Shown here: positions 1 through 64,000 of the stretch, one piece after another | How the letters are laid out: every line of letters begins with the position of its first letter | How positions within the stretch are numbered: position 1 is the first letter of the stretch | From: Arthrobacter sp. B3I4 | Lineage (GTDB): Bacteria; Actinomycetota; Actinomycetes; Actinomycetales; Micrococcaceae | Assembly: GCF_030816855.1 (NCBI RefSeq) | Contig: NZ_JAUSYK010000001.1 | Location: 2,542,001 to 2,606,000, forward strand | Direction of reading: 5' to 3' | DNA: 64,000 bases | Translations under genes and position numbers: made by a program | The notes under the pieces: generated by a model | Seen by the model: the letters and a program-made list of their open reading frames with translations, nothing else | Told to the model about the DNA's origin: nothing | The model's database searches: none

Positions 1-889
1 GCCACCGGCCGTCGCGGCTTTGGCGCACGCTGGACACCGACTGCCGGCCGGCGTTGCCTGGCGTGACCGGTTCCGGTTCCGCTCCCCCGTCCTCCGGATC
101 GAGGCGGAGCCGGTAGATGCCGCTGGCAAGGTCGCTATCGCTGCCCTCATGCAGGGCGGCAGTGAAGTACACGGCCCGGCCGTCGGTGCTGTACGTGGCA
201 CCGTCGTGGTCGGTGGTGCCCGCTGTGAGCTGCCGGGCCGTCGGCAGGCTCCCGGAGTCCTTGCCCGCGCCGCCCTTGCCCGCGCCGCCGGCGCTCTCCG
301 CCGAGGCGGCCTCCGCCGAGGCGGCCTTCGCCCGGCCGGCCGGGGCGACCGGGGGCTCATCGTCGAGTGCGGGGACCTGGACGACGAACAGCTGGAGCGG
401 CTTGTCCGCCGTGTAGCCCACACCGTTCATCCGGTACTTGTAATCGGTGATCAGGCGGGCGTCCTCCCCGCCGGCGGAGACGCCGTCGACCGTTCCGTAG
501 CGGCCCTCTTCCGGTGTCCTGGCACTGAAGACGATGCTTCGGGAGTCCGGCGACCAGGTGAAAGCGCTGACGCCGAGCGGAGCGTCCGTTAACGGGACGG
601 GCTCACCGCCGGAGGCCTCGACAAGGTGCAGTTGCGGTTTGCCGCCGGCCTTGGCGCGGAGGAAGGCCAGCACCTGGCCGTCGGGGGAAAACCCGGGCGA
701 GGTGTCGCGGAATCCCCGGGTCAGCCGGCGCGGCCGCAGCGCCGGATCGGTCGGCACGCTCCACAACTGGCCCACGTAGGCGTCGGCGTCGAAATCAGGC
801 CGGACCACGGACACGACGGCGAGGGAGCCGTCCGGGTGCACAGCGGGGGCTGAAACGGACTTGAGCAGGGGCAAATGTTCAGATTTCAC
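1..889 (-). CDS. S9 family peptidase (acylaminoacyl-peptidase type), N-terminal part
   Basis: The gene runs off the left edge, so only about 296 N-terminal residues are visible. Translating the minus strand from GTG at 889 gives repeated beta-propeller blades of the PD40/WD40-like type (FSPDGQVLAFL, WSPDSRSIVFS, YSTDGRAVYFT), the usual N-terminal propeller of prolyl-oligopeptidase-family S9 peptidases. The catalytic alpha/beta-hydrolase domain should lie beyond the window. A low-complexity Ala/Gly/Glu/Ser/Lys-rich insert interrupts the propeller near 265-345. The GTG start is supported by TAGGCT at 897-902, seven bases upstream, with no Shine-Dalgarno (leaderless pattern). It is divergent from the rRNA methyltransferase gene. 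Peptidase class is inferred from the propeller alone; a TolB-like protein is the alternative. Confidence 0.75.
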   Translation of the reverse strand, partial: MKSEHLPLLKSVSAPAVHPDGSLAVVSVVRPDFDADAYVGQLWSVPTDPALRPRRLTRGFRDTSPGFSPDGQVLAFLRAKAGGKPQLHLVEASGGEPVPLTDAPLGVSAFTWSPDSRSIVFSARTPEEGRYGTVDGVSAGGEDARLITDYKYRMNGVGYTADKPLQLFVVQVPALDDEPPVAPAGRAKAASAEAASAESAGGAGKGGAGKDSGSLPTARQLTAGTTDHDGATYSTDGRAVYFTAALHEGSDSDLASGIYRLRLDPEDGGAEPEPVTPGNAGRQSVSSVRQSRDGRW

Positions 890-896
890 GATTGCG

Positions 897-902
897 AGCC
901 TA
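897..902 (-). promoter_or_regulatory. -10-like hexamer, S9 peptidase gene
   Basis: TAGGCT on the minus strand, seven bases before GTG 889. Confidence 0.45.
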
Positions 903-987
903 GCCCCCGCCGCCCAAGAGGTGAAACACATCACACCGGCGTTGCGCGCCGGGCCGCACCGCCGCCGGTGCCCCGGCGTGCCGGCCC

Positions 988-993
988 TACGAT
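988..993 (+). promoter_or_regulatory. -10-like hexamer, RlmA-like gene
   Basis: TACGAT, seven bases before ATG 1001. It overlaps the alternative ATG 992, which argues against the latter. Confidence 0.4.
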
Positions 994-1000
994 GGAGACC

Positions 1001-1864
1001 ATGGTCCCCGCTTCGCTCGCCGCCCTCGTGTGCCCCGTCTGCCGGAGCCCGTTCGCGGCAGATAGTACGGGGCGCTCACTTCTCTGCCCGGACGGGCATA
1101 GTTTCGACGCCGCCAAACAGGGCTACTTCAACTTCCTCACCGGAAAAGGAACGGTCTTCGAGGCGGACTCCCCGGACATGGTCGCCGCCCGCTTCGACTT
1201 CCTGTCCGCCGGGCACTACCGGGGACTCGCGGAATCCGTTGCCGACCTCGCCGCCCCGCTTCTGGCAAGACCGGGGGCCGCCGTGCTGGATGCCGGAACC
1301 GGTACCGGACATTACCTCCGCGCCGTGCTGGACCGCGCCCCGGCAGCAGCGGTCGGACTCGACATTTCAAAGTTCGCACTGCGCCGGGCCGCCCGACTGA
1401 ACCCGGAGGCGCTCAACGTTGTCAGCGACGTGTGGCAGCGGCTCCCCCTTCCGAATGACGCTGTGGACGTGATCATGGTGGTTTTCGCGCCGCGCAACGC
1501 CGCCGAGTTCGCCCGGGTGCTGCGTCCCTCCGGCCGGCTCATCGTGGTGACGCCAAGAGAGGGCCACCTGGCTGAGGTCGCCGGACGCACCGGCATGCTC
1601 GGCATCGAACCGGCCAAGGATGAGCGGCTCTCGGCTTCACTGGCCGGGCGGTTCGGGGCGCGGCCGGCGCAGGATGTGGACCTGGCCCTGGACCTGTCGC
1701 CTGCCGACGTCGCCAACCTCGCACTGATGGGACCCGCCGGCCACCACGTGGACCGCGGCGCCCTGGCCGCCCTTGTGGCTTCCCTGCCCGCCCGCACCGC
1801 CGTTGCGGCCCGCTTCCGGATCAGCGTCTTCGAACCGCTCCCGGAGCCGGCCCAGCCGGAATAG
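1001..1864 (+). CDS. RlmA-like 23S rRNA (guanine-N1) methyltransferase
   Basis: SAM-dependent methyltransferase of the RlmA/TlrB family, expected to methylate a guanine of 23S rRNA helix 35. The N-terminus carries a zinc-binding module (CPVC, then CPDGH about 19 residues later), followed by a class I Rossmann methyltransferase core with the glycine loop LDAGTGTGHY and an acidic LDIS. The length of about 287 residues fits the family. Two ATGs are possible (992 and 1001). I chose 1001 because a TACGAT -10-like hexamer at 988-993 lies seven bases before it and overlaps the other ATG. Some family members confer tylosin or mycinamicin resistance; nothing here shows that role. Confidence 0.82.
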   Translation: MVPASLAALVCPVCRSPFAADSTGRSLLCPDGHSFDAAKQGYFNFLTGKGTVFEADSPDMVAARFDFLSAGHYRGLAESVADLAAPLLARPGAAVLDAGTGTGHYLRAVLDRAPAAAVGLDISKFALRRAARLNPEALNVVSDVWQRLPLPNDAVDVIMVVFAPRNAAEFARVLRPSGRLIVVTPREGHLAEVAGRTGMLGIEPAKDERLSASLAGRFGARPAQDVDLALDLSPADVANLALMGPAGHHVDRGALAALVASLPARTAVAARFRISVFEPLPEPAQPE

Positions 1865-2007
1865 GAGCACCTGGCCTAGGTAACGACTTGGCCACTTTCC
1901 CCGCCGGGCGTTCCCGGCCCGCCCTTTGCGGGGCGGTCCGGCCTAGGATGGAACCACGTTACGACGGCGCGCCGCTGCACGCCGGGCAAAACATCCAGGG
2001 GGCAAAG

Positions 2008-2469
2008 ATGTTTGAATGGCTGGCTGACAACTGGTGGGCATTGTGGCTCACCGTGTTCCTCGTCTTTGCCGTGGTCGAGATGCTCACCCTGGACCTGTTC
2101 TTCATCATGCTCGGCGGCGGTGCCCTGGCCGGGCTGATCTCAGCCTTCGCGGGTGCGGACTTCTGGCTCCAAATCGTGATCTTCAGCGTCGTTTCCCTGC
2201 TAATGATCGGCTTCGTCCGGCCCGTGGCGCTGAAGCATCTGCGCAGCAGCCCCGCCGACCAGCGCAGCAACGTCGAGCGCCTCATTGGCGAACCGGCCCT
2301 CGTGATGGAGTCGGTCACCGAAAGCAGCGGCCTGGTCAAGATCGGCGGCGACATTTGGACGGCCCGGTCCAAGGGCGGCGTCCTGGCACCCGGCCAGCAC
2401 GCTGTGGTCAGCGCCATCGACGGCGCCACCGCCGTCGTGGTCCCGCAGCCGAACCCGGCCGTGCAGTAA
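2008..2469 (+). CDS. NfeD-like membrane protein
   Basis: Small membrane protein of 153 residues. Two or three hydrophobic helices in the first 75 residues are followed by a soluble OB-fold-like domain (roughly residues 85-145: GEPALVMESV, GLVKIGGDIWTAR, G-rich strands), typical of NfeD short forms. The ATG at 2008 is preceded by AGGGGG at a normal distance. A longer in-frame reading from 1888 lacks support. The next gene encodes an SPFH protein. NfeD and SPFH (slipin/flotillin) proteins are commonly paired and act together on membrane organisation or protein quality control, so a two-gene operon is likely. Confidence 0.85.
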   Translation: MFEWLADNWWALWLTVFLVFAVVEMLTLDLFFIMLGGGALAGLISAFAGADFWLQIVIFSVVSLLMIGFVRPVALKHLRSSPADQRSNVERLIGEPALVMESVTESSGLVKIGGDIWTARSKGGVLAPGQHAVVSAIDGATAVVVPQPNPAVQ

Positions 2470-2591
2470 CCAGGCCATGCAGTAAACCGCGGCCTGCGCT
2501 AACCCGCCGGACAGTAAACCAACAAGTTCAGACCCTGCGGCAGGACCGCCGCACCACACACAAAACCAAATATTTGGGGAAAAGGTGATGT

Positions 2592-3539
2592 ATGGATATC
2601 GCAGTCGCAATCGTGCTGCTGGTACTCGTTGCGTTCGTAATAATCGTTCTGGTGCGGTCGGTGCGGATCATTCCGCAGGCCCGCGCCGGCGTCGTTGAAC
2701 GTCTCGGCAAGTACCAGCGGACGCTGAATCCCGGCCTGACCATCCTGATTCCCTTCGTGGACCGGCTGCTGCCGCTGCTGGACCTGCGCGAACAAGTGGT
2801 TTCCTTCCCGCCGCAGCCGGTGATTACCGAGGACAACCTGGTGGTCTCCATCGATACCGTGGTCTACTTCCAGGTCACGGACGCGCGGGCCGCCACCTAC
2901 GAGATCGCCAATTACATCCAGGCCGTTGAACAGCTCACCACGACTACGCTGCGCAACGTGGTGGGCGGGCTCAACCTTGAGGAGGCCCTCACCTCCCGCG
3001 ACCAGATCAACGGCCAGCTGCGCGGGGTGCTGGATGAAGCCACCGGCCGTTGGGGCATCCGGGTCTCCCGGGTGGAGCTTAAGGCCATTGATCCGCCCCA
3101 CTCCATCCAGGACTCGATGGAGAAGCAGATGCGCGCCGAGCGTGACCGGCGCGCGGCCATCCTCACCGCCGAAGGCACCAAGCAGTCGGCCATCCTCACC
3201 GCGGAAGGCCAGCGGCAATCCTCCATCCTGAAAGCCGAGGGCGATGCCCAGGCGGCAATCCTCCGGGCCGACGGCGAGGCGCAAGCCATCCAGAAGGTCT
3301 TCGACGCCATCCATAAAGGCAACCCGGACCAGAAGCTGCTCGCCTACCAGTACCTGCAGACGTTGCCGAAGCTGGCCGAAGGCAGCTCCAACAAATTGTG
3401 GATCATCCCCAGCGAAGTGGGCGAGGCACTCAAGGGCATCGGCGGTGCGCTTGGCGGCCTAAATCCGGACCTGCACCCGGATCCACGCGCGGACGCCGCA
3501 CCCGGCACCCCGGACACCGCCGTCTCTCCCCAGATCTAG
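2592..3539 (+). CDS. SPFH/Band 7 membrane protein (paraslipin/QmcA type)
   Basis: 315 residues. One N-terminal transmembrane segment (about residues 3-22) is followed by a Band 7/SPFH domain (about 25-185, with AGVVERLGK and the conserved ITEDNLVVSIDTVVYFQV region). A coiled-coil segment then contains four near-perfect 11-residue repeats (residues 188-231), and the C-terminus is Pro/Asp-rich. Such proteins form large membrane-associated oligomeric cages and are thought to organise membrane microdomains or regulate FtsH-type proteases. An AAAAGG Shine-Dalgarno precedes the ATG. It lies 122 nt after the NfeD gene, on the same strand. Confidence 0.88.
   Translation: MDIAVAIVLLVLVAFVIIVLVRSVRIIPQARAGVVERLGKYQRTLNPGLTILIPFVDRLLPLLDLREQVVSFPPQPVITEDNLVVSIDTVVYFQVTDARAATYEIANYIQAVEQLTTTTLRNVVGGLNLEEALTSRDQINGQLRGVLDEATGRWGIRVSRVELKAIDPPHSIQDSMEKQMRAERDRRAAILTAEGTKQSAILTAEGQRQSSILKAEGDAQAAILRADGEAQAIQKVFDAIHKGNPDQKLLAYQYLQTLPKLAEGSSNKLWIIPSEVGEALKGIGGALGGLNPDLHPDPRADAAPGTPDTAVSPQI
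3153..3284 (+). repeat. Four in-frame 33-bp repeats in the SPFH gene
   Basis: Encodes four consecutive 11-residue units of the pattern (A/S)-(A/S)-I-L-x-A-(E/D)-G-x-x-Q, at residues 188-231 of the SPFH protein. The regular hendecad spacing fits a coiled-coil stalk of the kind known in paraslipins. Confidence 0.8.
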
Positions 3540-3629
3540 GCCCGACCGCGCCCCGCCCCCGGCGCCCCGGCTTTACCTGGGCTCCGGAACCCGTATACTT
3601 GAGTATTTGTCCGGACGGTTCAGCCAGCC

Positions 3630-3655
3630 GGAACAATTACTCTTCGCGGGGCGTT
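3630..3655 (+). promoter_or_regulatory. SigR/SigH-like promoter (GGAAC-N18-GTT) upstream of rbpA
   Basis: GGAAC at 3630-3634 and GTT at 3653-3655 are separated by exactly 18 bases, matching the thiol-stress ECF sigma factor consensus GGAAY-N18/19-GTT. It lies in the 230-nt non-coding leader of rbpA. In Streptomyces coelicolor rbpA is a known SigR target, which supports the reading. The transcript would have a leader of about 110 nt. Confidence 0.6.
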
Positions 3656-3772
3656 GTATCCATTGACGATTTGTGCAGTGGGGAATGCACCGCAAACAGC
3701 AGCCGGGTGGTCCTCGCGGACCTCCGGCTGACGCAGGGTCCGGCCCTGCGAACCGATTCTAAGGGAGAAATG

Positions 3773-4120
3773 ATGAGCGATCGCAGCCTGCGGGGTATGC
3801 GCCTTGGCGCACAGAGCATGGAGACGGAATCGGGCGTTGAGCCCGCTCCGCGCCAGCGGGTCGAGTACCGCTGCGCGGACGGCGAGCAGGTTTTCGTCAC
3901 CTTCTCCTCCGAGGCGGAGATTCCCCCGGTATGGGTTTCCAAGACCGGCAAGGAAGCGCTGCTGGTAGACGGCGAACGCCCGGTCAACAGCAACGAGAAG
4001 GCCGTCCGCACGCACTGGGACATGCTCCTGGAACGCCGCTCGCTGCCTGAGCTGGAGCAGATCCTCGAAGACCGCCTCACCATCCTGCGCGAACGCCGCG
4101 GAGAGCGCCGCTCCGCTTAA
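3773..4120 (+). CDS. rbpA: RNA polymerase-binding protein RbpA
   Basis: 115 residues starting MSDRSLRGMRLG, the conserved N-terminal tail and core of RbpA, followed by the RbpA core domain (YRCADGEQVFVTFSSEAEIP) and the C-terminal sigma-interaction helix (LEQILEDRLTILRERR). RbpA binds RNA polymerase and the principal sigma factor in Actinobacteria, stabilises the open complex and affects rifampicin tolerance. Two adjacent ATGs exist (3770, 3773); the second has better spacing from GGGAG. The convergent downstream gene is a polyprenol-phosphate mannosyltransferase, the same rbpA/ppm1 neighbourhood as in Mycobacterium. Transcription ends at the strong hairpin at 4142-4189. Confidence 0.95.
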   Translation: MSDRSLRGMRLGAQSMETESGVEPAPRQRVEYRCADGEQVFVTFSSEAEIPPVWVSKTGKEALLVDGERPVNSNEKAVRTHWDMLLERRSLPELEQILEDRLTILRERRGERRSA

Positions 4121-4141
4121 GCGCCCGGCAGCCAGCAACGC

Positions 4142-4189
4142 AAAGAGCCGGTCCCGCGCCTTAGAGAGGCGCCGGACCGGCTCTTTTTT
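4142..4189. terminator. Rho-independent terminator between rbpA and ppm1
   Basis: GAGCCGGTCC (4145-4154) pairs with GGACCGGCTC (4174-4183). A further inner stem (GCGCC/GGCGC) continues it, and six T residues follow at 4184-4189. A/T runs on both flanks suggest it works for both convergent genes. Confidence 0.88.
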
Positions 4190-4220
4190 GCGTCCGCGGG
4201 CTCCTGCCCGCCGCGGTTTC

Positions 4221-4958
4221 CTACTTGCGGCCGAGTTTACGGCTCAGGGTGTTCCAGCGCGCGGTAAGGCCCCACCGGGTCACGTTGATCATCGCTTCGA
4301 TGACGATGTTGCCGCTCATTTTCGAGGCACCGAGTTCGCGTTCCACGAACGTGATGGGGCGCTCCACGATGTTCAGGCCGAGCTGGGCCACGCGCCAGGC
4401 GAGATCCACCTGGAAGCCGTAACCGACCGAGTCGACCGAATCCAGGTTGAGTTTTTCCAGCGTGCTCCGGCGGAAGGCGCGGAAACCGCCGGTGACGTCC
4501 TTGATGCTGACGCCGAGCATGATGCGGGCGTAGGTGCTGCCGACGCGTGAGATGGCCTGGCGGTACAGCGGCCAGTTCACCACGCTGCCGCCCGGGACCC
4601 AGCGGGACCCCATGGCGAGGTCCGCGCCCTGCTCCACGGCTTCGATCAGCTGCGGCAGCTGCTCCGGCTTGTGGGAGCCGTCGGCGTCCATCTCGACCAG
4701 GATGTCGTAGCCGGCCTCCAGCCCCCATTTGAAGCCGGCGATGTAGGCGGCGCCGAGACCGGCCTTGCCTGCGCGGTGCAGGACGTGGACCTGGCTGTCT
4801 TCGGCGGCGATGCTGTCCGCCAGCTGGCCCGTGCCGTCGGGGCTGTTGTCGTCAACGACCAGCACGTCGGACGTCGGCACGGCAGTGCGGAGGCGTCCAA
4901 GCGTCTTGGGCAAGGATTCCAGCTCGTTGTAGGTCGGGATGATCGTGAGGACACGCAC
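4221..4958 (-). CDS. ppm1: Polyprenol monophosphomannose synthase (GT2, Dpm1-like)
   Basis: Family 2 glycosyltransferase of 245 residues. It has the nucleotide-binding start VLTIIPTYNE, the metal/substrate motifs VVDDNSPDGTG and EMDADGSHKPEQ, and the acceptor-side VTGGFRAFRR. This is the single-domain Dpm1-type architecture without the fused acyltransferase seen in some actinobacteria. It transfers mannose from GDP-mannose to polyprenol phosphate, the donor for lipoglycan and protein O-mannosylation. The GTG at 4958 was chosen because the protein aligns with the family from its first residue and AAAGG lies upstream. A much longer in-frame extension toward 5564 overlaps the amidohydrolase gene and is not real. 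Confidence 0.88.
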   Translation of the reverse strand: MRVLTIIPTYNELESLPKTLGRLRTAVPTSDVLVVDDNSPDGTGQLADSIAAEDSQVHVLHRAGKAGLGAAYIAGFKWGLEAGYDILVEMDADGSHKPEQLPQLIEAVEQGADLAMGSRWVPGGSVVNWPLYRQAISRVGSTYARIMLGVSIKDVTGGFRAFRRSTLEKLNLDSVDSVGYGFQVDLAWRVAQLGLNIVERPITFVERELGASKMSGNIVIEAMINVTRWGLTARWNTLSRKLGRK

Positions 4959-5089
4959 AGCGGGGCCTTTCCTTAAAGGGAGCGTCGAACGGCCGGGACG
5001 GCCGGCGGTTAGCCGACGGCAGGCACAGCTTCCCATTATAGACAGCCGGCTGCGCGCCGCCCGGCGGCACCGCGTCGCCGGTGGAGCGG

Positions 5090-6778
5090 TTAGCTTCCCA
5101 GCGAACCGCTGGAGAAGAGCTCGACGCCGTCGCGCACCGTTTGCAGGCAGACAGGGTCGTTGCCGGTATCCAGCGCCGGCAGCAGGGGCGTGCGGGCGCG
5201 CGGGTCGGTGCTCCAGGACTGGACCCTGCCGTCGGCCACCTGGACCATGAGCTCTTCGACTTCCCAGACCGCGAAGCTGGCCGGGGCGCCGGGAACCAGC
5301 TGGCCCGCCATCGGATTGCGGTACCGGGCGGCGCGCCAGCCGGCCCGAGTGTGGCCCAGGAAGGCTGCGCGGGCGGAGATCCGCTCCGCCGCGTTGGAGT
5401 GCTCCAGGCAGGCGCGCACCCCCGCCCAGGGCCGAAGCGGCGTGACCGGGCTGTCGCTGCCGAAGCAGACCGGCACGCCGGCGGAGTAAAAGGAACCGAA
5501 GGGGTTCATGGCAGCGTGACGGGATCCGAGCCGCCGGGCATAGAGGCTGTCCTCCCCGCCCCACAGGGCGTCGAAGACAGGCTGCGCACTGACCGTGACC
5601 GAGTATTTGGCCAGCCGCGCGATGGCGTCCGGGTCGGCGAGCTCCACATGTTCCAGCCGGTGGCCGGCCGCGCGTACGCGCTGTTCCCCGACCTCCGCGG
5701 CGGCCCGGTCCAGGGCGTCGAGGGCGGCGTCGAGGCCGGCGTCGCCAATCACATGGAACCCCGCCTGGATACCGAGCAGCGAGCAGGCCGCCAGATGCGC
5801 GGCGGCCTCGTCGACGGAAAGGTACCGGTTGCCCCGCTCCCCCGCCGCGTCACTGTAGTCCTCCCGCAGCGCCGCCGTGCGGGACCCGATCGAGCCGTCC
5901 ATGTTCAGGTCCCCGGCCAGGCCGAGCACCGGCACACCCAGCCCGTCAAGGATGGAGCGGGCCTGTTCCTCCGACGCCGCCAGTTCACCCCAGTACGGCA
6001 GGATCTCCGGGGCCGCCGGTCCGCTCCGCCCGGGGGCGTTCCATCCGGCCGCGAGCCGCAAATCCTCGACCCCGCCGATGTGCGGAGCCGCCATTTCAGC
6101 CAGTGCCACGTAACCGTTGGCGGCAGCTTCGGCCAGGGCTGCCTGCTGGTAGCGGCGCAGCTCCCCGGCGGGAAGTTTGCGTGCCGCGAGCCGCGCGGCG
6201 ATGTGGGCGTCCCGCTTGACCTGACCGTCGCCGGCACAACCGTCCAGGCCGTCAAGGCTGGAGGCGGCCGCGAGGGAGGACGAGACCAGCGCCGAATGTA
6301 CGTCCACCCGGGACAGGTACACCGGCCGGCCGCCGGCCGCGCGGTCCAGTTCTTCCCGGCTGGGCAGGGCCGGATCGGTCCAGAGGGTTTCGTCCCAACC
6401 GTGCCCCAGCACGGTGCCGCCGGTGCCGGCGGAGGCGCTGTACCGGGCGATGGCGTCGAGCAGTTCGGCGGCCGAACGCACCCCGCCCAGCTGCAGCGAA
6501 TCCAGTGCGATGCCGGTTTCGGTCAGGTGCACGTGGGAGTCGACGAAGCCGGGGGCAAGGAGCGCGCCGTGCAGGTCAACGATGTCCATCGTGGCGTCCG
6601 CGATGGACGTGGCGGCCTGCTCGGAGCCGACCCAGGCCACCGTGTCGCCGTCCACCAGCATGGCGGTCGCGAACGGGTCCGCCGCCGTGTAGACGGAGCC
6701 GTTGCGGTACAGCGTCACCTTGCGTTCTGCCTGGGCTGCGTTGGCTGGCTTGGGTGCCCCGGACGGTGAAACGGTCAT
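5090..6778 (-). CDS. Amidohydrolase family protein (YtcJ-like)
   Basis: 562 residues in the amidohydrolase_3/YtcJ family. The N-terminal beta-sandwich segment (GSVYTAADPFATAMLVDGDTVAWVG) leads into the metal-binding GFVDSHVHL motif (HxH), and a later FHVIGDAGLDAALDAL and C-terminal FGSDSPVTPL carry further metal-binding His and Asp residues. These enzymes hydrolyse exocyclic C-N bonds of N-substituted formamides or related amides; the substrate is unknown here. It lies upstream of ppm1 (about 130 nt) and downstream of helY (60 nt) on the same strand, so part of a long co-directional run. A 562-residue antisense reading frame covers the same interval and is an artefact of GC-rich codon use. 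Confidence 0.85.
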   Translation of the reverse strand: MTVSPSGAPKPANAAQAERKVTLYRNGSVYTAADPFATAMLVDGDTVAWVGSEQAATSIADATMDIVDLHGALLAPGFVDSHVHLTETGIALDSLQLGGVRSAAELLDAIARYSASAGTGGTVLGHGWDETLWTDPALPSREELDRAAGGRPVYLSRVDVHSALVSSSLAAASSLDGLDGCAGDGQVKRDAHIAARLAARKLPAGELRRYQQAALAEAAANGYVALAEMAAPHIGGVEDLRLAAGWNAPGRSGPAAPEILPYWGELAASEEQARSILDGLGVPVLGLAGDLNMDGSIGSRTAALREDYSDAAGERGNRYLSVDEAAAHLAACSLLGIQAGFHVIGDAGLDAALDALDRAAAEVGEQRVRAAGHRLEHVELADPDAIARLAKYSVTVSAQPVFDALWGGEDSLYARRLGSRHAAMNPFGSFYSAGVPVCFGSDSPVTPLRPWAGVRACLEHSNAAERISARAAFLGHTRAGWRAARYRNPMAGQLVPGAPASFAVWEVEELMVQVADGRVQSWSTDPRARTPLLPALDTGNDPVCLQTVRDGVELFSSGSLGS

Positions 6779-6838
6779 CGTGGAAAACTCCTTGTGCTGA
6801 AAGTACGGGGGTTGCGGGCCGGGTTACGCCGGGCCGGG

Positions 6839-9760
6839 TCAGGCCACGGCCGAGTAGGCGACGACGCCGCGCTTGACCAGGTTGATCGCGTCGGAGCAGA
6901 GCCGCGCGACCCGGGGGTCCAGGCCCGGAATCTTGGCCAGCTGGTCAAGCAGGTCGATGACCTGCTTGACCCACCGGACAAAGTCGCCGGCCGCCAGGTC
7001 CGTGCCGCTGAGGACCTCCTGGAGGTGCCGGCCCTTGGCCCACTTGAAGACCGGCCAGACCAGGCCCAGCTCCGGCTCGCCGGTGAGCGGCAGCTTGCTG
7101 GCTTCTTCGATGTCCTCCAGGGCGGACCATTCACGCACGACGATGTCGACGGCGGACTCGAGCGAAACGCTCGGCATCTTTGGCCGCAGGCCCCGGTCCT
7201 CACGCTTGGCCTGGTACACCAGGACGCTCGCCAGCGCCGCGATCTCCGCGGCGTCGAGGTCGTTGAAGGCGCCGAGCCGCAGCGACTGCGAGATCAGCAG
7301 GTCCTTTTCACCGTAGATCCTCCGCAGCCGCTGGCCGTCAGGGCTGATGGAGAGTGCCCCGGACTCCGTCGCCTCAAGGTAGCCGTAGCCGGACAGGACG
7401 CCGCAGACCCGGTCGAAGGTCTTGGCGATGGTGTTGGTACGGCCCTGGATCTGCCGGATCAGGCCGTCGGTTTCCTGCCGGAGCTTCCACCAGCGCTCGG
7501 ACCAGCGGGCGTGGTCCTCACGTTCGCTGCAGCCGTGGCACGGATGGGCCCGGAGCTCACGGCGCAGTTCGGTGATCTTTTTTTCCATGTTGGGCAGGGC
7601 CGCGGCCCGGCCGAAGTCCTCGTTCCGGCTCGGAGGTGCCGGTGGCCGGCTCTCGCGGATGGCGTTGCGGACCGAGGACGCCAGGTCGCGGCGGGACTTC
7701 GGCACCTTGGCGTTGAAGGATTTCGGGATCCGGATCCGGGTGATCGGGGCCAGCGGGCCCTCAACGTCCTGCAGGCCGATGCGGCGCAGCTGGTTGTCCA
7801 GCGTCATGACGGCCGGCCGCGGCTCGCGGGAGTGGTGGTCGGAACTAAGCACGACGGCGAGTCCTGGCGCCCGGCCGGACGGGACCTCCACAACGTCGCC
7901 GGGCAGCAGCCGGCTCAAGGAATCCTCGGTCAGTGACTTCCGGGCGCGGGAGGTGCCCTTCGAGGCGTTGCGTTCGGCGTCGGACAAGGCCCGCCGCAGC
8001 CTCGCGTACTCGGTGAAGTCGCCCAGGTGGCAGCTCATTGCCTTGCTGAAGCCGGCGAGTGACTCTTCGCGGCTGCGGACCTGCTTCGCCAGTCCGACGA
8101 CGGAGCGGTCCGCCTGGAACTGGGCGAAGGACGATTCGAGGATCTCGCGGGCACGGGACCGGCCGAACTGCGCGACCAGGTTGATGGACATGTTGTAGGT
8201 GGGCCGGAAGCTGGAGTTCAGCGGGTACGTGCGCCGGGAGGCGAGGCCCGCGACGGCCGCCGGATCGGTCCCCGGCTGCCACAGGACTACAGCGTGGCCC
8301 TCGACGTCGATTCCCCGGCGCCCGGCCCGGCCGGTCAGCTGGGTGTACTCCCCCGCGGTGATATTGACGTGGGCCTCACCGTTGAACTTGTCGAGCTTTT
8401 CCAGCACCACGCAGCGGGCGGGCATGTTGACGCCCAGGGCGAGGGTCTCGGTGGCGAAGACGGCCTTGACCAGGCCGTCGGCGAACAGTTTCTCCACCAC
8501 TTCCTTGAAGGTGGGCAGCATGCCGGCGTGGTGGGCGGCGAGGCCGCGCAGCAGCCCGTCACGCCAGCTCCAGAAGCCCAGCACGTCCAGGTCGTCGGAG
8601 GGAATGTCCTGGGCGGCCTCGTCGACCCGGCGGGCGATGATGAGCTGCTCCTGCTCGGTGGTCAGCCACAGCCCGGCGGAGACGCACTGCGCCACCGCGG
8701 CGTCGCAGCCGGCGCGGGAGAAAATGAAGGTGATGGCCGGCAGCAGGTCCATCCGGTCGAGGCTGGCGACGACCTGCGGCCGGCTGGCTTTGCGGACAGG
8801 GCTGCGCTGGCCGCGCTGCGGTGCCTCGTCCCGCTGGTTCCGGTGCCGGCGCTGGCTGCGGCCGCCGTGGCCGAAACGGCCGCTGAAGTTCATCTGGCTC
8901 TCGGCCCGCGCCATCGAGAGCAGCTCCGGGTTGACCTCGAAACCGGCCCGCTCGGTGATCACCTTCGCGGTTGCCGTACCCGGTGCGGCGGCGGCGGCCA
9001 GGGCGCCGGCGGTGGCGGTGGCGTTGTCCTCGCCCGCGGGGGCGATCTCGTCGAAGGTGGTGTCGCCGGCGAACAGGTCCACTATTTTGCGGCCCACCAT
9101 GACGTGCTGCCAGAGCGGGACGGGACGGTGTTCGGAGACGATGACGTCGGTCTGGCCGCGGACGGTGTCCAGCCAGGCGCCGAATTCCTCGGCGTTCGAG
9201 ACGGTGGCGCTTAGTGAGGCCACCTGGACTTCGCTGGGCAGATGGATGATGACTTCTTCCCACACGGCGCCGCGGAACCGGTCAGCCAGGTAGTGCACCT
9301 CGTCCATCACCACGAAGCCCAGATCTGCCAGGGTGTCCGAGCCGGCGTACAGCATGTTGCGGAGCACTTCGGTGGTCATCACCACCACCGGGGCCTCGCC
9401 GTTGATGCTGGTGTCACCGGTCAGCAAACCCACCTGGGCTGCACCGTATTTCTCCACCAGCTCGGTGTACTTCTGGTTGCTCAAGGCCTTGATCGGCGTC
9501 GTGTAGAACGCCTTCAGGCCGCGCTGGAGGGCCAGGTAGATGGCGAACTCCCCGACGATGGTCTTTCCGGCGCCGGTGGGCGCCGCAACCAACACGCCGC
9601 GCCCGGCCTGGAGGGAAAGGCACGCCTCACGCTGGAAGGGATCGAGGTCAAAGGCGAGCGTGCGGGTGAATCCACCCAGATAGGTTTTCGCTTCCGCCGC
9701 CCGCTCGGCGCTGGCACGGTAGCGCTCGGACGGCGACTCGGGCCCGGGTTGGAAAGACAT
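6839..9760 (-). CDS. helY: DEAD/DEAH-box RNA helicase HelY (Ski2/Mtr4-like)
   Basis: 973 residues, superfamily 2 helicase. Walker A APTGAGKTIVGEF lies near residue 60, the DEVH box in VMDEVHYLADRFRG, and motif VI in QLTGRAGRRGID. A DSHCT-type helical domain forms the C-terminus. The size and order match mycobacterial HelY and its adjacency to tatC/tatA is conserved. An Arg/His-rich linker (near residue 300) and an Ala/Gly-rich stretch before it form a low-complexity insertion. The likely role is ATP-dependent RNA unwinding in RNA processing or decay. The ATG at 9760 is preceded six bases away by TAGGCT with no Shine-Dalgarno, so it may be leaderless. Confidence 0.9.
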   Translation of the reverse strand: MSFQPGPESPSERYRASAERAAEAKTYLGGFTRTLAFDLDPFQREACLSLQAGRGVLVAAPTGAGKTIVGEFAIYLALQRGLKAFYTTPIKALSNQKYTELVEKYGAAQVGLLTGDTSINGEAPVVVMTTEVLRNMLYAGSDTLADLGFVVMDEVHYLADRFRGAVWEEVIIHLPSEVQVASLSATVSNAEEFGAWLDTVRGQTDVIVSEHRPVPLWQHVMVGRKIVDLFAGDTTFDEIAPAGEDNATATAGALAAAAAPGTATAKVITERAGFEVNPELLSMARAESQMNFSGRFGHGGRSQRRHRNQRDEAPQRGQRSPVRKASRPQVVASLDRMDLLPAITFIFSRAGCDAAVAQCVSAGLWLTTEQEQLIIARRVDEAAQDIPSDDLDVLGFWSWRDGLLRGLAAHHAGMLPTFKEVVEKLFADGLVKAVFATETLALGVNMPARCVVLEKLDKFNGEAHVNITAGEYTQLTGRAGRRGIDVEGHAVVLWQPGTDPAAVAGLASRRTYPLNSSFRPTYNMSINLVAQFGRSRAREILESSFAQFQADRSVVGLAKQVRSREESLAGFSKAMSCHLGDFTEYARLRRALSDAERNASKGTSRARKSLTEDSLSRLLPGDVVEVPSGRAPGLAVVLSSDHHSREPRPAVMTLDNQLRRIGLQDVEGPLAPITRIRIPKSFNAKVPKSRRDLASSVRNAIRESRPPAPPSRNEDFGRAAALPNMEKKITELRRELRAHPCHGCSEREDHARWSERWWKLRQETDGLIRQIQGRTNTIAKTFDRVCGVLSGYGYLEATESGALSISPDGQRLRRIYGEKDLLISQSLRLGAFNDLDAAEIAALASVLVYQAKREDRGLRPKMPSVSLESAVDIVVREWSALEDIEEASKLPLTGEPELGLVWPVFKWAKGRHLQEVLSGTDLAAGDFVRWVKQVIDLLDQLAKIPGLDPRVARLCSDAINLVKRGVVAYSAVA

Positions 9761-9766
9761 GATCCC

Positions 9767-9772
9767 AGCCTA
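9767..9772 (-). promoter_or_regulatory. -10-like hexamer, helY
   Basis: TAGGCT on the minus strand, six bases before ATG 9760. Confidence 0.45.
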
Positions 9773-9784
9773 GTGGGCGCAGGC

Positions 9785-10621
9785 CTAGAGATTCTCCAGC
9801 TCGGAACTGGGAGTGCCCTGGTCGGCGGTGGCTTCGGTCTCGGCGGCCACCTTCGCGGCGCGCTTCTCGCGCCGGCGGTCGTTGAGCAGGCACAGCCCGA
9901 TGGCGGCGAAGAAAAGCGCGAGCATGGGCACCGCGAGGTAGAACATGCTCATCGCGTCGGCGCCGGGCGCGGCCATGGCCGCGAAGAGACAAACGAGGAA
10001 CACGGTGATCCGCCAGCTCTTCAGCAGCTGCTGGCCCTTGATCAGTCCGGCCAGGTTCAGCCCGAACAGCACCACCGGCAGCAGGAACGCGATCCCGAAG
10101 GCAAGCAGCAGGCGCAGCACGAACGACAGGTACACCTGGGCGCTGATGAAGTTGGAGCCGCCCGAGGGGGTGAAGTCCGTGAGCACGCGCACGGCGTTGG
10201 GCAGCACCAGCCACGCGAGCAGCACGCCGCCCACGAAGAGCGGAACGGCGGCGGCGACAAAGGACAGCGCGAGGCGCCGTTCGTTCTTGTGCAGTCCGGG
10301 AACGATGAAGGCCCACAGCTGGTAGAGCCAGACCGGGCTGGCGACGATCAGACCCAGGAACACGGAAACCTGGATCATCAGGTCAAAGGAGCTTGCCACG
10401 CCGTCGAAGTTCAGCGACGCCTGCCGGCCCTCGTGGACGTTGAGGTCCCGGATCGGCTTGATCAGGGCCGCGAGCATGGGCTGGTAGACGAGGAAACCGA
10501 CGACTGTCCCGAGGACGACGGCAATGGCCGACTTAAAGAGCCGGGTGCGCAGCTCCTTAAGGTGATCGAGCAGGGCCATCCGGCCCTCGGGGTTCGATCG
10601 GCGGCTCATGGTTGCAGCCAT
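9785..10621 (-). CDS. tatC: Sec-independent protein translocase TatC
   Basis: 278 residues with six predicted transmembrane helices. It shows the TatC hallmark N-terminus (MALLDHLKELRTRLF, with the conserved E of the HLxELRxR motif), a conserved periplasmic-loop/TM region and a charged C-terminal tail. TatC is the twin-arginine signal receptor. The gene starts seven bases after tatA stops, so the two are co-transcribed, as in mycobacteria. The initial MAAT could be dispensable, since a second ATG lies four codons in. Confidence 0.95.
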   Translation of the reverse strand: MAATMSRRSNPEGRMALLDHLKELRTRLFKSAIAVVLGTVVGFLVYQPMLAALIKPIRDLNVHEGRQASLNFDGVASSFDLMIQVSVFLGLIVASPVWLYQLWAFIVPGLHKNERRLALSFVAAAVPLFVGGVLLAWLVLPNAVRVLTDFTPSGGSNFISAQVYLSFVLRLLLAFGIAFLLPVVLFGLNLAGLIKGQQLLKSWRITVFLVCLFAAMAAPGADAMSMFYLAVPMLALFFAAIGLCLLNDRRREKRAAKVAAETEATADQGTPSSELENL

Positions 10622-10627
10622 GTGGTT

Positions 10628-10897
10628 TTAGGCGCGGTTCGGCGGCGGAACGTCGGTTCCCTCGCCCGGGCGGCTTTCGGTGCCGGCGGACCGGGGGTGG
10701 TTCACGACTTTGCCTTCGACGGCGTCGGAGTCGGCGCCCGCCTCGGGCGTACCGTCCTTCTTCATTTCGCGGACCTCGGACTTGAAAATCCGCATCGACT
10801 GGCCCAGACTGCGGGCCATTCCCGGCAGCTTCGGCGCAGCAAAAAGCACCAGTGCCAGGACGATGATGATGATGAGATGCCAGCCTTCAAGCCTCAT
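10628..10897 (-). CDS. tatA: Twin-arginine translocase subunit TatA
   Basis: 89 residues. One N-terminal transmembrane helix (residues 7-20) is followed by the TatA hinge and amphipathic helix (FAAPKLPGMARSLGQSMRIF) and a polar, disordered tail. It forms the Tat pore with TatC, to whose gene it is linked. An AAGGACC-type ribosome-binding site precedes the start. Confidence 0.95.
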   Translation of the reverse strand: MRLEGWHLIIIIVLALVLFAAPKLPGMARSLGQSMRIFKSEVREMKKDGTPEAGADSDAVEGKVVNHPRSAGTESRPGEGTDVPPPNRA

Positions 10898-10932
10898 GCT
10901 GGGTGGTCCTTTCGTTTGTATACATCCTATGG

Positions 10933-11331
10933 CTAACGCGGATCGATGTCGCGCAACGCCTGGGGCTGCCCGCGTTCGGCTTTACGTTCGACCCGGCGGA
11001 TCCGGCGGGCTTCCTGCCGGGCCGCCTTGGATGCATGGTAATTCTGTCGCATCGTTTCGGGCGGAGCAAAAACCGCCGACCCCGGTTCTGCCGGAGCGCC
11101 GGTTCCGCTGCTCCCGGCGCCGCTGTCCGAACCTACCGAAGCGGCCTGAACAACAGCTGAACCGGAGGTGGCCGGCACCGAACCAAGGGTTGAGAAGCGG
11201 TCCCCGGCCTGCGCGAGTTCTTTGGTCACCGCCATGAACTGCCGGAACAACCGGACGCCGAGCACGCCGATAAAGAGCAGGGACAGTGCGACGAGCGCTA
11301 TCCAGATTACGATCCAGGACCACCAAGGCAT
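10933..11331 (-). CDS. Small single-pass membrane protein upstream of tatA
   Basis: 132 residues, function not recognised. One N-terminal transmembrane helix (about residues 3-25) is followed by a helical segment, a Ser/Gly/Ala-rich linker and a very basic C-terminal helix (KAARQEARRIRRVERKAERG). It lies between pafBC and tatA on the same strand, 35 nt before tatA. The ATG at 11331 is preceded by TAGACT (11339-11344) with a seven-base gap and no Shine-Dalgarno; the longer reading from 11400 overlaps pafBC. Position suggests co-expression with Tat, but a Tat role is only a guess. Confidence 0.75.
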   Translation of the reverse strand: MPWWSWIVIWIALVALSLLFIGVLGVRLFRQFMAVTKELAQAGDRFSTLGSVPATSGSAVVQAASVGSDSGAGSSGTGAPAEPGSAVFAPPETMRQNYHASKAARQEARRIRRVERKAERGQPQALRDIDPR

Positions 11332-11338
11332 GCTGACC

Positions 11339-11344
11339 AGTCTA
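11339..11344 (-). promoter_or_regulatory. -10-like hexamer, small membrane protein gene
   Basis: TAGACT on the minus strand, seven bases before ATG 11331. It overlaps the end of pafBC. Confidence 0.45.
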
Positions 11345-13429
11345 ACGGGGATGCTGCCTGGTCCCCGTACCGGCGCCTGTAGCTGTCGCCGTACCGGCAC
11401 CGTACCGGTTCAGGGCGGCGGCGAGCCACTCCCGGGTGGCGTCCGCCAGAGCCCGGGGCTCCAGGACCCGGATCGCACCCCCGTGCTGGGCCACAAACAT
11501 CGGCAGCCAGTCCGCGCTGCCGAACCGGATCTCGGCGAGCATATGCCCGTTCGGAAGCAGCGCGGTCCGCTCCGCGTAGTACTCGTCCGCCAGCCCGGCG
11601 CCCTGCCTGGTCAGCTCCAGCACCACGACGGCGTCATCATCGTTGGGCGTGAACAGTTTCACCGGGAAGTCCCCGGCAGGGTCCGCGGCCGAGGACGGCG
11701 GAAGCCCGTTGGGCTGCAGGCTCTGAATCCGGTCCAGCCGGAAGTTCCGCAGGCCGCCGGCGGTGTGGCAGTACGCCTCGAGGTACCAGGTGCTGTCCAG
11801 CGAGTAGAGCCGGTGGGGGTCGATGTCGCGTTCGGAGACGGCGTCGCGTTGCGGCGCGAGGTAGCTGAGCCGCAGTTGGGCGCCGGTTCGGATGGCCTCG
11901 CGTGCGGTGGCGAGGACCGCGGAGTCCTCGGGAGCGACTTCGGGTCCAGACAGGGCGGCGGCTTTGAGGCCTTCCTCCCCCGCTGCGGCCATGAGTTTAA
12001 GCGTGACGGATTCGAGGTCACCGCCCTCGGCGAGTCCGGGCAGGCCGTTGAGGGCTTCCAGGCCGGTCAGCAGCGCGCATGCCTCGTCCACCGTGAAGCG
12101 GACCGGCCGGTTCAGGTCGAGGTCCTGGATGATGTAGACGTGGTCGTCGTCCCACCGGATGTCCAGCAGGTCGTCAGGGTAGCCCTCGGGCAGGCCGGAG
12201 CAGATCAGGATCCGCAGGTCGTCCTCGAGTTCTTTGCGGGTAATGCCGAAGCGCTCGGCCACCTCGCTGATGTGCAGCCCCTGGTGGTGGACCAGGAACG
12301 GGACCAGCTGCAGCATCCGTTTGAGCTGGTCCTCGGACGTGCGCTTACGGCTGCGCTTTGCCGGACCGGTACGGGGGAAGTCGACCGGCGGAGCCGGTGC
12401 CGCGGCGAAGTCGGCTGCGGCAGCCAGGCGGCGCAGCACGGCTGCGTGCAGGCCGGGCGGCGCCACCACCACGGCTTTCGGTCCGTAGGAGGCAAGTTCG
12501 GCGGCGAGGGTCTCGGCGTCCCGGTAGGGCACGGTGAGCCGGTCAAAGCCGGCACGGGCTGGTACCGGGGCGCCGCCGCCGTCGTTGCCGTCAGCGCTAC
12601 CTCCGTCGTTGCCGCTGGCGGCGGAAGTGCCGGCGGGCACGGCGTGCTTGCGCAACCCCAGGAGCGCACCGCCGGCGACGTCGACGATAGCGTGCTGCAC
12701 GGGCAGTTCGGGCAGGGCGGCAAGTTGTTCCCGGACGTTGAAGGACGGCGGCGGCGTAAAGCTCTCACCGTCCAGCACACTCACCGCCGAGGTGAAGCGT
12801 GAAAGCCGGAAGAAGCGTTTGTCCCCGCGGGCCCGGTCGTAGCCCACGAGGTACCACTGACCGAAGCGGCTGCCCAGGCCCCAGGGCTCGACGGTGCGCA
12901 GTTCCTCCTGGCCGGTGCTGCCGGCCAGGTAACTGAAACTCACCGGATGCTGGCGGTGAATGGCGCCGACCAGGTCCTCGAAGGCCTGCCCTGCCGGCCG
13001 AATCCGGGGCTGGACCCCGGCCGGCAGTTCCGCCTCGGCCAGACCGCCGGCCGCCTGCAGCTTGCGCACGGCGTTCCGGGCCGCGGAGCCCAGGGCGGCC
13101 TGTTCCCACAACTGGGCCGCGAGGATCAGGACCGTGCACTCCGCCGGGGTGAGACTGACGTCCGGCAGACGGTTGGATTCCTTGCCGATCCGGTACCGCG
13201 TGGTCGCCGGGTCATCGGAGCCCCAGCCCTTGTCGGTCACGGTTTCGACCTCGAAGCCGAACTGCCGAAGCTCGCCCTTGTCGCGTTCAAACATCCGGCC
13301 AAAGGCAGCCTCGGAGCTCGTGGTGTCGTGGTAGACCTTCTGGCGCAATTCGCTGCGGCGCAGGCCGTACCGGGTGTTGAGCAGCGCGATGAGCAGGTTC
13401 AGGAGGCGTTCAGTACGTGAGGCGGGCAC
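11342..13429 (-). CDS. pafBC: Fused PafB-PafC transcriptional activator (WYL proteins)
   Basis: 695 residues containing two tandem winged-helix plus WYL units. The first half starts ERLLNLLIALLNTRYGLRRSELR (HTH), followed by a WYL domain (residues about 145-235). The second half has its own HTH (HHQGLHISEVAERFGITRKELEDDLRIL) and a second WYL domain (RLSYLAPQRDAVSERDIDPHRLY). In Mycobacterium the two halves are separate genes, pafB and pafC, acting together as the LexA-independent DNA-damage activator. A natural fusion is known from Arthrobacter. Start GTG 13429, with TAACCT (13436-13441) six bases upstream, so probably leaderless. It is a transcription factor, not a protease subunit. Confidence 0.93.
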   Translation of the reverse strand: MPASRTERLLNLLIALLNTRYGLRRSELRQKVYHDTTSSEAAFGRMFERDKGELRQFGFEVETVTDKGWGSDDPATTRYRIGKESNRLPDVSLTPAECTVLILAAQLWEQAALGSAARNAVRKLQAAGGLAEAELPAGVQPRIRPAGQAFEDLVGAIHRQHPVSFSYLAGSTGQEELRTVEPWGLGSRFGQWYLVGYDRARGDKRFFRLSRFTSAVSVLDGESFTPPPSFNVREQLAALPELPVQHAIVDVAGGALLGLRKHAVPAGTSAASGNDGGSADGNDGGGAPVPARAGFDRLTVPYRDAETLAAELASYGPKAVVVAPPGLHAAVLRRLAAAADFAAAPAPPVDFPRTGPAKRSRKRTSEDQLKRMLQLVPFLVHHQGLHISEVAERFGITRKELEDDLRILICSGLPEGYPDDLLDIRWDDDHVYIIQDLDLNRPVRFTVDEACALLTGLEALNGLPGLAEGGDLESVTLKLMAAAGEEGLKAAALSGPEVAPEDSAVLATAREAIRTGAQLRLSYLAPQRDAVSERDIDPHRLYSLDSTWYLEAYCHTAGGLRNFRLDRIQSLQPNGLPPSSAADPAGDFPVKLFTPNDDDAVVVLELTRQGAGLADEYYAERTALLPNGHMLAEIRFGSADWLPMFVAQHGGAIRVLEPRALADATREWLAAALNRYGAGTATATGAGTGTRQHPR

Positions 13430-13435
13430 CCGGCA

Positions 13436-13441
13436 AGGTTA
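13436..13441 (-). promoter_or_regulatory. -10-like hexamer, pafBC
   Basis: TAACCT on the minus strand, six bases before GTG 13429, no Shine-Dalgarno. Confidence 0.45.
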
Positions 13442-13468
13442 CTAAAGTTCCAGGCGTCGAAACGGCGA

Positions 13469-13513
13469 AAGCGCGGCAACAGCCGGAAGAACTTTCCGAT
13501 TGTTACCGCGCTT
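13469..13513 (-). terminator. Hairpin between fkbp and pafBC
   Basis: AAGCGCGG-C-AACA (13469-13481) pairs with TGTT-A-CCGCGCTT (13501-13513), with one mismatch, a 19-nt loop and a short T run on the minus-strand exit. It lies in the 181-nt gap before the pafBC promoter and probably ends the fkbp transcript. Confidence 0.5.
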
Positions 13514-13610
13514 CACTTGACGGGGCGTCAGCCGCGCTGCCGCCCCGCGCGGGGGCCCACGCCCGCGGGGTTCCCTGTCCGAGCTTGCGAGGATAGGGGG
13601 CGGGTGGGGA

Positions 13611-14006
13611 TCAGCGGACGGCGACGAGGTCGACGACGAAGATCAGGGCTTCGTTCGGGCCGATCGCTCCGCCGGCGCCCCGGGAGCCGTAGGCCAGCTC
13701 GGAGGGGATCTCCAGGCGGCGGCGGCCGCCGACCTTCATGCCCAGCAGGCCCTGGTCCCAGCCCTGAATGACCTGGCCGACGCCGACCCGGAAGTCCAGC
13801 GGAGCGCCGCGGCCCCACGAGGCGTCAAACTCTTCGCCGGTGGACCAGGCGACGCCAACGTAGTGCGTGGAGACGGTGTCGCCGGCTTTGGCTTCGGGGC
13901 CGTCGCCTTCGATCAGGTCAGTGATCACGAGTTCGGTGGGAACGTCGCCCTGCGGGAAGTCAATTTCGGGCTTTTCACGGTCGAGGTTGCGCTGTCCAAA
14001 TGACAT
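13611..14006 (-). CDS. FKBP-type peptidyl-prolyl cis-trans isomerase (cytoplasmic)
   Basis: 131 residues with one complete FKBP domain: GDTVSTHYVGVAWSTGEEFDASW, the active-site strand FRVGVGQVIQGWDQGLLGMKVGGRRRLEIPSELAYG, and the closing strand LIFVVDLVAV. There is no signal peptide, so it is cytoplasmic. It follows the secreted FKBP lipoprotein gene by 36 nt on the same strand and the two share the fold, so they look like neighbouring paralogues. An AAGGAG ribosome-binding site precedes the ATG. Confidence 0.93.
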   Translation of the reverse strand: MSFGQRNLDREKPEIDFPQGDVPTELVITDLIEGDGPEAKAGDTVSTHYVGVAWSTGEEFDASWGRGAPLDFRVGVGQVIQGWDQGLLGMKVGGRRRLEIPSELAYGSRGAGGAIGPNEALIFVVDLVAVR

Positions 14007-14042
14007 GGTTGCTCCTTCTTGGGGTGGCTGGGTTGGTGATGT

Positions 14043-14993
14043 TTACTTGACGCCGAGAATATCGACGACGAAGACGAGGTCGCCCTTGGCGTCGCCCTGG
14101 CCCTGGTCGCCGTAGGCGAGGTCCTTGGGGATGACCAGGAGGACGCGGGAGCCGACGGTCTTGCCGGCAAGTCCCTGGGTCCAGCCCTTGATCACGCCGT
14201 TGAGCGGGAATGTCGCCTTCTTGCCGCTGTCGTAGCTGGAGTCGAACACCTTGCCGCTGGCAAGCGCGACGCCGACGTAGTTGACGGTGACGGTGTCGGT
14301 TTCCTTCACGGCCTGGCCCTTGCCCTTGATCAGGTCCTGGGAAACCAGTGCCGTGGGGGCGGCTACGCCCTCGACGGAGATAACCGGAACACCCTTGTCG
14401 TTTTCCTTCACGGTCGGCAGGCCGGCGGGCGGGGTCACGGCGTCGCCCTCGGGCTTGTCCAGGACCTTGGGAGCATCCTTGGCCGCGAGGATCTTGATGA
14501 CGATCAGCTGCGAGGGCTGGGCGGGAGTTTCCGGGGCGCCGGCGCTTGCCGGGGCCGCGGCCTTGCCCGGAACAGCCAGGGCGAGGTGGGAGCCGACCTT
14601 GGCACCGACGAAGGCGTTGTAAATGACGGCACTGCCGGTCTTGAGCTCATCATTCAGCTCGAGTTTCTCGGCATCCTTCGGGAAGGTGTCCTCGACGGTG
14701 GAGCCGTCCTTGCCGTTGAACGCAACGATCGAGATGTCCGCGACCTGGTTGGCCTTCACGCGGTCGCCGTCGCCTTCCTTGACCACCTTAATGGTGGGGT
14801 CCTTGACCTCAAGCGGCTTGGTGAATTCGACGCCGGGTGCTTTTTTGTCGCCGTTCTCGGTCAGCTTCAGGGAGTCGAGTTTCGCTGTTTCACCGGCGGA
14901 CTGGCTGGTGGGCTCCGGGGCCGCCGGTTCGCCGCCACCACAGGCGGTGAGCAGCAGCAGTCCGGGAAGAAGAATTGCTAATAGTCGGCGCAC
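14043..14993 (-). CDS. FKBP-type peptidyl-prolyl isomerase lipoprotein
   Basis: 316 residues. A lipoprotein signal peptide (hydrophobic stretch LLAILLPGLLLL, then lipobox LTAC) anchors it outside the membrane. Two FKBP-like domains follow: a degenerate one (about residues 60-175, lacking a good active-site strand) and a C-terminal intact one (VTVNYVGVALASGKVFDSSYDSG, IPKDLAYGDQGQG). The start GTG at 14993 gives a proper signal sequence; an upstream extension to 15143 overlaps pafA and is unlikely. It assists folding of exported proteins. Its location between pafA and pafBC separates the proteasome genes from their regulator. Confidence 0.88.
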   Translation of the reverse strand: MRRLLAILLPGLLLLTACGGGEPAAPEPTSQSAGETAKLDSLKLTENGDKKAPGVEFTKPLEVKDPTIKVVKEGDGDRVKANQVADISIVAFNGKDGSTVEDTFPKDAEKLELNDELKTGSAVIYNAFVGAKVGSHLALAVPGKAAAPASAGAPETPAQPSQLIVIKILAAKDAPKVLDKPEGDAVTPPAGLPTVKENDKGVPVISVEGVAAPTALVSQDLIKGKGQAVKETDTVTVNYVGVALASGKVFDSSYDSGKKATFPLNGVIKGWTQGLAGKTVGSRVLLVIPKDLAYGDQGQGDAKGDLVFVVDILGVK

Positions 14994-15105
14994 GTAAGAA
15001 CTTTCGTCGGGGCAGGATGGACGCTTCGCCGGACCGTGGCCAGCGGCAAAGCAGGCGGTAGCCGGGAAACGGCACCTTTCCCAGCGTAACCCGGAAAGCT
15101 GGGTA

Positions 15106-16470
15106 TCAGCCCATAGAGTCCAGCAGCGCGTCAACGCGGTCATCGACGCTGCGGAACGGATCCTTGCACAGAATGGTCTGGTGGGCGCGGTCGTTGAGTT
15201 TCAAATGGACCCAGTCCACGGTGTAGTCGCGGCCCAGTTCCTGCGCCCGCCGGACAAAGTCGCCGCGCAGCTTGGCGCGCGTGGTCTGCGGCGGGGCGTC
15301 GACGGCGTCCTTCACCGCGGTGTCATCGACGACCCGGCGGGCCGCGCCGCGTGCCTGGAGCAGGTAGAACAGTCCGCGGCTTCGTGAAATGTCGTGATAG
15401 GTAAGGTCAAGCTGGGCCACCCGCGGCGCATCGAATTCCAGGCCGTGCCGCCTGCAGTAGTTATCCATCAGCTTTTTCTTGATCGCCCAGTCCACTTCAG
15501 TGTCGATGGTGCTCGTGTTGCCGCTCTCAATTGCGTCGAGTGTGCGTTCCCAGAGATCCAGGATGAGCGGGACGTGGGCGTTGTGCGCGCCGCGGTCTGC
15601 CACGAATTCGGTGACTTTATTCAGGTACTCCCGCTGGATCTCCAGGGCGGTGAGCTGCCGGCCGTTGGCGAGCCGCACCACCGCACGCCCGGTCAGGTCG
15701 TGGGAGATCTCGCGGATGCTGCGGATGGGGTTTTCCATCCGCATGTCGCGCATAATGACTCCGGCTTCGATCATGCGCAGGATCAGGTCGACGGTGCCCA
15801 CCTTGAGCAGTGCCGTGGTCTCGGACATGTTTGAATCCCCCACGATCACATGCAGCCGCCGGTAAAACTCGGCGTCGGCGTGCGGCTCGTCGCGGGTGTT
15901 GATGATCGGCCGTGAGCGGGTGGTGGCGGAGGAGACGCCTTCCCAGATGTGGTCCGCCCGCTGGGAGAAAGCGAACGTGGCACCGTGGGGTGTCTTGAGG
16001 ATCTTGCCGGCGCCCGCAATCAACTGCCGCGTGACGAGGAACGGGATGAGAATTTCAGCCAGCCGGGAGAACTCGCCGCGGCGGGGTATCAGGTAGTTCT
16101 CGTGGCTGCCGTAGGAGTTGCCGGCCGAGTCGGTGTTGTTCTTGAACAGGTAAACCGTTCCGTTGAATCCCTCGCCCCCGAGGCGTTCCTGCGCCTCGTC
16201 CACGAGGTCGTCCAGGATAAGCTCGCCGGCCCTGTCGTGGGCGATGAGCTGGGCCAGGTCGTCGCATTCGGCGGTGGCGTACTCGGGGTGCGAACCGACG
16301 TCCAGGTAAAGCCGGGAACCGTTGGTCAGGAACACGTTCGAGGAGCGGCCCCAGCTGACCACCTTGCGGAAGAGGTAGCGGGCCACCTCCTCCGGCGCCA
16401 GCGGCCGGGACTCCGGGCTGGAGTAGGAAATTCCGAATTCGGTTTCGATGCCGAAAATGCGCTTGTCCAT
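15106..16470 (-). CDS. pafA: Pup--protein ligase PafA
   Basis: 454 residues of the carboxylate-amine ligase (glutamine-synthetase-like) fold. The conserved start [11 protein letters not shown] contains catalytic-metal glutamates, followed by the [10 protein letters not shown] region and a C-terminal domain. PafA uses ATP to join the C-terminal glutamate of deamidated Pup to lysines of target proteins. It lies one base after prcA on the same strand, so these are translationally close. GGAGAG precedes the ATG. Confidence 0.96.
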
Positions 16471-16471
16471 C

Positions 16472-17179
16472 TCAACTCTCCTCAGCCAGCAATGCCGCTA
16501 CGTCGGCGTCGTCGAGCCGGCGGAACGCCCGCCGCGTGCCGCGGCTGCTTTCCGAGCCGCGGTCCAGCACGGCGACTTCAACGGCCGACACGGGCAGCGT
16601 AGCGGTCTCCTTGTCGGCGACCAGGCCGGCCAGGGCCAGCCGGACCGCCCCGGCAAAATCAAGGTCACCGCGCCAGCCGTCGGCGACGGCTTCGGAGACC
16701 TTGTCGGCCTGGCCGCCCATCACAATGAATTCCTGTTCGTCCGCGATGGAACCGTCAAAGGTGAGCCGGTAGAGGTGGTCCGTTTTCGGGCCGGGACCCA
16801 CTTCAGCGACTGCCAGTTCGACCTCGAACGGTTTCTGTTCGGCCGTGAACACTGCTCCCAGACTTTGTGCGTAGACGCTGGCCAGGCCCCGGGCGGTGAC
16901 GTCCTCACGGTCGTAGGAGTAGCCGCGGACATCGGCGTACCGCACCCCGGCCTGGCGGAGGCTTTCAAATTCGTTGTATTTCCCGACGGCCGCGAAAGCA
17001 ATCTTGTCGTAGATCTCACCGATTTTGTGCAGCGAGGGCGACGGGTTCTCGGCCACCAGGGCAATCCCGTCCCGGCAGCTGATCACCACCACTGAGCGGC
17101 CGCGGGCAATTCCTTTCCGGGCGAAGTCCGCCCGGTCCTTCATCAGCTGTTCGGGAGAGACATAGAACTGCTGGGTCAT
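16472..17179 (-). CDS. prcA: 20S proteasome alpha subunit PrcA
   Basis: 235 residues with the proteasome alpha fold. The N-terminal helix/gate segment ([28 protein letters not shown]) precedes the conserved core ([20 protein letters not shown]). It forms the gated outer rings of the 20S core and has no catalytic threonine. The start ATG at 17179 lies one base from the prcB stop, indicating coupled translation; the upstream extension to 17365 reads prcB in another frame. The C-terminus is rich in Arg, Asp and Ala. Confidence 0.95.
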
Positions 17180-17180
17180 G

Positions 17181-18020
17181 TCAGGCCTCCCGCTGGGCCG
17201 CGGCCCGTGCTTCGATGATGGCGCCGGCCACGCCCGCGAGCTCGAGCTCAGGCACCCGCGCGGCACCGGCCCGGCTGACCGTGTAGACCACGGGCCACAA
17301 TTGCCGGACCGGGTCCGGGCCGCCGGTGGCGGAGTCGTCGTCGGCGGCGTCGTACAGCGCTTCAACCGCCACCCGGACGGCCTCCGCTTCGGAGAGGTTG
17401 GGCCTCCACAGCTTTTTCAGCGCACCACGGGCGAACATGGAGCCCGAGCCGACCGTGTGGTGCTCCTGTTCCTCGTAGCGGCCGCCGGTGACGTCGTAGG
17501 AGAACAGCCTGCCGGTGCCGGTGGCCCGGTCGAAGCCTGCGAACAGCGGGATCACGGCGAGGCCCTGCATCGCCATGGGCAGGTTGCCGCGGATCATGGC
17601 GCCGAGCCGGTTGGCCTTGCCGTCCAGGCTCAGCTGGGTGCCTTCGATTTTTTCGTAGTGTTCCAGTTCGACCTGGAACAGCCGGGTGATGTCCAGCGCT
17701 ACGCCGGCAGTCCCGGCGATCCCCAGGACGGAGTACTGGTCTGCGGGAAACACCTTCTCGATATGCCGGCTGGCAATGATGTTGCCCATGGTTGCGCGCC
17801 GGTCACCGGCCATCAGTACTCCCCCGGCGTAGGCCAGTGCGACGATGGTGGTGGCGTGCGGCGTCGGTGGCACCGGGGTTCCTGCACCGGTGCCGGGACC
17901 GCCGCCTGCGCCGGGCTGCAGGGCGTTGTAGGGCAACAGTTCGGGCCGTGAGCGTTGCAGGTGCTCGGTGAAGGATGACGTCGCGTTCGCCGCTACCTGG
18001 TTGGCTGATGTTTCCTGCAC
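17181..18020 (-). CDS. prcB: 20S proteasome beta subunit PrcB
   Basis: 279 residues. A 56-residue Gly/Pro-rich propeptide ends at HA and is followed by the mature N-terminus TTIVAL; Thr57 is the expected catalytic nucleophile. The conserved GDRRATMGN and [11 protein letters not shown] (S1-pocket region) and [14 protein letters not shown] support full activity. The residue before Thr is Ala instead of the Gly usual at the autocatalytic cleavage site of proteasome beta subunits (mycobacterial PrcB has HG-TT). It is downstream of pup and directly followed by prcA. Confidence 0.95.
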
Positions 18021-18130
18021 TGGTGCACTCCCTCAACGTAGTGGATCAACGGCTTTCGACGCTCAGCCCTGTGTCTGCTCAGTGGGTCTCCTAAGTGTGC
18101 TCCTCGCCTGCGCCGGTTCGGCGGGTGCGC

Positions 18131-18331
18131 CTACTGGCCGCCCTTTTGCACGAAGGCGCGGACGAACTCCTCGGCGTTGGATTCCAGGACACCGTCGATC
18201 TCGTCGAGCAGATCGTCCACCCCCTGGGTGGAGGCGGAAGCCTGGGCTTCGGGCGGCGCCGGCGGGGCGGCAACTTCCTCGTCGACTTCGGTGTCGCGGG
18301 ACTGCGGCTGCTGCTGCTCCTGGCCTGCCAT
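18131..18331 (-). CDS. pup: Prokaryotic ubiquitin-like protein Pup
   Basis: 66 residues, mostly disordered and acidic, Gln-rich at the start. The conserved C-terminal helix (DDLLDEIDGVLESNAEEFVRAF) for Mpa binding ends in VQKGGQ. The final Gln must be deamidated by Dop before PafA can conjugate Pup. Two ATGs are adjacent (18334 and 18331); I chose the second because AAGGAG is then six bases away. It lies between dop (upstream) and prcB (downstream), the standard order. Confidence 0.96.
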   Translation of the reverse strand: MAGQEQQQPQSRDTEVDEEVAAPPAPPEAQASASTQGVDDLLDEIDGVLESNAEEFVRAFVQKGGQ

Positions 18332-18423
18332 CATCTTCTCCTTGTCGCTGTCTGTCCCATCGTGCACAGGACATCCTGTAAGCCATATTGCCACGCCCGG
18401 GCCCCGCGCGGGGGTCTTTCCAG

Positions 18424-20085
18424 CTACGAACCGGGGCTTAGGCCCAACAGCTCAGCCAGGAACGGTCCGGCCTCCCGGTGCCGGGCGAACAAGCCGCCGG
18501 TGAGAGCCTCGGTGCCGCGCAGCGGTTCGCGTGTAGGTACCCGCTGAAGCTTGCCGCGGCCGGGCAAATCGAAGATCACGGAGTCCCAGCTTGCGCCCAC
18601 CAGGTCCTTGCCGAAGCGGCTGACGCAGCGGCCGCGGAAGAAGGCCCTGGTGTCCGACGGCGGTTCCAGGACCGCGCGGGCGATGGCCCCGTCGTCGGCG
18701 ATGCGCTGCATCCGGCCGCGGGCCAGCAGCCGGTGGTAGAGGCCCTTCTCGGGGCGGATGTCCGCCCATTGCAGGTCTACCAGTCCCAGCCGGGCGTCCG
18801 ACCAGTCCAGTCCGTCCCGCTGCCGGTAACCCTCCAGCAGGGTGAGTTTTGCGAGCCATTCAACAGTTGAGGCGGCCGCCGCGCGGTCGCCGCCCAGTTC
18901 GGTCAAAGTCGCGGACCAGCGTTCCAGCACGGCGTGCGTGTGCCCGTCGCCGTCGACGGCGTCGGCGACCCCGGTGTCCTGCGCGAGCTTGGCGGCCGCT
19001 TCGAAGTACATCCACTGCAGGTCCAGCGCGGTGACGCGCCGGCCGTCGACCAGGCGCAGGGTGGCTGTCAGGGAGGTGTCGTGGCTGACCGTCTGGAGGG
19101 CCGCCACCGGCTCGTGGACTTCCACTTTCGGAGTAAGGCCCGCCTCGATCAGGCTGAGAACCATCGCCGTGCTGCCAAACTTGAGGAAGTTGGCTACCTG
19201 GCTCAGGTTCGCATCGCCGATGATGACGTGCAGCCGGCGGTACTTGTCCGCGGTGGCGTGCGGCTCGTCCCGGGTGTTGATGATGGGGCGCCGGATGGTG
19301 GTTTCGAGGCCGACTTCGGTTTCAAAGAAGTCGGCCCGCTGGCTGATCTGGTAACCGGGCCGGGAGCTGTCCTGGCCCAGGCCGACGCGGCCGGCGCCGC
19401 ACATGATCTGGCGGGTGATGAAGAACGGTGTCAGGCCGCGGGCGATCTCGCCGAACGGCACCGAACGGGGCATCAGGTAGTTTTCGTGCGAGCCGTAGGA
19501 CACGGATTTGTTGTCCGTGTTGTTTTTGTAGAGGTTGATCGGCGGGAGGTCCGGATCCGCGGCCAGCCGCCGGACCGCGGCAAGGGCCACCAGGTCTCCG
19601 GCAGCATCCCAGATGACGGCGTCGCGCGGGCTGGTGACTTCCGGGCTGGAGTACTCCGGGTGGGCGTGGTCGACGTAGAGCCGTGCGCCGTTGCCCAGCA
19701 CCATGTTCATCAGCAGCGAGCCGGACTCATCCTCGCCGTCGTGGTCCAGTTCAGCGCGGCCGTAGGCCAGGGCGACGGCCTCGGCGTCGAGCACCGGGGG
19801 ACGGTCGGTGAGCTGCTCTGGATCGGCCGAAGCCCGTTCCAGCGTCCAGCCGCGGGCATCGTGCAGCGGCTCTTCGTCGGTGTAGTCCCAGCGTGTCTCA
19901 GCACCTCCGGCGGCCCGCTGCCGGGTTACCTGGGCGTAGGCCTGGATGACGCGGGCGGACATCATGGTGGCGTTGGCGCCCGGTGCGGAGGGCGCGTGGA
20001 TGCCGTACTCGGTCTCGGAGCCCATCACCCGCATCGCACCGCCGGTGGGAAGGCCTCCGGAACCGGCCGAAGGACCGGCCGTCAC
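18424..20085 (-). CDS. dop: Pup deamidase/depupylase Dop
   Basis: 553 residues, paralogue of PafA. It has the [12 protein letters not shown] metal-binding start, the HPEYSSPEV region and the [19 protein letters not shown] motif typical of Dop. It deamidates the Pup C-terminal Gln and removes Pup from substrates. The GTG at 20085 overlaps the mpa stop codon (GTGA), implying translational coupling. An internal ATG at 20034 matches where most Dops begin, so the first 17 residues (Gly/Ser-rich) may be extra. Followed by pup. Confidence 0.93.
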
Positions 20086-21887
20086 AGGTACTGGCCCGTG
20101 CTGGGCATCGTCTCGATGGACTTCCCGGGCTCCTGGCCGGCCTTACCTTGAACGATGGTGCGGATGTAGGTGATGCGTTCACCCTTCTTGCCCGAAATCC
20201 GTGCCCAGTCGTCGGGGTTCGTGGTGTTCGGCATGTCCTCGTGCTCACGGAACTCGTCCACCACGGCGTGCAGCAGATGGTCGATGCGCAGCCCCTTCTG
20301 GCCGGTGGTCAGCAGGTCCTTGATGGCGGATTTCTTGGCGCGGTCCACGACGTTCTGCACTACGGCACCGGAGTTGAAGTCCTTGAAGTACAGCATTTCG
20401 GTGTCGCCGTTGGCGTACGTCACCTCGAGGTACTCGTTGGACTTCTCGGTGGAGTACATGGCCTCCACCGTCCGCTGCACCATGGCATCCACGGTGGCCT
20501 GGATGTCGCCGTTGTGCTCGGCGAGGTCCGACTCGTGGAAGGGCAGGTCCCTGGTGATGTACTTGTTGAAGATGTCGGCCGCGGCTTCGGCGTCGGGACG
20601 CTGGATCTTGACCTTCACGTCCAGCCGCCCGGGCCGCAGGATGGCCGGATCGATCATGTCTTCGCGGTTGGACGCGCCGATCACGATGACGTTGTCCAGC
20701 CGCTCGACGCCGTCGATCTCACTGAGCAGCTGCGGCACGATGGTCGTTTCGACGTCCGACGAGATGCCGGTGCCGCGGGTGCGGAACAGTGAGTCCATCT
20801 CGTCGAAGAACACCACCACGGGGCTGCCCTCGGAGGCCTTCTCCCTGGCGCGGGCGAAGATCAGCCGGATGTGCCGTTCGGTTTCGCCGACGTACTTGTC
20901 CAGCAGTTCCGGTCCCTTGATGTTCAGGAAGTAGCTCTTCATGTCGGTCTTGCCGGCCCGTTCGGCGGCGCGGGCCGCCAAAGAATTGGCCACCGCCTTG
21001 GCGATCAGGGTCTTGCCGCAGCCCGGCGGGCCGTACAGCAGGATGCCCTTGGGGGCCTTGAGCCCGTGCTCCCGGTACAGGTCCGGGTGCAGGAACGGCA
21101 GTTCTACGGCGTCGCGGATCTGCTCGATCTGCGGTCCCAGGCCGCCGATGTCCTGGTAGGTGATGTCCGGGACTTCCTCGAGGACGAGGTTCTCGACCTC
21201 GGAACGGGGAATCTTCTCCAAGGCGTAGCCGGTGCGGGTGTCGACCGAGAGCGCGTCGCCCACGCGAAGCTTTTGCGCGAGCAGAGCCCCGGAGAGCCGG
21301 ATGACCCGTTCTTCATCGGCCCGGCCCACCACGAGGGCGCGGTCCGAACCCAGCAGCTCCTTCAACGTGACAAGGTCCCCGGCGCGTTCATAGCCGAGCC
21401 CGGCAACCACCATCAGGGCCTCATTGAGCAGGACTTCCTGCCCGGCGGCGAGCTGGTTGATGTTCACGAGCGGGCTGATGCCCACCCTCATCTTGCGGCC
21501 GGCATTGAAGATGTCCACGGACTCTTCGGTGACGGCCTGGCCGCTGCCGGGGGCTGAGTGCCGCTTGGGGTTCAGCTGCAAAACGGTGCCGAAGCTGTAC
21601 GGCGGCTGCCCCTCCTGGTCCAGGGCGTTTTTCAGCCGCAGGATCTCCGCTTTGGCCGTCTCGAGCATCCCGACGAGCTTGGCGTTGTTCTGCGTGGCCG
21701 CCGCGAGCTGGCGGTCGATGTGGCGGAGTTTGTCGCGCAGAATATTGACCTGCCGTTCCGCGACGGAAAGTTCGTTGGCCGCGTAACGCTCGGCGTCGGC
21801 CGTGCGCTCGGGCACACCGGCAGCGGCTACCGGAGCATCGTTGTCCGCGCCCGTGCGGCCGTGGTCGTTGTTCGGAGTCTCCATCAT
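20082..21887 (-). CDS. mpa: Proteasomal AAA ATPase Mpa/ARC
   Basis: 601 residues. An N-terminal coiled coil (about residues 35-85) for Pup capture is followed by two OB-fold segments and an AAA domain with Walker [10 protein letters not shown], Walker B VVFFDEMD and the second-region-of-homology arginines. The C-terminus GQYL carries the penultimate tyrosine that docks into and opens the 20S alpha ring. It unfolds pupylated substrates for PrcAB. AAGGGG precedes the ATG. The gene starts the mpa-dop run and is 78 nt from trmI. Confidence 0.95.
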
Positions 21888-21965
21888 GCATCAGCCCCTT
21901 CAGTCCATCTATTAAGACCATAGCCCCAAGAGGGCGGGTGCTGCTGAAGACTTCCGAAATACGGA

Positions 21966-23135
21966 CTAGTTCGTGACGTCCGGAGCGTCGACGACGTTCG
22001 TCCCGGCAAGCGCGTCGCGGGCCGCCCGCCGAAGCTTCTTATCGGACACCGCCCGTTCTCCCACCGCGCCGGGCGTCCAGGCATTGACATCCTCGGCGTC
22101 GAACTCGGTCTTGGAGGGCCGGCGCTTAACGGAGATGCCGGTGACGCCGTCGGCGAGCCTCCGGGTGACCAGCAGGAAGCCGGTGTGCGCCACCATCCGG
22201 TGGTCCGGGCGGACAGCCAGGCCTTCAAGGTGCCAGCCGCGGACCATGGATTCCCAGCCGTCCGGCTCCGTGAAACGGCCGTCGGCGCGGATGGCCTCGG
22301 CGGTGCGCGACAGCTGCGTCACGGTCGCGACGTAGTTGATCCAGACGCCGCCGGGCGCCAGCACGGTGGCCACGGCGTCGAGGCACTCCCAGGGGGCGAG
22401 CATGTCCAGCACCACGCGGTCCACCGAGCCAGGTTCTTCAGTCTGCAGGACCTGCTCCTGGAAGTCGCCGAGCGTGATCTGCCAGGCCGGGTGCGGGCCG
22501 CCGAAAATTGTCTCGACGTTGCCGCGGGCAATGTCGGCAAACTCGGCCCGCCGCTCGAAAGAGTGCAGGTAGCCGTTGTCCCCCACGGCACGCAGCAACG
22601 AGATGGACAGCGCGCCGGAACCGACGCCGGCTTCGACGACCCGGGCGCCCGGGAAGATGTCCGCCATCGTGACGATCTGCGCGGCGTCCTTGGGGTAGAC
22701 CACGGCCGCGCCGCGCGGCATGGAGAGCACGAAGTCGGAGAGCAGCGGCCGCAGCGTCTGGTACTGCTGGCCGACATTGTTGACCACCACCGAGCCGTCC
22801 GGTTTCCCGATGATCTCGTCGTGGTTGAGGAAACCGCGGTGGGTGTGGAAGGCCCCGCCTGCCTCAAGGCTGATGGTGTTCATCCGGCCGCGCTCATCGG
22901 TGAGCTGCACCCGCTCACCCTCCCGGAACGGTCCGCGTCGCCGGTTGGCGCCGGTCGGTGCGGCCGCTGTTGCCGGGACGGCAGGCGCTGGGGCGGCAGC
23001 CGTGGCTGGGGCGCCATGTTCGGTGGCGCTGTCCACGCTGTCCACGCTGTTCCCTGCCGTGCTGTTCCCGGCGGTGGTGTTTCCCGCTGGCGTGCCGTCG
23101 GCGGCAGTGTCGTTCGCGGCAGTGTCGCTGCTCAT
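21966..23135 (-). CDS. trmI: tRNA (adenine58-N1)-methyltransferase TrmI
   Basis: 389 residues. The catalytic part (from about residue 65: GPFREGERVQLTDERGR, then VVEAGVGSGALSISLLRA as the SAM-binding loop) matches TrmI, which makes m1A58 in the tRNA T loop. The first 60 residues are a low-complexity Ala/Thr/Gly/Asn/Pro region with a repeated TAGNS unit, probably disordered. The neighbour order mpa-trmI is conserved in actinobacteria. The AGGAG/GAGG upstream supports the start. Confidence 0.92.
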   Translation of the reverse strand: MSSDTAANDTAADGTPAGNTTAGNSTAGNSVDSVDSATEHGAPATAAAPAPAVPATAAAPTGANRRRGPFREGERVQLTDERGRMNTISLEAGGAFHTHRGFLNHDEIIGKPDGSVVVNNVGQQYQTLRPLLSDFVLSMPRGAAVVYPKDAAQIVTMADIFPGARVVEAGVGSGALSISLLRAVGDNGYLHSFERRAEFADIARGNVETIFGGPHPAWQITLGDFQEQVLQTEEPGSVDRVVLDMLAPWECLDAVATVLAPGGVWINYVATVTQLSRTAEAIRADGRFTEPDGWESMVRGWHLEGLAVRPDHRMVAHTGFLLVTRRLADGVTGISVKRRPSKTEFDAEDVNAWTPGAVGERAVSDKKLRRAARDALAGTNVVDAPDVTN

Positions 23136-23287
23136 GGAATGTTCCTCGCTCCTGTAAAGCTTCGGTTGCCGCGGATACGGCGGCGGGTAGCCGGCCGTGC
23201 CGGTGTGCCGGGGAATTCACGGCCGGCAGGTAACTCTACCGGTTTTCGTCCCGCTCATGGTTCTCACGGCGGCGCATGGCAGCGGTC

Positions 23288-24514
23288 CTAGCGCTCCGGC
23301 CGGGCGCCGGCGCGGCGGAGTTGGCGCTTGCCGGTGATGGTGTTCAGGACGGTGAGCTGGCGCAGCAGGCCGGTGATGGCTCCGGCGTCGTTGACCACCG
23401 CGTAGTCGGATCCTTCGAGCTGGGCGAGGTACGCGAGCAGTTCGGCGCCACGGTCGGAGTCCTTGACGTAGGCGCCGGCTGCGAGCGGGTAGGCCACCGC
23501 CGTTGCCGGGGTTCCGGGGGCCAGCTCGGGACGAACTTCCGCGGCGGATGATGCGTCGACGACCGCCACCGGCCGCCCGTCCTCGCTGCAGAGCAGGACC
23601 GCGGGCACGCCGGCCGGGGAGTGCCGCAGCACGTCCGCGACGCTGGCGGTATTGGGAAGGCCGACGGCGGGCTCGGCCAGTGCGGCCGCGTCGACCAGGT
23701 GCAGCCGGCTCCGGTACCGGGCCTGCTGGATGGAGGCTGTGGCGCCCAGCCAGAGGAAGCTTCCCACCAGGACCGTGATCAGCATCAGCGAGGTGTCCGG
23801 CCGGTTGCCGCTCAACAGGGGCAGCACCACGAACCAGACGGCGAGGGCGATGACGATGATCCTGCCGGCCCAGCCGGCCGCGATGGTGCCCCGCTCGTGG
23901 CTGCCGGTGGCCTTCCAGACCGCGGACTCCACCAACCGTCCGCCGTCGAGCGGCAGCCCGGGCAGGACGTTGAAGACGCCGATCAGGAGGTTGGCCCAGA
24001 CAAAGATGTTCGCCAAGGGGTCCGCAAGGCCGGGAAGCGGGCCGGGCGCGACTACGAGCCAGCCCGCCCCGGCCAGGACCAAGTTCGCGGCCGGGCCGGC
24101 CATGGCCACCAGCACGGACTTCCCAGGCGAGGCGGTGAAGTTCTCGAACTGCGTGTGGCCGCCCCAGAGGTTCAGGACAATCTTGCTGGTGGGCCAGCGG
24201 TACAGCCGGGCGGTCAGGGCGTGAGCCAGTTCGTGGACCAGCACGGAGAGCAACAGCAGCACGGCGTACGCGAACGCAGCGAGGTAGGCGGTGGCCCCTG
24301 TCCCAGGGTAGTTATGGGTGAGGACCGGACCGTAGGCGACCACGGTGAATGCGGCGATGACGAACCACGAGTAGGCCAGGATGACGGGGATGCCAGCGAT
24401 CCGGCCGAGCGGGATGCCGCCCCGCAGCGAGAACGGCTTGTCCTCGGCAGGCTTGTTGGTCCGCTGTCTTCCCGCTGCGCTGCCCGAGGGTTCAGTCATT
24501 GCGGCCACCGCCAC
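23288..24514 (-). CDS. Site-2 protease family zinc metalloprotease (M50, Rip3-like) with CBS domains
   Basis: 408 residues. Multiple transmembrane helices include the zinc motif HELAH (in VLVHELAHALTARLYRW) and, later, GLPLDGGRLVESAVW, which carries the third ligand (NVLPGLPLDGG). The C-terminal region (about residues 260-395) contains two CBS-like domains (TASVADVLRHSPAGVPAVLL, then a weaker one), the same architecture as Rip3. It performs intramembrane proteolysis of unknown substrates. It overlaps the HAD hydrolase stop by 23 nt, so the two genes are co-expressed. Confidence 0.9.
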   Translation of the reverse strand: MAVAAMTEPSGSAAGRQRTNKPAEDKPFSLRGGIPLGRIAGIPVILAYSWFVIAAFTVVAYGPVLTHNYPGTGATAYLAAFAYAVLLLLSVLVHELAHALTARLYRWPTSKIVLNLWGGHTQFENFTASPGKSVLVAMAGPAANLVLAGAGWLVVAPGPLPGLADPLANIFVWANLLIGVFNVLPGLPLDGGRLVESAVWKATGSHERGTIAAGWAGRIIVIALAVWFVVLPLLSGNRPDTSLMLITVLVGSFLWLGATASIQQARYRSRLHLVDAAALAEPAVGLPNTASVADVLRHSPAGVPAVLLCSEDGRPVAVVDASSAAEVRPELAPGTPATAVAYPLAAGAYVKDSDRGAELLAYLAQLEGSDYAVVNDAGAITGLLRQLTVLNTITGKRQLRRAGARPER

Positions 24515-25232
24515 TAAAGGGCGGGGGCGGCGCCGGGGCGGGTTCGTGGCGGAGCGTCAGGAGCTCTTCGAGGTCCGCAACAGTTCGCCCGGCCAAGGTC
24601 TCCCAGGTGGCGCGGCGCGGGTCGTGCGGCAGCGGAACAATGTGCGGAATGGCCACCGTGGCCACGCCGGACGCGACCGCCGCCGCAACCCCTGGAGCTG
24701 AGTCTTCGAGCGCGACGCAGTGCCGGTGCTCCAATTCCGGGTCGCTCTGCTGCAGGAGCTCCACGGCCGTCAGGTAGGCCTCGGGGTGCGGCTTGCCTTC
24801 CAGGACGGTGTCCCCGGTGACCAGGAATTCGAAATAAGGCTTGGGCAGGCTGGCGACGATTTCGCGGGCCAGCGGGGCCTCTGACATCGTCACGAGGGCG
24901 CAACGGATCCCTGCGGTGTGCAGCTCTTCCAGCAGTTCGCGGGCTCCGGGCCGCCACGGCACGGATTCCCGGACCAGGCTGACGACATGCCCGGTAAGGG
25001 TGTCGATGATCTCCCGGACTTCCAGCCCGACACCGGCCTCCTGCAGGATGCCGGCTGAGAACACCAGGGACTGGCCCACCAGCTGCATCGCCTTCTCGTG
25101 CGACCACTCGCCGCCGTGGGCTGCCACGAGGGCGTGTTCGGCTGCAATCCAATACTGTTCGGTGTCCACGATCGTGCCGTCCATGTCCCACAGCGCGGCT
25201 TTGAGCAGGGGCTGGGAAGCTGGCGATCGCAT
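24492..25232 (-). CDS. HAD-superfamily hydrolase (beta-phosphoglucomutase-like)
   Basis: 246 residues. HAD motifs are visible: DMDGTIVDTE (motif I with the nucleophile Asp), LVTMSEAP (motif II), and a Lys in GKPHPEAYL with ALEDSAPGVAAAVASG (motif III/IV). The cap is of the helical C1 type. The likely activity is phosphatase or phosphoglucomutase; substrate unknown. The start ATG at 25232 is preceded by TAGACT (25240-25245), which is seven bases away and overlaps a GGAGGG. It overlaps the protease gene on the same strand. Confidence 0.85.
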   Translation of the reverse strand: MRSPASQPLLKAALWDMDGTIVDTEQYWIAAEHALVAAHGGEWSHEKAMQLVGQSLVFSAGILQEAGVGLEVREIIDTLTGHVVSLVRESVPWRPGARELLEELHTAGIRCALVTMSEAPLAREIVASLPKPYFEFLVTGDTVLEGKPHPEAYLTAVELLQQSDPELEHRHCVALEDSAPGVAAAVASGVATVAIPHIVPLPHDPRRATWETLAGRTVADLEELLTLRHEPAPAPPPPFSGGGRND

Positions 25233-25239
25233 GCCCTCC

Positions 25240-25245
25240 AGTCTA
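25240..25245 (-). promoter_or_regulatory. -10-like hexamer, HAD hydrolase gene
   Basis: TAGACT on the minus strand, seven bases before ATG 25232. The intervening GGAGGG could also serve as a ribosome-binding site. Confidence 0.4.
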
Positions 25246-25341
25246 CGGTGCTGCGCCGGCGGGGCGCCCGGGGCTACGCCCGTGGCGAAGTTCAAGGGAC
25301 TTGCGGCGCCCGCCTGCCTGCGCTCCCCCGGGTCTTCGTCG

Positions 25342-25347
25342 TAGGGT
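25342..25347 (+). promoter_or_regulatory. -10-like hexamer, PAC2 gene
   Basis: TAGGGT, six bases before ATG 25354. Confidence 0.45.
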
Positions 25348-25353
25348 GAACAC

Positions 25354-26259
25354 ATGAATAGCTTCGAGCCAGAGTCCACGGAAACGGGCGCCGTGCCCGA
25401 GCCCGAGCGGCTGTTGCAGCCCGTGCCCGAGGGCCAGCGCATTACGGTAATGCTTGCGGCGTTCGAAGGCTGGAACGACGCCGGTGAAGCCGCGAGCGAT
25501 GCCCTGCGCTACCTCAACAAGCTGTGGGGCGGGAAAAAGGTCGGTTCGATCGACGCCGACGAGTACTACGACTTCCAGTTCACCCGGCCCATGATCCGCC
25601 GCACGGCCGCGGGCGAGCGGAAGATCAAGTGGCCGTCGACCCGGATCTTCAAGGCCAGCGTCCCGGGCTCGAATGTGGATGTGATCTTCGTCCAGGGCAC
25701 GGAGCCGTCCTACAAGTGGCGCGCCTACACAGCCGAACTGCTGGTCCACGCCGAAGCGCTGAAGGTCGATTACGTCATCCTGGTCGGCGCCCTGCTGGCC
25801 GATGTGCCCCACAGCCGGCCGATCCCGGTCAGCGCCTCGACGGACGACGCGGCCCTGCGCGAGCGGATGGATCTGGAAACTTCGCAGTACGAGGGGCCGG
25901 TCGGTATTGTCGGTGTGCTGGGGGAAGTGGCCCTGCTAGCCGGGTTGCCCACCATTTCGCTGTGGGCGGCGGTACCGCATTACGTGGCCCAGGCGCCGTC
26001 GCCGAAAGCCCAGCTGGCCCTGCTCCACCGGATCGAGGAACTGCTGCAGGTGCCACTGGACACCCAGGAACTGGTCGAGGACGCCGACGCCTGGGAACGG
26101 GGCGTTGACGAACTTGCTACCGAAGATCCCGAGATCGCCGCCTACGTGCGCCAACTCGAGGAAGCAAAGGACACCGTTGACCTGCCCGAGGCCAGCGGCG
26201 AATCAATTGCGCGCGAATTCGAGCGCTACCTCAAGCGCCGGGGCAAGGACAAGCCCTAA
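25354..26259 (+). CDS. PAC2 family protein
   Basis: 301 residues. PAC2 family (proteasome assembly chaperone 2-like fold): FEGWNDAGEAASDALRYL near the N-terminus, VQGTEPSYKWRAY, and the conserved LVGALLADVPHSRP region. Actinobacterial members lie near the proteasome locus (Rv2125-like), but direct involvement in proteasome assembly is not established. The ATG at 25354 is preceded by TAGGGT (25342-25347, six-base gap), no Shine-Dalgarno, so probably leaderless. A terminator follows. Confidence 0.88.
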   Translation: MNSFEPESTETGAVPEPERLLQPVPEGQRITVMLAAFEGWNDAGEAASDALRYLNKLWGGKKVGSIDADEYYDFQFTRPMIRRTAAGERKIKWPSTRIFKASVPGSNVDVIFVQGTEPSYKWRAYTAELLVHAEALKVDYVILVGALLADVPHSRPIPVSASTDDAALRERMDLETSQYEGPVGIVGVLGEVALLAGLPTISLWAAVPHYVAQAPSPKAQLALLHRIEELLQVPLDTQELVEDADAWERGVDELATEDPEIAAYVRQLEEAKDTVDLPEASGESIAREFERYLKRRGKDKP

Positions 26260-26300
26260 GAAGGGACACTTGCGGACGCTCGTCTGCCCAGGCGCTACGC

Positions 26301-26343
26301 AAGCGCTGGCGCCCCCGGAATTCCGGTATCGCCAGCGCTTTTT
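26301..26343 (+). terminator. Rho-independent terminator after the PAC2 gene
   Basis: An 11-bp stem, AAGCGCTGGCG (26301-26311) with CGCCAGCGCTT (26330-26340), is followed by TTT. An internal CCGGAATTCCGG may add a second fold. It separates the convergent PAC2 and mshC genes. Confidence 0.8.
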
Positions 26344-26380
26344 CGTGTCGCCGGGGAGTTTGCGCCTCGCCGGGGCCTGC

Positions 26381-27664
26381 CTAAAGTTCGACGCCGAGCA
26401 GCGCGTTGACGGCGTCGCCCACAAGGGCGGCGTCAGCGGCGGAAGCGGCGGAGGGCCCGGATGCAAGCGCGGCGGCAGCCCAGGCGTCCACGGCCGCGAG
26501 GGCGCGCGGGGCGTCCAGATCGTCGGAGAGGGCTGCCCGGAGCTCCTCGACGAGCGCTGCGCCCGAGCCCGACCGGGCCCGGTCCAGGGCTGAGCGCCAG
26601 CTGCGGAGCCGGTCCTTTGCCGCAGTGAATCCGTCCTCGGTCCAGGACCAGTCGCTCCGGTAGTGGTGCGCCAGAATCGCCAGCCGGATCGCGGCGGGTT
26701 CTTCGCCGGCAGCGCGCAGCTTGGACACCAGGACCAGGTTGCCCTTGGACTTGCTCATCTTTTCGCCGTCGAGACCCACCATGCCGGCGTGCGCGAAGTG
26801 CTTGGCCAGCGGGACGCCGGTCAGGGAGTAGGCGTGGCCCGCTCCCATTTCGTGGTGCGGGAAGACGAGGTCGGATCCGCCGCCTTGGACCGTGAAGGGC
26901 GCAGGCAGGTACTGCTGGGCGATGACGGTGCACTCGATGTGCCAACCCGGGCGGCCGTCGCCCAGTTCGCCGCCGGGCCAGCTCGGCTCACCTTCGCGGG
27001 CCACGCGCCAGAGCAGCGGGTCCAGCGCCTGCCGTTTGCCGCTGCGGCCGGGATCTCCGCCGCGCTCTGCGAACAGTTCGAGCATTTCGGCGTCGGACAG
27101 GTGCGAGACTGACCCCAAGGTCCAGGCGTCCCGGGCCTCCGCTGAGTGCTTGCCGGCCGCTTCGACGTCGTAGTAGACGTCGCCGTCGGACTCTCCAGCG
27201 GTACCGGAGACCCGGTACGCGAGGCCGCTGCGCACGAGAGATTCGATCGCGGGGACAATGCGCGGGATGGCCTCGACGGCGCCGACGTAGTTGTCGGGGG
27301 CCAGGACGTTCAGGGCTTCCATGTCGGTCTGGAACAGCTCGATCTGGCTCGCGGCGAGGTCACGCCAGTCCACGCCGGTGGCTGCTGCGCGCTCCAGCAG
27401 CGGATCGTCGACATCGGTGACGTTCTGGACGTAGGCAACCTGCTGCCGGCCGTCCCGCCAGGCCCGGTTGAGGAGGTCGAAGGCGACGTAACTGGCCGCA
27501 TGTCCCATGTGGGTTGCGTCGTACGGGGTGATGCCACAGACGTACATGGACTGCTCCCCCGTCGCTTCAAGGGTGGCGAGGCCGCCCTGGGCGGTGTCGA
27601 AAAGTCGCAGCGCGGGCATGCGGCCCGGCAGCTGGGGAACAGGGCGGGAGGTCCAGGATTTCAC
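26381..27664 (-). CDS. mshC: Cysteine--1-D-myo-inosityl 2-amino-2-deoxyglucopyranoside ligase MshC
   Basis: 427 residues, cysteinyl-tRNA synthetase-like fold adapted for mycothiol synthesis. It has [15 protein letters not shown] (zinc Cys and HxGH motif) and KMSKSKGN. It ligates cysteine to GlcN-Ins using ATP. The short length, lack of the anticodon-binding domain and the location near uppP, as in mycobacteria, mark it as MshC, not CysS. The GTG at 27664 has TAGGCT (27671-27676) six bases upstream. Mycothiol genes often respond to thiol stress, but no SigR site was seen here. Confidence 0.93.
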
Positions 27665-27670
27665 CCTCCA

Positions 27671-27676
27671 AGCCTA
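27671..27676 (-). promoter_or_regulatory. -10-like hexamer, mshC
   Basis: TAGGCT on the minus strand, six bases before GTG 27664. The GGAGG between them is too close to work as a ribosome-binding site. Confidence 0.45.
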
Positions 27677-27679
27677 GTG

Positions 27680-28513
27680 CTAGGCGCTGATGACATTGAA
27701 ACCGAGCAGCAGATACAGCGCAAGGCCCAAGAAGATCCGGTACCAGACGAACAGGCGGTAGCTGCGGGTGGAGACGTACCGGAGGAACCAGCCGATGATG
27801 ATGTAGCCCACCACGAAGGCAATCACCGTGGCGAGGCCGGTCTCGGGCAGGCCGTAGGGACCGGTGATCCCTTCCTTGCTGACCACCTTATACAGCTGGT
27901 ACAGACCGCTGCCAAACACCGCCGGAATGGCCAGCAGGAAGGAGTACCGGGCTGCGGCTTCGCGGGTGTAACCCATCAGCAGGCCCGCGGTGATCGTGCC
28001 GCCGGAGCGGGATACCCCGGGGACCAGAGCCAGCGCTTGCGCCAGGCCGTAGAGGATGCCGTGCTTGTAGCTGAGCCTGGTAAGGTCGCGTTCCTGGCGG
28101 CCGACGGCGTCGGCGACGGCGAGAATCATGCCAAAGGCGATCAGCGTCGTGGCGACGATCCACAGGCTCCGGAGCACCGATTCGATCTGGTCCTGGAAGA
28201 GCAGGCCCAGCACGATGATGGGGAGGCTGCCCAGGATCACGAGCCAGCCCATGCGGACGTCGGGATCCTGCCGGGACACCTTGCCGGTGAGCGAGCCGAA
28301 CCACGCTTTGACGATCCGCACAATGTCGCGCCAGAAGTAAACGATCACCGCGGTCTCGGTGCCCAGCTGGGTAATGGCTGTGAATGCTGCCCCGGGGTCT
28401 GCGGCGTCCGGCAGGAACGCCCCCACGATCCGCAGGTGGGCGCTTGAGGAGATGGGGAGGAATTCTGTCAGTCCCTGCACAAGGCCCAGAAAGGCCGCTT
28501 CTAACCAGTTCAC
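27680..28513 (-). CDS. uppP: Undecaprenyl-diphosphatase UppP (BacA)
   Basis: 277 residues, polytopic membrane enzyme. It shows the two family signatures: [16 protein letters not shown] near the N-terminus and [17 protein letters not shown] further on, the latter with the catalytic Arg and Ser. It recycles undecaprenyl pyrophosphate for cell-wall synthesis. The start is GTG (28513); TAGGGT (28522-28527) eight bases upstream suggests a near-leaderless transcript. It lies 15 nt upstream of mshC. Confidence 0.95.
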
Positions 28514-28550
28514 GCTTATAGACCCTACGTTATGGAGTTCCGAAGCATCG

Positions 28551-28556
28551 TAAGCT
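28551..28556 (+). promoter_or_regulatory. -10-like hexamer, aldo/keto reductase gene
   Basis: TAAGCT, seven bases before ATG 28564. Confidence 0.45.
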
Positions 28557-28563
28557 TGCAGGC

Positions 28564-29499
28564 ATGCAGCAGCGTTATGTCGGCAACAGTGGTTTGCGTG
28601 TCTCGTCCGTGTCCCTTGGCACCATGTCGTGGGCCGGTGAGACCGATGAGCAGGATGCCTCGGCCTTGCTCCGGGCGTTCCTCGACGGAGGCGGTACGCT
28701 CATCGACACCGCGGCCTCCTATGCCGGCGGCCGGGCTGAGGCAATGCTCGGCAGCATGCTCGGCGACGTCGTCGCCCGCTCCGAAGTTGTGGTCTCCACC
28801 AAGGCCGGACTGACGACGTCGGCGGGGCGCCGCAGCGTTGATACTTCGCGCAACGGAATGCTCTCCGGTCTGGATGCGAGCCTGGCACGGCTTGGGACCG
28901 ACTACGTGGACATCTGGTTCGCCCACGCCTGGGACCCCAACGTGCCGTTGGAAGAGACACTCTCCGCCCTCGAGTACGCGGTCCGTTCAGGCCGCGCCCG
29001 CTACGCCGGCGTCTCCAATTTCAACGGCTGGCAGACTGCCAAGGCAGCCGCCATCGCCGGTTTCCCGCTGGTCGCCTGCCAGGCGGAGTACTCCCTGGTG
29101 CAGCGCAAGGCGGAGGCAGAGCTGATTCCCGCCGTGGAAGACGCGGGGCTCGGTCTGATGGCCTGGGCGCCACTGGGTCGCGGCGTGTTGACGGGCAAGT
29201 ACCGCGGACACATCCCCGCCGACTCGCGGGCTGCGGACCAGAAGCTGGCCAGCTACGTGGAACCGTACCTTGAGGGCAGCGCGTCCAGGGTGGTTGAGTC
29301 CGTCGCGATGGCGGCCAAGGGGCTGGGCCGGAGCGCCTTGGACGTGTCGTTGAGTTGGCTGCTGTCACAGCATGGAGTCGCCACCGCGGTGGTCGGCGCC
29401 CGGACGCCCGTCCAGTTGAAGGAGATCCTGGACGCGGTGCTGACGCCGTTGCCGCCGGAGATCGCCGTGGCACTCGAGGACGTCTCAAGCCCAGCCTGA
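28564..29499 (+). CDS. Aldo/keto reductase
   Basis: 311 residues, AKR barrel. It has the catalytic [12 protein letters not shown] (Asp and Tyr), VVSTKAG (Lys), an active-site His in WFAHAWD and the NADPH-binding C-terminal [12 protein letters not shown]. It is likely an NADPH-dependent carbonyl reductase with unknown substrate. TAAGCT (28551-28556) ends seven bases before ATG 28564, so probably leaderless. Its 3' end is overlapped on the opposite strand by about 247 nt of the HNH protein reading frame. Confidence 0.87.
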
Positions 29500-31406
29500 T
29501 CAAGGCGGCACCGGCTGCCTCCGCCCGAGGAGCCTCGAGCGCGGCGTGAGAACTCCGCCCACAGGCCCACGGCGCGCTGCCCGTCATGAGCGGAAGTAGT
29601 GGTTTTGTCTTGGTGTTTGGCGTGGGTCGAGGTGGGGTGCGGGATGAACCATGGGACGCCGCTTCTTAGTTGGATGGTCCAGGCTTCTTTGTGGATTAGA
29701 TGGTCGTGGTGGGAGCAGAGGAGTGTTCCGTTGTCGGTGCTGGTGGTGCCGCCGCGGGACCAGTAGGTGATGTGGTGGGCTTCGCACCAGGACGCGGGGA
29801 TGGTGCAGCCGGGGAAGGTGCAGCCCTGGTCGCGGGCGGTGAGGGCTTTGCGGATGTGGGGCGGGAAGACCCGGCTGGTGCGGCCGATGTCCAGGACCCG
29901 GCCCTGGGAGCCGAGCAGGACGGGGATGATGTCCGCGTCGCACGCAATTTTGCGGATGGTTGAGGCGGCGACGGGTCCGGTGAAGGCCAGGGTCCCGGTT
30001 CCGGTGAACCCTAACGGCCCGGCCCCGCCGCAGCTGACCCGGGGCCCCAAGCCGGTGGTGTTGCCGCCGTTGCGGAAGCTGAATTCCTTACCACCCTCGG
30101 CGCTTTGGCCGGTGACCCACCCGAAGCCTTGGCCGAAGCTGAATCCGTTACCGCTCTCCGCGTTGGTGGTGGTGACGCTGTTGCCGAAGCTGAATCCGTT
30201 AGCGCCGGTCTCGGCGTCGGCGCCGCCCCAGGCCCCTGTCCCGGCTGTGGCTGTTGTGGCGGCAGCTGTATTGGTGGTGGTGTTTTGGAGGCGGTCGAGG
30301 AGGTCGCGGTAGTCGATGGTGACCATGACCTGGGGTCGGAGTCCGCCGGTCGCGGGCATGCCGCCGGAGGCGAGGGCGACTTTGGATGCGCCGACGAGGC
30401 CGTCGAGGAGTTTCTGCGGCCGGGACCGCCAGTCCAGACCCGGAACGAATACCTCCTGCTCGGCCGCGTCACCCGGGTTCCCGGCCGCGAGGGTTCCCCC
30501 GCCGTTGCTCCCCGCAGTGACGGTTGCGGCGGTGCCTTCTGTGGCGGCGCCCTGGCTGCCAACTCCTGCTGTTCCCCTGGTGCCGGGGGTGCTGGTGGCG
30601 GGGTTGGGGGTGCGGGGGTTGGTGGCGGTGTTCATTGCGGTGAGGAGGTGTTCGAACTGTTCGTTGGTCGCGAAGATTTCCAGGTGCTGCAACCCGTGGC
30701 GGGGCCGGCGGATGAACACGCCCTGAAGCTGGCGCAGGAGCTCCTCGGAAGGTTCTCCGCCGTCCTGGTCGATGCCGTCCACCCAGCGCCGGGCCAGCCG
30801 GGACAGGAAGTCCGGGTCATGCTCGGCCGCGGCCAGGGTCAGGGAGTGTTCCATCCGCGCCGCGGTCTCCGCATCGCAGAGGGGCCGGACCCGTTCCAGG
30901 GCCTGGTTGATGATCGTCGCTGACCGGGTCGGGACATCCCCGGCAGCGAACGCGTCGGCGAGTTCCTCGTGCACCGGCGGCAGCCGGTCCCCGGTGATGC
31001 CGGTGCGCGGCAGCACGGTGCGGGCCAGGGACAGGCGGCGGTGCGCTTCGGCGGCGCTGATCTGCAGCCGGTCCCGCAGGAAGTCCTCGGTCCGGCGGTA
31101 CCCGTCTTCCCCGGCCGGGACCGCGTCCGGGGCGGACGTCCGGGTCCGGTCCACCGCGCCGGCGGCCATAACCTGCAGGTACTCCAGGGCACGGCCGGCT
31201 TCCTCGATCTGCCCGGCGTACGCCGCCGCGTCGCGGAAACCCAGCCCCGCGGTGTCCGTGGCAGCGGTTGCCGTCAGCTCACGCAACTGGCCCAACACAT
31301 CATCCAACAATGGAGTCGTCGGCCCGGTCTCCAGCGGCGGGGCGCATCGGCCATCAGCGTCCGGCCGGGTGGCCGGTGAAGAGGTGACCGCTGCGCTGGT
31401 TCCCAT
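29253..31406 (-). CDS. HNH endonuclease-domain protein (13E12/DUF222 family)
   Basis: 717 codons. An N-terminal DUF222 region of about 200 residues is followed by a low-complexity middle, and an HNH nuclease domain lies near residue 540 (TFPGCTIPASWCEAHHI ... NGTLLCSHHDHLIH, with zinc Cys and His). Such proteins are numerous in actinobacteria and of unknown function, often suspected to be mobile or defensive. The middle holds Thr/Gly-rich tracts and three FSFG/FSFR-like motifs. The last 80 codons are antisense to the aldo/keto reductase gene, so the true end is uncertain. Upstream is a partial duplicate of its 5' end. GCAGGA lies seven bases before the ATG. Confidence 0.72.
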   Translation of the reverse strand: MGTSAAVTSSPATRPDADGRCAPPLETGPTTPLLDDVLGQLRELTATAATDTAGLGFRDAAAYAGQIEEAGRALEYLQVMAAGAVDRTRTSAPDAVPAGEDGYRRTEDFLRDRLQISAAEAHRRLSLARTVLPRTGITGDRLPPVHEELADAFAAGDVPTRSATIINQALERVRPLCDAETAARMEHSLTLAAAEHDPDFLSRLARRWVDGIDQDGGEPSEELLRQLQGVFIRRPRHGLQHLEIFATNEQFEHLLTAMNTATNPRTPNPATSTPGTRGTAGVGSQGAATEGTAATVTAGSNGGGTLAAGNPGDAAEQEVFVPGLDWRSRPQKLLDGLVGASKVALASGGMPATGGLRPQVMVTIDYRDLLDRLQNTTTNTAAATTATAGTGAWGGADAETGANGFSFGNSVTTTNAESGNGFSFGQGFGWVTGQSAEGGKEFSFRNGGNTTGLGPRVSCGGAGPLGFTGTGTLAFTGPVAASTIRKIACDADIIPVLLGSQGRVLDIGRTSRVFPPHIRKALTARDQGCTFPGCTIPASWCEAHHITYWSRGGTTSTDNGTLLCSHHDHLIHKEAWTIQLRSGVPWFIPHPTSTHAKHQDKTTTSAHDGQRAVGLWAEFSRRARGSSGGGSRCRLDQAGLETSSSATAISGGNGVSTASRISFNWTGVRAPTTAVATPCCDSSQLNDTSKALRPSPLAAIATDSTTLDALPSRYGST
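30070..30203 (-). repeat. Three degenerate repeats encoding FSFG-like motifs
   Basis: Near-identical 17-20-nt segments of the type CCGAAGCTGAATCCGTTA occur near 30071, 30133 and 30183 (plus-strand reading). They encode GFSFGNS, GFSFGQG and EFSFRNG in the HNH protein. Spacing is irregular (about 62 and 50 nt). Confidence 0.7.
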
Positions 31407-31436
31407 GAACTAATCCTGCCGCAGACCTATGACAAT
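31348..31436 (-). repeat. 89-bp direct repeat, copy 1 (5' end of the HNH gene)
   Basis: Covers the HNH protein start codon and its first codons. It is repeated, with a few mismatches, exactly 153 bp away at 31501-31589. Confidence 0.85.
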
Positions 31437-31559
31437 TAACTGTGCTGCAGAATGATCGGCCGCCGGCACACCGGGTTCGGCGCCGGGCAACGGAACCCGG
31501 CGGCCGTCAGCGTCCGGCCGGGTGGCCGGTGAAAAGGTGACCGCTGCGCAGGTTCCCAT
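31410..31559 (-). pseudogene. Duplicated 5' fragment of the HNH gene (49 codons)
   Basis: Translation from ATG 31559 starts MGTCAAVTFSPATRPDADG, nearly the same as the HNH protein start MGTSAAVTSSPATRPDADG. It then diverges and ends at a TAG (31410-31412) placed four bases before the HNH start codon. This is a truncated copy within the 309-nt stretch 31407-31715, which otherwise holds no gene. It might still act as a short upstream ORF. Confidence 0.6.
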
Positions 31560-31589
31560 GACCTAATCCTGCCAGGGACCTCAGACAAT
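31501..31589 (-). repeat. 89-bp direct repeat, copy 2
   Basis: Second copy of the repeat at 31348-31436, offset 153 bp. It covers the start codon of the 49-codon remnant. The remainder of the interval to 31715 shows no feature I can support. Confidence 0.85.
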
Positions 31590-31715
31590 CATCGCCGAAC
31601 AGGAGGCCGGACATTTGATGGGGTGAACGGGCAGTGGCTGAAAGTAACGCCGAGTCCCGGAAATGACGCTGCGGCCAGGGGGCGCGAAAGTAACCGGCCG
31701 ATCCCCCATGTGGCT

Positions 31716-31982
31716 TTAGTCCTGCAGCAGTTCGAGGTCTTCCTCGTCGTCGACCTCTTCGCTCTCTTCTTCGTCATCTTCTTCATCGATGACCTGAAGC
31801 GGCGTCACTTCGCCATACGCTTCGTAAAGAGAGTCGTCGTAGACTTCAAAGGCATCGGCCACCGCAAAATAGGCCGCTTCGACCGCGGGGTCGCCATCGC
31901 TGCGCCGCGCCGCCGCAGCAGCGAGGTGTTCCTCCATGGCGGCGGTGAGAGACTCAAGCGCGACACGCGGATCGATGCTCAT
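31716..31982 (-). CDS. Small acidic protein, function unknown
   Basis: 88 residues, not recognised. The N-terminal half is helical (MSIDPRVALESLTAAMEEHL), the middle tyrosine-rich (VYDDSLYEAYGE), and the C-terminus is a run of Glu and Asp (about 18 of the last 25 residues acidic). TAACGT at 31989-31994 ends six bases before the ATG, so probably leaderless. It is divergent from the DUF5703 gene, with 39 nt between them. Confidence 0.75.
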   Translation of the reverse strand: MSIDPRVALESLTAAMEEHLAAAAARRSDGDPAVEAAYFAVADAFEVYDDSLYEAYGEVTPLQVIDEEDDEEESEEVDDEEDLELLQD

Positions 31983-31988
31983 GACTTC

Positions 31989-31994
31989 ACGTTA
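31989..31994 (-). promoter_or_regulatory. -10-like hexamer, small acidic protein gene
   Basis: TAACGT on the minus strand, six bases before ATG 31982. Confidence 0.4.
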
Positions 31995-32021
31995 GCCCGA
32001 ATAAGACGAAAATGGAGAGCA

Positions 32022-32255
32022 ATGAAGGAACATTTTCTCAGCAGCTCAGTCCGTCGGGAACGGGACTATGCCAGGCAGTACGAGTACCTCGTGCTGACCG
32101 TCAGCCCTGAAGATTCCCTGCCCGAGGCTCGCCGCCTCCTGGCCGCCCACTCCGAGTACGGCAAGTGGGAACTGGAGCGCAGCGTGCTCTACGTAGGCGG
32201 CGGGCGACGCTTTTGGCTCCGCCGAAAGGTGATCCAAGTCCAGCGCACCGTCTAG
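32022..32255 (+). CDS. DUF5703-like small conserved protein
   Basis: 77 residues: MKEHFLSSSVRRERDYARQY, a short segment with SPEDSLPEARRLL, and a basic end with WELERSVLYVGGGRRFW. It resembles actinobacterial DUF5703 proteins of unknown function; this is remembered similarity, not a search. The ATG at 32022 has GGAGAG at proper distance. The longer frame from 31623 overlaps the divergent gene and is rejected. Confidence 0.75.
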   Translation: MKEHFLSSSVRRERDYARQYEYLVLTVSPEDSLPEARRLLAAHSEYGKWELERSVLYVGGGRRFWLRRKVIQVQRTV

Positions 32256-32310
32256 ACCGCTGCAGGCCCCCGGAGGCCCCGAATCGCGGGAGACGCCGAA
32301 GCGCAAGCCC

Positions 32311-33471
32311 TCAGGGCTCGATGGGACCCAGCCACGCGTTGGCCACTGTTCCGTGCGCCGACTCGTCGTCGGACGGGTGGAACATGCCAGCGAGCACGTC
32401 CCGGTAGAGGCGTTCAAGTTCGGCGCCGCGGAAATAACTGGAGCCGCCGGAGACCCGGATCGCGAGGTCCACCACCGTGCGCGCGGTTTCCGTGGCGCGC
32501 ACCTTGACCCCGACGAGCTTCGGGAACCACTGCCCGCCGTGGTCGGCGAGGGCGTCGACGTCGGCCGTTACTGCCGCGAGATAGGGATAAAGCGCGTCCA
32601 TGGCCATGGCCGCCTCTGCAACCTTCCACCGGATGTCCGGGTCCTGGGCGTAGCTGCGGCCGCCGTTCTTGAATGAGGTGCGACGCTTGACTGCCGCCAC
32701 ACCGAGCTGCAGCGCGCGTTCCCCGATCCCTGTATAGACCGCCGCCAGCAACGTTTCGAAGCACGCGAAAATCGCGAAGATCAGCGGGTCGGCGTTCGGC
32801 CCGACCGGCAGCTTGCGGAAGATCCGCTCGGGCGGCACGACGGCGCCCTTCAGCAGCGTGGTGTTGGACTGGCTGGCCCGCATCCCCAGCGTGTCCCAGT
32901 CGGAGAGGATTTCGTACCCGGGTGTTTCGCGGTCGATGAACCCGTGGACGAGTTCGCCCTGGCCGTTCCGGGCGTCGCCGTCCTTGCCGAAGATCCCCAG
33001 CCTGGTCCAGGCGGGCGAAAGGCTCGTGAAAATCTTCCGTCCGGTGAAGCGGTAGCTTCCGTCGGGCAGCGGTGCGGCCTCGGTCCGGGAATCGAAGAGC
33101 ACGGAATCGTTCCCGGCCTCAGAGTTGCCGAAAGCGAAGATCTCCCCCTGCGCGGCCTCCTTCAGGACGAAGTCCAGAGAGGTGTCGCCGCGGGCGGCCA
33201 GGACATGCGCGACGCCGGTCCAGACCAGGTGCATGTTGATGGCCAGTGCCGTGGCCGGGGCTGCGGTGGCCAGCCGCCGCTGCAGCTGCGCCGCTCCGGC
33301 GAGTCCGAGGCCCAGGCCGCCGTCGGACTCCGGGACGAAGATCTTCAGGTAGCCTGCTTCGTCCAGTTCGTGGAGGTCGTCGGTAAAGAAGGCGTTGTCA
33401 CGGTCGTAGCCGGCGGCGCGGCCGCGGATCCGCTCCATCAGCTCAACGGGCAGGATCTCTTCGGGCGTCAT
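32311..33471 (-). CDS. Acyl-CoA dehydrogenase family protein
   Basis: 386 residues, acyl-CoA dehydrogenase fold. It has the N-terminal helical domain, a FAD-binding middle segment (FAFGNSEAGND, then FTGRKIFTSLSPAWT) and the C-terminal helical domain (DLAIRVSGGSSYFRGAELERLYRDVLAG). The sequence is of the DszC/monooxygenase-like subgroup, and the usual catalytic Glu is not evident. It could be a flavin-dependent oxygenase acting on small organics instead of a beta-oxidation enzyme. The M20 peptidase gene is on the same strand, 33 nt upstream. Confidence 0.8.
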   Translation of the reverse strand: MTPEEILPVELMERIRGRAAGYDRDNAFFTDDLHELDEAGYLKIFVPESDGGLGLGLAGAAQLQRRLATAAPATALAINMHLVWTGVAHVLAARGDTSLDFVLKEAAQGEIFAFGNSEAGNDSVLFDSRTEAAPLPDGSYRFTGRKIFTSLSPAWTRLGIFGKDGDARNGQGELVHGFIDRETPGYEILSDWDTLGMRASQSNTTLLKGAVVPPERIFRKLPVGPNADPLIFAIFACFETLLAAVYTGIGERALQLGVAAVKRRTSFKNGGRSYAQDPDIRWKVAEAAMAMDALYPYLAAVTADVDALADHGGQWFPKLVGVKVRATETARTVVDLAIRVSGGSSYFRGAELERLYRDVLAGMFHPSDDESAHGTVANAWLGPIEP

Positions 33472-33503
33472 GTCGTGGGGAACCGTTTCTTGTTGCGTTC
33501 TGC

Positions 33504-34809
33504 TCAGTAGTTGGTGAGGAGGGTGTTCAGCACGCGCGCCCCGAACTTCAGCGAGTCGGCCGGCACCCTCTCGTCGACGCCGTGGAACATGCCGGTGAAG
33601 TCCAGCTCATCGGGCAGCATGAGCGGTGCGAAGCCGTAGCCGGTGATGCCGAGCCGGCTCAGGGACTTGTTGTCCGTGCCGCCGGAGAGCGTATACGGAA
33701 GGACCTTCGCTTCCGGGTCCTCGGAGTGCAGCGCGTCGATCATGGAGTCGACGAGGTTGCCGGCGAACGGGACCTCCAGTGAAACGTCCTGGTGGACGTA
33801 GCTGACGTCGACGCCGGTGCCTGCCAGTTCGCGCACGATCTCCAGGACCTGCTCCTGCTGGCCTGGCAGTGTCCGGCAGTCCACCAGCGCCTCGGCGGAC
33901 TCGGGGATGACGTTGTGCTTGTAGCCGCCCTTGAGCAGCGTGGGGTTAGTGGTGTTCTGCAGGGTGGCGCCGACGAAACGGGCCACCGTCCCGAGTTCCT
34001 TCAGGATCTTGTCCGGGTCGTCGGGATCGAATTCCACGCCGGTCAGTTCCGTCACGCCGTCGAGGAACTGCCGGGTGGTGGGGGTCAGCTCCACCGGCCA
34101 GCGGTATTCGCCGATCCGGGAGACAGCGCTGGCGAGCCGGGTTACGGCGTTGTCAGTGTTGATCTGGGAACCGTGCCCTGCCCGGCCGTGCGCCACCAGG
34201 CGAAGCCAGGAAAGACCCTTCTCGGCGGTTTGCAGCAGGTAGGTGCGCTGGCCGCCGATGGTGGCGGAGAAGCCGCCCACTTCCGAGATCGCTTCCGTGG
34301 CGCCGTCGAAAAGTTCGCGGCGGTGCTCGACGGCGTAGCCGGCGCCGAACTTGCCGCCAGCTTCCTCGTCGGCAAAGAAGGCAAAAATGATGTCGCGCTT
34401 TGGCTTGCGTCCGGTGCGGGCAAAGTCGCGTAGCACCGAGAGGATCATGGCGTCCATGTCCTTCATGTCGACGGCGCCGCGGCCCCAGATCAGCCGCGTC
34501 CTTAAGTTCGGCACCGAAGGGATCCACCGACCACTGCTCACGCAGCGCGGGAACGACGTCGAGGTGACCGTGCACCACCAGGGCGCTGGCCGAGGGATCC
34601 TCGCCCGCCAATCGCGTGACGACGTTGGCCCGCCCCGGCGCCGACTCGAAAATTTCGGCCTCGAGTCCGACTTCCGTGATGAGTCCGGCCGTGTACTCGG
34701 CGGCTGCGCGCTCCCCCGGGCCGGAGCCGTCACCGTAGTTGGAGGTGTCGATCCGGATCAGTTCCTGGCAGATCCGAACGACTTCATCTTCGGGCCGAAC
34801 TTCAGTCAT
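33504..34809 (-). pseudogene. M20 family peptidase (ArgE/DapE/carboxypeptidase-like), frameshifted
   Basis: The N-terminal part (MTEVRPEDEVVRICQELIRIDTSNYGDGSGPGERAAAEY, metal His in VVHGHLDVVP) starts at 34809 and leaves its frame near 34505. The C-terminal part (RGAVDMKDM, then ADEEAGGKFGAGY) continues in another frame to 33504. The two meet around 34501-34510, where the sequence is consistent with one extra base: removing one base restores the expected GRGAVDMKDM reading. All key zinc ligands are present in the joined protein. This could be a recent pseudogene or a sequencing error. GAGGAG precedes the ATG. Confidence 0.85.
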
Positions 34810-34866
34810 AGCGCTCCTCGTGGCAGTGGCTCAGTGCTACTTCAGCCTACCCACTCGCCCCGATTA

Positions 34867-34894
34867 TTTGTTTCCCGAATCTCCGTGCTAGAGT
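34867..34894 (+). promoter_or_regulatory. Possible tRNA-Leu promoter
   Basis: TTTGTT (34867-34872) and TAGAGT (34889-34894) are separated by 16 bases, and the latter is preceded by TGC (extended -10). The predicted start would be about 60 bases before the mature tRNA. Confidence 0.4.
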
Positions 34895-34959
34895 CTTTCT
34901 CGCTGCTTCCGAGAAAAGCAAAACGCTGAAAGGCGAAATTCTTCCCGGAAATACCACCT

Positions 34960-35042
34960 GCGCGGGTGGCGGAATGGCAGACGCGCTAGCTTGAGGTGCT
35001 AGTCCTCGAAAGGGGGTGGGGGTTCAAGTCCCCCTCCGCGCA
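34960..35042 (+). tRNA. tRNA-Leu(GAG)
   Basis: An 83-nt tRNA fold. Acceptor arms are GCGCGGG (34960-34966) and TCCGCGC (35035-35041) with discriminator A. The anticodon loop TTGAGGT lies within the CTAGC/GCTAG stem, giving anticodon GAG (reads CUC/CUU). A long variable arm and the T-arm GGGGGTTCAAGTCCCCC identify a class II leucine tRNA. The CCA end is not encoded. Confidence 0.95.
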
Positions 35043-35048
35043 CAAGGG

Positions 35049-35083
35049 AAAGGCCCCGGAATTCAACGATTCCGGGGCCTTTT
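35049..35083 (+). terminator. Rho-independent terminator after tRNA-Leu
   Basis: A 14-bp stem, AAAGGCCCCGGAAT (35049-35062) with ATTCCGGGGCCTTT (35069-35082), with a six-base loop and a T run. It starts seven bases after the mature tRNA. It may also terminate the convergent SDR gene. Confidence 0.85.
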
Positions 35084-35098
35084 GCGTGTCCCGGCTGG

Positions 35099-35857
35099 TC
35101 ACACCGCGGTGTATCCCCCGTCGATCAGGTAGTAGCCGCCGGTGACGAAGGAAGCCTCCTCGGAGAGGAGGAAGCACACTACATGGGATACCTCCTCGGC
35201 CGTCCCAAGCCGGCCAAGCGCATGCTTGCCGGCGAGTGCGTCCATGATGTCGGGCGTGAGGTTGTTCTCCAAAAGCGGTGTCCTGATGTAGCCGGGACCA
35301 ACACAGTTGATGCGCAGGCCCTGCAGACCGTACTCAGCGGCGGCATTCTTGGTGATACCCACGACCCCGTGCTTGGCGGCAGTGTAGGCTCCGTTGCCCG
35401 GAGCAGCGACGGTGCCGTGGATCGAGGCCATGTTCACAATGGCGCAGTTCTGCGCACCGGCCTGGAGCATCTGCGGGATCTGGTACCGCATGCCGTAGAG
35501 CACACCGTTGAGGTTGATACCGATGACCTTGTCCCACTCATCGAGGTCTGTTTCGCCGGCCGGGGCGGCCTTCCCGCCGATGCCGGCGTTGTTGACCGCC
35601 AAATGCAGTCCGCCGTAGGTGTCCACGGCGTGCCGGACCGCCATCTCGGAATCCTCCTTCCGAGCGGTGTCCTGCCGTACCGCGGACGCGGTCCCGCCCG
35701 ATGCGCCGATCTCCTCGACGACCCGCTGGGCGGCATCAAGGTTGATGTCCGTGACGACCACGCTGGCACCTTTGGCGGCCAACTCCTTGCTGATGGCTTC
35801 GCCAAGACCGGACCCTCCCCCGGTAACGAGCGCGACCTTATTCGTGAACTGAGCCAT
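35099..35857 (-). CDS. SDR family oxidoreductase
   Basis: 252 residues, classical SDR. It has TGGGSGLGEA (cofactor-binding TGxxxGxG), VVVTDINL (an acidic residue, NAD preference), NNAGIGG, a catalytic Ser in MASIHGTVAAPGN and YTAAKHGVVG (YxxxK). The likely substrate is a secondary alcohol or 3-ketoacyl compound. Start ATG 35857 has GGGAGG upstream. The C-terminus is close to the convergent tRNA terminator. Confidence 0.88.
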   Translation of the reverse strand: MAQFTNKVALVTGGGSGLGEAISKELAAKGASVVVTDINLDAAQRVVEEIGASGGTASAVRQDTARKEDSEMAVRHAVDTYGGLHLAVNNAGIGGKAAPAGETDLDEWDKVIGINLNGVLYGMRYQIPQMLQAGAQNCAIVNMASIHGTVAAPGNGAYTAAKHGVVGITKNAAAEYGLQGLRINCVGPGYIRTPLLENNLTPDIMDALAGKHALGRLGTAEEVSHVVCFLLSEEASFVTGGYYLIDGGYTAV

Positions 35858-35910
35858 GTTTGTACCTCCCGGTCCGCACCGCGGCGGCGCCGCAGTGACC
35901 ACGGCTTACG

Positions 35911-38151
35911 CTACCGCTGCGCCCCTGCCGGGTGAAGTGCCTGCTGGACCGTCCGCAGCAGGGAACAGAACCTGGCGTTCTCCGGCAGTTCGTCCAAGAG
36001 GACGACGCCGTCCGGTCCGGCAAGCGGGATGCGCCAGTTGGGGTACTCCGTGCTGCTGGTCCCCGGCTGGTTCTGGGTGCGGGTCTCCCCCACGGCATCA
36101 ACCAGCGCCACGCCCAGCAGCGATGATGGCGTGAGGGCGGTGAACGCATACAGGGCTTCGACGGTTTCCTGCACCCCTGCCGCCTTCGGCGACGCGCCCT
36201 GAGGCGCGCCCAGCAGCCCGCGCTGCCGGACCAGTGCCAGCACCGCTTCCTGCTCCACGGCGTCGGCGGCCCGTTCTTCCTCGACCGGACGCCGCAGCAG
36301 GCCCAGGGATTCGCGCAGGGTGACGTGTTCGCCGGCCAGGTAGCCGGCGGTGGGCGGCAGATCGTGGGTGTTCACGCTCGTGAGGCATTGCTGCCGGTAG
36401 CGCTCCGGGGCCAACGGGCCGGCGTCGTCGCGCTCAAACCACAGGATGGAGGTGCCGAAGACCCCCCGTTCGGCCAGATAGTCCTGTACCCACGGTTCGA
36501 AAACCCCGAGGTCCTCTCCGATGACTATCGCCCCTGCGCGCTGCGCCTCCAACGCGAGGATGCCGATCAGGGCTTCGTGGTCGTAGTAGACATAGGTTCC
36601 CTCGCCTGGTTCCCCGCCCTCGGGAATCCACCACAGCCGGAACAGACCCAGGATGTGATCCACCCGGATGCCGCCGGCATGGCGCAGGACGGTGCGCAAC
36701 ATGTCCCGGTAGGCGGCATAACCGGAGTCGGCCAGCTTCGCCGGGTGCCAGGGCGGCTGGGTCCAGTTTTGGCCCTGCTGGTTGAACATGTCCGGCGGCG
36801 CACCGACGGTGATGCCCTGGGCGAGGACTCCGGACAGCGTCCAGGCATCGGCGCCGGCGAGCTGGACCCCGACGGCCAGGTCCTGAATGACGCCGATGCC
36901 CATGCCGGCCCGCTGCGCCTCGTGCTGGGCCGCCTCAAGCTGCTGGTCACAAATCCACTGCAGCCAGCGGTAGAACTCGATCCGGTCCCCGAGCGCTGCC
37001 CGTTGCGCTGTGCAGAACCCGGTATCCGGGGACGTTGCGGCTTCGGCCCACTCCGGCGCCGAAGGAGAATATTTCTCCGTCAGCGCGCACCACAGGGCGA
37101 AGTCGTCGAGTCCTTTTCCCTGGGTGGCGCAGAAGTTCCGGAACCGGCGTTCGCGGGCCGGACCGCGGCGGACGAGGAACACCTGCTCAAGGGCGGTCAG
37201 CTTGGCCGCGTAGCTGGCGTTCCGGTCCAGCAGTCCCGCGTCCCGGTTCGCAGCCTGCAGGCGGGATGCTTGTTCCTGCGTGCCCGCCAACGCCGCTGCA
37301 TCAAGATAGGCGTATTCCGGTATGTCCTCCACGCGGATGTACAGCGGGTTGAAAAACCGTCTCGTCGTCGGCAGGTAGGGCGAGTCCTCGACCGGTGGTG
37401 TGGGTTCGGCGGCGTGCAGGGGGTTGACCAGCACGAATCCTGCGCCCTCCGCAGCGGATACCGCTGCCAGATCGGCCAGATCGGCGAAGTCGCCGATCCC
37501 CCACGACCGGGAGGACCGCAGCGAGTAAAGCTGCGCCGTGAGGCCCCAGCTGCGGCGGCCGGCCAGTTCTTCGGTGGTCCGCAGCCGCTGCGGAGTCACG
37601 ACCAGCGGGCACTCGGCGCGGCCTGCGTCCGTCTCCGCGACGATCGTATGCCAGCCAAGGTCAAGAGCGCCGGGAACGGTGAAACCTGCGCGGGCGGTGG
37701 TGACGCCGTCGACGTCCCTCGGCTCCGCCGGGCTCTCCACCTGGCGGACCTCGTGACGGGTTCCGTCTTCCGCGACGACGGTGACACTCACCGCTGCCCC
37801 CTGCGGTGCATGGACGTTGAACGAGGCCGGCATGCCCTCCCGTGCCATCACGACGGGCGGCAGGAGCCGGCGCCAGGGTGCCAGGCCGGCGTCTGTCAGC
37901 GAGCGCCGGAGCTCGTCCGGGCCTGCGCACGGCATGTCCAAGGCGCTGAGGACGTGCCGCAGCGTGGCGGCCGATACTGCTCGTTCGGACCCGTCCCAGC
38001 CTCGGTAGGAGGTGCCCACCCGGTGCGCCGCGGCCAGCTCACGCAGCAGCGTGTCGGCGTCGTTCGCCGTACCGGGAACGATGGTCGGGCTGTCCCCTGC
38101 TTCTTCCCCGCCCGTTTCCCTGACGAACTCTCCCCGGGGCGCGTCAGCCAT
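35911..38151 (-). CDS. malQ: 4-alpha-glucanotransferase MalQ
   Basis: 746 residues, GH77. Core motifs: the nucleophile region GGIRVDHILGLFRLWWIPEG (Asp in the RVDH motif), the acid/base region IGEDLGVFEPWVQ and SVNTHDLPPTAGYL. An N-terminal extension of about 200 residues of actinobacterial type precedes the barrel. It transfers maltodextrin chains and works with glycogen or maltose metabolism, thematically linked to glgA and glgC elsewhere in the window. The ATG at 38151 overlaps the hemerythrin gene's stop (ATGGCTGA), so the two are coupled. A longer frame to 38235 is unlikely. Confidence 0.92.
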   Translation of the reverse strand: MADAPRGEFVRETGGEEAGDSPTIVPGTANDADTLLRELAAAHRVGTSYRGWDGSERAVSAATLRHVLSALDMPCAGPDELRRSLTDAGLAPWRRLLPPVVMAREGMPASFNVHAPQGAAVSVTVVAEDGTRHEVRQVESPAEPRDVDGVTTARAGFTVPGALDLGWHTIVAETDAGRAECPLVVTPQRLRTTEELAGRRSWGLTAQLYSLRSSRSWGIGDFADLADLAAVSAAEGAGFVLVNPLHAAEPTPPVEDSPYLPTTRRFFNPLYIRVEDIPEYAYLDAAALAGTQEQASRLQAANRDAGLLDRNASYAAKLTALEQVFLVRRGPARERRFRNFCATQGKGLDDFALWCALTEKYSPSAPEWAEAATSPDTGFCTAQRAALGDRIEFYRWLQWICDQQLEAAQHEAQRAGMGIGVIQDLAVGVQLAGADAWTLSGVLAQGITVGAPPDMFNQQGQNWTQPPWHPAKLADSGYAAYRDMLRTVLRHAGGIRVDHILGLFRLWWIPEGGEPGEGTYVYYDHEALIGILALEAQRAGAIVIGEDLGVFEPWVQDYLAERGVFGTSILWFERDDAGPLAPERYRQQCLTSVNTHDLPPTAGYLAGEHVTLRESLGLLRRPVEEERAADAVEQEAVLALVRQRGLLGAPQGASPKAAGVQETVEALYAFTALTPSSLLGVALVDAVGETRTQNQPGTSSTEYPNWRIPLAGPDGVVLLDELPENARFCSLLRTVQQALHPAGAQR

Positions 38152-38677
38152 TGACCGCGCCGGGCTTGTGGCGGTGGGCGTCATGGACGTGGGCTTCCCC
38201 GACCAGTTCGTGCAGACCCGCGACGGCGGTGGCAAGGCTCAGGTCGGGTGACTCGACGATGAATGGCATCAGCAGCCGGTTCTCCTTGTCCAGGTGCAGG
38301 GCGAAGATCTGGCCGATCGCTCCGGCGGCGACGGCAGCATCGACGCCCGCCGAGGCCCGCAGCTTTTCCACCAGCCCAACGATCACCTGATGCTCGGCCA
38401 GCATGCCCGCCACCAGCAGCCGACCTTCCGGAGCGGCGGCCGGTCCGCCGTACAGCGGGCCTTCCTCGGCGAGCGCATGGGGAACGAGCTCCGTCTCGCA
38501 CCACTCGACCAGCACGCCGTGGGCGTCATGTTCCGCTACGGCGTCGCCGGCTTTCACTGCATGGGTGAGGGCGGCGACGAGCGCGTTGAGGCGGGTGAGC
38601 ATCCCCGCATGGTGTGCCTCAACCGCGGCGAGCGCGTGCGCTTCCTCGCCGGCGTCCTTGGCATTGGGCGTGGTCAT
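38144..38677 (-). CDS. Hemerythrin HHE domain protein
   Basis: 177 residues. The HHE pattern is visible: HHAGMLTRL, EHDAHGVLVEW, EEGPLY, LAEHQVIVGLVEKL and LHLDKENRLLMPFI. Conserved His and Glu residues would bind a di-iron centre for oxygen or NO sensing or iron handling. The ATG at 38677 has AGGAG at good spacing; earlier starts (to 39067) overlap the divergent gene. It overlaps malQ by eight bases. Confidence 0.88.
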   Translation of the reverse strand: MTTPNAKDAGEEAHALAAVEAHHAGMLTRLNALVAALTHAVKAGDAVAEHDAHGVLVEWCETELVPHALAEEGPLYGGPAAAPEGRLLVAGMLAEHQVIVGLVEKLRASAGVDAAVAAGAIGQIFALHLDKENRLLMPFIVESPDLSLATAVAGLHELVGEAHVHDAHRHKPGAVNG

Positions 38678-38855
38678 GGCGTCTCCTGCCCCGGGGAAAT
38701 TCGGTCCCGTTAGATCTAGTTGCCACCGTATGCGCTTCACACTACTGGCGGTCCGGCCGCAGGCATAGGCCCGGTCCAGCCGGAGCGCCCGGCCCCGGGC
38801 TGGCGGAGGCAGGCGTTTCGTCTCTGCGCGGGACGCCGCGCTAGCCTTGCACCCT

Positions 38856-39209
38856 ATGGTTGACGTCGAACGGTTCCGGGACCTGCTGTTGCAGGAGCGG
38901 GAACGGAAACTTGCCCTGCTGCCCGCCCTCCGCCGGGACATCACCTCGGTGAACGCCGCCCGGCAGGACTCGAACGTCGACGACGAGCACGATCCCGAAG
39001 GCTCGACGATCGCTTTCGAACTCTCGCAGGCTGCCGCGTTGCTGGCACAAAGCAGGGCCGGACTCACCCAGATCGAGGCCGCATTGGCCCGGATCGACGC
39101 CGGTACCTACGGCATCTGCGCGGTCTGCGGCGGCCAGATCGCCGAAGGCCGGCTGGAAGCACGGCCGTCGACCCCGTACTGCATCCTCCACTCCGCCGGA
39201 AAGGCTTAG
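38856..39209 (+). CDS. DksA/TraR-family zinc finger protein
   Basis: 117 residues. A helical N-terminal coiled-coil (FRDLLLQERERKLALL, LSQAAALLAQSRAGLTQIEAALARIDAGTYGIC) leads to a zinc finger CAVC...YCILH. The usual fourth Cys is His here. DksA-type proteins bind the RNA polymerase secondary channel. Start ATG 38856 follows TAGCCT (38842-38847) by eight bases; an in-frame TTG at 38847 is less likely. It is followed by a membrane protease gene after 36 nt. Confidence 0.87.
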   Translation: MVDVERFRDLLLQERERKLALLPALRRDITSVNAARQDSNVDDEHDPEGSTIAFELSQAAALLAQSRAGLTQIEAALARIDAGTYGICAVCGGQIAEGRLEARPSTPYCILHSAGKA

Positions 39210-39245
39210 AGCAACGATGAGCACCGGCTCGTGAAGAGCGCCGTG

Positions 39246-40004
39246 ATGACACTGTCCGCTGAGGACCTGGCCGGGACGTGGTGGCAGCGTATTCTCGCCG
39301 GCTTCAGCCACGCCCCCGTCCCGGTCGTGACAGGCACCGAGTTGCTGGTGGTGGCCGGCCTCGCGGTGGCCCTGTCTTTGCCCCGGGCCAGTTGGCGGTA
39401 TTTCGGGCTGCTGGCCACCGTGACCCATGAGCTGGGCCACGCCTTCGCAGCGCTTCTCACCGGCCAGCGGCTTGGCGGCATCCGGCTCAGCCTGGACCAC
39501 TCCGGGACGACCACGAGCTACAGCCGGCGTCCGCTCGCGGCTGCCTGGTCCACGTTCTGGGGCTACCCTGTTCCCGCCGTGGTCGGCGCAGCCATGGTGT
39601 GGTCCGGCTTCAACGGCTGGGGCCCCGCGGCCATGTCCATCGGCACGCTGGTCCTGCTGGCCTCGTTCCTCTTCCTGCGCAACGGGGTCGGCGTGCTCAT
39701 CACGGCAACGGCAGTGCTGGCGGCGGCACTCCTGGTGTTGTTCGTCCCGGCCGGCTTCATCGGGCACGTGATGATCGGCCTGGGCCTGGCGCTGCTGGTG
39801 GCGGCGGTGCGGGACCTGGCCAAGCTGGTCGCTGTCCATACCCGGCACCGCAGCCGGCTGTCGACGTCGGACGCGTACCTGCTGTCACGGTCGACGCGGC
39901 TGCCGGCGTTCGTCTGGATTGCCCTGTTTACCGCGGTCGTCGGTGCCGCCTGGTGGGTTGCGTGGCAGCCGATGGCAGTCGTCGTCGCCGGCCTGCTCGG
40001 TTAG
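39246..40004 (+). CDS. M50-type membrane metalloprotease (M50B-like)
   Basis: About 252 residues, polytopic (five or six hydrophobic helices). A zinc-binding HELGH motif (VTHELGHAF) near residue 64 and a downstream LSLDHSGTTTS strand resemble the M50B family. It could be an intramembrane protease of unknown substrate. Start is uncertain: GTG 39231, GTG 39243 and ATG 39246 are in frame; ATG 39246 has a weak GAAGAG upstream. It follows the DksA-like gene on the same strand. Confidence 0.78.
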   Translation: MTLSAEDLAGTWWQRILAGFSHAPVPVVTGTELLVVAGLAVALSLPRASWRYFGLLATVTHELGHAFAALLTGQRLGGIRLSLDHSGTTTSYSRRPLAAAWSTFWGYPVPAVVGAAMVWSGFNGWGPAAMSIGTLVLLASFLFLRNGVGVLITATAVLAAALLVLFVPAGFIGHVMIGLGLALLVAAVRDLAKLVAVHTRHRSRLSTSDAYLLSRSTRLPAFVWIALFTAVVGAAWWVAWQPMAVVVAGLLG

Positions 40005-40051
40005 CGGCGGTTGCGTTGCGGCCCTGGCCGCTCCGGGTTTGGTGTTCGGCA

Positions 40052-40057
40052 TAGGCT
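40052..40057 (+). promoter_or_regulatory. -10-like hexamer, Xi-class GST gene
   Basis: TAGGCT, six bases before ATG 40064. Confidence 0.45.
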
Positions 40058-40063
40058 GGGAGC

Positions 40064-41128
40064 ATGAGCGAGCAAACGAACACGGACCAGGCTTTCAGCA
40101 CCCGCGGCGCCTACGTCACCGGCGGGGCGGAGTTCAACCGGGACACCAACTACATCGAGGACCGGATTACCCGCGACGGCGCCCCGGGCGCCAGCGGTGA
40201 ACCCGGCTGGCCGGTGGAGCCGGGACGCTACCGGCTGATTGCGGCCCGCGCGTGCCCCTGGGCCAACCGCACGGTGATAGTGCGGCGGCTCCTGGGCCTC
40301 GAGGACGTCATCTCGCTCGGCCAGCCCGGCCCCACCCATGACGCCCGCTCCTGGACGTTCGACCTTGACCCCGACGGCAAAGACCCGGTTCTGGGCATTG
40401 AACGGATCCAGGAAGCCTACTTCCGCCGGTTCCCGGACTATCCGCGCGGCATCACGGTGCCCGCCATCGTCGACGTCCCCACCGGCGCGGTCGTGACCAA
40501 CAACTTCCCGCAGATCACGCTGGACTTCTCTACCGAGTGGAGGGAATTCCACCGCGAAGGCGCCCCTGACCTGTACCCCGAGGCGCTCCGGGAGGAAATC
40601 GATGCCGTCAACAAACGGGTCTTCACCGAAGTGAACAACGGTGTCTACCGCTGCGGGTTCGCCGGTTCCCAGGAAGCCTATGAAGCGGCCTACGACCGGC
40701 TGTGGACGGCACTGGACTGGCTGGAGGAACGGCTCACCGGGCAGCGCTACCTCGTGGGTGACACGATCACCGAAGCAGATGTGCGGCTGTTCACCACGCT
40801 CGCACGCTTCGACGCCGTCTACCACGGTCACTTCAAATGCAACCGGCAAAAACTCAGCGAAATGCCGGCGCTGTGGGCCTACGCGCGGGACCTGTTCCAG
40901 ACCCCCGGCTTCGGGGACACCACCGACTTCGTCCAGATCAAGCAGCACTACTACATCGTCCACGAGGACATCAACCCGACCGGTATCGTCCCGAAGGGAC
41001 CGGACCTGGCCAACTGGCTCTCCCCGCACGGACGCGAGGCGCTGGGTGGCCGGCCGTTCGGCAACGGCACACCGCCCGGCCCGGTCCGGCCCGGCGAAGA
41101 GGTCGCTGCCGGGCACGGCGCGCGGTAG
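40064..41128 (+). CDS. Xi-class glutathione S-transferase-like protein (glutathionyl-hydroquinone reductase family)
   Basis: 354 residues. The thioredoxin-like N-terminal domain has ARACPWANRTVIVRRLLGL, where the CPWA Cys is the nucleophile. The rest is the C-terminal helical GST domain with the typical RFDAVYHGHFKCN and YARDLFQTPGFGDT patterns. In Actinobacteria, which use mycothiol, the thiol partner may be mycothiol. TAGGCT (40052-40057) ends six bases before ATG 40064, a leaderless arrangement. Confidence 0.88.
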   Translation: MSEQTNTDQAFSTRGAYVTGGAEFNRDTNYIEDRITRDGAPGASGEPGWPVEPGRYRLIAARACPWANRTVIVRRLLGLEDVISLGQPGPTHDARSWTFDLDPDGKDPVLGIERIQEAYFRRFPDYPRGITVPAIVDVPTGAVVTNNFPQITLDFSTEWREFHREGAPDLYPEALREEIDAVNKRVFTEVNNGVYRCGFAGSQEAYEAAYDRLWTALDWLEERLTGQRYLVGDTITEADVRLFTTLARFDAVYHGHFKCNRQKLSEMPALWAYARDLFQTPGFGDTTDFVQIKQHYYIVHEDINPTGIVPKGPDLANWLSPHGREALGGRPFGNGTPPGPVRPGEEVAAGHGAR

Positions 41129-41137
41129 GCAGGGGTG

Positions 41138-42316
41138 ATGGGTCTTTCGACCGGTCCGTGCACCGACACGCCGGCCCCGGCCCTGTCAGTCGGAACGGCC
41201 GCCCCGGAGTTCGAAACGGTCCGCAACCTCTTTGACTCGTTCCTGGCCCAGGACCGGCAGTACAGCGCGCAACTTGCCGTCTATCGGAACGGCAGCAAGG
41301 TGCTGGACCTCAGCGGCGGTCCCGGCCTCGGCCCGGGGGACATTACCGGGACCTACTCCTGTTCCAAGGGTGCCGCCGGCTTGGTTATCGCCTTGCTGGT
41401 CCAGGACGGACTGCTCGACCTGGACGCCACCATGGCGTCCTACTGGCCCGAGTTCGGGGCGCACGGCAAGGACCGGGTCACCGTCCGCGAGGCGCTCGCC
41501 CACCAGGCCGGCGTGCCGGGCATCGCCGGCGGCCTGGCGCTGGAGGAGTTCCCGACGCCGGAGGCCGCCCGCCGCCTCGCCGCCCTGACCCCGCTCTGGC
41601 GGCCCGGCAGCGCTTTCGGCTACCACGCGCTGACGATGGGCATCCTGATGGAGGAGCTTTGCCGCAGAGTCGCTGGCCGCAGCCTGCAGGAACTGTTTGA
41701 TGAACGCCTCCGCCAGCCGTACGCGGTCGACTTCTTCCTGGGCCTGCCGGAAGACGAGGAACCGCGCTTCCGGGGGGTGCTGTTCACCACGGTTCCGGAC
41801 AGTGCGTTCCCCGACAGTGAGGTGCCGGACAACGGCTGGCTGGATCCGCTCAGCCTGGCCGGGGTGTCCGGCAACGCGCCGGTGAGCAGCATCCTGGAAC
41901 TCCCCAACCACCGCGTGATCCGGGCCGGCGGAATGAGCAGCGCCGGCGGGATCGGTTCCGCGGACGGACTCGCACGGCTGTACGCTGCCGCCACCACCGG
42001 GGTCGAGAAACTGCCCGCCTTCCTGACACCGGCCACCATCGACGCGATGACCGAGGAACAGGTCTGGGGCCTTGACCGCTGCTCCGGGCAGGACGACGCC
42101 TTCGCCGTGGTCTTCATGAAGCCGCACCCGGGCCGCGATTTCGGCAGCCACCTGGCGTTCGGCCACGAAGGAGTCAACGGCGCCCTCGGCTTCGCCGACC
42201 GGGGCTACGGAATCGGCTTCGGCTACGTACCCCGGCGCAGTGAGGAAGGACGCACCAACGGCAGGGCGCAGCGGCTGTCCGCCGCGGTGCGCCAGGCCTG
42301 CGCGGAGTCCGCGTGA
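41138..42316 (+). CDS. Serine hydrolase (beta-lactamase/esterase EstB family)
   Basis: 392 residues. The class C beta-lactamase-like fold has the nucleophile motif SCSK (SxxK) near residue 70 in GTYSCSKGAAGL, the Tyr-based motif GYHALTMG, and a C-terminal HEGVNGALGFADRGYGIGFGY (HxG region). It is likely an esterase or carboxylesterase instead of a penicillinase. An alternative GTG start lies three bases earlier. The FUSC transporter gene follows after 81 nt. Confidence 0.88.
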   Translation: MGLSTGPCTDTPAPALSVGTAAPEFETVRNLFDSFLAQDRQYSAQLAVYRNGSKVLDLSGGPGLGPGDITGTYSCSKGAAGLVIALLVQDGLLDLDATMASYWPEFGAHGKDRVTVREALAHQAGVPGIAGGLALEEFPTPEAARRLAALTPLWRPGSAFGYHALTMGILMEELCRRVAGRSLQELFDERLRQPYAVDFFLGLPEDEEPRFRGVLFTTVPDSAFPDSEVPDNGWLDPLSLAGVSGNAPVSSILELPNHRVIRAGGMSSAGGIGSADGLARLYAAATTGVEKLPAFLTPATIDAMTEEQVWGLDRCSGQDDAFAVVFMKPHPGRDFGSHLAFGHEGVNGALGFADRGYGIGFGYVPRRSEEGRTNGRAQRLSAAVRQACAESA

Positions 42317-42361
42317 CCCCTGCCCGGCGCCGCAACTGGGGCCGCGGCAGGGTTCGTCCAG

Positions 42362-42390
42362 TTGTAGCAGCAACGCCGCGGCCCTAGGGT
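42362..42390 (+). promoter_or_regulatory. Promoter of the FUSC gene, leaderless
   Basis: TTGTAG (42362-42367) and TAGGGT (42385-42390) are separated by 17 bases. The predicted start site falls at or next to ATG 42398, seven bases after the -10, with no Shine-Dalgarno. Confidence 0.55.
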
Positions 42391-42397
42391 GGGCCGG

Positions 42398-43558
42398 ATG
42401 GCTAACGATACTGAACACGACGGCGCTGGCCATCCAGCCCGGCTGCGCAGGCTGACCCGCACCGTCGGCGCAAGAGTCTCATCGGCCTTGTTGTGGCCGC
42501 GGCTTCAGCTGGCCACCAAAGCCGCCCTCGCAGCGGGCATCGCGTTCTACATCGCGCCCTTCATGCCGGGCTCCGCGTCGAACTATCCGTACTACGCCCC
42601 GCTCGGCGCCCTCGTGGCCATGTATGAAAACGTCTCCGGCTCCATGCGGCAGGGCTTCCAGACGCTTGTCGGGCTCGCGATCGGCATCGGGCTCGCGTTC
42701 ATGTTGTTCAGCCTCGGCGAACCGTCCCCGGTGACCGTCGCCATTGTGATGGGGCTCGGCGTTATCCTCGCCGGCCTGCCCCGGATCGGCTCCGGCAGCG
42801 ACTGGATCCCGACCGCGGCCCTGCTCGTCCTGCTGGTCGGCGGACATAACCCGGACCAATTCTCGTTCGGCTACCTGCTCCAAATGGGCGTCGGCGTCAC
42901 CGTCGGGATCGTGGTGAACCTGCTGGTGTTCCCGCCGCTGCATTTCAAGGCGGCGGCGCTTAGCCTGGCGGAGCTCCGGCTGACGCTCGCCCGGCAGCTC
43001 GGGGACATGGGTATGGCCCTGCAGGAGAACTGGCCGCCGGAGCACGAGGATTGGTCGCGGCGTTCGGAATCCCTGACGGCGCACACCCGTTCGGTCCGTG
43101 CCGCGGTGGAAAAAGCGGACGCGAGCCGGCGGGCCAACCCGCGGCGGCGGTTGCATCCGCGCGACGTCGAAGAGGATTACCGGAACCTGCGGGACCTGGA
43201 ACGGCTCACCTTCCACATCCAGGACGTGACCCAGGTGCTCTCTGACGTCATCTGGGCCAGTGACCACCCGTTCGTAATCCCGGACGGACAGTCTGAACCG
43301 CTCGCCCGGGCCATGACCCTGGTGGGCGACCTGCTGCGCGCCATCGAAGAGGACACACCCGAGCGGCAGGCCGAGCTTCTCAAGGAGGCCGAAGCCGCCG
43401 TCAAGGACCTCAGCGTCCTCGCCGCCTCCGGACATCAGCCCGGATCGGCCCCGAGCGCCGTGGAGTCGATCTCACTGAGTCTGCACCGCATGCTGCGGGT
43501 GGTCAAGAAAGTTGACCCCACCCGCGAACCGGATGCCTCATCCACCGGCGCGAACTAG
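42398..43558 (+). CDS. FUSC-family membrane transporter (aromatic acid exporter-like)
   Basis: 386 residues. Six or so transmembrane helices occupy residues 25-185 (FYIAPFMPGSASNYPYYAPLGALVAMYENV; the Y/P-rich region is typical of FUSC). A long helical cytoplasmic domain follows. FUSC proteins export aromatic carboxylates or toxins; the substrate is unknown here. Start ATG 42398 agrees with the promoter described above. A hairpin lies downstream at 43596-43625. Confidence 0.8.
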   Translation: MANDTEHDGAGHPARLRRLTRTVGARVSSALLWPRLQLATKAALAAGIAFYIAPFMPGSASNYPYYAPLGALVAMYENVSGSMRQGFQTLVGLAIGIGLAFMLFSLGEPSPVTVAIVMGLGVILAGLPRIGSGSDWIPTAALLVLLVGGHNPDQFSFGYLLQMGVGVTVGIVVNLLVFPPLHFKAAALSLAELRLTLARQLGDMGMALQENWPPEHEDWSRRSESLTAHTRSVRAAVEKADASRRANPRRRLHPRDVEEDYRNLRDLERLTFHIQDVTQVLSDVIWASDHPFVIPDGQSEPLARAMTLVGDLLRAIEEDTPERQAELLKEAEAAVKDLSVLAASGHQPGSAPSAVESISLSLHRMLRVVKKVDPTREPDASSTGAN

Positions 43559-43595
43559 GCGGACCGCATCCCAGCGCCACGCCCCACGCGACAAG

Positions 43596-43625
43596 GGCCG
43601 TCTCCGGTACTTCCCGGAGACGGCC
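43596..43625. terminator. Terminator-like hairpin between FUSC and the MaoC gene
   Basis: A 12-bp perfect stem, GGCCGTCTCCGG (43596-43607) with CCGGAGACGGCC (43614-43625), with a six-base loop. There is no U-tract on either side. It lies between convergent genes, so it may act on both. Confidence 0.55.
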
Positions 43626-43646
43626 GTTGCCGCGCGCGGACGAGTC

Positions 43647-44561
43647 CTACTTCAGCGGGGAAACCGACCCGCTGAAGTGTTTGCGCCCCGCGTGCGGGCT
43701 CCAGGCGACATACTCGGAGCCCCGCCACGCACCGTCCTCGCCCTGGACGGTGCTGATGTCCAGTGCCACCCGGGCAGGCAGGAAGACCGGCGCATCAAAG
43801 GCCACCTCCCACCTGAACGCCTCCCCCTTGGCGGCCCCGACATCGGCCAGGGCGCGGGACGCCAGATACATGCCATGGGCGATGGAGCGTCGCAGGCCGA
43901 GGGCCTTGGCACTGAGGACACTGAGGTGGATCGGGTTAAAGTCACCGGAAACGGATGCGTAGGCCCGTCCGGTGTCGACGCCGAGCTGCCACAACGCCGT
44001 CGGATCGGGGGCCGTGAAAGGACCCGGCGCCGCCGCGACGGAGGGCTTGTCGATTCCGGGAAGGAACACCGCCTTGGCGAGGTAAGTGGAGACGCCGCGC
44101 CACCGGACCAAGTCTTCTCCCGCGCCGCGGACCTCGGCGACGAGGTCCAGCTGGGTGCCGGACCGGTGGCCGCGCAGGTTCTCGGCCCAGGCTCGGATGT
44201 CCAGCGCCTCCGTAAACAGCACCGGAGCGGACTGCACGACGCTGTTGTTGAGGTGGATCATGCCCAGCAGCGGCAAGGGAAAGTCATCCCGGTTCATGAC
44301 CGACATGGACAGTGGAAAGGCCAGGGCGTGGAGAAAACCGGCGGGCAGGATATCGCTCGCCGTTTCACCGATCAGGTGCTGGTAGGCCGTCAGGTTCTCC
44401 ACCCCGGCCCGCACGCCGCGGACCTCGTGCGCGCTGCCGGGCAGTTCCGTGCCGGCATGGTCGCCAAGCAGCCGCCGGCGGGCCGCCATGGCGGCAGCAT
44501 TGACGTAAAGCTTGGAGAGCGACGGCATTTCAGCCAGCAGAACAGGTTCGGGAACGCTCAT
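43647..44561 (-). CDS. MaoC-family enoyl/3-hydroxyacyl-CoA hydratase (HtdX-like)
   Basis: 304 residues, tandem hot-dog fold. The N-terminal half is the degenerate hot-dog. The C-terminal half carries the hydratase-like signature (YASVSGDFNPIHLSVLSAKALGLRRSIAHGMYL, with catalytic Asp and His). It hydrates trans-2-enoyl-CoA in fatty-acid degradation. The start overlaps the SDR stop (ATGA), so translation is coupled. The operon order resembles mycobacterial htdX-fabG4. Confidence 0.85.
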   Translation of the reverse strand: MSVPEPVLLAEMPSLSKLYVNAAAMAARRRLLGDHAGTELPGSAHEVRGVRAGVENLTAYQHLIGETASDILPAGFLHALAFPLSMSVMNRDDFPLPLLGMIHLNNSVVQSAPVLFTEALDIRAWAENLRGHRSGTQLDLVAEVRGAGEDLVRWRGVSTYLAKAVFLPGIDKPSVAAAPGPFTAPDPTALWQLGVDTGRAYASVSGDFNPIHLSVLSAKALGLRRSIAHGMYLASRALADVGAAKGEAFRWEVAFDAPVFLPARVALDISTVQGEDGAWRGSEYVAWSPHAGRKHFSGSVSPLK

Positions 44562-45898
44562 GCGCCCACCAGGTTCTGGCCGCAGACGCGCAGGACCTCT
44601 CCGGAGATGCCGCCGGCCGCGTCGCTGGCCAGGAAAGCAATCGCCTCGGCCACGTCAGCGGGCCGGCCGCCCTGCTGCAGCGAGTTGAGCCGGCGCGCCA
44701 CCTCCCGGGTGGCGAACGGGATCTTGGCGGTCATCTCGGTTTCGATGAAACCCGGAGCGACGGCGTTAATAGAGCCGCCGTGCGCTGCGAGCAGCGGGGC
44801 GGTTGCCCGGACCATGCCCATGACGCCGCCCTTGGACGCGGCGTAGTTCGTCTGGCCGCGGTTGCCGGCGATACCGCTGGTGGAGGCGACGGAGACAATC
44901 CGCGGTGAGTTCCGGAAATGTTCCGAGGCCAGCAGCGCCTCATTGATCCGCAGTTGCGCTGCGATGTTGACGGCAATCACCGAGTTCCACCGGCCCTGGT
45001 CCATATTGGCCAGCAGCTTGTCCCGGGTGATGCCGGCGTTGTGGATCACAATGTCGAGCCTGCCGTGGCGCTCCACGGCGTGGTCGATAATCCGCTGCCC
45101 GGCGTCTTCCCGGCTGATGTCGAGTTGCAGGGCGGTGCCGTGCACTTCGTTGGCGACGTTGGCGAGGTGGTCCCCCGCGGCGGGGATGTCGACAACGACG
45201 ACCGTAGCGCCGTCGCGGTAGAGCGTGCGGGCGATCGCCGCGCCGATCCCCCGGGCGGCACCGGTTACGACTGCGACCTTGCCGGCGAGCGGCTTCTCCA
45301 CGTTCGGCGGCAGCGACCCGGACTCCGAGGTGACGGTGAGGAACTGCCCGTCGACGAACGCCGAACGCCCGGACAGGAAGAACCGCAGCGCGCCCAGGGT
45401 GCTCGGGCTCGTGGTCGTGGCGCCGTCAGCGAGGACGATGCCGTTGCCGGTGGCACCGGCGCGCAGTTCCTTGGCGAGGGAGCGCAGCAGTCCGTCCACG
45501 CCCTGCCGGGCCGCCGCGGCCGCGGGGTCCGGCGCGCCGGCTGCGTCGCGGGAGACGGTGATGACGCGGGCGTTGGCGGACAGGTCGCGGAGCGAGGCCG
45601 CGGCTGCCAGCACCGGCTTTTCGAGGTCCTCCGGCCGGCCGGCCTCGTCCAGCACCAGAATGATGGCACCGAGTTTCTCGCGCGGCACTGCGTGGCGGCG
45701 GACGTCGACGTCCCAGGACAGCAGCGTGGCGGCAAGCTCCTCGGCGCCGCTGCCGATGCCCTGGACCAGGATGGGTCCCCGTACCAGCGGCTGGCCCGGT
45801 TCGTACCGCCGGAGCGCGACGGGCTGCGGCAGCCCGAGCTTCCTGGCGAGGTCCCGGCCGAAGCCCTTGCTTACGAATTGGGTGTATTTGTCAGTCAT
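44558..45898 (-). CDS. 3-oxoacyl reductase, long FabG4-like SDR
   Basis: 446 residues, about 200 longer than ordinary FabG. The N-terminal half (residues 1-205) is a degenerate Rossmann domain. The C-terminal half is a complete SDR (VVTGAARGIGAAI, NNAGITRDK-type motif, SVASTSGIAGNRGQTNYAASKG with Ser-Tyr-Lys). This two-domain layout matches high-molecular-weight FabG4, an NADH-dependent 3-hydroxyacyl-CoA dehydrogenase. Together with the hydratase and thiolase neighbours it completes beta-oxidation. It starts nine bases after the thiolase gene. Confidence 0.88.
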   Translation of the reverse strand: MTDKYTQFVSKGFGRDLARKLGLPQPVALRRYEPGQPLVRGPILVQGIGSGAEELAATLLSWDVDVRRHAVPREKLGAIILVLDEAGRPEDLEKPVLAAAASLRDLSANARVITVSRDAAGAPDPAAAAARQGVDGLLRSLAKELRAGATGNGIVLADGATTTSPSTLGALRFFLSGRSAFVDGQFLTVTSESGSLPPNVEKPLAGKVAVVTGAARGIGAAIARTLYRDGATVVVVDIPAAGDHLANVANEVHGTALQLDISREDAGQRIIDHAVERHGRLDIVIHNAGITRDKLLANMDQGRWNSVIAVNIAAQLRINEALLASEHFRNSPRIVSVASTSGIAGNRGQTNYAASKGGVMGMVRATAPLLAAHGGSINAVAPGFIETEMTAKIPFATREVARRLNSLQQGGRPADVAEAIAFLASDAAGGISGEVLRVCGQNLVGA

Positions 45899-45907
45899 CC
45901 GGTCCCC

Positions 45908-47278
45908 CTAGTGTGCTTCGAGAATGGCCACGACGCCCTGGCCGCCGGCAGCGCAGATGGAGATGAGCCCGCGTGCGGGGCGGCCGTCCACCTGCCCCTT
46001 GGCGTGCAGCATCTTTGCCAGTGAGGCCACGATCCGGCCGCCCGTTGCGGCGAAGGGATGCCCGGCGGCGAGCGAGGAACCGTTGACGTTGAGTTTGGCC
46101 CGGTCGATGGTGCCCAGGGCGCCGTCGAGGCCGAGCCGGGTGCGGCAGAATTCCTCATCCTCCCAGGCAGCCAGCGTGCTGAGCACTGTGCCGGCGAAGG
46201 CCTCATGGATTTCGAAGAAGTCGAAGTCCTCAAAGCCCAGGCCGTTCCGGGCGAGCAGGCGCGGAACGGCGAAGGCCGGAGCCATCAGCAGGCCGTCCTT
46301 GCCGTGGACAAAATCGACGGCGGCGGCCTCGCCGTCGAGCACGGTGGCCAGTTTGGGCAGGTCGTGCGCGTCGGCCCACTCCTCCGAGGCGAGCAGCACG
46401 GCGGCGGCGCCGTCCGTGAGCGGGGTGGAGTTGCCGGCCGTCATGGTGGCTTCTGCTCCGAGGTTCTTGCCGAAGACCGGCTTGAGGGTGGCGAGTTTCT
46501 CCAGCGTGGTGTCGGGGCGCAGGTTGGAGTCCCGGCTCAGCCCGCGGTACGGCGTGAGCAGTTCATCGAAGAAGCCGGCGTCGTAGGCGGCGGCGAGGTT
46601 GCGGTGGCTGTTGTAGGCCAGCTCGTCCTGGGCTTCGCGGGTAATTTTCCATTGCGCCGTGGTCAGCGCCTGGTGTTCGCCCATCGACAGGCCGGTGCGG
46701 GGCTCGCCGGTGTTCGGGGCGTCGGGAGCGAGGTCCTTGGGCCGGATCCGGCTGAGCACCTGGAGCCGCTGCGGCAGGGTCTTGGCCCGGTTCAGGTCCA
46801 GCAGGATTTCGCGCAGACCCTCGCTGACAGCAATCGGGGCGTCGGAAGCGGAATCGACGCCGCCGGCGATGGCGGAATCGATCTGGCCCAGCTTGATCTT
46901 GTTGGCCAGGCCCAGCACGGTCTCGAGTCCGGTGGCGCAGGCCTGCTGGAGGTCGTACGCGGGGGTCTCGGCGGAGAGCGCCGAGCCGAGGACCGCTTCG
47001 CGGGTGAGGTTGAAGTCGCGGGAGTGCTTGAGCACGGCGCCGGCGGCAACTTCACCGATCCGTTCGTCCTGCAGCCCGAAGCGGGCGATCAGCCCGTCGA
47101 GCGCCGCCGTCAGCATGTCCTGGTTGGAGGATTTGGTGTAGGCGCCGCCGGTGCGGGCGAACGGGATGCGGTTGCCGCCGACGATCACGGCCTTGCGGAG
47201 CTGCGGCGCTGCGGCGGATCCTGCGGCCGGCGTGGCGGTGTCTTTCGGTCCGGGCGCTGGCGTTCCGTTTTCAGGCAT
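45908..47278 (-). CDS. Acetyl-CoA C-acyltransferase (FadA2/FadI-like thiolase)
   Basis: 456 residues. Thiolase fold with active-site Cys in LQQACATGLETVLG, later His in NGSSLAAGHPFAATGGRIV and the C-terminal Cys in ICAAGGQGV. It resembles the mycobacterial FadA2 type. It cleaves 3-ketoacyl-CoA. The ATG at 47278 is used because AAGGAG lies eight bases upstream; the longer frame from 47299 overlaps it. It is divergent from the TetR gene, with the operator between them. Confidence 0.9.
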   Translation of the reverse strand: MPENGTPAPGPKDTATPAAGSAAAPQLRKAVIVGGNRIPFARTGGAYTKSSNQDMLTAALDGLIARFGLQDERIGEVAAGAVLKHSRDFNLTREAVLGSALSAETPAYDLQQACATGLETVLGLANKIKLGQIDSAIAGGVDSASDAPIAVSEGLREILLDLNRAKTLPQRLQVLSRIRPKDLAPDAPNTGEPRTGLSMGEHQALTTAQWKITREAQDELAYNSHRNLAAAYDAGFFDELLTPYRGLSRDSNLRPDTTLEKLATLKPVFGKNLGAEATMTAGNSTPLTDGAAAVLLASEEWADAHDLPKLATVLDGEAAAVDFVHGKDGLLMAPAFAVPRLLARNGLGFEDFDFFEIHEAFAGTVLSTLAAWEDEEFCRTRLGLDGALGTIDRAKLNVNGSSLAAGHPFAATGGRIVASLAKMLHAKGQVDGRPARGLISICAAGGQGVVAILEAH

Positions 47279-47324
47279 GTGCTGTCTCCTTTGATCCAAC
47301 CGATGGGCGATCGGTGCGGTTACT

Positions 47325-47355
47325 GATACTTAGCGTACCTGATACGCTGGGTATC
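47325..47355. promoter_or_regulatory. 31-bp palindromic operator between thiolase and TetR genes
   Basis: An imperfect dyad: GATAC..AGCGTA....TACGCT..GTATC, with outer arms GATAC/GTATC and inner arms AGCGTA/TACGCT matching exactly. The TACGCT at 47343-47348 is also the likely -10 of the TetR gene, seven bases before its GTG. The length suits a TetR dimer pair. Confidence 0.7.
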
Positions 47356-48060
47356 GTGAACATCCTCAAGGCGGCCCCGTCCGCAGCCGACAGTACTGTC
47401 CGCGCTGCAGTTGACGGCCGCGCCTCGCGCTGGCAATCACACCGCGAGGAACGGCGTCGTGAACTGATCAAGGCGGCCCGGAAAGCGGTCCACGCGCTCG
47501 GCAGCGAAGCCTCGATGGAAGACATCGCTGCGGCCGCCGGGACCTCCAAGTCCGTCTTCTACCGCTACTTCGGCGACAAGGCCGGGCTCCAGCAGGCAGT
47601 AGGCGAAGTGGTGCTCAGCCAGATGCAGCGCCGGATCCAGGAAGCCGCGCAGAGCGCCCAGAGCCCGCGGGAAGGGCTGTATGCCATGGTCTCGGCGTAT
47701 CTGCAGATGGCCGAGACAAGCCCGAACGTCTACACCTTTGTTACCCGCTACGCACCCGGAGAGCCGGAGAGCCACAACGGCGCGATCGCCGCGGCCGGAG
47801 CGCTGGGCCACTTCTTCGATTCGATCAGCGACATGATCGCCATGCCCATGCGGCAGCAGCTGCGGGCCGCCCCGGGCAAGGAAGCCGTGATCGGCTTCTG
47901 GCCCAATGCCGCGATCGGACTGGTCCGCAATGCCGGTGAGCAATGGCTCGCCAGCCCCGACTCTGCCGCCAAGCCCGGGCAGGAAGCCATGGCACGCCAG
48001 ATCACGGACTGGCTGTGCTTCGGCATCGCCCCGGAACTCCAAGAACCACCGGTCCCCTGA
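47356..48060 (+). CDS. TetR-family transcriptional regulator (fatty acid metabolism)
   Basis: 234 residues. HTH in the N-terminal part (SMEDIAAAAGTSKSVFYRYFGDK), followed by a helical ligand-binding domain. The N-terminal 30 residues before the HTH are a Ala/Ser/Arg extension. It likely represses the divergent thiolase-SDR-MaoC operon, itself and possibly the downstream acyl-CoA dehydrogenase, with acyl-CoA as likely ligand. The GTG at 47356 abuts the operator; the longer start at 47314 would place the operator inside the gene, which is less likely. Confidence 0.88.
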   Translation: MNILKAAPSAADSTVRAAVDGRASRWQSHREERRRELIKAARKAVHALGSEASMEDIAAAAGTSKSVFYRYFGDKAGLQQAVGEVVLSQMQRRIQEAAQSAQSPREGLYAMVSAYLQMAETSPNVYTFVTRYAPGEPESHNGAIAAAGALGHFFDSISDMIAMPMRQQLRAAPGKEAVIGFWPNAAIGLVRNAGEQWLASPDSAAKPGQEAMARQITDWLCFGIAPELQEPPVP

Positions 48061-48123
48061 CCGGACCGCTGTCCCCCGACCCCTTGCCAGATATCCAATG
48101 TCAGTGCCAACGAAGGAATCGAC

Positions 48124-50319
48124 ATGACTGAATTAGCGGACCGCACCGCGGGCCACACCACTTCCCCGGCAGCTAAGCCGGGAACCGCAACGGCGCCGGC
48201 GCGCGCGGGCGGCACCCCCGCCGTCGACGTCGCCGCCCTGGGCGAACAGCTGCTCGGCAAATGGGCAGCGGTCCGCCGGCAGGCCCGGGAACTCGCCGGC
48301 CGGCCGGAACTGCACAAAATTGAAGGCCTGACCCACACCGAGCACCGCGAGCGTGTCTTCGGCCAGCTCAAGGTCCTCGTCGACAACGGTGCCGTGCACC
48401 GCGCCTTCCCCGCGGAAGTCGGCGGTTCGGACGAGCACGGCGGCAACGTGGCCGGTTTCCAGGAGCTGGTGATCGCGGACCCCTCGCTGCAAATCAAAGC
48501 CGGTGTGCAGTGGGGCCTCTTCGGCTCCGCCGTGAACCACCTCGGCACCGAGGAGCACCACCGCAAGTGGCTCCCCGGCATCATGAGCCTGGAGATCCCG
48601 GGCTGCTTCGCCATGACGGAGACCGGCCACGGCTCGGACGTCGCCAGCATCGCCACCACCGCCACCTACGACGCCGCGACCGAGGAATTCGTCGTGCACA
48701 CACCGTTCCGCGCGGCCTGGAAGGACTACATCGGCAACGCCGCCAACGACGGCCTGGCCGCCGTCGTCTTCGCCCAGCTGATTACCAACGGCGTCAACCA
48801 CGGCGTGCACGCCTTCTACATGGAGCTCCGCGACCCGGACACCAAGGAGTTCCGGCCCGGCATCGGCGGCGAGGACGACGGCGTCAAGGGTGGACTGAAC
48901 GGCATCGACAACGGCCGGCTGCATTTCAACCAGGTGCGGATCCCCCGGACGAACCTGCTCAACCGCTACGGCAATGTCGACGCCGACGGCACCTACAGCT
49001 CACCCATCGCCAGCCCGGGCCGCCGCTTCTTCACCATGCTCGGCACCCTGGTCCAGGGCCGCGTGTCGCTCGACGGCGCCGCGGTGACGGCATCCAAGCT
49101 CGCCCTCAAGACGGCCATCCAGTACGCCTCCGAGCGCCGGCAGTTCAACGCTTCCTCGCACACCGAGGAGGAAGTCCTGCTGGACTACCAGCGGCACCAG
49201 CGCCGGCTGTTCACCCGGCTCGCCACCACCTACGCCGCGAGCTTCGCCAGCGAACAGCTGCTGCAGAAATTCGACGACGTTTTCTCCGGCCGGGCCGACA
49301 CCGACGAGGACCGGCAGGACCTGGAAACCCTCGCCGCGGCGCTGAAACCGCTCAGCACCTGGCACGCCCTCGATACCCTGCAGGAATGCCGCGAGGCCTG
49401 CGGCGGCGCCGGTTTCCTGATCGAGAACCGCTTCGCCTCGCTGCACGCCGACCTTGACGTCTACGCCACCTTCGAAGGTGACAACACGGTGCTGCTGCAG
49501 CTGGTCGCCAAGCGCTTGCTGGCCGACTATGCCAAGGAGTTCCGGAACGCTGACTTCGGCGTGCTGGCGCGGTACGTCGTGGGGCAGGCAGGCGGAGCCG
49601 CGATCCACCGCACCGGCCTTCGTGGCGTCGCGCAGTTCGTCGCCGACTCCGGTTCGGTGCAGAAGGCCGCCAGCGCCATCAAGGATGAGGCGGGCCAGCG
49701 GGCCCTGCTCACGGAGCGCGTCCAGGCCATGGTGGCCGAAGTCGGCAGTGCCCTCAAGGGTGCGAACAAGCTGCCGCAGCAGCAGGCGGCCGCGCTGTTC
49801 AACAGCCACCAGAACGAGCTCATCGAAGCTGCGCAGGCGCACGCTGAACTGCTGCAGTGGGAGGCCTTCACCGAGGCGCTGGGCAAGGTCGCCGATCCGG
49901 GCACCAAGGCCGTGCTGACCTGGCTGCGGGACCTGTTCGGCTTGTCCCTGATCGAGAAGAACCTGTCCTGGTACCTGATGCACGGCCGGCTCTCGATGCA
50001 GCGCGCCCGTACCGTCGGCGACTACATCAACCGGCTGCTGGTCAAGATCCGCCCGCATGCCCTGGACCTGGTGGACGCGTTCGGCTTTGCCCCTGAGCAC
50101 CTTCGGGCCGCGATTGCCAGCGGAGCGGAAAAGTTCCGCCAGGACGAGGCCCGCGAGTTCTTCCGGCAGCAGCGTGCCAGCGGCCAGGGGCCGGTGGATG
50201 AGAAGATCCTGCTCGCCCGCGCGCCCCGCGGTGACAAGCCGCATGCCGGCAAGTCCGGTAAGTCCGGTAAGTCCGGCAAGTCCGGCAACCCACAGAAGGG
50301 CCGGTCCCCGCGCGGCTGA
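48124..50319 (+). CDS. Acyl-CoA dehydrogenase/oxidase (FadE5-like)
   Basis: 731 residues, large acyl-CoA dehydrogenase of the FadE5/acyl-CoA oxidase type. Flavin-binding CFAMTETGHGSDVASIATTA, conserved RVSLDGAAVTASKLALKTAI and the catalytic-region EACGGAGFLIENR (Glu expected in this region) are visible. It oxidises acyl-CoA, the first step of beta-oxidation. Beyond the usual fold it has a Lys-rich tail containing a GKS unit repeated four times. It lies 64 nt after tetR. Confidence 0.87.
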   Translation: MTELADRTAGHTTSPAAKPGTATAPARAGGTPAVDVAALGEQLLGKWAAVRRQARELAGRPELHKIEGLTHTEHRERVFGQLKVLVDNGAVHRAFPAEVGGSDEHGGNVAGFQELVIADPSLQIKAGVQWGLFGSAVNHLGTEEHHRKWLPGIMSLEIPGCFAMTETGHGSDVASIATTATYDAATEEFVVHTPFRAAWKDYIGNAANDGLAAVVFAQLITNGVNHGVHAFYMELRDPDTKEFRPGIGGEDDGVKGGLNGIDNGRLHFNQVRIPRTNLLNRYGNVDADGTYSSPIASPGRRFFTMLGTLVQGRVSLDGAAVTASKLALKTAIQYASERRQFNASSHTEEEVLLDYQRHQRRLFTRLATTYAASFASEQLLQKFDDVFSGRADTDEDRQDLETLAAALKPLSTWHALDTLQECREACGGAGFLIENRFASLHADLDVYATFEGDNTVLLQLVAKRLLADYAKEFRNADFGVLARYVVGQAGGAAIHRTGLRGVAQFVADSGSVQKAASAIKDEAGQRALLTERVQAMVAEVGSALKGANKLPQQQAAALFNSHQNELIEAAQAHAELLQWEAFTEALGKVADPGTKAVLTWLRDLFGLSLIEKNLSWYLMHGRLSMQRARTVGDYINRLLVKIRPHALDLVDAFGFAPEHLRAAIASGAEKFRQDEAREFFRQQRASGQGPVDEKILLARAPRGDKPHAGKSGKSGKSGKSGNPQKGRSPRG
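50247..50286 (+). repeat. Four 9-bp repeats in the fadE5-like gene tail
   Basis: Units of GG(C/T)AAGTCC repeated four times encode GKSGKSGKSGKS near the C-terminus. This is a microsatellite-like expansion unlike the rest of the protein. Confidence 0.85.
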
Positions 50320-50346
50320 GGCCTTCGGCTGGCGCCCGCGCCGGAC

Positions 50347-50389
50347 ACGACGACGGCGCCGCCTCCCACGGGGGCGGCGCCGTCGTCGT
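50347..50389. terminator. Strong terminator-like hairpin between fadE5-like gene and glgA
   Basis: A 17-bp perfect stem, 50347-50363 (ACGACGACGGCGCCGCC) with 50373-50389, with a nine-base loop. There is no T run. It lies between convergent genes, so probably serves both. Confidence 0.6.
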
Positions 50390-50425
50390 TACTGCCAGCC
50401 GGCGTCGATACTGCGGCCAGCGTCG

Positions 50426-51625
50426 TTACTGCGGCAGCACTGAGCGGTAGACCTCGAGCGTCGTTTCCGTGATGGATTCCCAGGAGAAGTGCTCCTCGGC
50501 GCGCTGCCGGCCGGCCCGGCCCATCGCCCGCGCCCGCGCCGGGTCGGAGACGACCTCGGTCAGGGCGGCGGCGAACTCGGTCACGAACTTCTCCGGATCC
50601 AGCGGGGTGCCGGTTCCGTCGGTGACCTGCTCGAGCGGCACCAGCAAACCGGTCTCGCCGTGCTGGACGACCTCCGGGATGCCGCCGGTGGCGCTGGCCA
50701 CCACTGCGGCCCCGCAAGCCATGGCCTCCAGGTTCACGATGCCGAGCGGCTCATAGATGGAGGGGCAGGCGAACGCGGTGGCGTGGCTGAGGACCTGGAT
50801 CAGTTCATGCCGTGGCAGCATCCGTTCCACCAGGATGACGCCGCTGCGTTGCGCCTGCAGTTCCTCGATCAGCCGGGCGGTCTCCGCGGCGAGCTCGGGC
50901 GTGTCCGCAGCACCCAGGCACAGCACCAGCTGGACATCGGCGGGCAGCTTGGCTGCGGCGCGGAGCAGATAGGGAACGCCCTTTTGCCGCGTGTTCCGGC
51001 CCACGAAGACGACGCTGGGCAGCGACGGGTCCATTCCGAGGGCCCGGACGGCGTCCTCGCCCTCGTCCCGGTTCCAGAGGCTGACGTCGATGCCGTTGTG
51101 CACTACCCGGACCTTCGCGGGGTCCACGTCGGGGTAGCTGCGGAGGATGTCCTGCCGCATTCCTTCCGACACGGCGATGATCGCGGCGGCAGCCTCATAG
51201 GCGGTTTTTTCCACCCAGGAGGACAACGCGTAGCCGCCGCCGAGCTGCTCGGCCTTCCACGGCCGAAGCGGTTCCAGGCTGTGCGCGCTGAGCACGTGCG
51301 GAATGCCGTGCAGCAGGGCGGCGATGTGCCCGGCCATGTTGGCGTACCAGGTGTGCGAGTGCACGAGGTCAGCGCCCGCAACGTCGGGGACGATCCTCAG
51401 GTCCGTGCCGAGGGTCTGCACCGCGGTGTTGGCCCCGGCCAGATCCTCCGGTACGGCGTAGGACGTCACGGTAGCGCCGTGGTAGTCGGGATCGCGTGGC
51501 GCACCGAAGGCCCGCACCTTCAGGTCCACCTTCTGGGCCAGCACCCGGCTGAGTTCGGCCACGTGGACGCCGGCGCCCCCATAGATTTCGGGCGGGAATT
51601 CTTTCGTCACTATGTCTATTCGCAC
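50426..51625 (-). CDS. glgA: Glycogen synthase GlgA (actinobacterial GT4 type)
   Basis: 399 residues. GT4 fold with N-terminal PPEIYGGAGVHVAEL (donor-side), middle FVGRNTRQKGVPYLLRAA, and the C-terminal EPLGIVNLEAMACGAAVVAS (E-x7-E catalytic motif). It extends alpha-1,4-glucan from ADP-glucose. In actinobacteria this GlgA type may also supply maltose-1-phosphate synthesis (GlgM). GTG 51625 is preceded by TACCTT (51633-51638) seven bases away, and no Shine-Dalgarno is seen. It is divergent from glgC. Confidence 0.9.
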   Translation of the reverse strand: MRIDIVTKEFPPEIYGGAGVHVAELSRVLAQKVDLKVRAFGAPRDPDYHGATVTSYAVPEDLAGANTAVQTLGTDLRIVPDVAGADLVHSHTWYANMAGHIAALLHGIPHVLSAHSLEPLRPWKAEQLGGGYALSSWVEKTAYEAAAAIIAVSEGMRQDILRSYPDVDPAKVRVVHNGIDVSLWNRDEGEDAVRALGMDPSLPSVVFVGRNTRQKGVPYLLRAAAKLPADVQLVLCLGAADTPELAAETARLIEELQAQRSGVILVERMLPRHELIQVLSHATAFACPSIYEPLGIVNLEAMACGAAVVASATGGIPEVVQHGETGLLVPLEQVTDGTGTPLDPEKFVTEFAAALTEVVSDPARARAMGRAGRQRAEEHFSWESITETTLEVYRSVLPQ

Positions 51626-51632
51626 AAACCCC

Positions 51633-51638
51633 AAGGTA
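51633..51638 (-). promoter_or_regulatory. -10-like hexamer, glgA
   Basis: TACCTT on the minus strand, seven bases before GTG 51625. Confidence 0.4.
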
Positions 51639-51727
51639 GTCGTTCCAGCTGATCTGTTCTAGTGTGAAGAGGTCCGGGCACACCGGACGGTTTTGGGGAG
51701 ATACGAAGGCGTTCAGGAGCGATCATC

Positions 51728-53146
51728 ATGCCGCAGCAGAAAAAAGTCTTGGCCATCGTCCTTGCAGGTGGCGAGGGAAATAGGCTGATGCCGTTGACGG
51801 CCGACCGGGCCAAGCCCGCCGTACCGTTCGCCGGCAGTTATCGCCTCATTGATTTCGCCCTTTCCAACCTGGTGAATTCGAATTACTTGCAGATTGTCGT
51901 CCTGACGCAATACAAATCCCACAGCCTGGACCGTCACATTTCCGAGACGTGGCGCATGTCCACGCAGCTGGGCAACTACATTGCCTCCGTTCCCGCCCAG
52001 CAACGTGTCGGTAAGAGCTGGTTCCTGGGCAGTGCGAACGCGATTTACCAGTCCCTGAACCTGATCCATGACGCCAACCCCGACATCGTCGTCGTCGTCG
52101 GCGCGGACCACGTCTACCGGATGGACTTCGCGCAGATGGTCAGCCAGCACGTTGCCAGCGGGGCCAAGGCAACAGTTGCGGCAGTCCGGCAGCCGCTGCA
52201 CATGGCGGACCAGTTCGGCGTGATCGAGGTGGACCCGGACAACCCGGAGAAGATCGCGGCGTTCGTGGAGAAGCCGTCCTCCACACCGGGGCTCGCGGCG
52301 GACCCCAGCCAGTTCCTGGCCTCCATGGGCAACTATGTCTTCGACGCCGATGCCCTCGTCGCGGCGCTCCACGTCGACGCCGAACGGCTCGACACCAAAC
52401 ACGACATGGGCGGTGACATCATTCCGTACTTCGTGGACCAGGGCGAGGCGGGGGTCTACGACTTCACCCTCAATGACATCCCCGGTTCCACCGAGCGGGA
52501 CCGCACGTACTGGCGCGACGTCGGCACCATCGATTCCTTCTACGACGCCCACATGGACCTGATCTCCCCCGTGCCGGTGTTCAACCTCTACAACTCCCAG
52601 TGGCCCATCTACACGCGCCAGAGCATCTCCCCGCCGGCCAAGTTCGTCCGCGGCGAGGGCAACACCGTCGGCACCGCGCTGGACTCGATCGTGGCCGGGG
52701 GCGTCGTGATCTCCGGCGGCATCGTGGAGGGCTCGGTACTCGCCAACGACGTCTACGTCAGCACCGCCAGCCGGGTCCTCGACTCCGTGCTGATGGACAA
52801 GGTGCAGGTGGGGGCCGGGGCCGTCATCAAGCGTGCCATCATCGATAAGAACGTGCGGATCCCGGCCGGTGCCGCGATCGGCCTGGACGCCGAACTGGAC
52901 CGTGCGCGCGGCTTCAAGGTCACCGATTCCGGCATCACCGTCCTTGCCAAGGGACAGCAGGTGCCCGAGCCCGGCGATGACGAGCGGGCCCTCTCGGCCG
53001 CAAACCTCTACCTGGTGCCCGATGCCGTGCGCACCGCCACCGAGAACTGGCCCGCCGGCAGGGAGTCCGTGGAAAAGGTGGGCGAGGTGCACGCCGCCGC
53101 CGTCGGCGTCGAGCTGCCCGGCAAGGCCACTACCAAGGCGGACTAA
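51728..53146 (+). CDS. glgC: Glucose-1-phosphate adenylyltransferase GlgC
   Basis: 472 residues. Nucleotidyltransferase start [18 protein letters not shown], then [16 protein letters not shown] and the conserved [13 protein letters not shown]. The C-terminal left-handed beta-helix occupies about residues 310-410. It makes ADP-glucose for glycogen synthesis. It is divergent from glgA, from which it is separated by 102 nt. AGGAG lies before the ATG. Confidence 0.95.
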
Positions 53147-53187
53147 CCGGCCCGGCGCAGGCGTCGTGGCGCGCGCCGGGCAGACTG

Positions 53188-53193
53188 TAAAAT
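53188..53193 (+). promoter_or_regulatory. -10-like hexamer, zinc-ribbon SDR gene
   Basis: TAAAAT, seven bases before ATG 53201. It is the most AT-rich hexamer of the group. Confidence 0.5.
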
Positions 53194-53200
53194 TGGGCCA

Positions 53201-54685
53201 ATGAGCTCTCCCCATCTGCCCAACGAACCCGCGCCTGCGGCCCCTGCACTGACCCCGGCAGAAATCGCAGCCTGCCTCAAGGTGCTGAACAGCATCCACG
53301 TCTACGACGAGGAACACCCTGACTACGTCTCCATCCGGCGGGCGACCGGCAAGATGTTCAAAGCGGTTAAGCGCCACCGCAGGGTCACCAAACGGGATCT
53401 CATCGCCGAGGCGGACCGCGCCGTTATAGCCCAGACCGCAACCGCGGCACCGGACCGGATCGACGATGAGACGCGCGGCAACAAGCTGGCGCCGTCCGCC
53501 ACCGGTGAAGTGGCCGGGCACCTGCTCCGCTCGCGGCCGTGCTACATCTGCAAGCAGCACTACACCCAGGTGGATGCCTTCTACCACCAGCTGTGCCCGG
53601 AATGCGCGCACTTCAGCCACAGCAAGCGCGACGCCCGCACCGACCTGAACGGCCGCCGCGCCCTGCTGACCGGCGGCAGGGCCAAGATCGGCATGTACAT
53701 TGCGCTGCGGCTGCTCCGCGACGGCGCCCACACCACCATCACCACCCGCTTCCCGAAGGACGCCGCTCGGCGCTTCGCCGCGATGGAGGACAGTGCCGAC
53801 TGGCTGCACCGGCTGCGGATCGTCGGGATTGACCTGCGCGACCCCTCGCAGGTGATGGCCCTGACGGATTCCCTCGACGCTGCGGGGCCGCTGGACATCA
53901 TCATCAACAACGCCGCCCAGACCGTCCGCCGCTCAGGGAACGCCTACCAGCCGCTCGTGGACGCCGAAGATGAGCCGCTGCCGGCGGAACTGCAGGTGGC
54001 CAACGGCGGGCCGGAGCTTGTCACCTTCGGGCACGCCCACGACAAGCACCCGCTGGCTCTGGCCAGCTCCGTGCTGGACCACCCGGTCCTGGCCGGTGAC
54101 GCGATCACCTCGCTGGCGCTGTCGACCGGTTCCGCCTCCCTGGAGCGGATTGCGTCCGGTACCGCCATCGACGCCGGGGGCCTGGTTCCGGACCTCGCCA
54201 CGATCAACAGCTGGACCCAGGTGGTGGACGAAGTCGATCCTTTGGAGATGCTCGAGGTGCAGCTGTGCAACGTGACCGCGCCGTTCCTGCTGGTCAGCCG
54301 GCTGCGCGGGGCGATGAAACGGTCCACGGCGCGGCGGAAGTACATTGTCAACGTCAGTGCCATGGAAGGCCAGTTCTCCCGGGCCTACAAAGGGCCCGGG
54401 CACCCGCACACCAACATGGCCAAGGCCGCGTTGAACATGATGACCCGCACCAGTGCCAAGGAGATGCTGGAAACCGACGGCATCCTGATGACCGCCGTCG
54501 ACACCGGCTGGATCACCGACGAGCGGCCGCACTACACCAAGGTGCGGCTCATGGAGGAAGGCTTCCACGCCCCGCTGGACCTCGTTGACGGGGCTGCCCG
54601 GGTCTATGATCCGATCGTCATGGGCGAGGCCGGCGAGGACCAGTACGGCGTCTTCCTGAAGGACTACAAGCCGAGCCCCTGGTAG
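53201..54685 (+). CDS. Atypical SDR protein with an N-terminal zinc ribbon
   Basis: 494 residues. Domains: a basic/acidic helical N-terminus (about 1-100), a zinc ribbon (C114, C117, C132, C135: CYIC and CPEC), then a Rossmann fold starting TGGRAKIGMYIA (residue 157), NNAAQT (236-241), VNVSAMEGQF (Ser386). An insertion of about 100 residues (241-350) lies within the SDR core. The usual YxxxK position reads HPHTNMAKAA: K408 is kept, but the Tyr is Thr404. The substrate is unknown. TAAAAT (53188-53193) ends seven bases before ATG 53201. Confidence 0.8.
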   Translation: MSSPHLPNEPAPAAPALTPAEIAACLKVLNSIHVYDEEHPDYVSIRRATGKMFKAVKRHRRVTKRDLIAEADRAVIAQTATAAPDRIDDETRGNKLAPSATGEVAGHLLRSRPCYICKQHYTQVDAFYHQLCPECAHFSHSKRDARTDLNGRRALLTGGRAKIGMYIALRLLRDGAHTTITTRFPKDAARRFAAMEDSADWLHRLRIVGIDLRDPSQVMALTDSLDAAGPLDIIINNAAQTVRRSGNAYQPLVDAEDEPLPAELQVANGGPELVTFGHAHDKHPLALASSVLDHPVLAGDAITSLALSTGSASLERIASGTAIDAGGLVPDLATINSWTQVVDEVDPLEMLEVQLCNVTAPFLLVSRLRGAMKRSTARRKYIVNVSAMEGQFSRAYKGPGHPHTNMAKAALNMMTRTSAKEMLETDGILMTAVDTGWITDERPHYTKVRLMEEGFHAPLDLVDGAARVYDPIVMGEAGEDQYGVFLKDYKPSPW

Positions 54686-54720
54686 GCCTCTGCTTAGCAG
54701 GCCGGTGGCGGTCCGGCCAC

Positions 54721-54734
54721 GGGCCGATTGGCCC
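54721..54734. promoter_or_regulatory. DevR/DosR-like box upstream of the first PNPOx gene
   Basis: GGGCCGATTGGCCC, a GGGCC-N4-GGCCC palindrome. It has the same 14-bp layout as the mycobacterial DosR core GGGACT-WW-AGTCCC, and is centred about 42 bases upstream of the leaderless start 54770. Confidence 0.55.
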
Positions 54735-54769
54735 TAATGTGGCCGGGGGGCGGTCCGTAACGTGGAGTT

Positions 54770-55237
54770 GTGACTACGACGACGCCTCCCCCCAATTTCC
54801 AGCTGTCCATGGACCAGTGCTGGGTGCTGCTCGATAGCGAAGTCGTCGGCCGGATAGCGCTGATCGTGGACGGCCACCCGGAGGTTTTTCCGGTGAACTT
54901 CGTGCTGCAGCGCCGGTCGATCGTGTTCCGCACCGCCGGGGGCACGAAACTGTGGGGCGCCATCACCGCCAAGCCGGTGGCGTTTGAGATCGACGGTTAT
55001 GACGAGCACGAGCAGACTGCCTGGAGCGTCGTCGCCCGCGGCGAAGCGGAACTGGTCGAGGACCAGGCGGAGAAGGACGCGGTGGACGAGCTGCTCCTGG
55101 AGCCGTGGCAGCCCGGTGAGAAAAACTACTATGTGCGGTTGGCCCCCAAGGCCCTCACGGGCCGCCGGTTCAAGGTCAACAGTCCGGACGTCTGGCGGAC
55201 CAGGCTTTCAGACCCGCGCCGGTCCTCGTTCGAGTAG
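54770..55237 (+). CDS. Pyridoxamine 5'-phosphate oxidase family protein (1)
   Basis: 155 residues, split-barrel flavin-binding fold. It contains LDSEVVGRIALIVDGHPEVFPVNFVLQRRSIVFRT with the typical GRI and VNF signature. It is paralogous to the protein at 58666 (GRLAVWVDDHPDIFPINY). Likely an FMN- or F420-binding protein of unknown substrate; DosR-regulon relatives of this fold are known in mycobacteria. GTG 54770 has TAACGT (54758-54763) six bases upstream. Confidence 0.85.
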   Translation: MTTTTPPPNFQLSMDQCWVLLDSEVVGRIALIVDGHPEVFPVNFVLQRRSIVFRTAGGTKLWGAITAKPVAFEIDGYDEHEQTAWSVVARGEAELVEDQAEKDAVDELLLEPWQPGEKNYYVRLAPKALTGRRFKVNSPDVWRTRLSDPRRSSFE

Positions 55238-55337
55238 CCGGTTCTCTTGGTCGGCACGCCGTCGGGCACGCAGGCACCGTCGGCACAGAGACGCAGTCGA
55301 GCACAGGCGCCGCTTTCCGGTGAACCGGTGTAACGGC

Positions 55338-55790
55338 CTACCGCTGCTCCGGCTGCTCGGGCGTGTGGACCACCAGAACGGGGCAGTGCGCGTGCGCGAC
55401 CAGGGCTGAGCTGACCGAACCCAGCAGCAGGCCGCCGAACCCGCCGTGGCCGCGCCGGCCCAGGACGATCATGTCGGCACGGCGGCTCTCATCGATGAGG
55501 ACCCGCCGCGGATGACCCTGGACCAGCCGGGTCTCGACATAGTCGGGCATGCTCTCGCCGAAGGCCTTATCCACGGTTTCCTGCAGGATCTCCGACGCCC
55601 GGACATCGAAGTCGTCGATGCCCATCGCCACGTAGCCGTCGTAAACGGGCGGGATATCCCAGCATGCCAGCGCCACGATTTTGGCCGACAACGCAACTGC
55701 CAACTCCCGGGCCCGGCGGAGCGCCTCCACCGAAGCATCCGAACCGTCCACTCCGACCAGTATCGTCCGGATGCCCGTTGCCTCGCCCAT
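55338..55790 (-). CDS. Universal stress protein
   Basis: 150 residues, single UspA domain. RTILVGVDGSDASVEALRRA begins the fold and the ATP-binding signature GRRGHGGFGGLLLGSVSSALVAHA (G2xG9xGS/T) closes it, so it likely binds ATP. AAGGGA precedes the ATG at 55790. It is divergent from the response regulator gene and shares the intergenic DevR-like box. Longer reading from 55985 overlaps the regulatory region. Confidence 0.93.
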   Translation of the reverse strand: MGEATGIRTILVGVDGSDASVEALRRARELAVALSAKIVALACWDIPPVYDGYVAMGIDDFDVRASEILQETVDKAFGESMPDYVETRLVQGHPRRVLIDESRRADMIVLGRRGHGGFGGLLLGSVSSALVAHAHCPVLVVHTPEQPEQR

Positions 55791-55901
55791 GTGTAGTCCC
55801 TTCGTGTGCCCCGCAGCTAGCCTCAACCCTTGTGCCCGTCCCCGGGGGTGGCTAGGGCCGAAAGTCACGGCCTTGGAGCGGAAACCGCCGGGAATCCTCC
55901 G

Positions 55902-55915
55902 GGGCCCAACGGCCC
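55902..55915. promoter_or_regulatory. DevR/DosR-like box between usp and the response regulator
   Basis: GGGCCCAACGGCCC, the same GGGCC-N4-GGCCC architecture as at 54721. It lies about 112 bases from the usp start and 121 from the regulator start, so it could serve both divergent genes. Confidence 0.5.
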
Positions 55916-56035
55916 TTCCCCGGCGCCGCGCCTGGGACAGAATATTGCTGTGCGCCGGAAAGAAATATCCGGATTTCGCGGCCATTAAGGGCGTGGGGGT
56001 TTCACAATGGAAGAACGATGTCGAAGGGGAGAAAC

Positions 56036-56785
56036 ATGTTCGCCTGGTCAGATGCCGGTCTTACACCGGCCGAGGAGCACCACGCGGTGATCCGGGTCTT
56101 TATCCTCGATGACCATGAGCTGGTCCGCCGTGGCCTTCAGGAGCTTTTGGAAGGCGAGGGTTTCTTGGTGGTGGGCAGCTCAGGGTCAGCGGTGGAGGCG
56201 ACCCGCCGTATTCCTGCCCTGCACCCCGATGTCTGCGTGCTTGATGCCCGGTTGCCGGACGGCACCGGAATCGAGGTCTGCCGGGACGTCCGCTCGGTTG
56301 ATCCGGCGCTGAACTGCATAATACTGACCAGTTACGACGACGAACAGGCGCTGCGCGGGGCCGTCCTCGCCGGCGCTTCAGGCTACGTTCTGAAGGAAAT
56401 CGGTGGGACCGACCTGATCGGCGCGTTGCGGCGTGCGGCTGCTGGCGAAAGCCTGTTCGACGACGGCGTGGCCGCGGGCATCGTCGACAGCATGGTCGAA
56501 ACCCAGGAGCTGGATCCGCGGACCGCAGCCCTTACACCGCAGGAACGCCGGGTGCTGGAACTGGTCGGCAACGGCCTTACCAACCGCCAGATTGCGGCCG
56601 AGATGTTCCTCGCCGAGAAGACGGTCAAAAACTATGTGTCATCCCTTCTTGCCAAGCTGGGCTTCGAGCGCCGCACACAGGCGGCGGTCTTCATCGCCAG
56701 CCCGGCCGGGCCGGCGACCACACCCCTGCCCGTGACAGCTGAGGCCGGGCGTCAACACGAAGGCCGGCAGCACAGCGTCCGCTAG
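56036..56785 (+). CDS. NarL/LuxR-family response regulator (DevR/DosR-like)
   Basis: 249 residues. Receiver domain: VFILDDHELVRRGLQELL (acidic pair), the phospho-acceptor Asp in VCVLDARLPDGTG, and a Lys in YVLKEIG. The LuxR-type HTH is LTPQERRVLELVGNGLTNRQIAAEMFLAEKTVKNYVSSLLAKLG. It fits DevR by order and context. ATG 56036 has AAGGGGAG upstream; ATG 56018 is weaker. The histidine kinase gene is convergent 24 nt downstream. Confidence 0.93.
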   Translation: MFAWSDAGLTPAEEHHAVIRVFILDDHELVRRGLQELLEGEGFLVVGSSGSAVEATRRIPALHPDVCVLDARLPDGTGIEVCRDVRSVDPALNCIILTSYDDEQALRGAVLAGASGYVLKEIGGTDLIGALRRAAAGESLFDDGVAAGIVDSMVETQELDPRTAALTPQERRVLELVGNGLTNRQIAAEMFLAEKTVKNYVSSLLAKLGFERRTQAAVFIASPAGPATTPLPVTAEAGRQHEGRQHSVR

Positions 56786-56809
56786 GACGACAACGAGGAG
56801 CGGAACGGG

Positions 56810-58507
56810 CTAGAGCGGAACTGACCACTCCACGCTCGTGCCCTCATCCGGCGCCGACACGATGTTGCACTCGCCGTCGAGCATCCGCGCCCGGTCCTCC
56901 AGGTTCGCCAGCCCGTTGCGTGGTGTAGCCGCGGGAAACCCCGACCCGTTGTCGGTAACCACCACCGTGATCCGGCCGTTGATGGCGGCGACGGAGACCG
57001 AGATGGCGTCTGCCCCGGAGTGCCGGACAGCGTTGCTCAATCCCTCAGAAACAACGGCCACAACATTGTCCGCTTTCTCCGAGGGCACGGCGTCCACCGG
57101 GCCGGTTAGGGTCAGCCGCGGGGTGAAGGGCATCGACTTGGCGGTACTGCGGGTGACCCGCCGGATCCGGCCGCTGAGGAGTTCAGCTTCACCACTGCTG
57201 CTGCGCAGCGAGTAAATCGTGTCACGCAGGCTGCGGATCGCTTCGTCCAGCTCACCGGTGATGTTGCGGATCCGCTCGGTGGCGAGGTCATCCTTCGTGA
57301 AGCGGGCCAGGCTTTGGACGCTCAGCCCCGCGGCGAAGAGCCGTTGAATGACCAGGTCGTGCAGGTCACGGGCGATCCGGTCGCGGTCCGTGAACACCAA
57401 CAGTTCTTCCCGGAGCCGGTGCACCCGGGCCAGCTCGAGGGCCAGGGCGACGTGCGAGCCGTAAACAGCGCCCATCTCAACGTCGGTGCGCGCGTAGTGG
57501 CGGGCTTCCGGCGTGCGGGCCAGCAGGAGCAGGCCGTGGTGTGCGCCCTGCGTGCTCAGGGCGACCGCGAGCAGGGGCCCCGAGCTGCCGGCGTCGAGCA
57601 CGTCCAACACCGCGGCGGCGTTGTCAAAGGTGACGGGTTCGCCACCCGCGAGCACTTCCTGCAGCTCACTTGAGTCGAGAGTCAGCGTCCTACCTCTGAA
57701 CTCCCTGGCCATACCGCCCGCAGCGCCTGCGACGATGTGGCCCTCCCCCGACGGGGCGGGCGCCACAATGAGTGCCAGCTGCGACTCGGATTCCTGAAGT
57801 GCCCGGGCGGCGACGGGATCCAGCCCGACGGCGGTGTAGTCCCGGTCGCTGGCCAGCATCAGACCGGCGACGTCCATGCAGGCTTCCAGCCACCGTGCAC
57901 GGCGCCGCGCGTCGTCGTACAATTTCGCGTTTTCGACCGCGACGCCGGCAGCTGCCGCCAGCGCGACCGCAAGTCCCTCGTCGGCGTCGCTGAAGTCACC
58001 GCCGTCCTCCTTTTCGGTGAGGTACAGAATACCGAACACCGTGTCGCGGATGCGGACCGGTACGCCGAGGAAGGAACGCATGACCGGGTGGTGCTCGGGA
58101 AACCCCTGAAATTCCGGATGAGTGCGCAGGTCCCGCATCCTCAACGGCCGTGGCTCGGCGACCAGCAGTCCCAACACGCCCTTGCCGGTCGGCACCAGGC
58201 CAATCTTGTGGCCGAGTTCGTCATCGATTCCGACGGTGATGAAATGGCTCAGGGCGCCGTTGTCCCCCATCACGCCCAGGGCTCCGTAGCTGGCGTGCAG
58301 GAGATCGCAGGCGGAGCGAACCACCCGCTCCAGGACGGCCTCCAGGCTAAGGTCCTCGGCCAGTGCGACGACAGCTTCCAGCAGGCCGGCCATCCGCTCC
58401 TGGGACTGCAGCAGCTCACCTCCCCGGGACACGAAATCCCGCAGCAGGTCCTCCACTTTGGGGGTGCCCGGCCTGACTGGGCCCGGGTCGTTGTCTATCG
58501 ACTGCAC
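56810..58507 (-). CDS. GAF-domain sensor histidine kinase (DevS/DosS-like)
   Basis: 565 residues. Two GAF domains (about 40-195 and 210-360) precede the HisKA_3 dimerisation domain with phospho-His 383 (RIARDLHDLVIQRLFAAGL), N box (SEGLSNAVRHSGA) and ATPase glycines (DNGSGFP). The first GAF contains FQGFPEHHPVMRSFLGVPV, matching the DevS/DosT heme pocket; His140 is the likely proximal ligand. It is paired with the convergent DevR-like gene, and transcribed from the region divergent from the second PNPOx gene. GTG start. Confidence 0.9.
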   Translation of the reverse strand: MQSIDNDPGPVRPGTPKVEDLLRDFVSRGGELLQSQERMAGLLEAVVALAEDLSLEAVLERVVRSACDLLHASYGALGVMGDNGALSHFITVGIDDELGHKIGLVPTGKGVLGLLVAEPRPLRMRDLRTHPEFQGFPEHHPVMRSFLGVPVRIRDTVFGILYLTEKEDGGDFSDADEGLAVALAAAAGVAVENAKLYDDARRRARWLEACMDVAGLMLASDRDYTAVGLDPVAARALQESESQLALIVAPAPSGEGHIVAGAAGGMAREFRGRTLTLDSSELQEVLAGGEPVTFDNAAAVLDVLDAGSSGPLLAVALSTQGAHHGLLLLARTPEARHYARTDVEMGAVYGSHVALALELARVHRLREELLVFTDRDRIARDLHDLVIQRLFAAGLSVQSLARFTKDDLATERIRNITGELDEAIRSLRDTIYSLRSSSGEAELLSGRIRRVTRSTAKSMPFTPRLTLTGPVDAVPSEKADNVVAVVSEGLSNAVRHSGADAISVSVAAINGRITVVVTDNGSGFPAATPRNGLANLEDRARMLDGECNIVSAPDEGTSVEWSVPL

Positions 58508-58572
58508 TATGCCCCCCCCAACTCCATGACGTTCATCCGCACCGATGACGTGCTGTCAGAATACGCCCGTTC

Positions 58573-58587
58573 GGGCCGCTGGGACCC
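58573..58587. promoter_or_regulatory. Distal DevR-like box between devS-like and PNPOx2 genes
   Basis: GGGCCGCTGGGACCC, an imperfect palindrome of 15 bp: GGGCC with GACCC, with five bases between. It is centred about 86 bases upstream of 58666, between the divergent kinase and PNPOx2 genes. Confidence 0.4.
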
Positions 58588-58614
58588 TCCCGGCGGCAGG
58601 ATTATTACGCCGGC

Positions 58615-58628
58615 AGGCCGTTATGCCC
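58615..58628. promoter_or_regulatory. Proximal degenerate DevR-like box before PNPOx2
   Basis: AGGCCGTTATGCCC, a weakened GGGCC-N4-GGCCC site (one mismatch per arm). It is centred about 44 bases upstream of the leaderless start 58666, the same position as the box before PNPOx1, and about 42 bases from the distal box. Confidence 0.4.
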
Positions 58629-58665
58629 TATCTCTTCGGACGCTGGCTGCCGTAAGCTCGGCGCC

Positions 58666-59148
58666 ATGAGTGATCCGAAGCCGGTCGGCAACCCGCCCCA
58701 CGACGTCGAGAACCTGGACAACCACGAGTGCTGGCGGATGCTCCGCACCGTCAGCGTGGGCAGGCTGGCGGTCTGGGTGGACGACCATCCCGATATCTTC
58801 CCGATCAACTACAAGGTGGACCACGGGACGCTCGTGTTCCGTACCGCGGACGGCACCAAGCTGCAGGCCGCGACCGGTGACACCCCGGTGGCCGTTGAGG
58901 CTGACGGCGTCGACTCGGACACCGGTGTTGCCTGGAGTGTGGTCATCAAGGGCCAGGCCGCCGCGGTGAAGAACCAGGAAGAGGTTCTGGACACGGTGGG
59001 TCTGTTGCTGTTCCCCTGGCAGGCAGGCAAGAAGGAGCACTTCGTCCGGATTACGCCGGAGTCCGTGACCGGCCGGCGCTTCAAGATCGTCCCGCCGTTG
59101 ACCTGGTGGACGCCGCTGGACGACGCCACCCGCTCCGGGCTCGAATAA
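58666..59148 (+). CDS. Pyridoxamine 5'-phosphate oxidase family protein (2)
   Basis: 160 residues, paralogue of the protein at 54770 (shared GRxAxxVDxHPxxFPxN, VFRTAxGTKL, AWSVV, and TGRRFK motifs). Probably binds FMN or F420. TAAGCT (58653-58658) ends seven bases before ATG 58666, with no Shine-Dalgarno. The DevR-like boxes upstream suggest redox or hypoxia control. Confidence 0.85.
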   Translation: MSDPKPVGNPPHDVENLDNHECWRMLRTVSVGRLAVWVDDHPDIFPINYKVDHGTLVFRTADGTKLQAATGDTPVAVEADGVDSDTGVAWSVVIKGQAAAVKNQEEVLDTVGLLLFPWQAGKKEHFVRITPESVTGRRFKIVPPLTWWTPLDDATRSGLE

Positions 59149-59220
59149 CCGCAGAAGCCGGGAACGCGCCCCCGCCGGCGGGAACGCGCCCGGGATCAAG
59201 CCGGGGATCACCAGGCGGAA

Positions 59221-60072
59221 TCAGGCCAGCCGGGTGATCTCCACCGTGACGGACAGCGTGGAGCCGCCGCCGCCGGACAGGATGCCTTTCAGCGGCGGCA
59301 CATCGCGGTAATCGCGGCCGCGCGCCACCGTCACGTGGAAGTCGCCGGCCGGTTTGTGGTTGGTCGGATCCCAGCTGCGCCACTCGCCGTCCCACCATTC
59401 CAGCCACGCGTGCGACTGTCCGGCGACCGTCTCGCCAAGCGCCGCCGTCGAACGCGGGTGCAAGTACCCGGACACATACCGTGCCGGGATACCGCAGCTG
59501 CGCAGGGCCCCGATGGCGAGGTGCGCGAGGTCCTGGCAGACCCCCTGGCGCTGGTTCCAAGCCTGCTCGGCGTTGGTCGTCACGCCGGTGGAGCCCTTCA
59601 TGTACGTCATTTCGCCGCGCATCCATTCAAAGACCGCCATGGCGGCCTCGTGCGGGTTGCGCCCTTCCACGACGTCTGGCACGAGGCCCAGCACTTCGGC
59701 GCCGGGGCCGGTCAGCTGGGACTGCGGGATCCAGTCGCTGAACTGGTTGAGGGTCTCGGGCGCGGACAGCACGTCCCAGCCGACGATGTCGGCCTCTGCG
59801 GGAATGCGCTCCACCCGGTGCACCTCGACGGTCGTGGTGGAAAGGACCTCAAGGTGCTCGTGCGGCATCTGCATGTCGAACGCGGTGACGCGGGTGCCCC
59901 AGTAGTCGCGGTAGCTGCTGAGTGCCGCCTGCGTGGGCGAGACCTTCATCGAGGATTCCAGCACCACCTGCTGCGGATCGGTCAGCGGCGTCATCCGCGC
60001 CTCGTTGTAGGAGAGCGTCACGCGCTTGTTGTACTTGTACGCGGTTTTGTGGGTGATGCTGAGCCGGGTCAT
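59221..60072 (-). CDS. Transglutaminase-like family protein
   Basis: 283 residues. The N-terminal bacterial transglutaminase-like domain (RLSITHKTAYKYNKRVTLSYNEARM) precedes the core with catalytic Cys in QRQGVCQDLAHLAIGALRSCGIPARYVSGYL, and later His in QSHAWLEWW and Asp in WRSWDPTNHK. It resembles a papain-like peptidase/transglutaminase. The ATG at 60072 overlaps the alpha-E stop (ATGA). It is the last gene of a three-gene operon. Confidence 0.9.
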   Translation of the reverse strand: MTRLSITHKTAYKYNKRVTLSYNEARMTPLTDPQQVVLESSMKVSPTQAALSSYRDYWGTRVTAFDMQMPHEHLEVLSTTTVEVHRVERIPAEADIVGWDVLSAPETLNQFSDWIPQSQLTGPGAEVLGLVPDVVEGRNPHEAAMAVFEWMRGEMTYMKGSTGVTTNAEQAWNQRQGVCQDLAHLAIGALRSCGIPARYVSGYLHPRSTAALGETVAGQSHAWLEWWDGEWRSWDPTNHKPAGDFHVTVARGRDYRDVPPLKGILSGGGGSTLSVTVEITRLA

Positions 60073-60995
60073 GAAACTTCTCCCACCCAGGCCAGTTCGT
60101 CTGCCTGATTGAAGTACTTACGGGAAATAGCATCCGAGGCCTGGGAGACGGCTTTCTGCACCCGTTCCATGTGCTCGGGCAGTTCGGACATCAAGTCATC
60201 GGTGCGGTGGAACTCCAGGAACGTCCGGGCCTGGCCCACGATCCGGCGCGCATCGTTGATGAATCCGACGCGCTGGGCTGAGGGGTCCAGTTTGGCGAGG
60301 CAGTCGTCTGCGTCACGCAGTGCGTAGACGATGGAGCGCGGGAAGAGCCGGTCCAGCAGCAGGAACTCGGCTGCGTGCTGGTCGCCGAACGCTGCCCGGC
60401 GGGTCCGCAAAAAGGACTCGTAGGCGCCGGCGCAGCGGAGCATGTTGACCCAGGACATGCCGGCGGAGAGCACGTCCCGGGTGGAGAGCATCCGCGCGGT
60501 CATGTCGGCCCGCTCCAGCGAACGGCCCAGCACCAGGAACAGCCAGCTCTCGTCGTGGCTGACCGTGGTGTCCGCCAGGCCGCTGACCATCGCGGTGCGC
60601 TCGAGCACCCAGTTGCAGAAGCGGTAGGTTCCCACGACGTCCTTGCGGTGCTGGTTCAACCCGTAGTACGTGGTGTTCAGGCTCTCCCACAGGCCGGAAG
60701 ACACGGTTTCGCGGGCCCGCCGGGCGTTCTCCCGGGCGGCGCCGAGAGAGCCGGCGATGGAGGTGGCGCTGGTCTTGTCGTAGGCCAGGGCGTGCAGCAG
60801 CTCATCGAGGCCGAAGTCCTCGGACTGCGGCCGGGCGCCCATGACGGCGAGGAGTTCCCGCGCGACGCTGCGCTGCTCCTCCATCGGCAGGTGGTTCAGC
60901 CGTTCCAGGTGGACGTCCAGGATCCGGGCGGTGCCGTCGGCCCGCTCCACATAGCGGCCGATCCAGAACAGTGATTCGGCAATACGGCTAAGCAT
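60069..60995 (-). CDS. Alpha-E domain protein
   Basis: 308 residues, all-helical, starting MLSRIAESLFWIGRYVERADGTARIL, the hallmark of the alpha-E family. It is found next to circularly permuted ATP-grasp ligases and transglutaminases, in predicted peptide-modification systems; its biochemical role is unknown. Overlaps its neighbours by four and eight bases. Confidence 0.9.
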   Translation of the reverse strand: MLSRIAESLFWIGRYVERADGTARILDVHLERLNHLPMEEQRSVARELLAVMGARPQSEDFGLDELLHALAYDKTSATSIAGSLGAARENARRARETVSSGLWESLNTTYYGLNQHRKDVVGTYRFCNWVLERTAMVSGLADTTVSHDESWLFLVLGRSLERADMTARMLSTRDVLSAGMSWVNMLRCAGAYESFLRTRRAAFGDQHAAEFLLLDRLFPRSIVYALRDADDCLAKLDPSAQRVGFINDARRIVGQARTFLEFHRTDDLMSELPEHMERVQKAVSQASDAISRKYFNQADELAWVGEVS

Positions 60996-62589
60996 GCGCG
61001 GCTACCTCCTGCGCGTCGGAAATCTGCTGCTGTTGCTGTTCTTTCTGGCTGTCCCGCCAGTTGCTCTCCACCGGCCAGACCGACACGCGTTCGCGGACCG
61101 CGATGGCGGGACGCGGGAGGACCTCCACCGGCACCTGCGGGGAATCGGCCAGCACCCAGGTGTCCTTGGAACCGCCGCCCTGGCTGGAGTTCACGATCAG
61201 GGAACCCTCTTTCAGCGCCACCCGGGTGAGGCCGCCGGGCAGGACCCAGACGTCGTCGCCGTCGTTGACCGCGAAGGGGCGCAGGTCCACGTGCCGCGGA
61301 CCGAACTTGTCGCCGCTAAGCGTCGGCACCGTGGAGAGCTGCAGCACCGGCTGGGCGATCCAGCCGCGCGGGTCCGCGATGATGCGCTTGCGCAGGGCAT
61401 CGAGTTCGTCCCGGGACGCGTCCGGACCAATCACCAGGCCCTTGCCGCCGGAACCGTCGACCGGCTTGACCACGAGTTCGTCGAGGCGGTCCAGGACGTG
61501 TTCCCGGGCGTCCTTTTCCTCAAGCCGGAAGGTGTCCACGTTCGCGATCACCGGCTCTTCGTTGAGGTAGTAGCGGATCAGGTCGGGCACGTAGCTGTAG
61601 ACCAGTTTGTCGTCAGCGACGCCGTTGCCGACGGCGTTGGCGATCGTGACGCCGCCGGCGCGCGCGGCATTGACCAGCCCGGGGCAGCCCAGCATCGAGT
61701 CGGAGCGGAACTGCAGCGGGTCAAGGAACTCATCGTCGATGCGCTTGTAGATCACGTCCACGCGCTGCTCGCCGGCGGTGGTGCGCATGTAAACGCGGTT
61801 GCCGCGGCAAATCAGGTCACGGCCCTCGACCAGCTCCACGCCCATCAGACCGGCCAGCAGGGTGTGCTCGAAGTAGGCGCTGTTGAACACACCCGGGGTC
61901 AGGACCACCACGGTGGGATCGTCGACGCCGGACGGCGCGGTTTTGCGCAGTGCCGACAGCAGCCGGCGGGGGTACTCCTCCACCGGGCGGATGAGTTGCT
62001 GCCCGAACGCCTCGGGCAGGCCTTTAGCCATCGCGCGGCGGTTCTCGAGCACGTAACTGACGCCCGACGGGACCCGCACGTTGTCTTCCAGGACCCGGAA
62101 CGTTCCCGCCGCATCCCGGACGACGTCGATGCCGGAGATATGGACCCGCACCCCGCCGGCGGGCTCGAAGCCCTGGACCTGGCGGTGGAAGTGCGCGCTG
62201 GTGGTGACGAGCTGGCGCGGGATCACACCGTCGGAGACCACGGTCATCTTGTCGTACACGTCGTTGAGGAAAGCCTCAAGAGCCTTGACCCGCTGCGCGA
62301 CGCCGCGCTCCAGGACGGCCCACTCGTCGGCCGGGATCACCCGGGGCACGATGTCCAGCGGGAAGGGCCGCTCCTCCCCCGCGAAGTCAAAGGTGACGCC
62401 CCGGTCCAGGAAGGTCCGGGCCATGGAATCGGCGCGGGCGGTGACGTCGGCCAGCGACAGCTCCCGCAGCGCACCGGCGACCTGGCCGTAGGAGCGCCGG
62501 GCCTGCTGGCCCGGCGCAAACATCTCGTCGTAGGCGCCGCTGCGGCCGGCTGCCTCTGAGTAATCCTGGAAAAGGTCAGACATGCCCAC
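60988..62589 (-). CDS. Circularly permuted ATP-grasp family protein
   Basis: 533 residues with the permuted ATP-grasp signature: FDFAGEERPFPLDIVPRVIP, VRVHISGIDVVRDAAGTFRVLEDNVRVPSGVSYVLENR, TPGVFNSAYFEHTLLA, and VVKPVDGSGGKGLVIG (ATP-binding loop). Probably ligates an amine or amino acid to a peptide carboxylate. Start: GTG 62589 follows TATGGT (62596-62601) by six bases; ATG 62583 is an alternative. It begins the operon with alpha-E and transglutaminase. Confidence 0.92.
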   Translation of the reverse strand: MGMSDLFQDYSEAAGRSGAYDEMFAPGQQARRSYGQVAGALRELSLADVTARADSMARTFLDRGVTFDFAGEERPFPLDIVPRVIPADEWAVLERGVAQRVKALEAFLNDVYDKMTVVSDGVIPRQLVTTSAHFHRQVQGFEPAGGVRVHISGIDVVRDAAGTFRVLEDNVRVPSGVSYVLENRRAMAKGLPEAFGQQLIRPVEEYPRRLLSALRKTAPSGVDDPTVVVLTPGVFNSAYFEHTLLAGLMGVELVEGRDLICRGNRVYMRTTAGEQRVDVIYKRIDDEFLDPLQFRSDSMLGCPGLVNAARAGGVTIANAVGNGVADDKLVYSYVPDLIRYYLNEEPVIANVDTFRLEEKDAREHVLDRLDELVVKPVDGSGGKGLVIGPDASRDELDALRKRIIADPRGWIAQPVLQLSTVPTLSGDKFGPRHVDLRPFAVNDGDDVWVLPGGLTRVALKEGSLIVNSSQGGGSKDTWVLADSPQVPVEVLPRPAIAVRERVSVWPVESNWRDSQKEQQQQQISDAQEVAAHA

Positions 62590-62595
62590 TAGCCA

Positions 62596-62601
62596 ACCAT
62601 A
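62596..62601 (-). promoter_or_regulatory. -10-like hexamer, ATP-grasp operon
   Basis: TATGGT on the minus strand, six bases before GTG 62589. It favours GTG over the ATG at 62583. Confidence 0.4.
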
Positions 62602-62687
62602 TTTTTCCGTGCGAAATCACCTCCGTCCACCCGGCGGGGCGTGTTGCGGCGCACGCCGGAACCCCCGGGTACGGCAGAGTAGAAAGC

Positions 62688-63731
62688 GTGCCTCCTTCCC
62701 ACCCAGCGCTCCTGCCAGCGTTCCTGCCACGAGCCCGCCGGCTGCGGCCGTTGCTGCCTGGCCTGCTCGCCTGCGCCGCCGCGGTCGGCGTCGCCCTCGC
62801 CGTCCACGCCGCCCTGCCCGCGCTGCCGGCCATGACAGTGGCGGTCCTGCTGGGCCTGTTCACCGCCAATGTGCCCGGGCTGTCCGCTTGGAGCGCCGGT
62901 CCCGGCCGGGCCGGATTGGGCTTTGCCGGCAAACACCTGATGCGCAGCGGCATCGTGGTGCTGGGACTCAAAGTCAGCGTGGTCGACGTGCTGGGCCTGG
63001 GCTGGCCCGCGCTGCTGCTGATCACGGGGGTGGTGCTGGCGGCGTTTGCGGGGACCTACGGCATCGGCCGGTTGTTCCGGCTGCCGGCTCCGGTCCCCCT
63101 GCTCATGGCGACCGGGTTTGCCATCTGTGGGGCCTCTGCGATCGGGGCGATGGCCGCGGTGCGCCGCATCAAGCCGCAGGACACCGTGTTGCCGGTAGCG
63201 CTGGTCACGCTCTGCGGCACGCTCGCGATCGGGGTGCTGCCGCTCGTGGCCGTGCCGCTGGGGCTGGGGGCCGAGACGTTCGGTGCGTGGGCCGGGGCCT
63301 CGGTGCACGACGTCGGGCAGGTTGTCGCCACCGCCCAGACCGCGGGGGCGTCGGCGCTCGCCGTCGCCGTCATCGTCAAGCTCACCCGCGTGCTGCTGCT
63401 GGCGCCCATGGTGGCCGCCGCCGGCGTCCACCACCGGGCGGGCGCCGCTGCGGACGGAAAACTCCCGCCGGTGGTGCCGCTGTTTGTTGTCGGGTTTCTT
63501 GCCGCGGTGGTCCTGCGGTCCACCGGCTGGCTCTCCCCCGGGGCGCTGGAGGCCGCCGCCGTGCTGCAGGACCTGCTGCTCGGCATGGCCCTGTTCGGTC
63601 TCGGCTCGGCGGTGCGCGTGCGGCACCTGCTCCGCACCGGCACCCGTTCCCTGCTGGCCGCGCTGGCCGCCTGGGCTCTGATCGCCGCGCTGGGCCTGGG
63701 CGCCGCCGTCGTCCTGGTCGCGGGCCGCTGA
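62688..63731 (+). CDS. YeiH-family putative sulfate exporter
   Basis: 347 residues, polytopic (about ten helices). GLFTANVPGLSAWSAGPGRAGLGFAGKHLMRSGIVVLGLKVSV, and GASAIGAMAAVRRI, GASVHDVGQVVATAQTAG match the UPF0324/YeiH family (GxSVHDVGQV signature). The substrate is unsettled. GTG start at 62688, with a CAGAGT hexamer seven bases upstream. It is followed by the hairpin at 63760-63795. Confidence 0.85.
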   Translation: MPPSHPALLPAFLPRARRLRPLLPGLLACAAAVGVALAVHAALPALPAMTVAVLLGLFTANVPGLSAWSAGPGRAGLGFAGKHLMRSGIVVLGLKVSVVDVLGLGWPALLLITGVVLAAFAGTYGIGRLFRLPAPVPLLMATGFAICGASAIGAMAAVRRIKPQDTVLPVALVTLCGTLAIGVLPLVAVPLGLGAETFGAWAGASVHDVGQVVATAQTAGASALAVAVIVKLTRVLLLAPMVAAAGVHHRAGAAADGKLPPVVPLFVVGFLAAVVLRSTGWLSPGALEAAAVLQDLLLGMALFGLGSAVRVRHLLRTGTRSLLAALAAWALIAALGLGAAVVLVAGR

Positions 63732-63759
63732 TTCCGCTCCGGGGCGTGCCGGACCGCGC

Positions 63760-63795
63760 CACGGGCAGCGCCGCCGTCCGGCGGTGCTGCCCGTG
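63760..63795. terminator. Hairpin between the YeiH-like gene and pepN
   Basis: CACGGGCAGC-GCCGCC (63760 onward) pairs with GGCGGTGCTGCCCGTG (ending 63795) with one G-T pair. No T run follows, so it is a hairpin-type terminator at best. Confidence 0.5.
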
Positions 63796-63808
63796 GTTAG
63801 ATAGCGGA

Positions 63809-64000
63809 GTGCCGAACCAGAACCTGAGCCGCGACGAAGCGGCGACCCGCTCAGCCCTGATCACCACCCACAGCTACGACGTCACCCTGGACGTCCGGCA
63901 GGCGGCTGATCCCGGCGTCGCAGGCTACCCCAGCCGCAGCGTCATCACCTTCTCCGCGAGCGAACCGGGCACGTCCACGTTCCTTGACTTCATCGCCGGC
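63809..64000 (+). CDS. pepN: Aminopeptidase N (M1, PepN), N-terminal part
   Basis: The visible 64 codons start PNQNLSRDEAATRSALITTHSYDVTLDV, the N-terminal beta domain of actinobacterial aminopeptidase N, cut by the window edge. It releases N-terminal residues; the zinc motif lies outside. GTG 63809 is preceded by TTAGAT (63797-63802) six bases upstream, without a Shine-Dalgarno. Confidence 0.82.
   Translation, partial: MPNQNLSRDEAATRSALITTHSYDVTLDVRQAADPGVAGYPSRSVITFSASEPGTSTFLDFIAG

Follow-up and report, generated by a model that had tools for sequence, protein, structure and literature searches.

The window analysed here, a stretch of 64,000 nucleotides from Arthrobacter sp. B3I4, contains an island made up of a response regulator gene, a sensor kinase gene, a universal stress protein (USP) gene and two genes for proteins of the PNPOx fold, with 14-bp palindromic boxes among them. 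The question raised by this locus is whether the boxes are the targets of the regulator encoded beside them or palindromes of the sort that arise in GC-rich DNA, and, if they are targets, whether the regulator serves the island alone. We consider it very likely that the island represents the core of a dormancy or redox regulon of the DosR/DevR/OsdR type, and that it adds a new member to a kind already known.

Genes of the island

The open reading frame of the response regulator (56036-56785, + strand) opens at 56018, but its start is placed at the ATG at 56036, which has GGGGAG ahead of it and keeps its position among relatives. The protein combines a NarL-type receiver (Pfam Response_reg, 9.3e-24) with a GerE/LuxR DNA-binding domain (GerE, 1.2e-17). 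Its closest solved structure is DevR (3c3w, 4.2e-65), the next being VraR (3.7e-31), and 115 of the 204 columns aligned with DevR are identical (56%). From AEKTVKNYVS onward the identity amounts to 25 of 29 residues, with all ten residues of AEKTVKNYVS in common; by this measure the regulator appears nearer to DevR than to other NarL-type regulators and seems to have kept the recognition helix. There is one such regulator in the genome, the next matches being 33% and 37% identical.

The sensor histidine kinase (56810-58507, - strand) has GAF, HisKA_3 and HATPase_c domains (Pfam), and among solved structures the GAF domain is best matched by DevS entries and 2vzw. Residue 140 is the histidine of an HHP motif lying inside GFPxxHPxM, and the longer motif GFPxxHPxMxxFLGxP is found in 70 of the 78 relatives' loci that have a kinase. 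We take this histidine to be a heme ligand, the equivalent of His149 of DevS. With a DevS-type GAF domain and this putative ligand, the kinase resembles DevS, DosT and OsdK in its predicted make-up.

The USP (55338-55790, - strand, 150 aa; Pfam Usp, 8.1e-29), whose start was set to 55790 while the ORF starts at 55985, has TB31.7 (2jax, 5.5e-27) as its closest solved structure. As a USP of the TB31.7 kind beneath a predicted DosR-type box, it would correspond to a core gene of the DosR regulon. Both PNPOx proteins belong to PF12900 (Pyridox_ox_2) and are encoded by leaderless or near-leaderless genes on the + strand: PNPOx1 (54770-55237, 155 aa, Pfam 1.7e-35) and PNPOx2 (58666-59148, 160 aa, Pfam 8.5e-32), the latter divergent from the kinase gene. 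The closest solved structure is 6eci in both cases (3.9e-28 and 5.9e-29, respectively), which we take to be MSMEG_5243, the flavin-sequestering protein Fsq; PNPOx1 is probably a protein of this flavin-sequestering type.

Frequency of the box in window and genome

A preliminary description of the island had defined the box as GGGCC-N4-GGCCC, with two exact copies (54721-54734 and 55902-55915) and two degraded ones (58573-58586 with one mismatch, 58615-58628 with two), and all four are present where it placed them. As a mere string, the box is not overrepresented. With up to two mismatches allowed, the window contains it 161 times, whereas 100 shuffles give 196.2 (sd 13.1), and the exact string is rarer than its control in the 3.61-Mb genome, with 22 places compared with 80 for the reversed pattern. 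The window holds six of these 22 places, of which just two coincide with island boxes. There is no genome-wide excess of the pattern GGGNCNNNNKNCCCT either (114 matches vs 209 for the reversed control).

Such counts, together with equally exact copies within coding regions at 7747, 49692 and 62499, are what would be seen if the boxes were chance GC-rich palindromes beside a two-component gene pair. We nevertheless regard this as extremely improbable, since relatives conserve the box in a spacer-specific manner and at a fixed distance from the -10 element, the island boxes take the first four ranks under a matrix that does not include the window, and the box architecture is linked to the presence of the regulator, as detailed below.

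One more exact copy, at 10573, was dropped as a target because of its overlap with the start of an ORF that looks tatC-like by its sequence; the copy lies inside that ORF according to the ORF list and just outside it according to a codon-usage gene caller.

A matrix built from 25 published OsdR sites of S. coelicolor, when scanned over 63,985 window positions, ranks the exact boxes first (55902) and third (54721), a box at the usp gene (55854-55869) seventh, and the degraded boxes 15th (58615) and 69th (58573). Three sites in the window score at least 13 where 1.0 would be expected, which alone is not striking. Applied to the relatives' loci, this matrix gave the best upstream site rank 1 in 11 of 80 and a place in the top 10 in 44 of 80. 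Because it located so few of the relatives' upstream sites, the box model was rebuilt from the relatives themselves. With the resulting matrix, to which the window did not contribute, the boxes of usp, the regulator gene, PNPOx1 and PNPOx2 occupy, in this order, ranks 1-4 of 127,972 window positions; the fifth-ranked site, which is in a gene, scores 13.4 vs 13.9 for the fourth. What exceeds chance is the conservation and the fixed position of the box, with the raw frequency of the string at or below chance. The preliminary description had made its reading depend on the motif being commoner than expected in GC-rich DNA, which it is not, and on its conservation in orthologous islands, which is found.

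Conservation among relatives

The comparison covered the best 80 of 214 Micrococcaceae loci. Regulator and kinase genes are convergent neighbours in 70 of these 80, and in 62 of 78 the kinase gene has a divergently oriented PNPOx gene at a distance of at most 500 bp. In a set of 30 loci (L016-L045) an SDR gene is ahead of the regulator gene, and PNPOx1 is present in 27 of them. The upstream regions of the orthologous genes have a dyad in common, GGGnCnTTnGnCCCT, which is near the stringent mycobacterial DosR consensus given as GGGACTTNNGNCCCT in PMC6448022.

The dyad has a specific spacer. When exact matches to GGGNC-Nk-GNCCC were counted upstream of the relatives' genes for k from 0 to 12, with the window excluded, k=4 was found for 43 of 79 regulator genes, 30 of 46 PNPOx1 genes, 11 of 70 PNPOx2 genes and 30 of 71 usp genes, compared with maxima of 5, 10, 4 and 6, respectively, for any other k; the regulator and usp regions overlap where these genes are divergent and the relatives are non-independent, flaws that the other spacers carry as well. 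Only the 4-bp spacer is enriched. The test is weakest for PNPOx2 because the second half of its box is mostly TG rather than GG.

In a de novo motif search the dyad came out as the top motif for the regulator gene (74 regions), PNPOx2 (49) and usp (56); their log-likelihood ratios were 677, 475 and 577, vs 82, 95 and 65 in shuffled regions. For PNPOx1 (37 regions) the top motif was not the dyad but the end of the upstream coding gene, and for this reason the PNPOx1 box model was seeded by eye from its upstream regions. The consensus forms among relatives are GGGtCcTtgGaCCCTTGT for the regulator box, GGGnCnTTgTGCCCT for PNPOx2, gTGaCtTTnGGCCCTA for usp and GGGCCttATGGCCCT / GGGCCttATGGCCCTaAT for PNPOx1. 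Only the last of these is near GGGCC-N4-GGCCC, and the consensus originally proposed does not fit the others. At the regulator's own promoter the box has the form GGG(A/C/n)C-N4-GnCCC with a fixed 4-bp spacer, as would be expected of a regulator of the DevR/DosR/OsdR group. The proposal that the regulator controls its own island through a CG-shifted DosR box can be upheld as to the box type and the presence of a box at the regulator's own promoter, while the consensus needs revision.

Position of the boxes in the promoters

As read from the upstream regions, there is a single proximal box at each promoter of the island. At PNPOx1 the box GGGCCGATTGGCCC (54721-54734, + strand) is centred 42.5 bp upstream of the GTG at 54770, and the -10 element TAACGT (54758-54763, + strand) lies 23 bp 3' of it. 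The PNPOx2 box AGGCCGTTATGCCC (58615-58628, + strand) is centred 44.5 bp upstream of the ATG at 58666, with TAAGCT (58653-58658, + strand) 24 bp further on. These distances agree with the -42 and -44 estimated earlier for the two PNPOx genes, as does the distance of 42 bp, centre to centre, between the two boxes before PNPOx2. The divergent usp and regulator genes had been credited with a shared box, but each has its own. That of usp, GTGACTTTCGGCCC (55855-55868, - strand), was absent from the original list of boxes; with an added T it agrees with the mycobacterial consensus at 11 of 12 specified bases, and it is followed after 23 bp by the -10 element AAGGGT (55826-55831, - strand). The regulator gene has GGGCCCAACGGCCC (55902-55915, + strand) and a probable -10 element GAATAT (55940-55945, + strand) at a gap of 24, the element that passes the [TA]ANNNT test being AATATT at gap 25.

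The same spacing is found among relatives, where [TA]ANNNT was counted 3' of the boxes at gaps of 12 to 33. The element is at gap 23 in 14 and at gap 24 in 3 of 19 PNPOx1 boxes (4 of 23 boxes were dropped for having too little downstream sequence), at these gaps in 8 and 18 of 26 PNPOx2 boxes, i.e. in all of them (30 of 56 dropped likewise), and in 37 and 16 of 65 regulator boxes (53 in total). The corresponding numbers for usp are 11 and 2 of 52 boxes (13 in total), with another 7 at gap 29; apart from the latter, no other gap in the range accounts for more than 3 boxes. A gap of 23-24 bp to the -10 element places the box centre near -42.5. Given the transcription starts that these elements predict, the proximal boxes of the island would overlap the -35 region, and such an overlap is described for the proximal DosR sites of mycobacteria (PMC3029386).

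The box at 58573-58586 (- strand) is of a different sort. It scores poorly (rank 590 of 127,972 window positions), and its placing suits the kinase promoter, whose -10 element TATTCT (58558-58563, - strand) follows after 9 bp; the box centre is at about -28.5 for the kinase gene and about -86 for PNPOx2. Of the two boxes initially assigned to the divergent kinase/PNPOx2 pair, the one at 58615 is borne out at PNPOx2, while this one is weak and not at -42. Among 48 kinase promoters of relatives, a box scoring at least 7 occurs at gap 9 in five and at gap 10 in two, the remaining gaps between 3 and 31 having none. One might suppose that in part of the genus the kinase box occupies a repressing position (9-10 bp before the -10, centre about -28.5), while the boxes of the regulator, usp and PNPOx genes occupy the activating position at -42.5, but we think this quite unlikely. 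If true, the same regulator would raise its own level and lower that of its sensor. The dormancy switch would thereby carry its own brake, which would be impossible in the mycobacterial operon arrangement.

Linkage of box and regulator across genomes

Sites consisting of GGGNCNNNNKNCCCT, 22 N and TANNNT were counted in 59 genomes, in which the presence of the regulator was scored as well. Within the genus, 25 genomes have a regulator match of E <= 1e-94, while the other 12 have one of E >= 1e-37 or lack a match. The 25 genomes with the regulator have 132 sites, part of which are the island's own promoters, vs 27 for the reversed control, and the 12 genomes without it have 8 vs 13. Two or more sites occur in 23 of the 25 but in only 1 of the 12 (Mann-Whitney p = 4.9e-6 for the site counts and 0.61 for the controls, uncorrected for phylogeny). 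In other families of the order, 10 sites (control 4) occur in the eight genomes whose regulator match reaches E <= 1e-60, and 2 (control 3) in the 14 genomes without such a match.

That the boxes, though genuine, serve another factor, NarL/LuxR-type or Crp-like, with the neighbouring regulator acting elsewhere, appears very unlikely to us. The genome does encode other NarL-type regulators (33-37% identity), and a second DevR-like regulator exists in some relatives. However, the box is of the known DevR/OsdR type (PMC5069765, PMC6448022), the neighbouring regulator shares AEKTVKNYVS of the recognition helix with DevR, and the box architecture tracks this regulator in the 37 same-genus genomes.

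As to individual genomes, G015 has the regulator and zero sites, G035 has two sites and no regulator match, and G026 is only 68% complete. The second regulator found in some same-genus genomes is 50-55% identical.

Extent of the regulon

The regulon had been described as compact, which is doubtful in view of the high-scoring boxes in intergenic DNA elsewhere in the genome. The relatives' matrix was applied to 100 listed matches out of the 114 that GGGNCNNNNKNCCCT has in the genome, places being assigned as intergenic by a purpose-written codon-usage gene-calling script. Outside the window, the top 14 entries amount to 11 different places, all 11 of them intergenic, compared with 4 of the next 9 places examined and 6 of 20 low-scoring matches, which were hand-picked from rank 43 down and are thus non-random. 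Candidate outside sites include those at 576268, 2685438, 2755240 and 3146277. Genes near the outside boxes include two USP genes (L130, L134) and those for a thioredoxin (L126), a molybdopterin oxidoreductase N-terminus (L127), a glyoxalase-like protein (L129) and, at L128, a GyrI-like protein and a kinase-pyrophosphorylase. The element [TA]ANNNT follows at gap 23 in four of the 15 intergenic places (L129, L131, L132, L136) and is absent from the gap range examined in ten.

A regulon confined to the island would fit the lack of a genome-wide excess of GGGNCNNNNKNCCCT, and the complete arrangement of box, 22 N and TANNNT exists at only five places in this genome (control 0), one of them in the island. 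We still consider confinement unlikely, given the intergenic location of the best outside boxes and the identity of their neighbours, two of which are USP genes. As the high-scoring outside boxes are intergenic, the regulon probably extends past the island, with members that are predictions.

Few of the 18 Usp-domain matches in the genome have a strong box. Besides the island gene, a strong box faces those at 502995 and 2684404-2685246, and at the Usp gene at 1453827 the box (score 22.2) points away from the gene; the remaining matches score low, with start sites guessed by the script. The genome's third PNPOx gene (29837) was rejected as a member, its best box scoring 6.6 and having no -10 element at 18-29 bp.

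Proposed mechanism and relation to known systems

We favour a process in which the kinase, by means of a DevS-type heme-GAF domain, would sense low oxygen, NO/CO or the redox state, judging from its family, and would phosphorylate the DevR-like regulator. The phosphorylated regulator would then bind the 14-bp dyad GGGnC-N4-GnCCC(T) near -42.5, overlapping the -35 region, and may help RNA polymerase at promoters that have a -10 element but little of a -35. In this way it would turn on its own gene, the universal stress protein and the two putatively flavin-binding PNPOx-fold proteins, and probably further genes elsewhere in the genome.

Arthrobacter and its kin outlast long starvation and drying in soil. 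A promoter rule as sharp as the one seen here (box, 23-24 bp, -10) would make the regulon readable from many genomes in a non-pathogenic system, and a core of predicted heme kinase, regulator, USP and putatively flavin-binding PNPOx would be common to mycobacteria, Streptomyces and Micrococcaceae. The Arthrobacter switch, although of a known kind, appears to be a little-studied branch, and we found no account of a DosR-type system in Arthrobacter among the matches listed from the open-licence literature.

The main assignment of the preliminary description, a DevR/DevS-type system with DosR-type 14-bp boxes before the USP gene, the two PNPOx genes and the gene of the regulator itself, is supported by the comparison with DosR/DosS/DosT. 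The regulator has more than half of its aligned residues, and those of the recognition helix, in common with DevR, the kinase GAF domain is nearest to DevS, and the USP is nearest to TB31.7. The box family is close to the DosR consensus, and a proximal box that overlaps the -35 region, like PNPOx-fold dormancy proteins, belongs to the DosR regulon as well (PMC6448022, PMC3029386 and PMC13284343, respectively); in the last of these, Fsq is described as a dormancy-regulon member that protects FAD. Unlike in the DosR system, the kinase and regulator genes of the island are convergent and not in one operon, and the kinase gene is divergent from a PNPOx gene. The boxes of this strain are also more CG-rich, and there is one proximal box per promoter where mycobacteria have several close ones.

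The CG-rich form found here is that of OsdR/OsdK of Streptomyces coelicolor, for which PMC5069765 gives the consensus AGGGCCGATCGGCCCT and predicts usp genes, the pyridoxamine-phosphate oxidase gene SCO0214 and osdR itself as members of the regulon, a set that recurs in the island. In contrast to the island, osdR and osdK form an operon, and the core spacer is CGATCG instead of the CTTnG of the relatives' boxes. To the FDOR proteins Fsq/MSMEG_5243 and Rv0080, finally, the two island PNPOx proteins are linked by 6eci, the best match of both, and they may bind FAD as well; here two PNPOx copies are present in a single island.

Gene context of the regulator in related genomes

A gene ahead of the DevR-like regulator encodes an SDR-like protein of 494 aa with an extra N-terminal part (window 53201–54685), and such a gene comes before the regulator in all 30 loci L016–L045, drawn from the best 80 of 214 Micrococcaceae loci of relatives.

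In L088, L089, L091, L094 and L095 (Paeniglutamicibacter and one Arthrobacter) the kinase adjoining the conserved regulator is just 32–40% identical, and a search of these regulator-adjacent kinases for the heme-GAF motif (GFPxxHPxM) did not find it; the sensor may have been exchanged. The kinase match of a further relative, L022, consists of three separate pieces, possibly reflecting a frameshift or an assembly error.

Some relatives possess a second DevR-like regulator, about 50–55% identical, with a box plus −10 site nearby, as in the same-genus genome G028 (G028:C1:2285023–2285694 and 2286449); other genomes of the genus show a similar arrangement.

Candidate boxes outside the island

An exact copy of the GGGCC-N4-GGCCC box proposed in the preliminary description lies at window 10573–10586, where it overlaps the region in which a tatC-like ORF begins.

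Elsewhere in the genome, L113 (G000:C1:1452327–1455725) contains GTGACTTTTGGCCC, a very strong box with a score of 22.2; it sits 143 bp upstream of a tandem USP gene but is oriented away from that gene, and the ORF divergent from the gene is doubtful. At another place, L127 (around 2001–2015), the start of a molybdopterin-oxidoreductase (formate-dehydrogenase-like) gene and an ORF without a Pfam match flank GGGACTTTTGTCCCT, a near-perfect DosR box.
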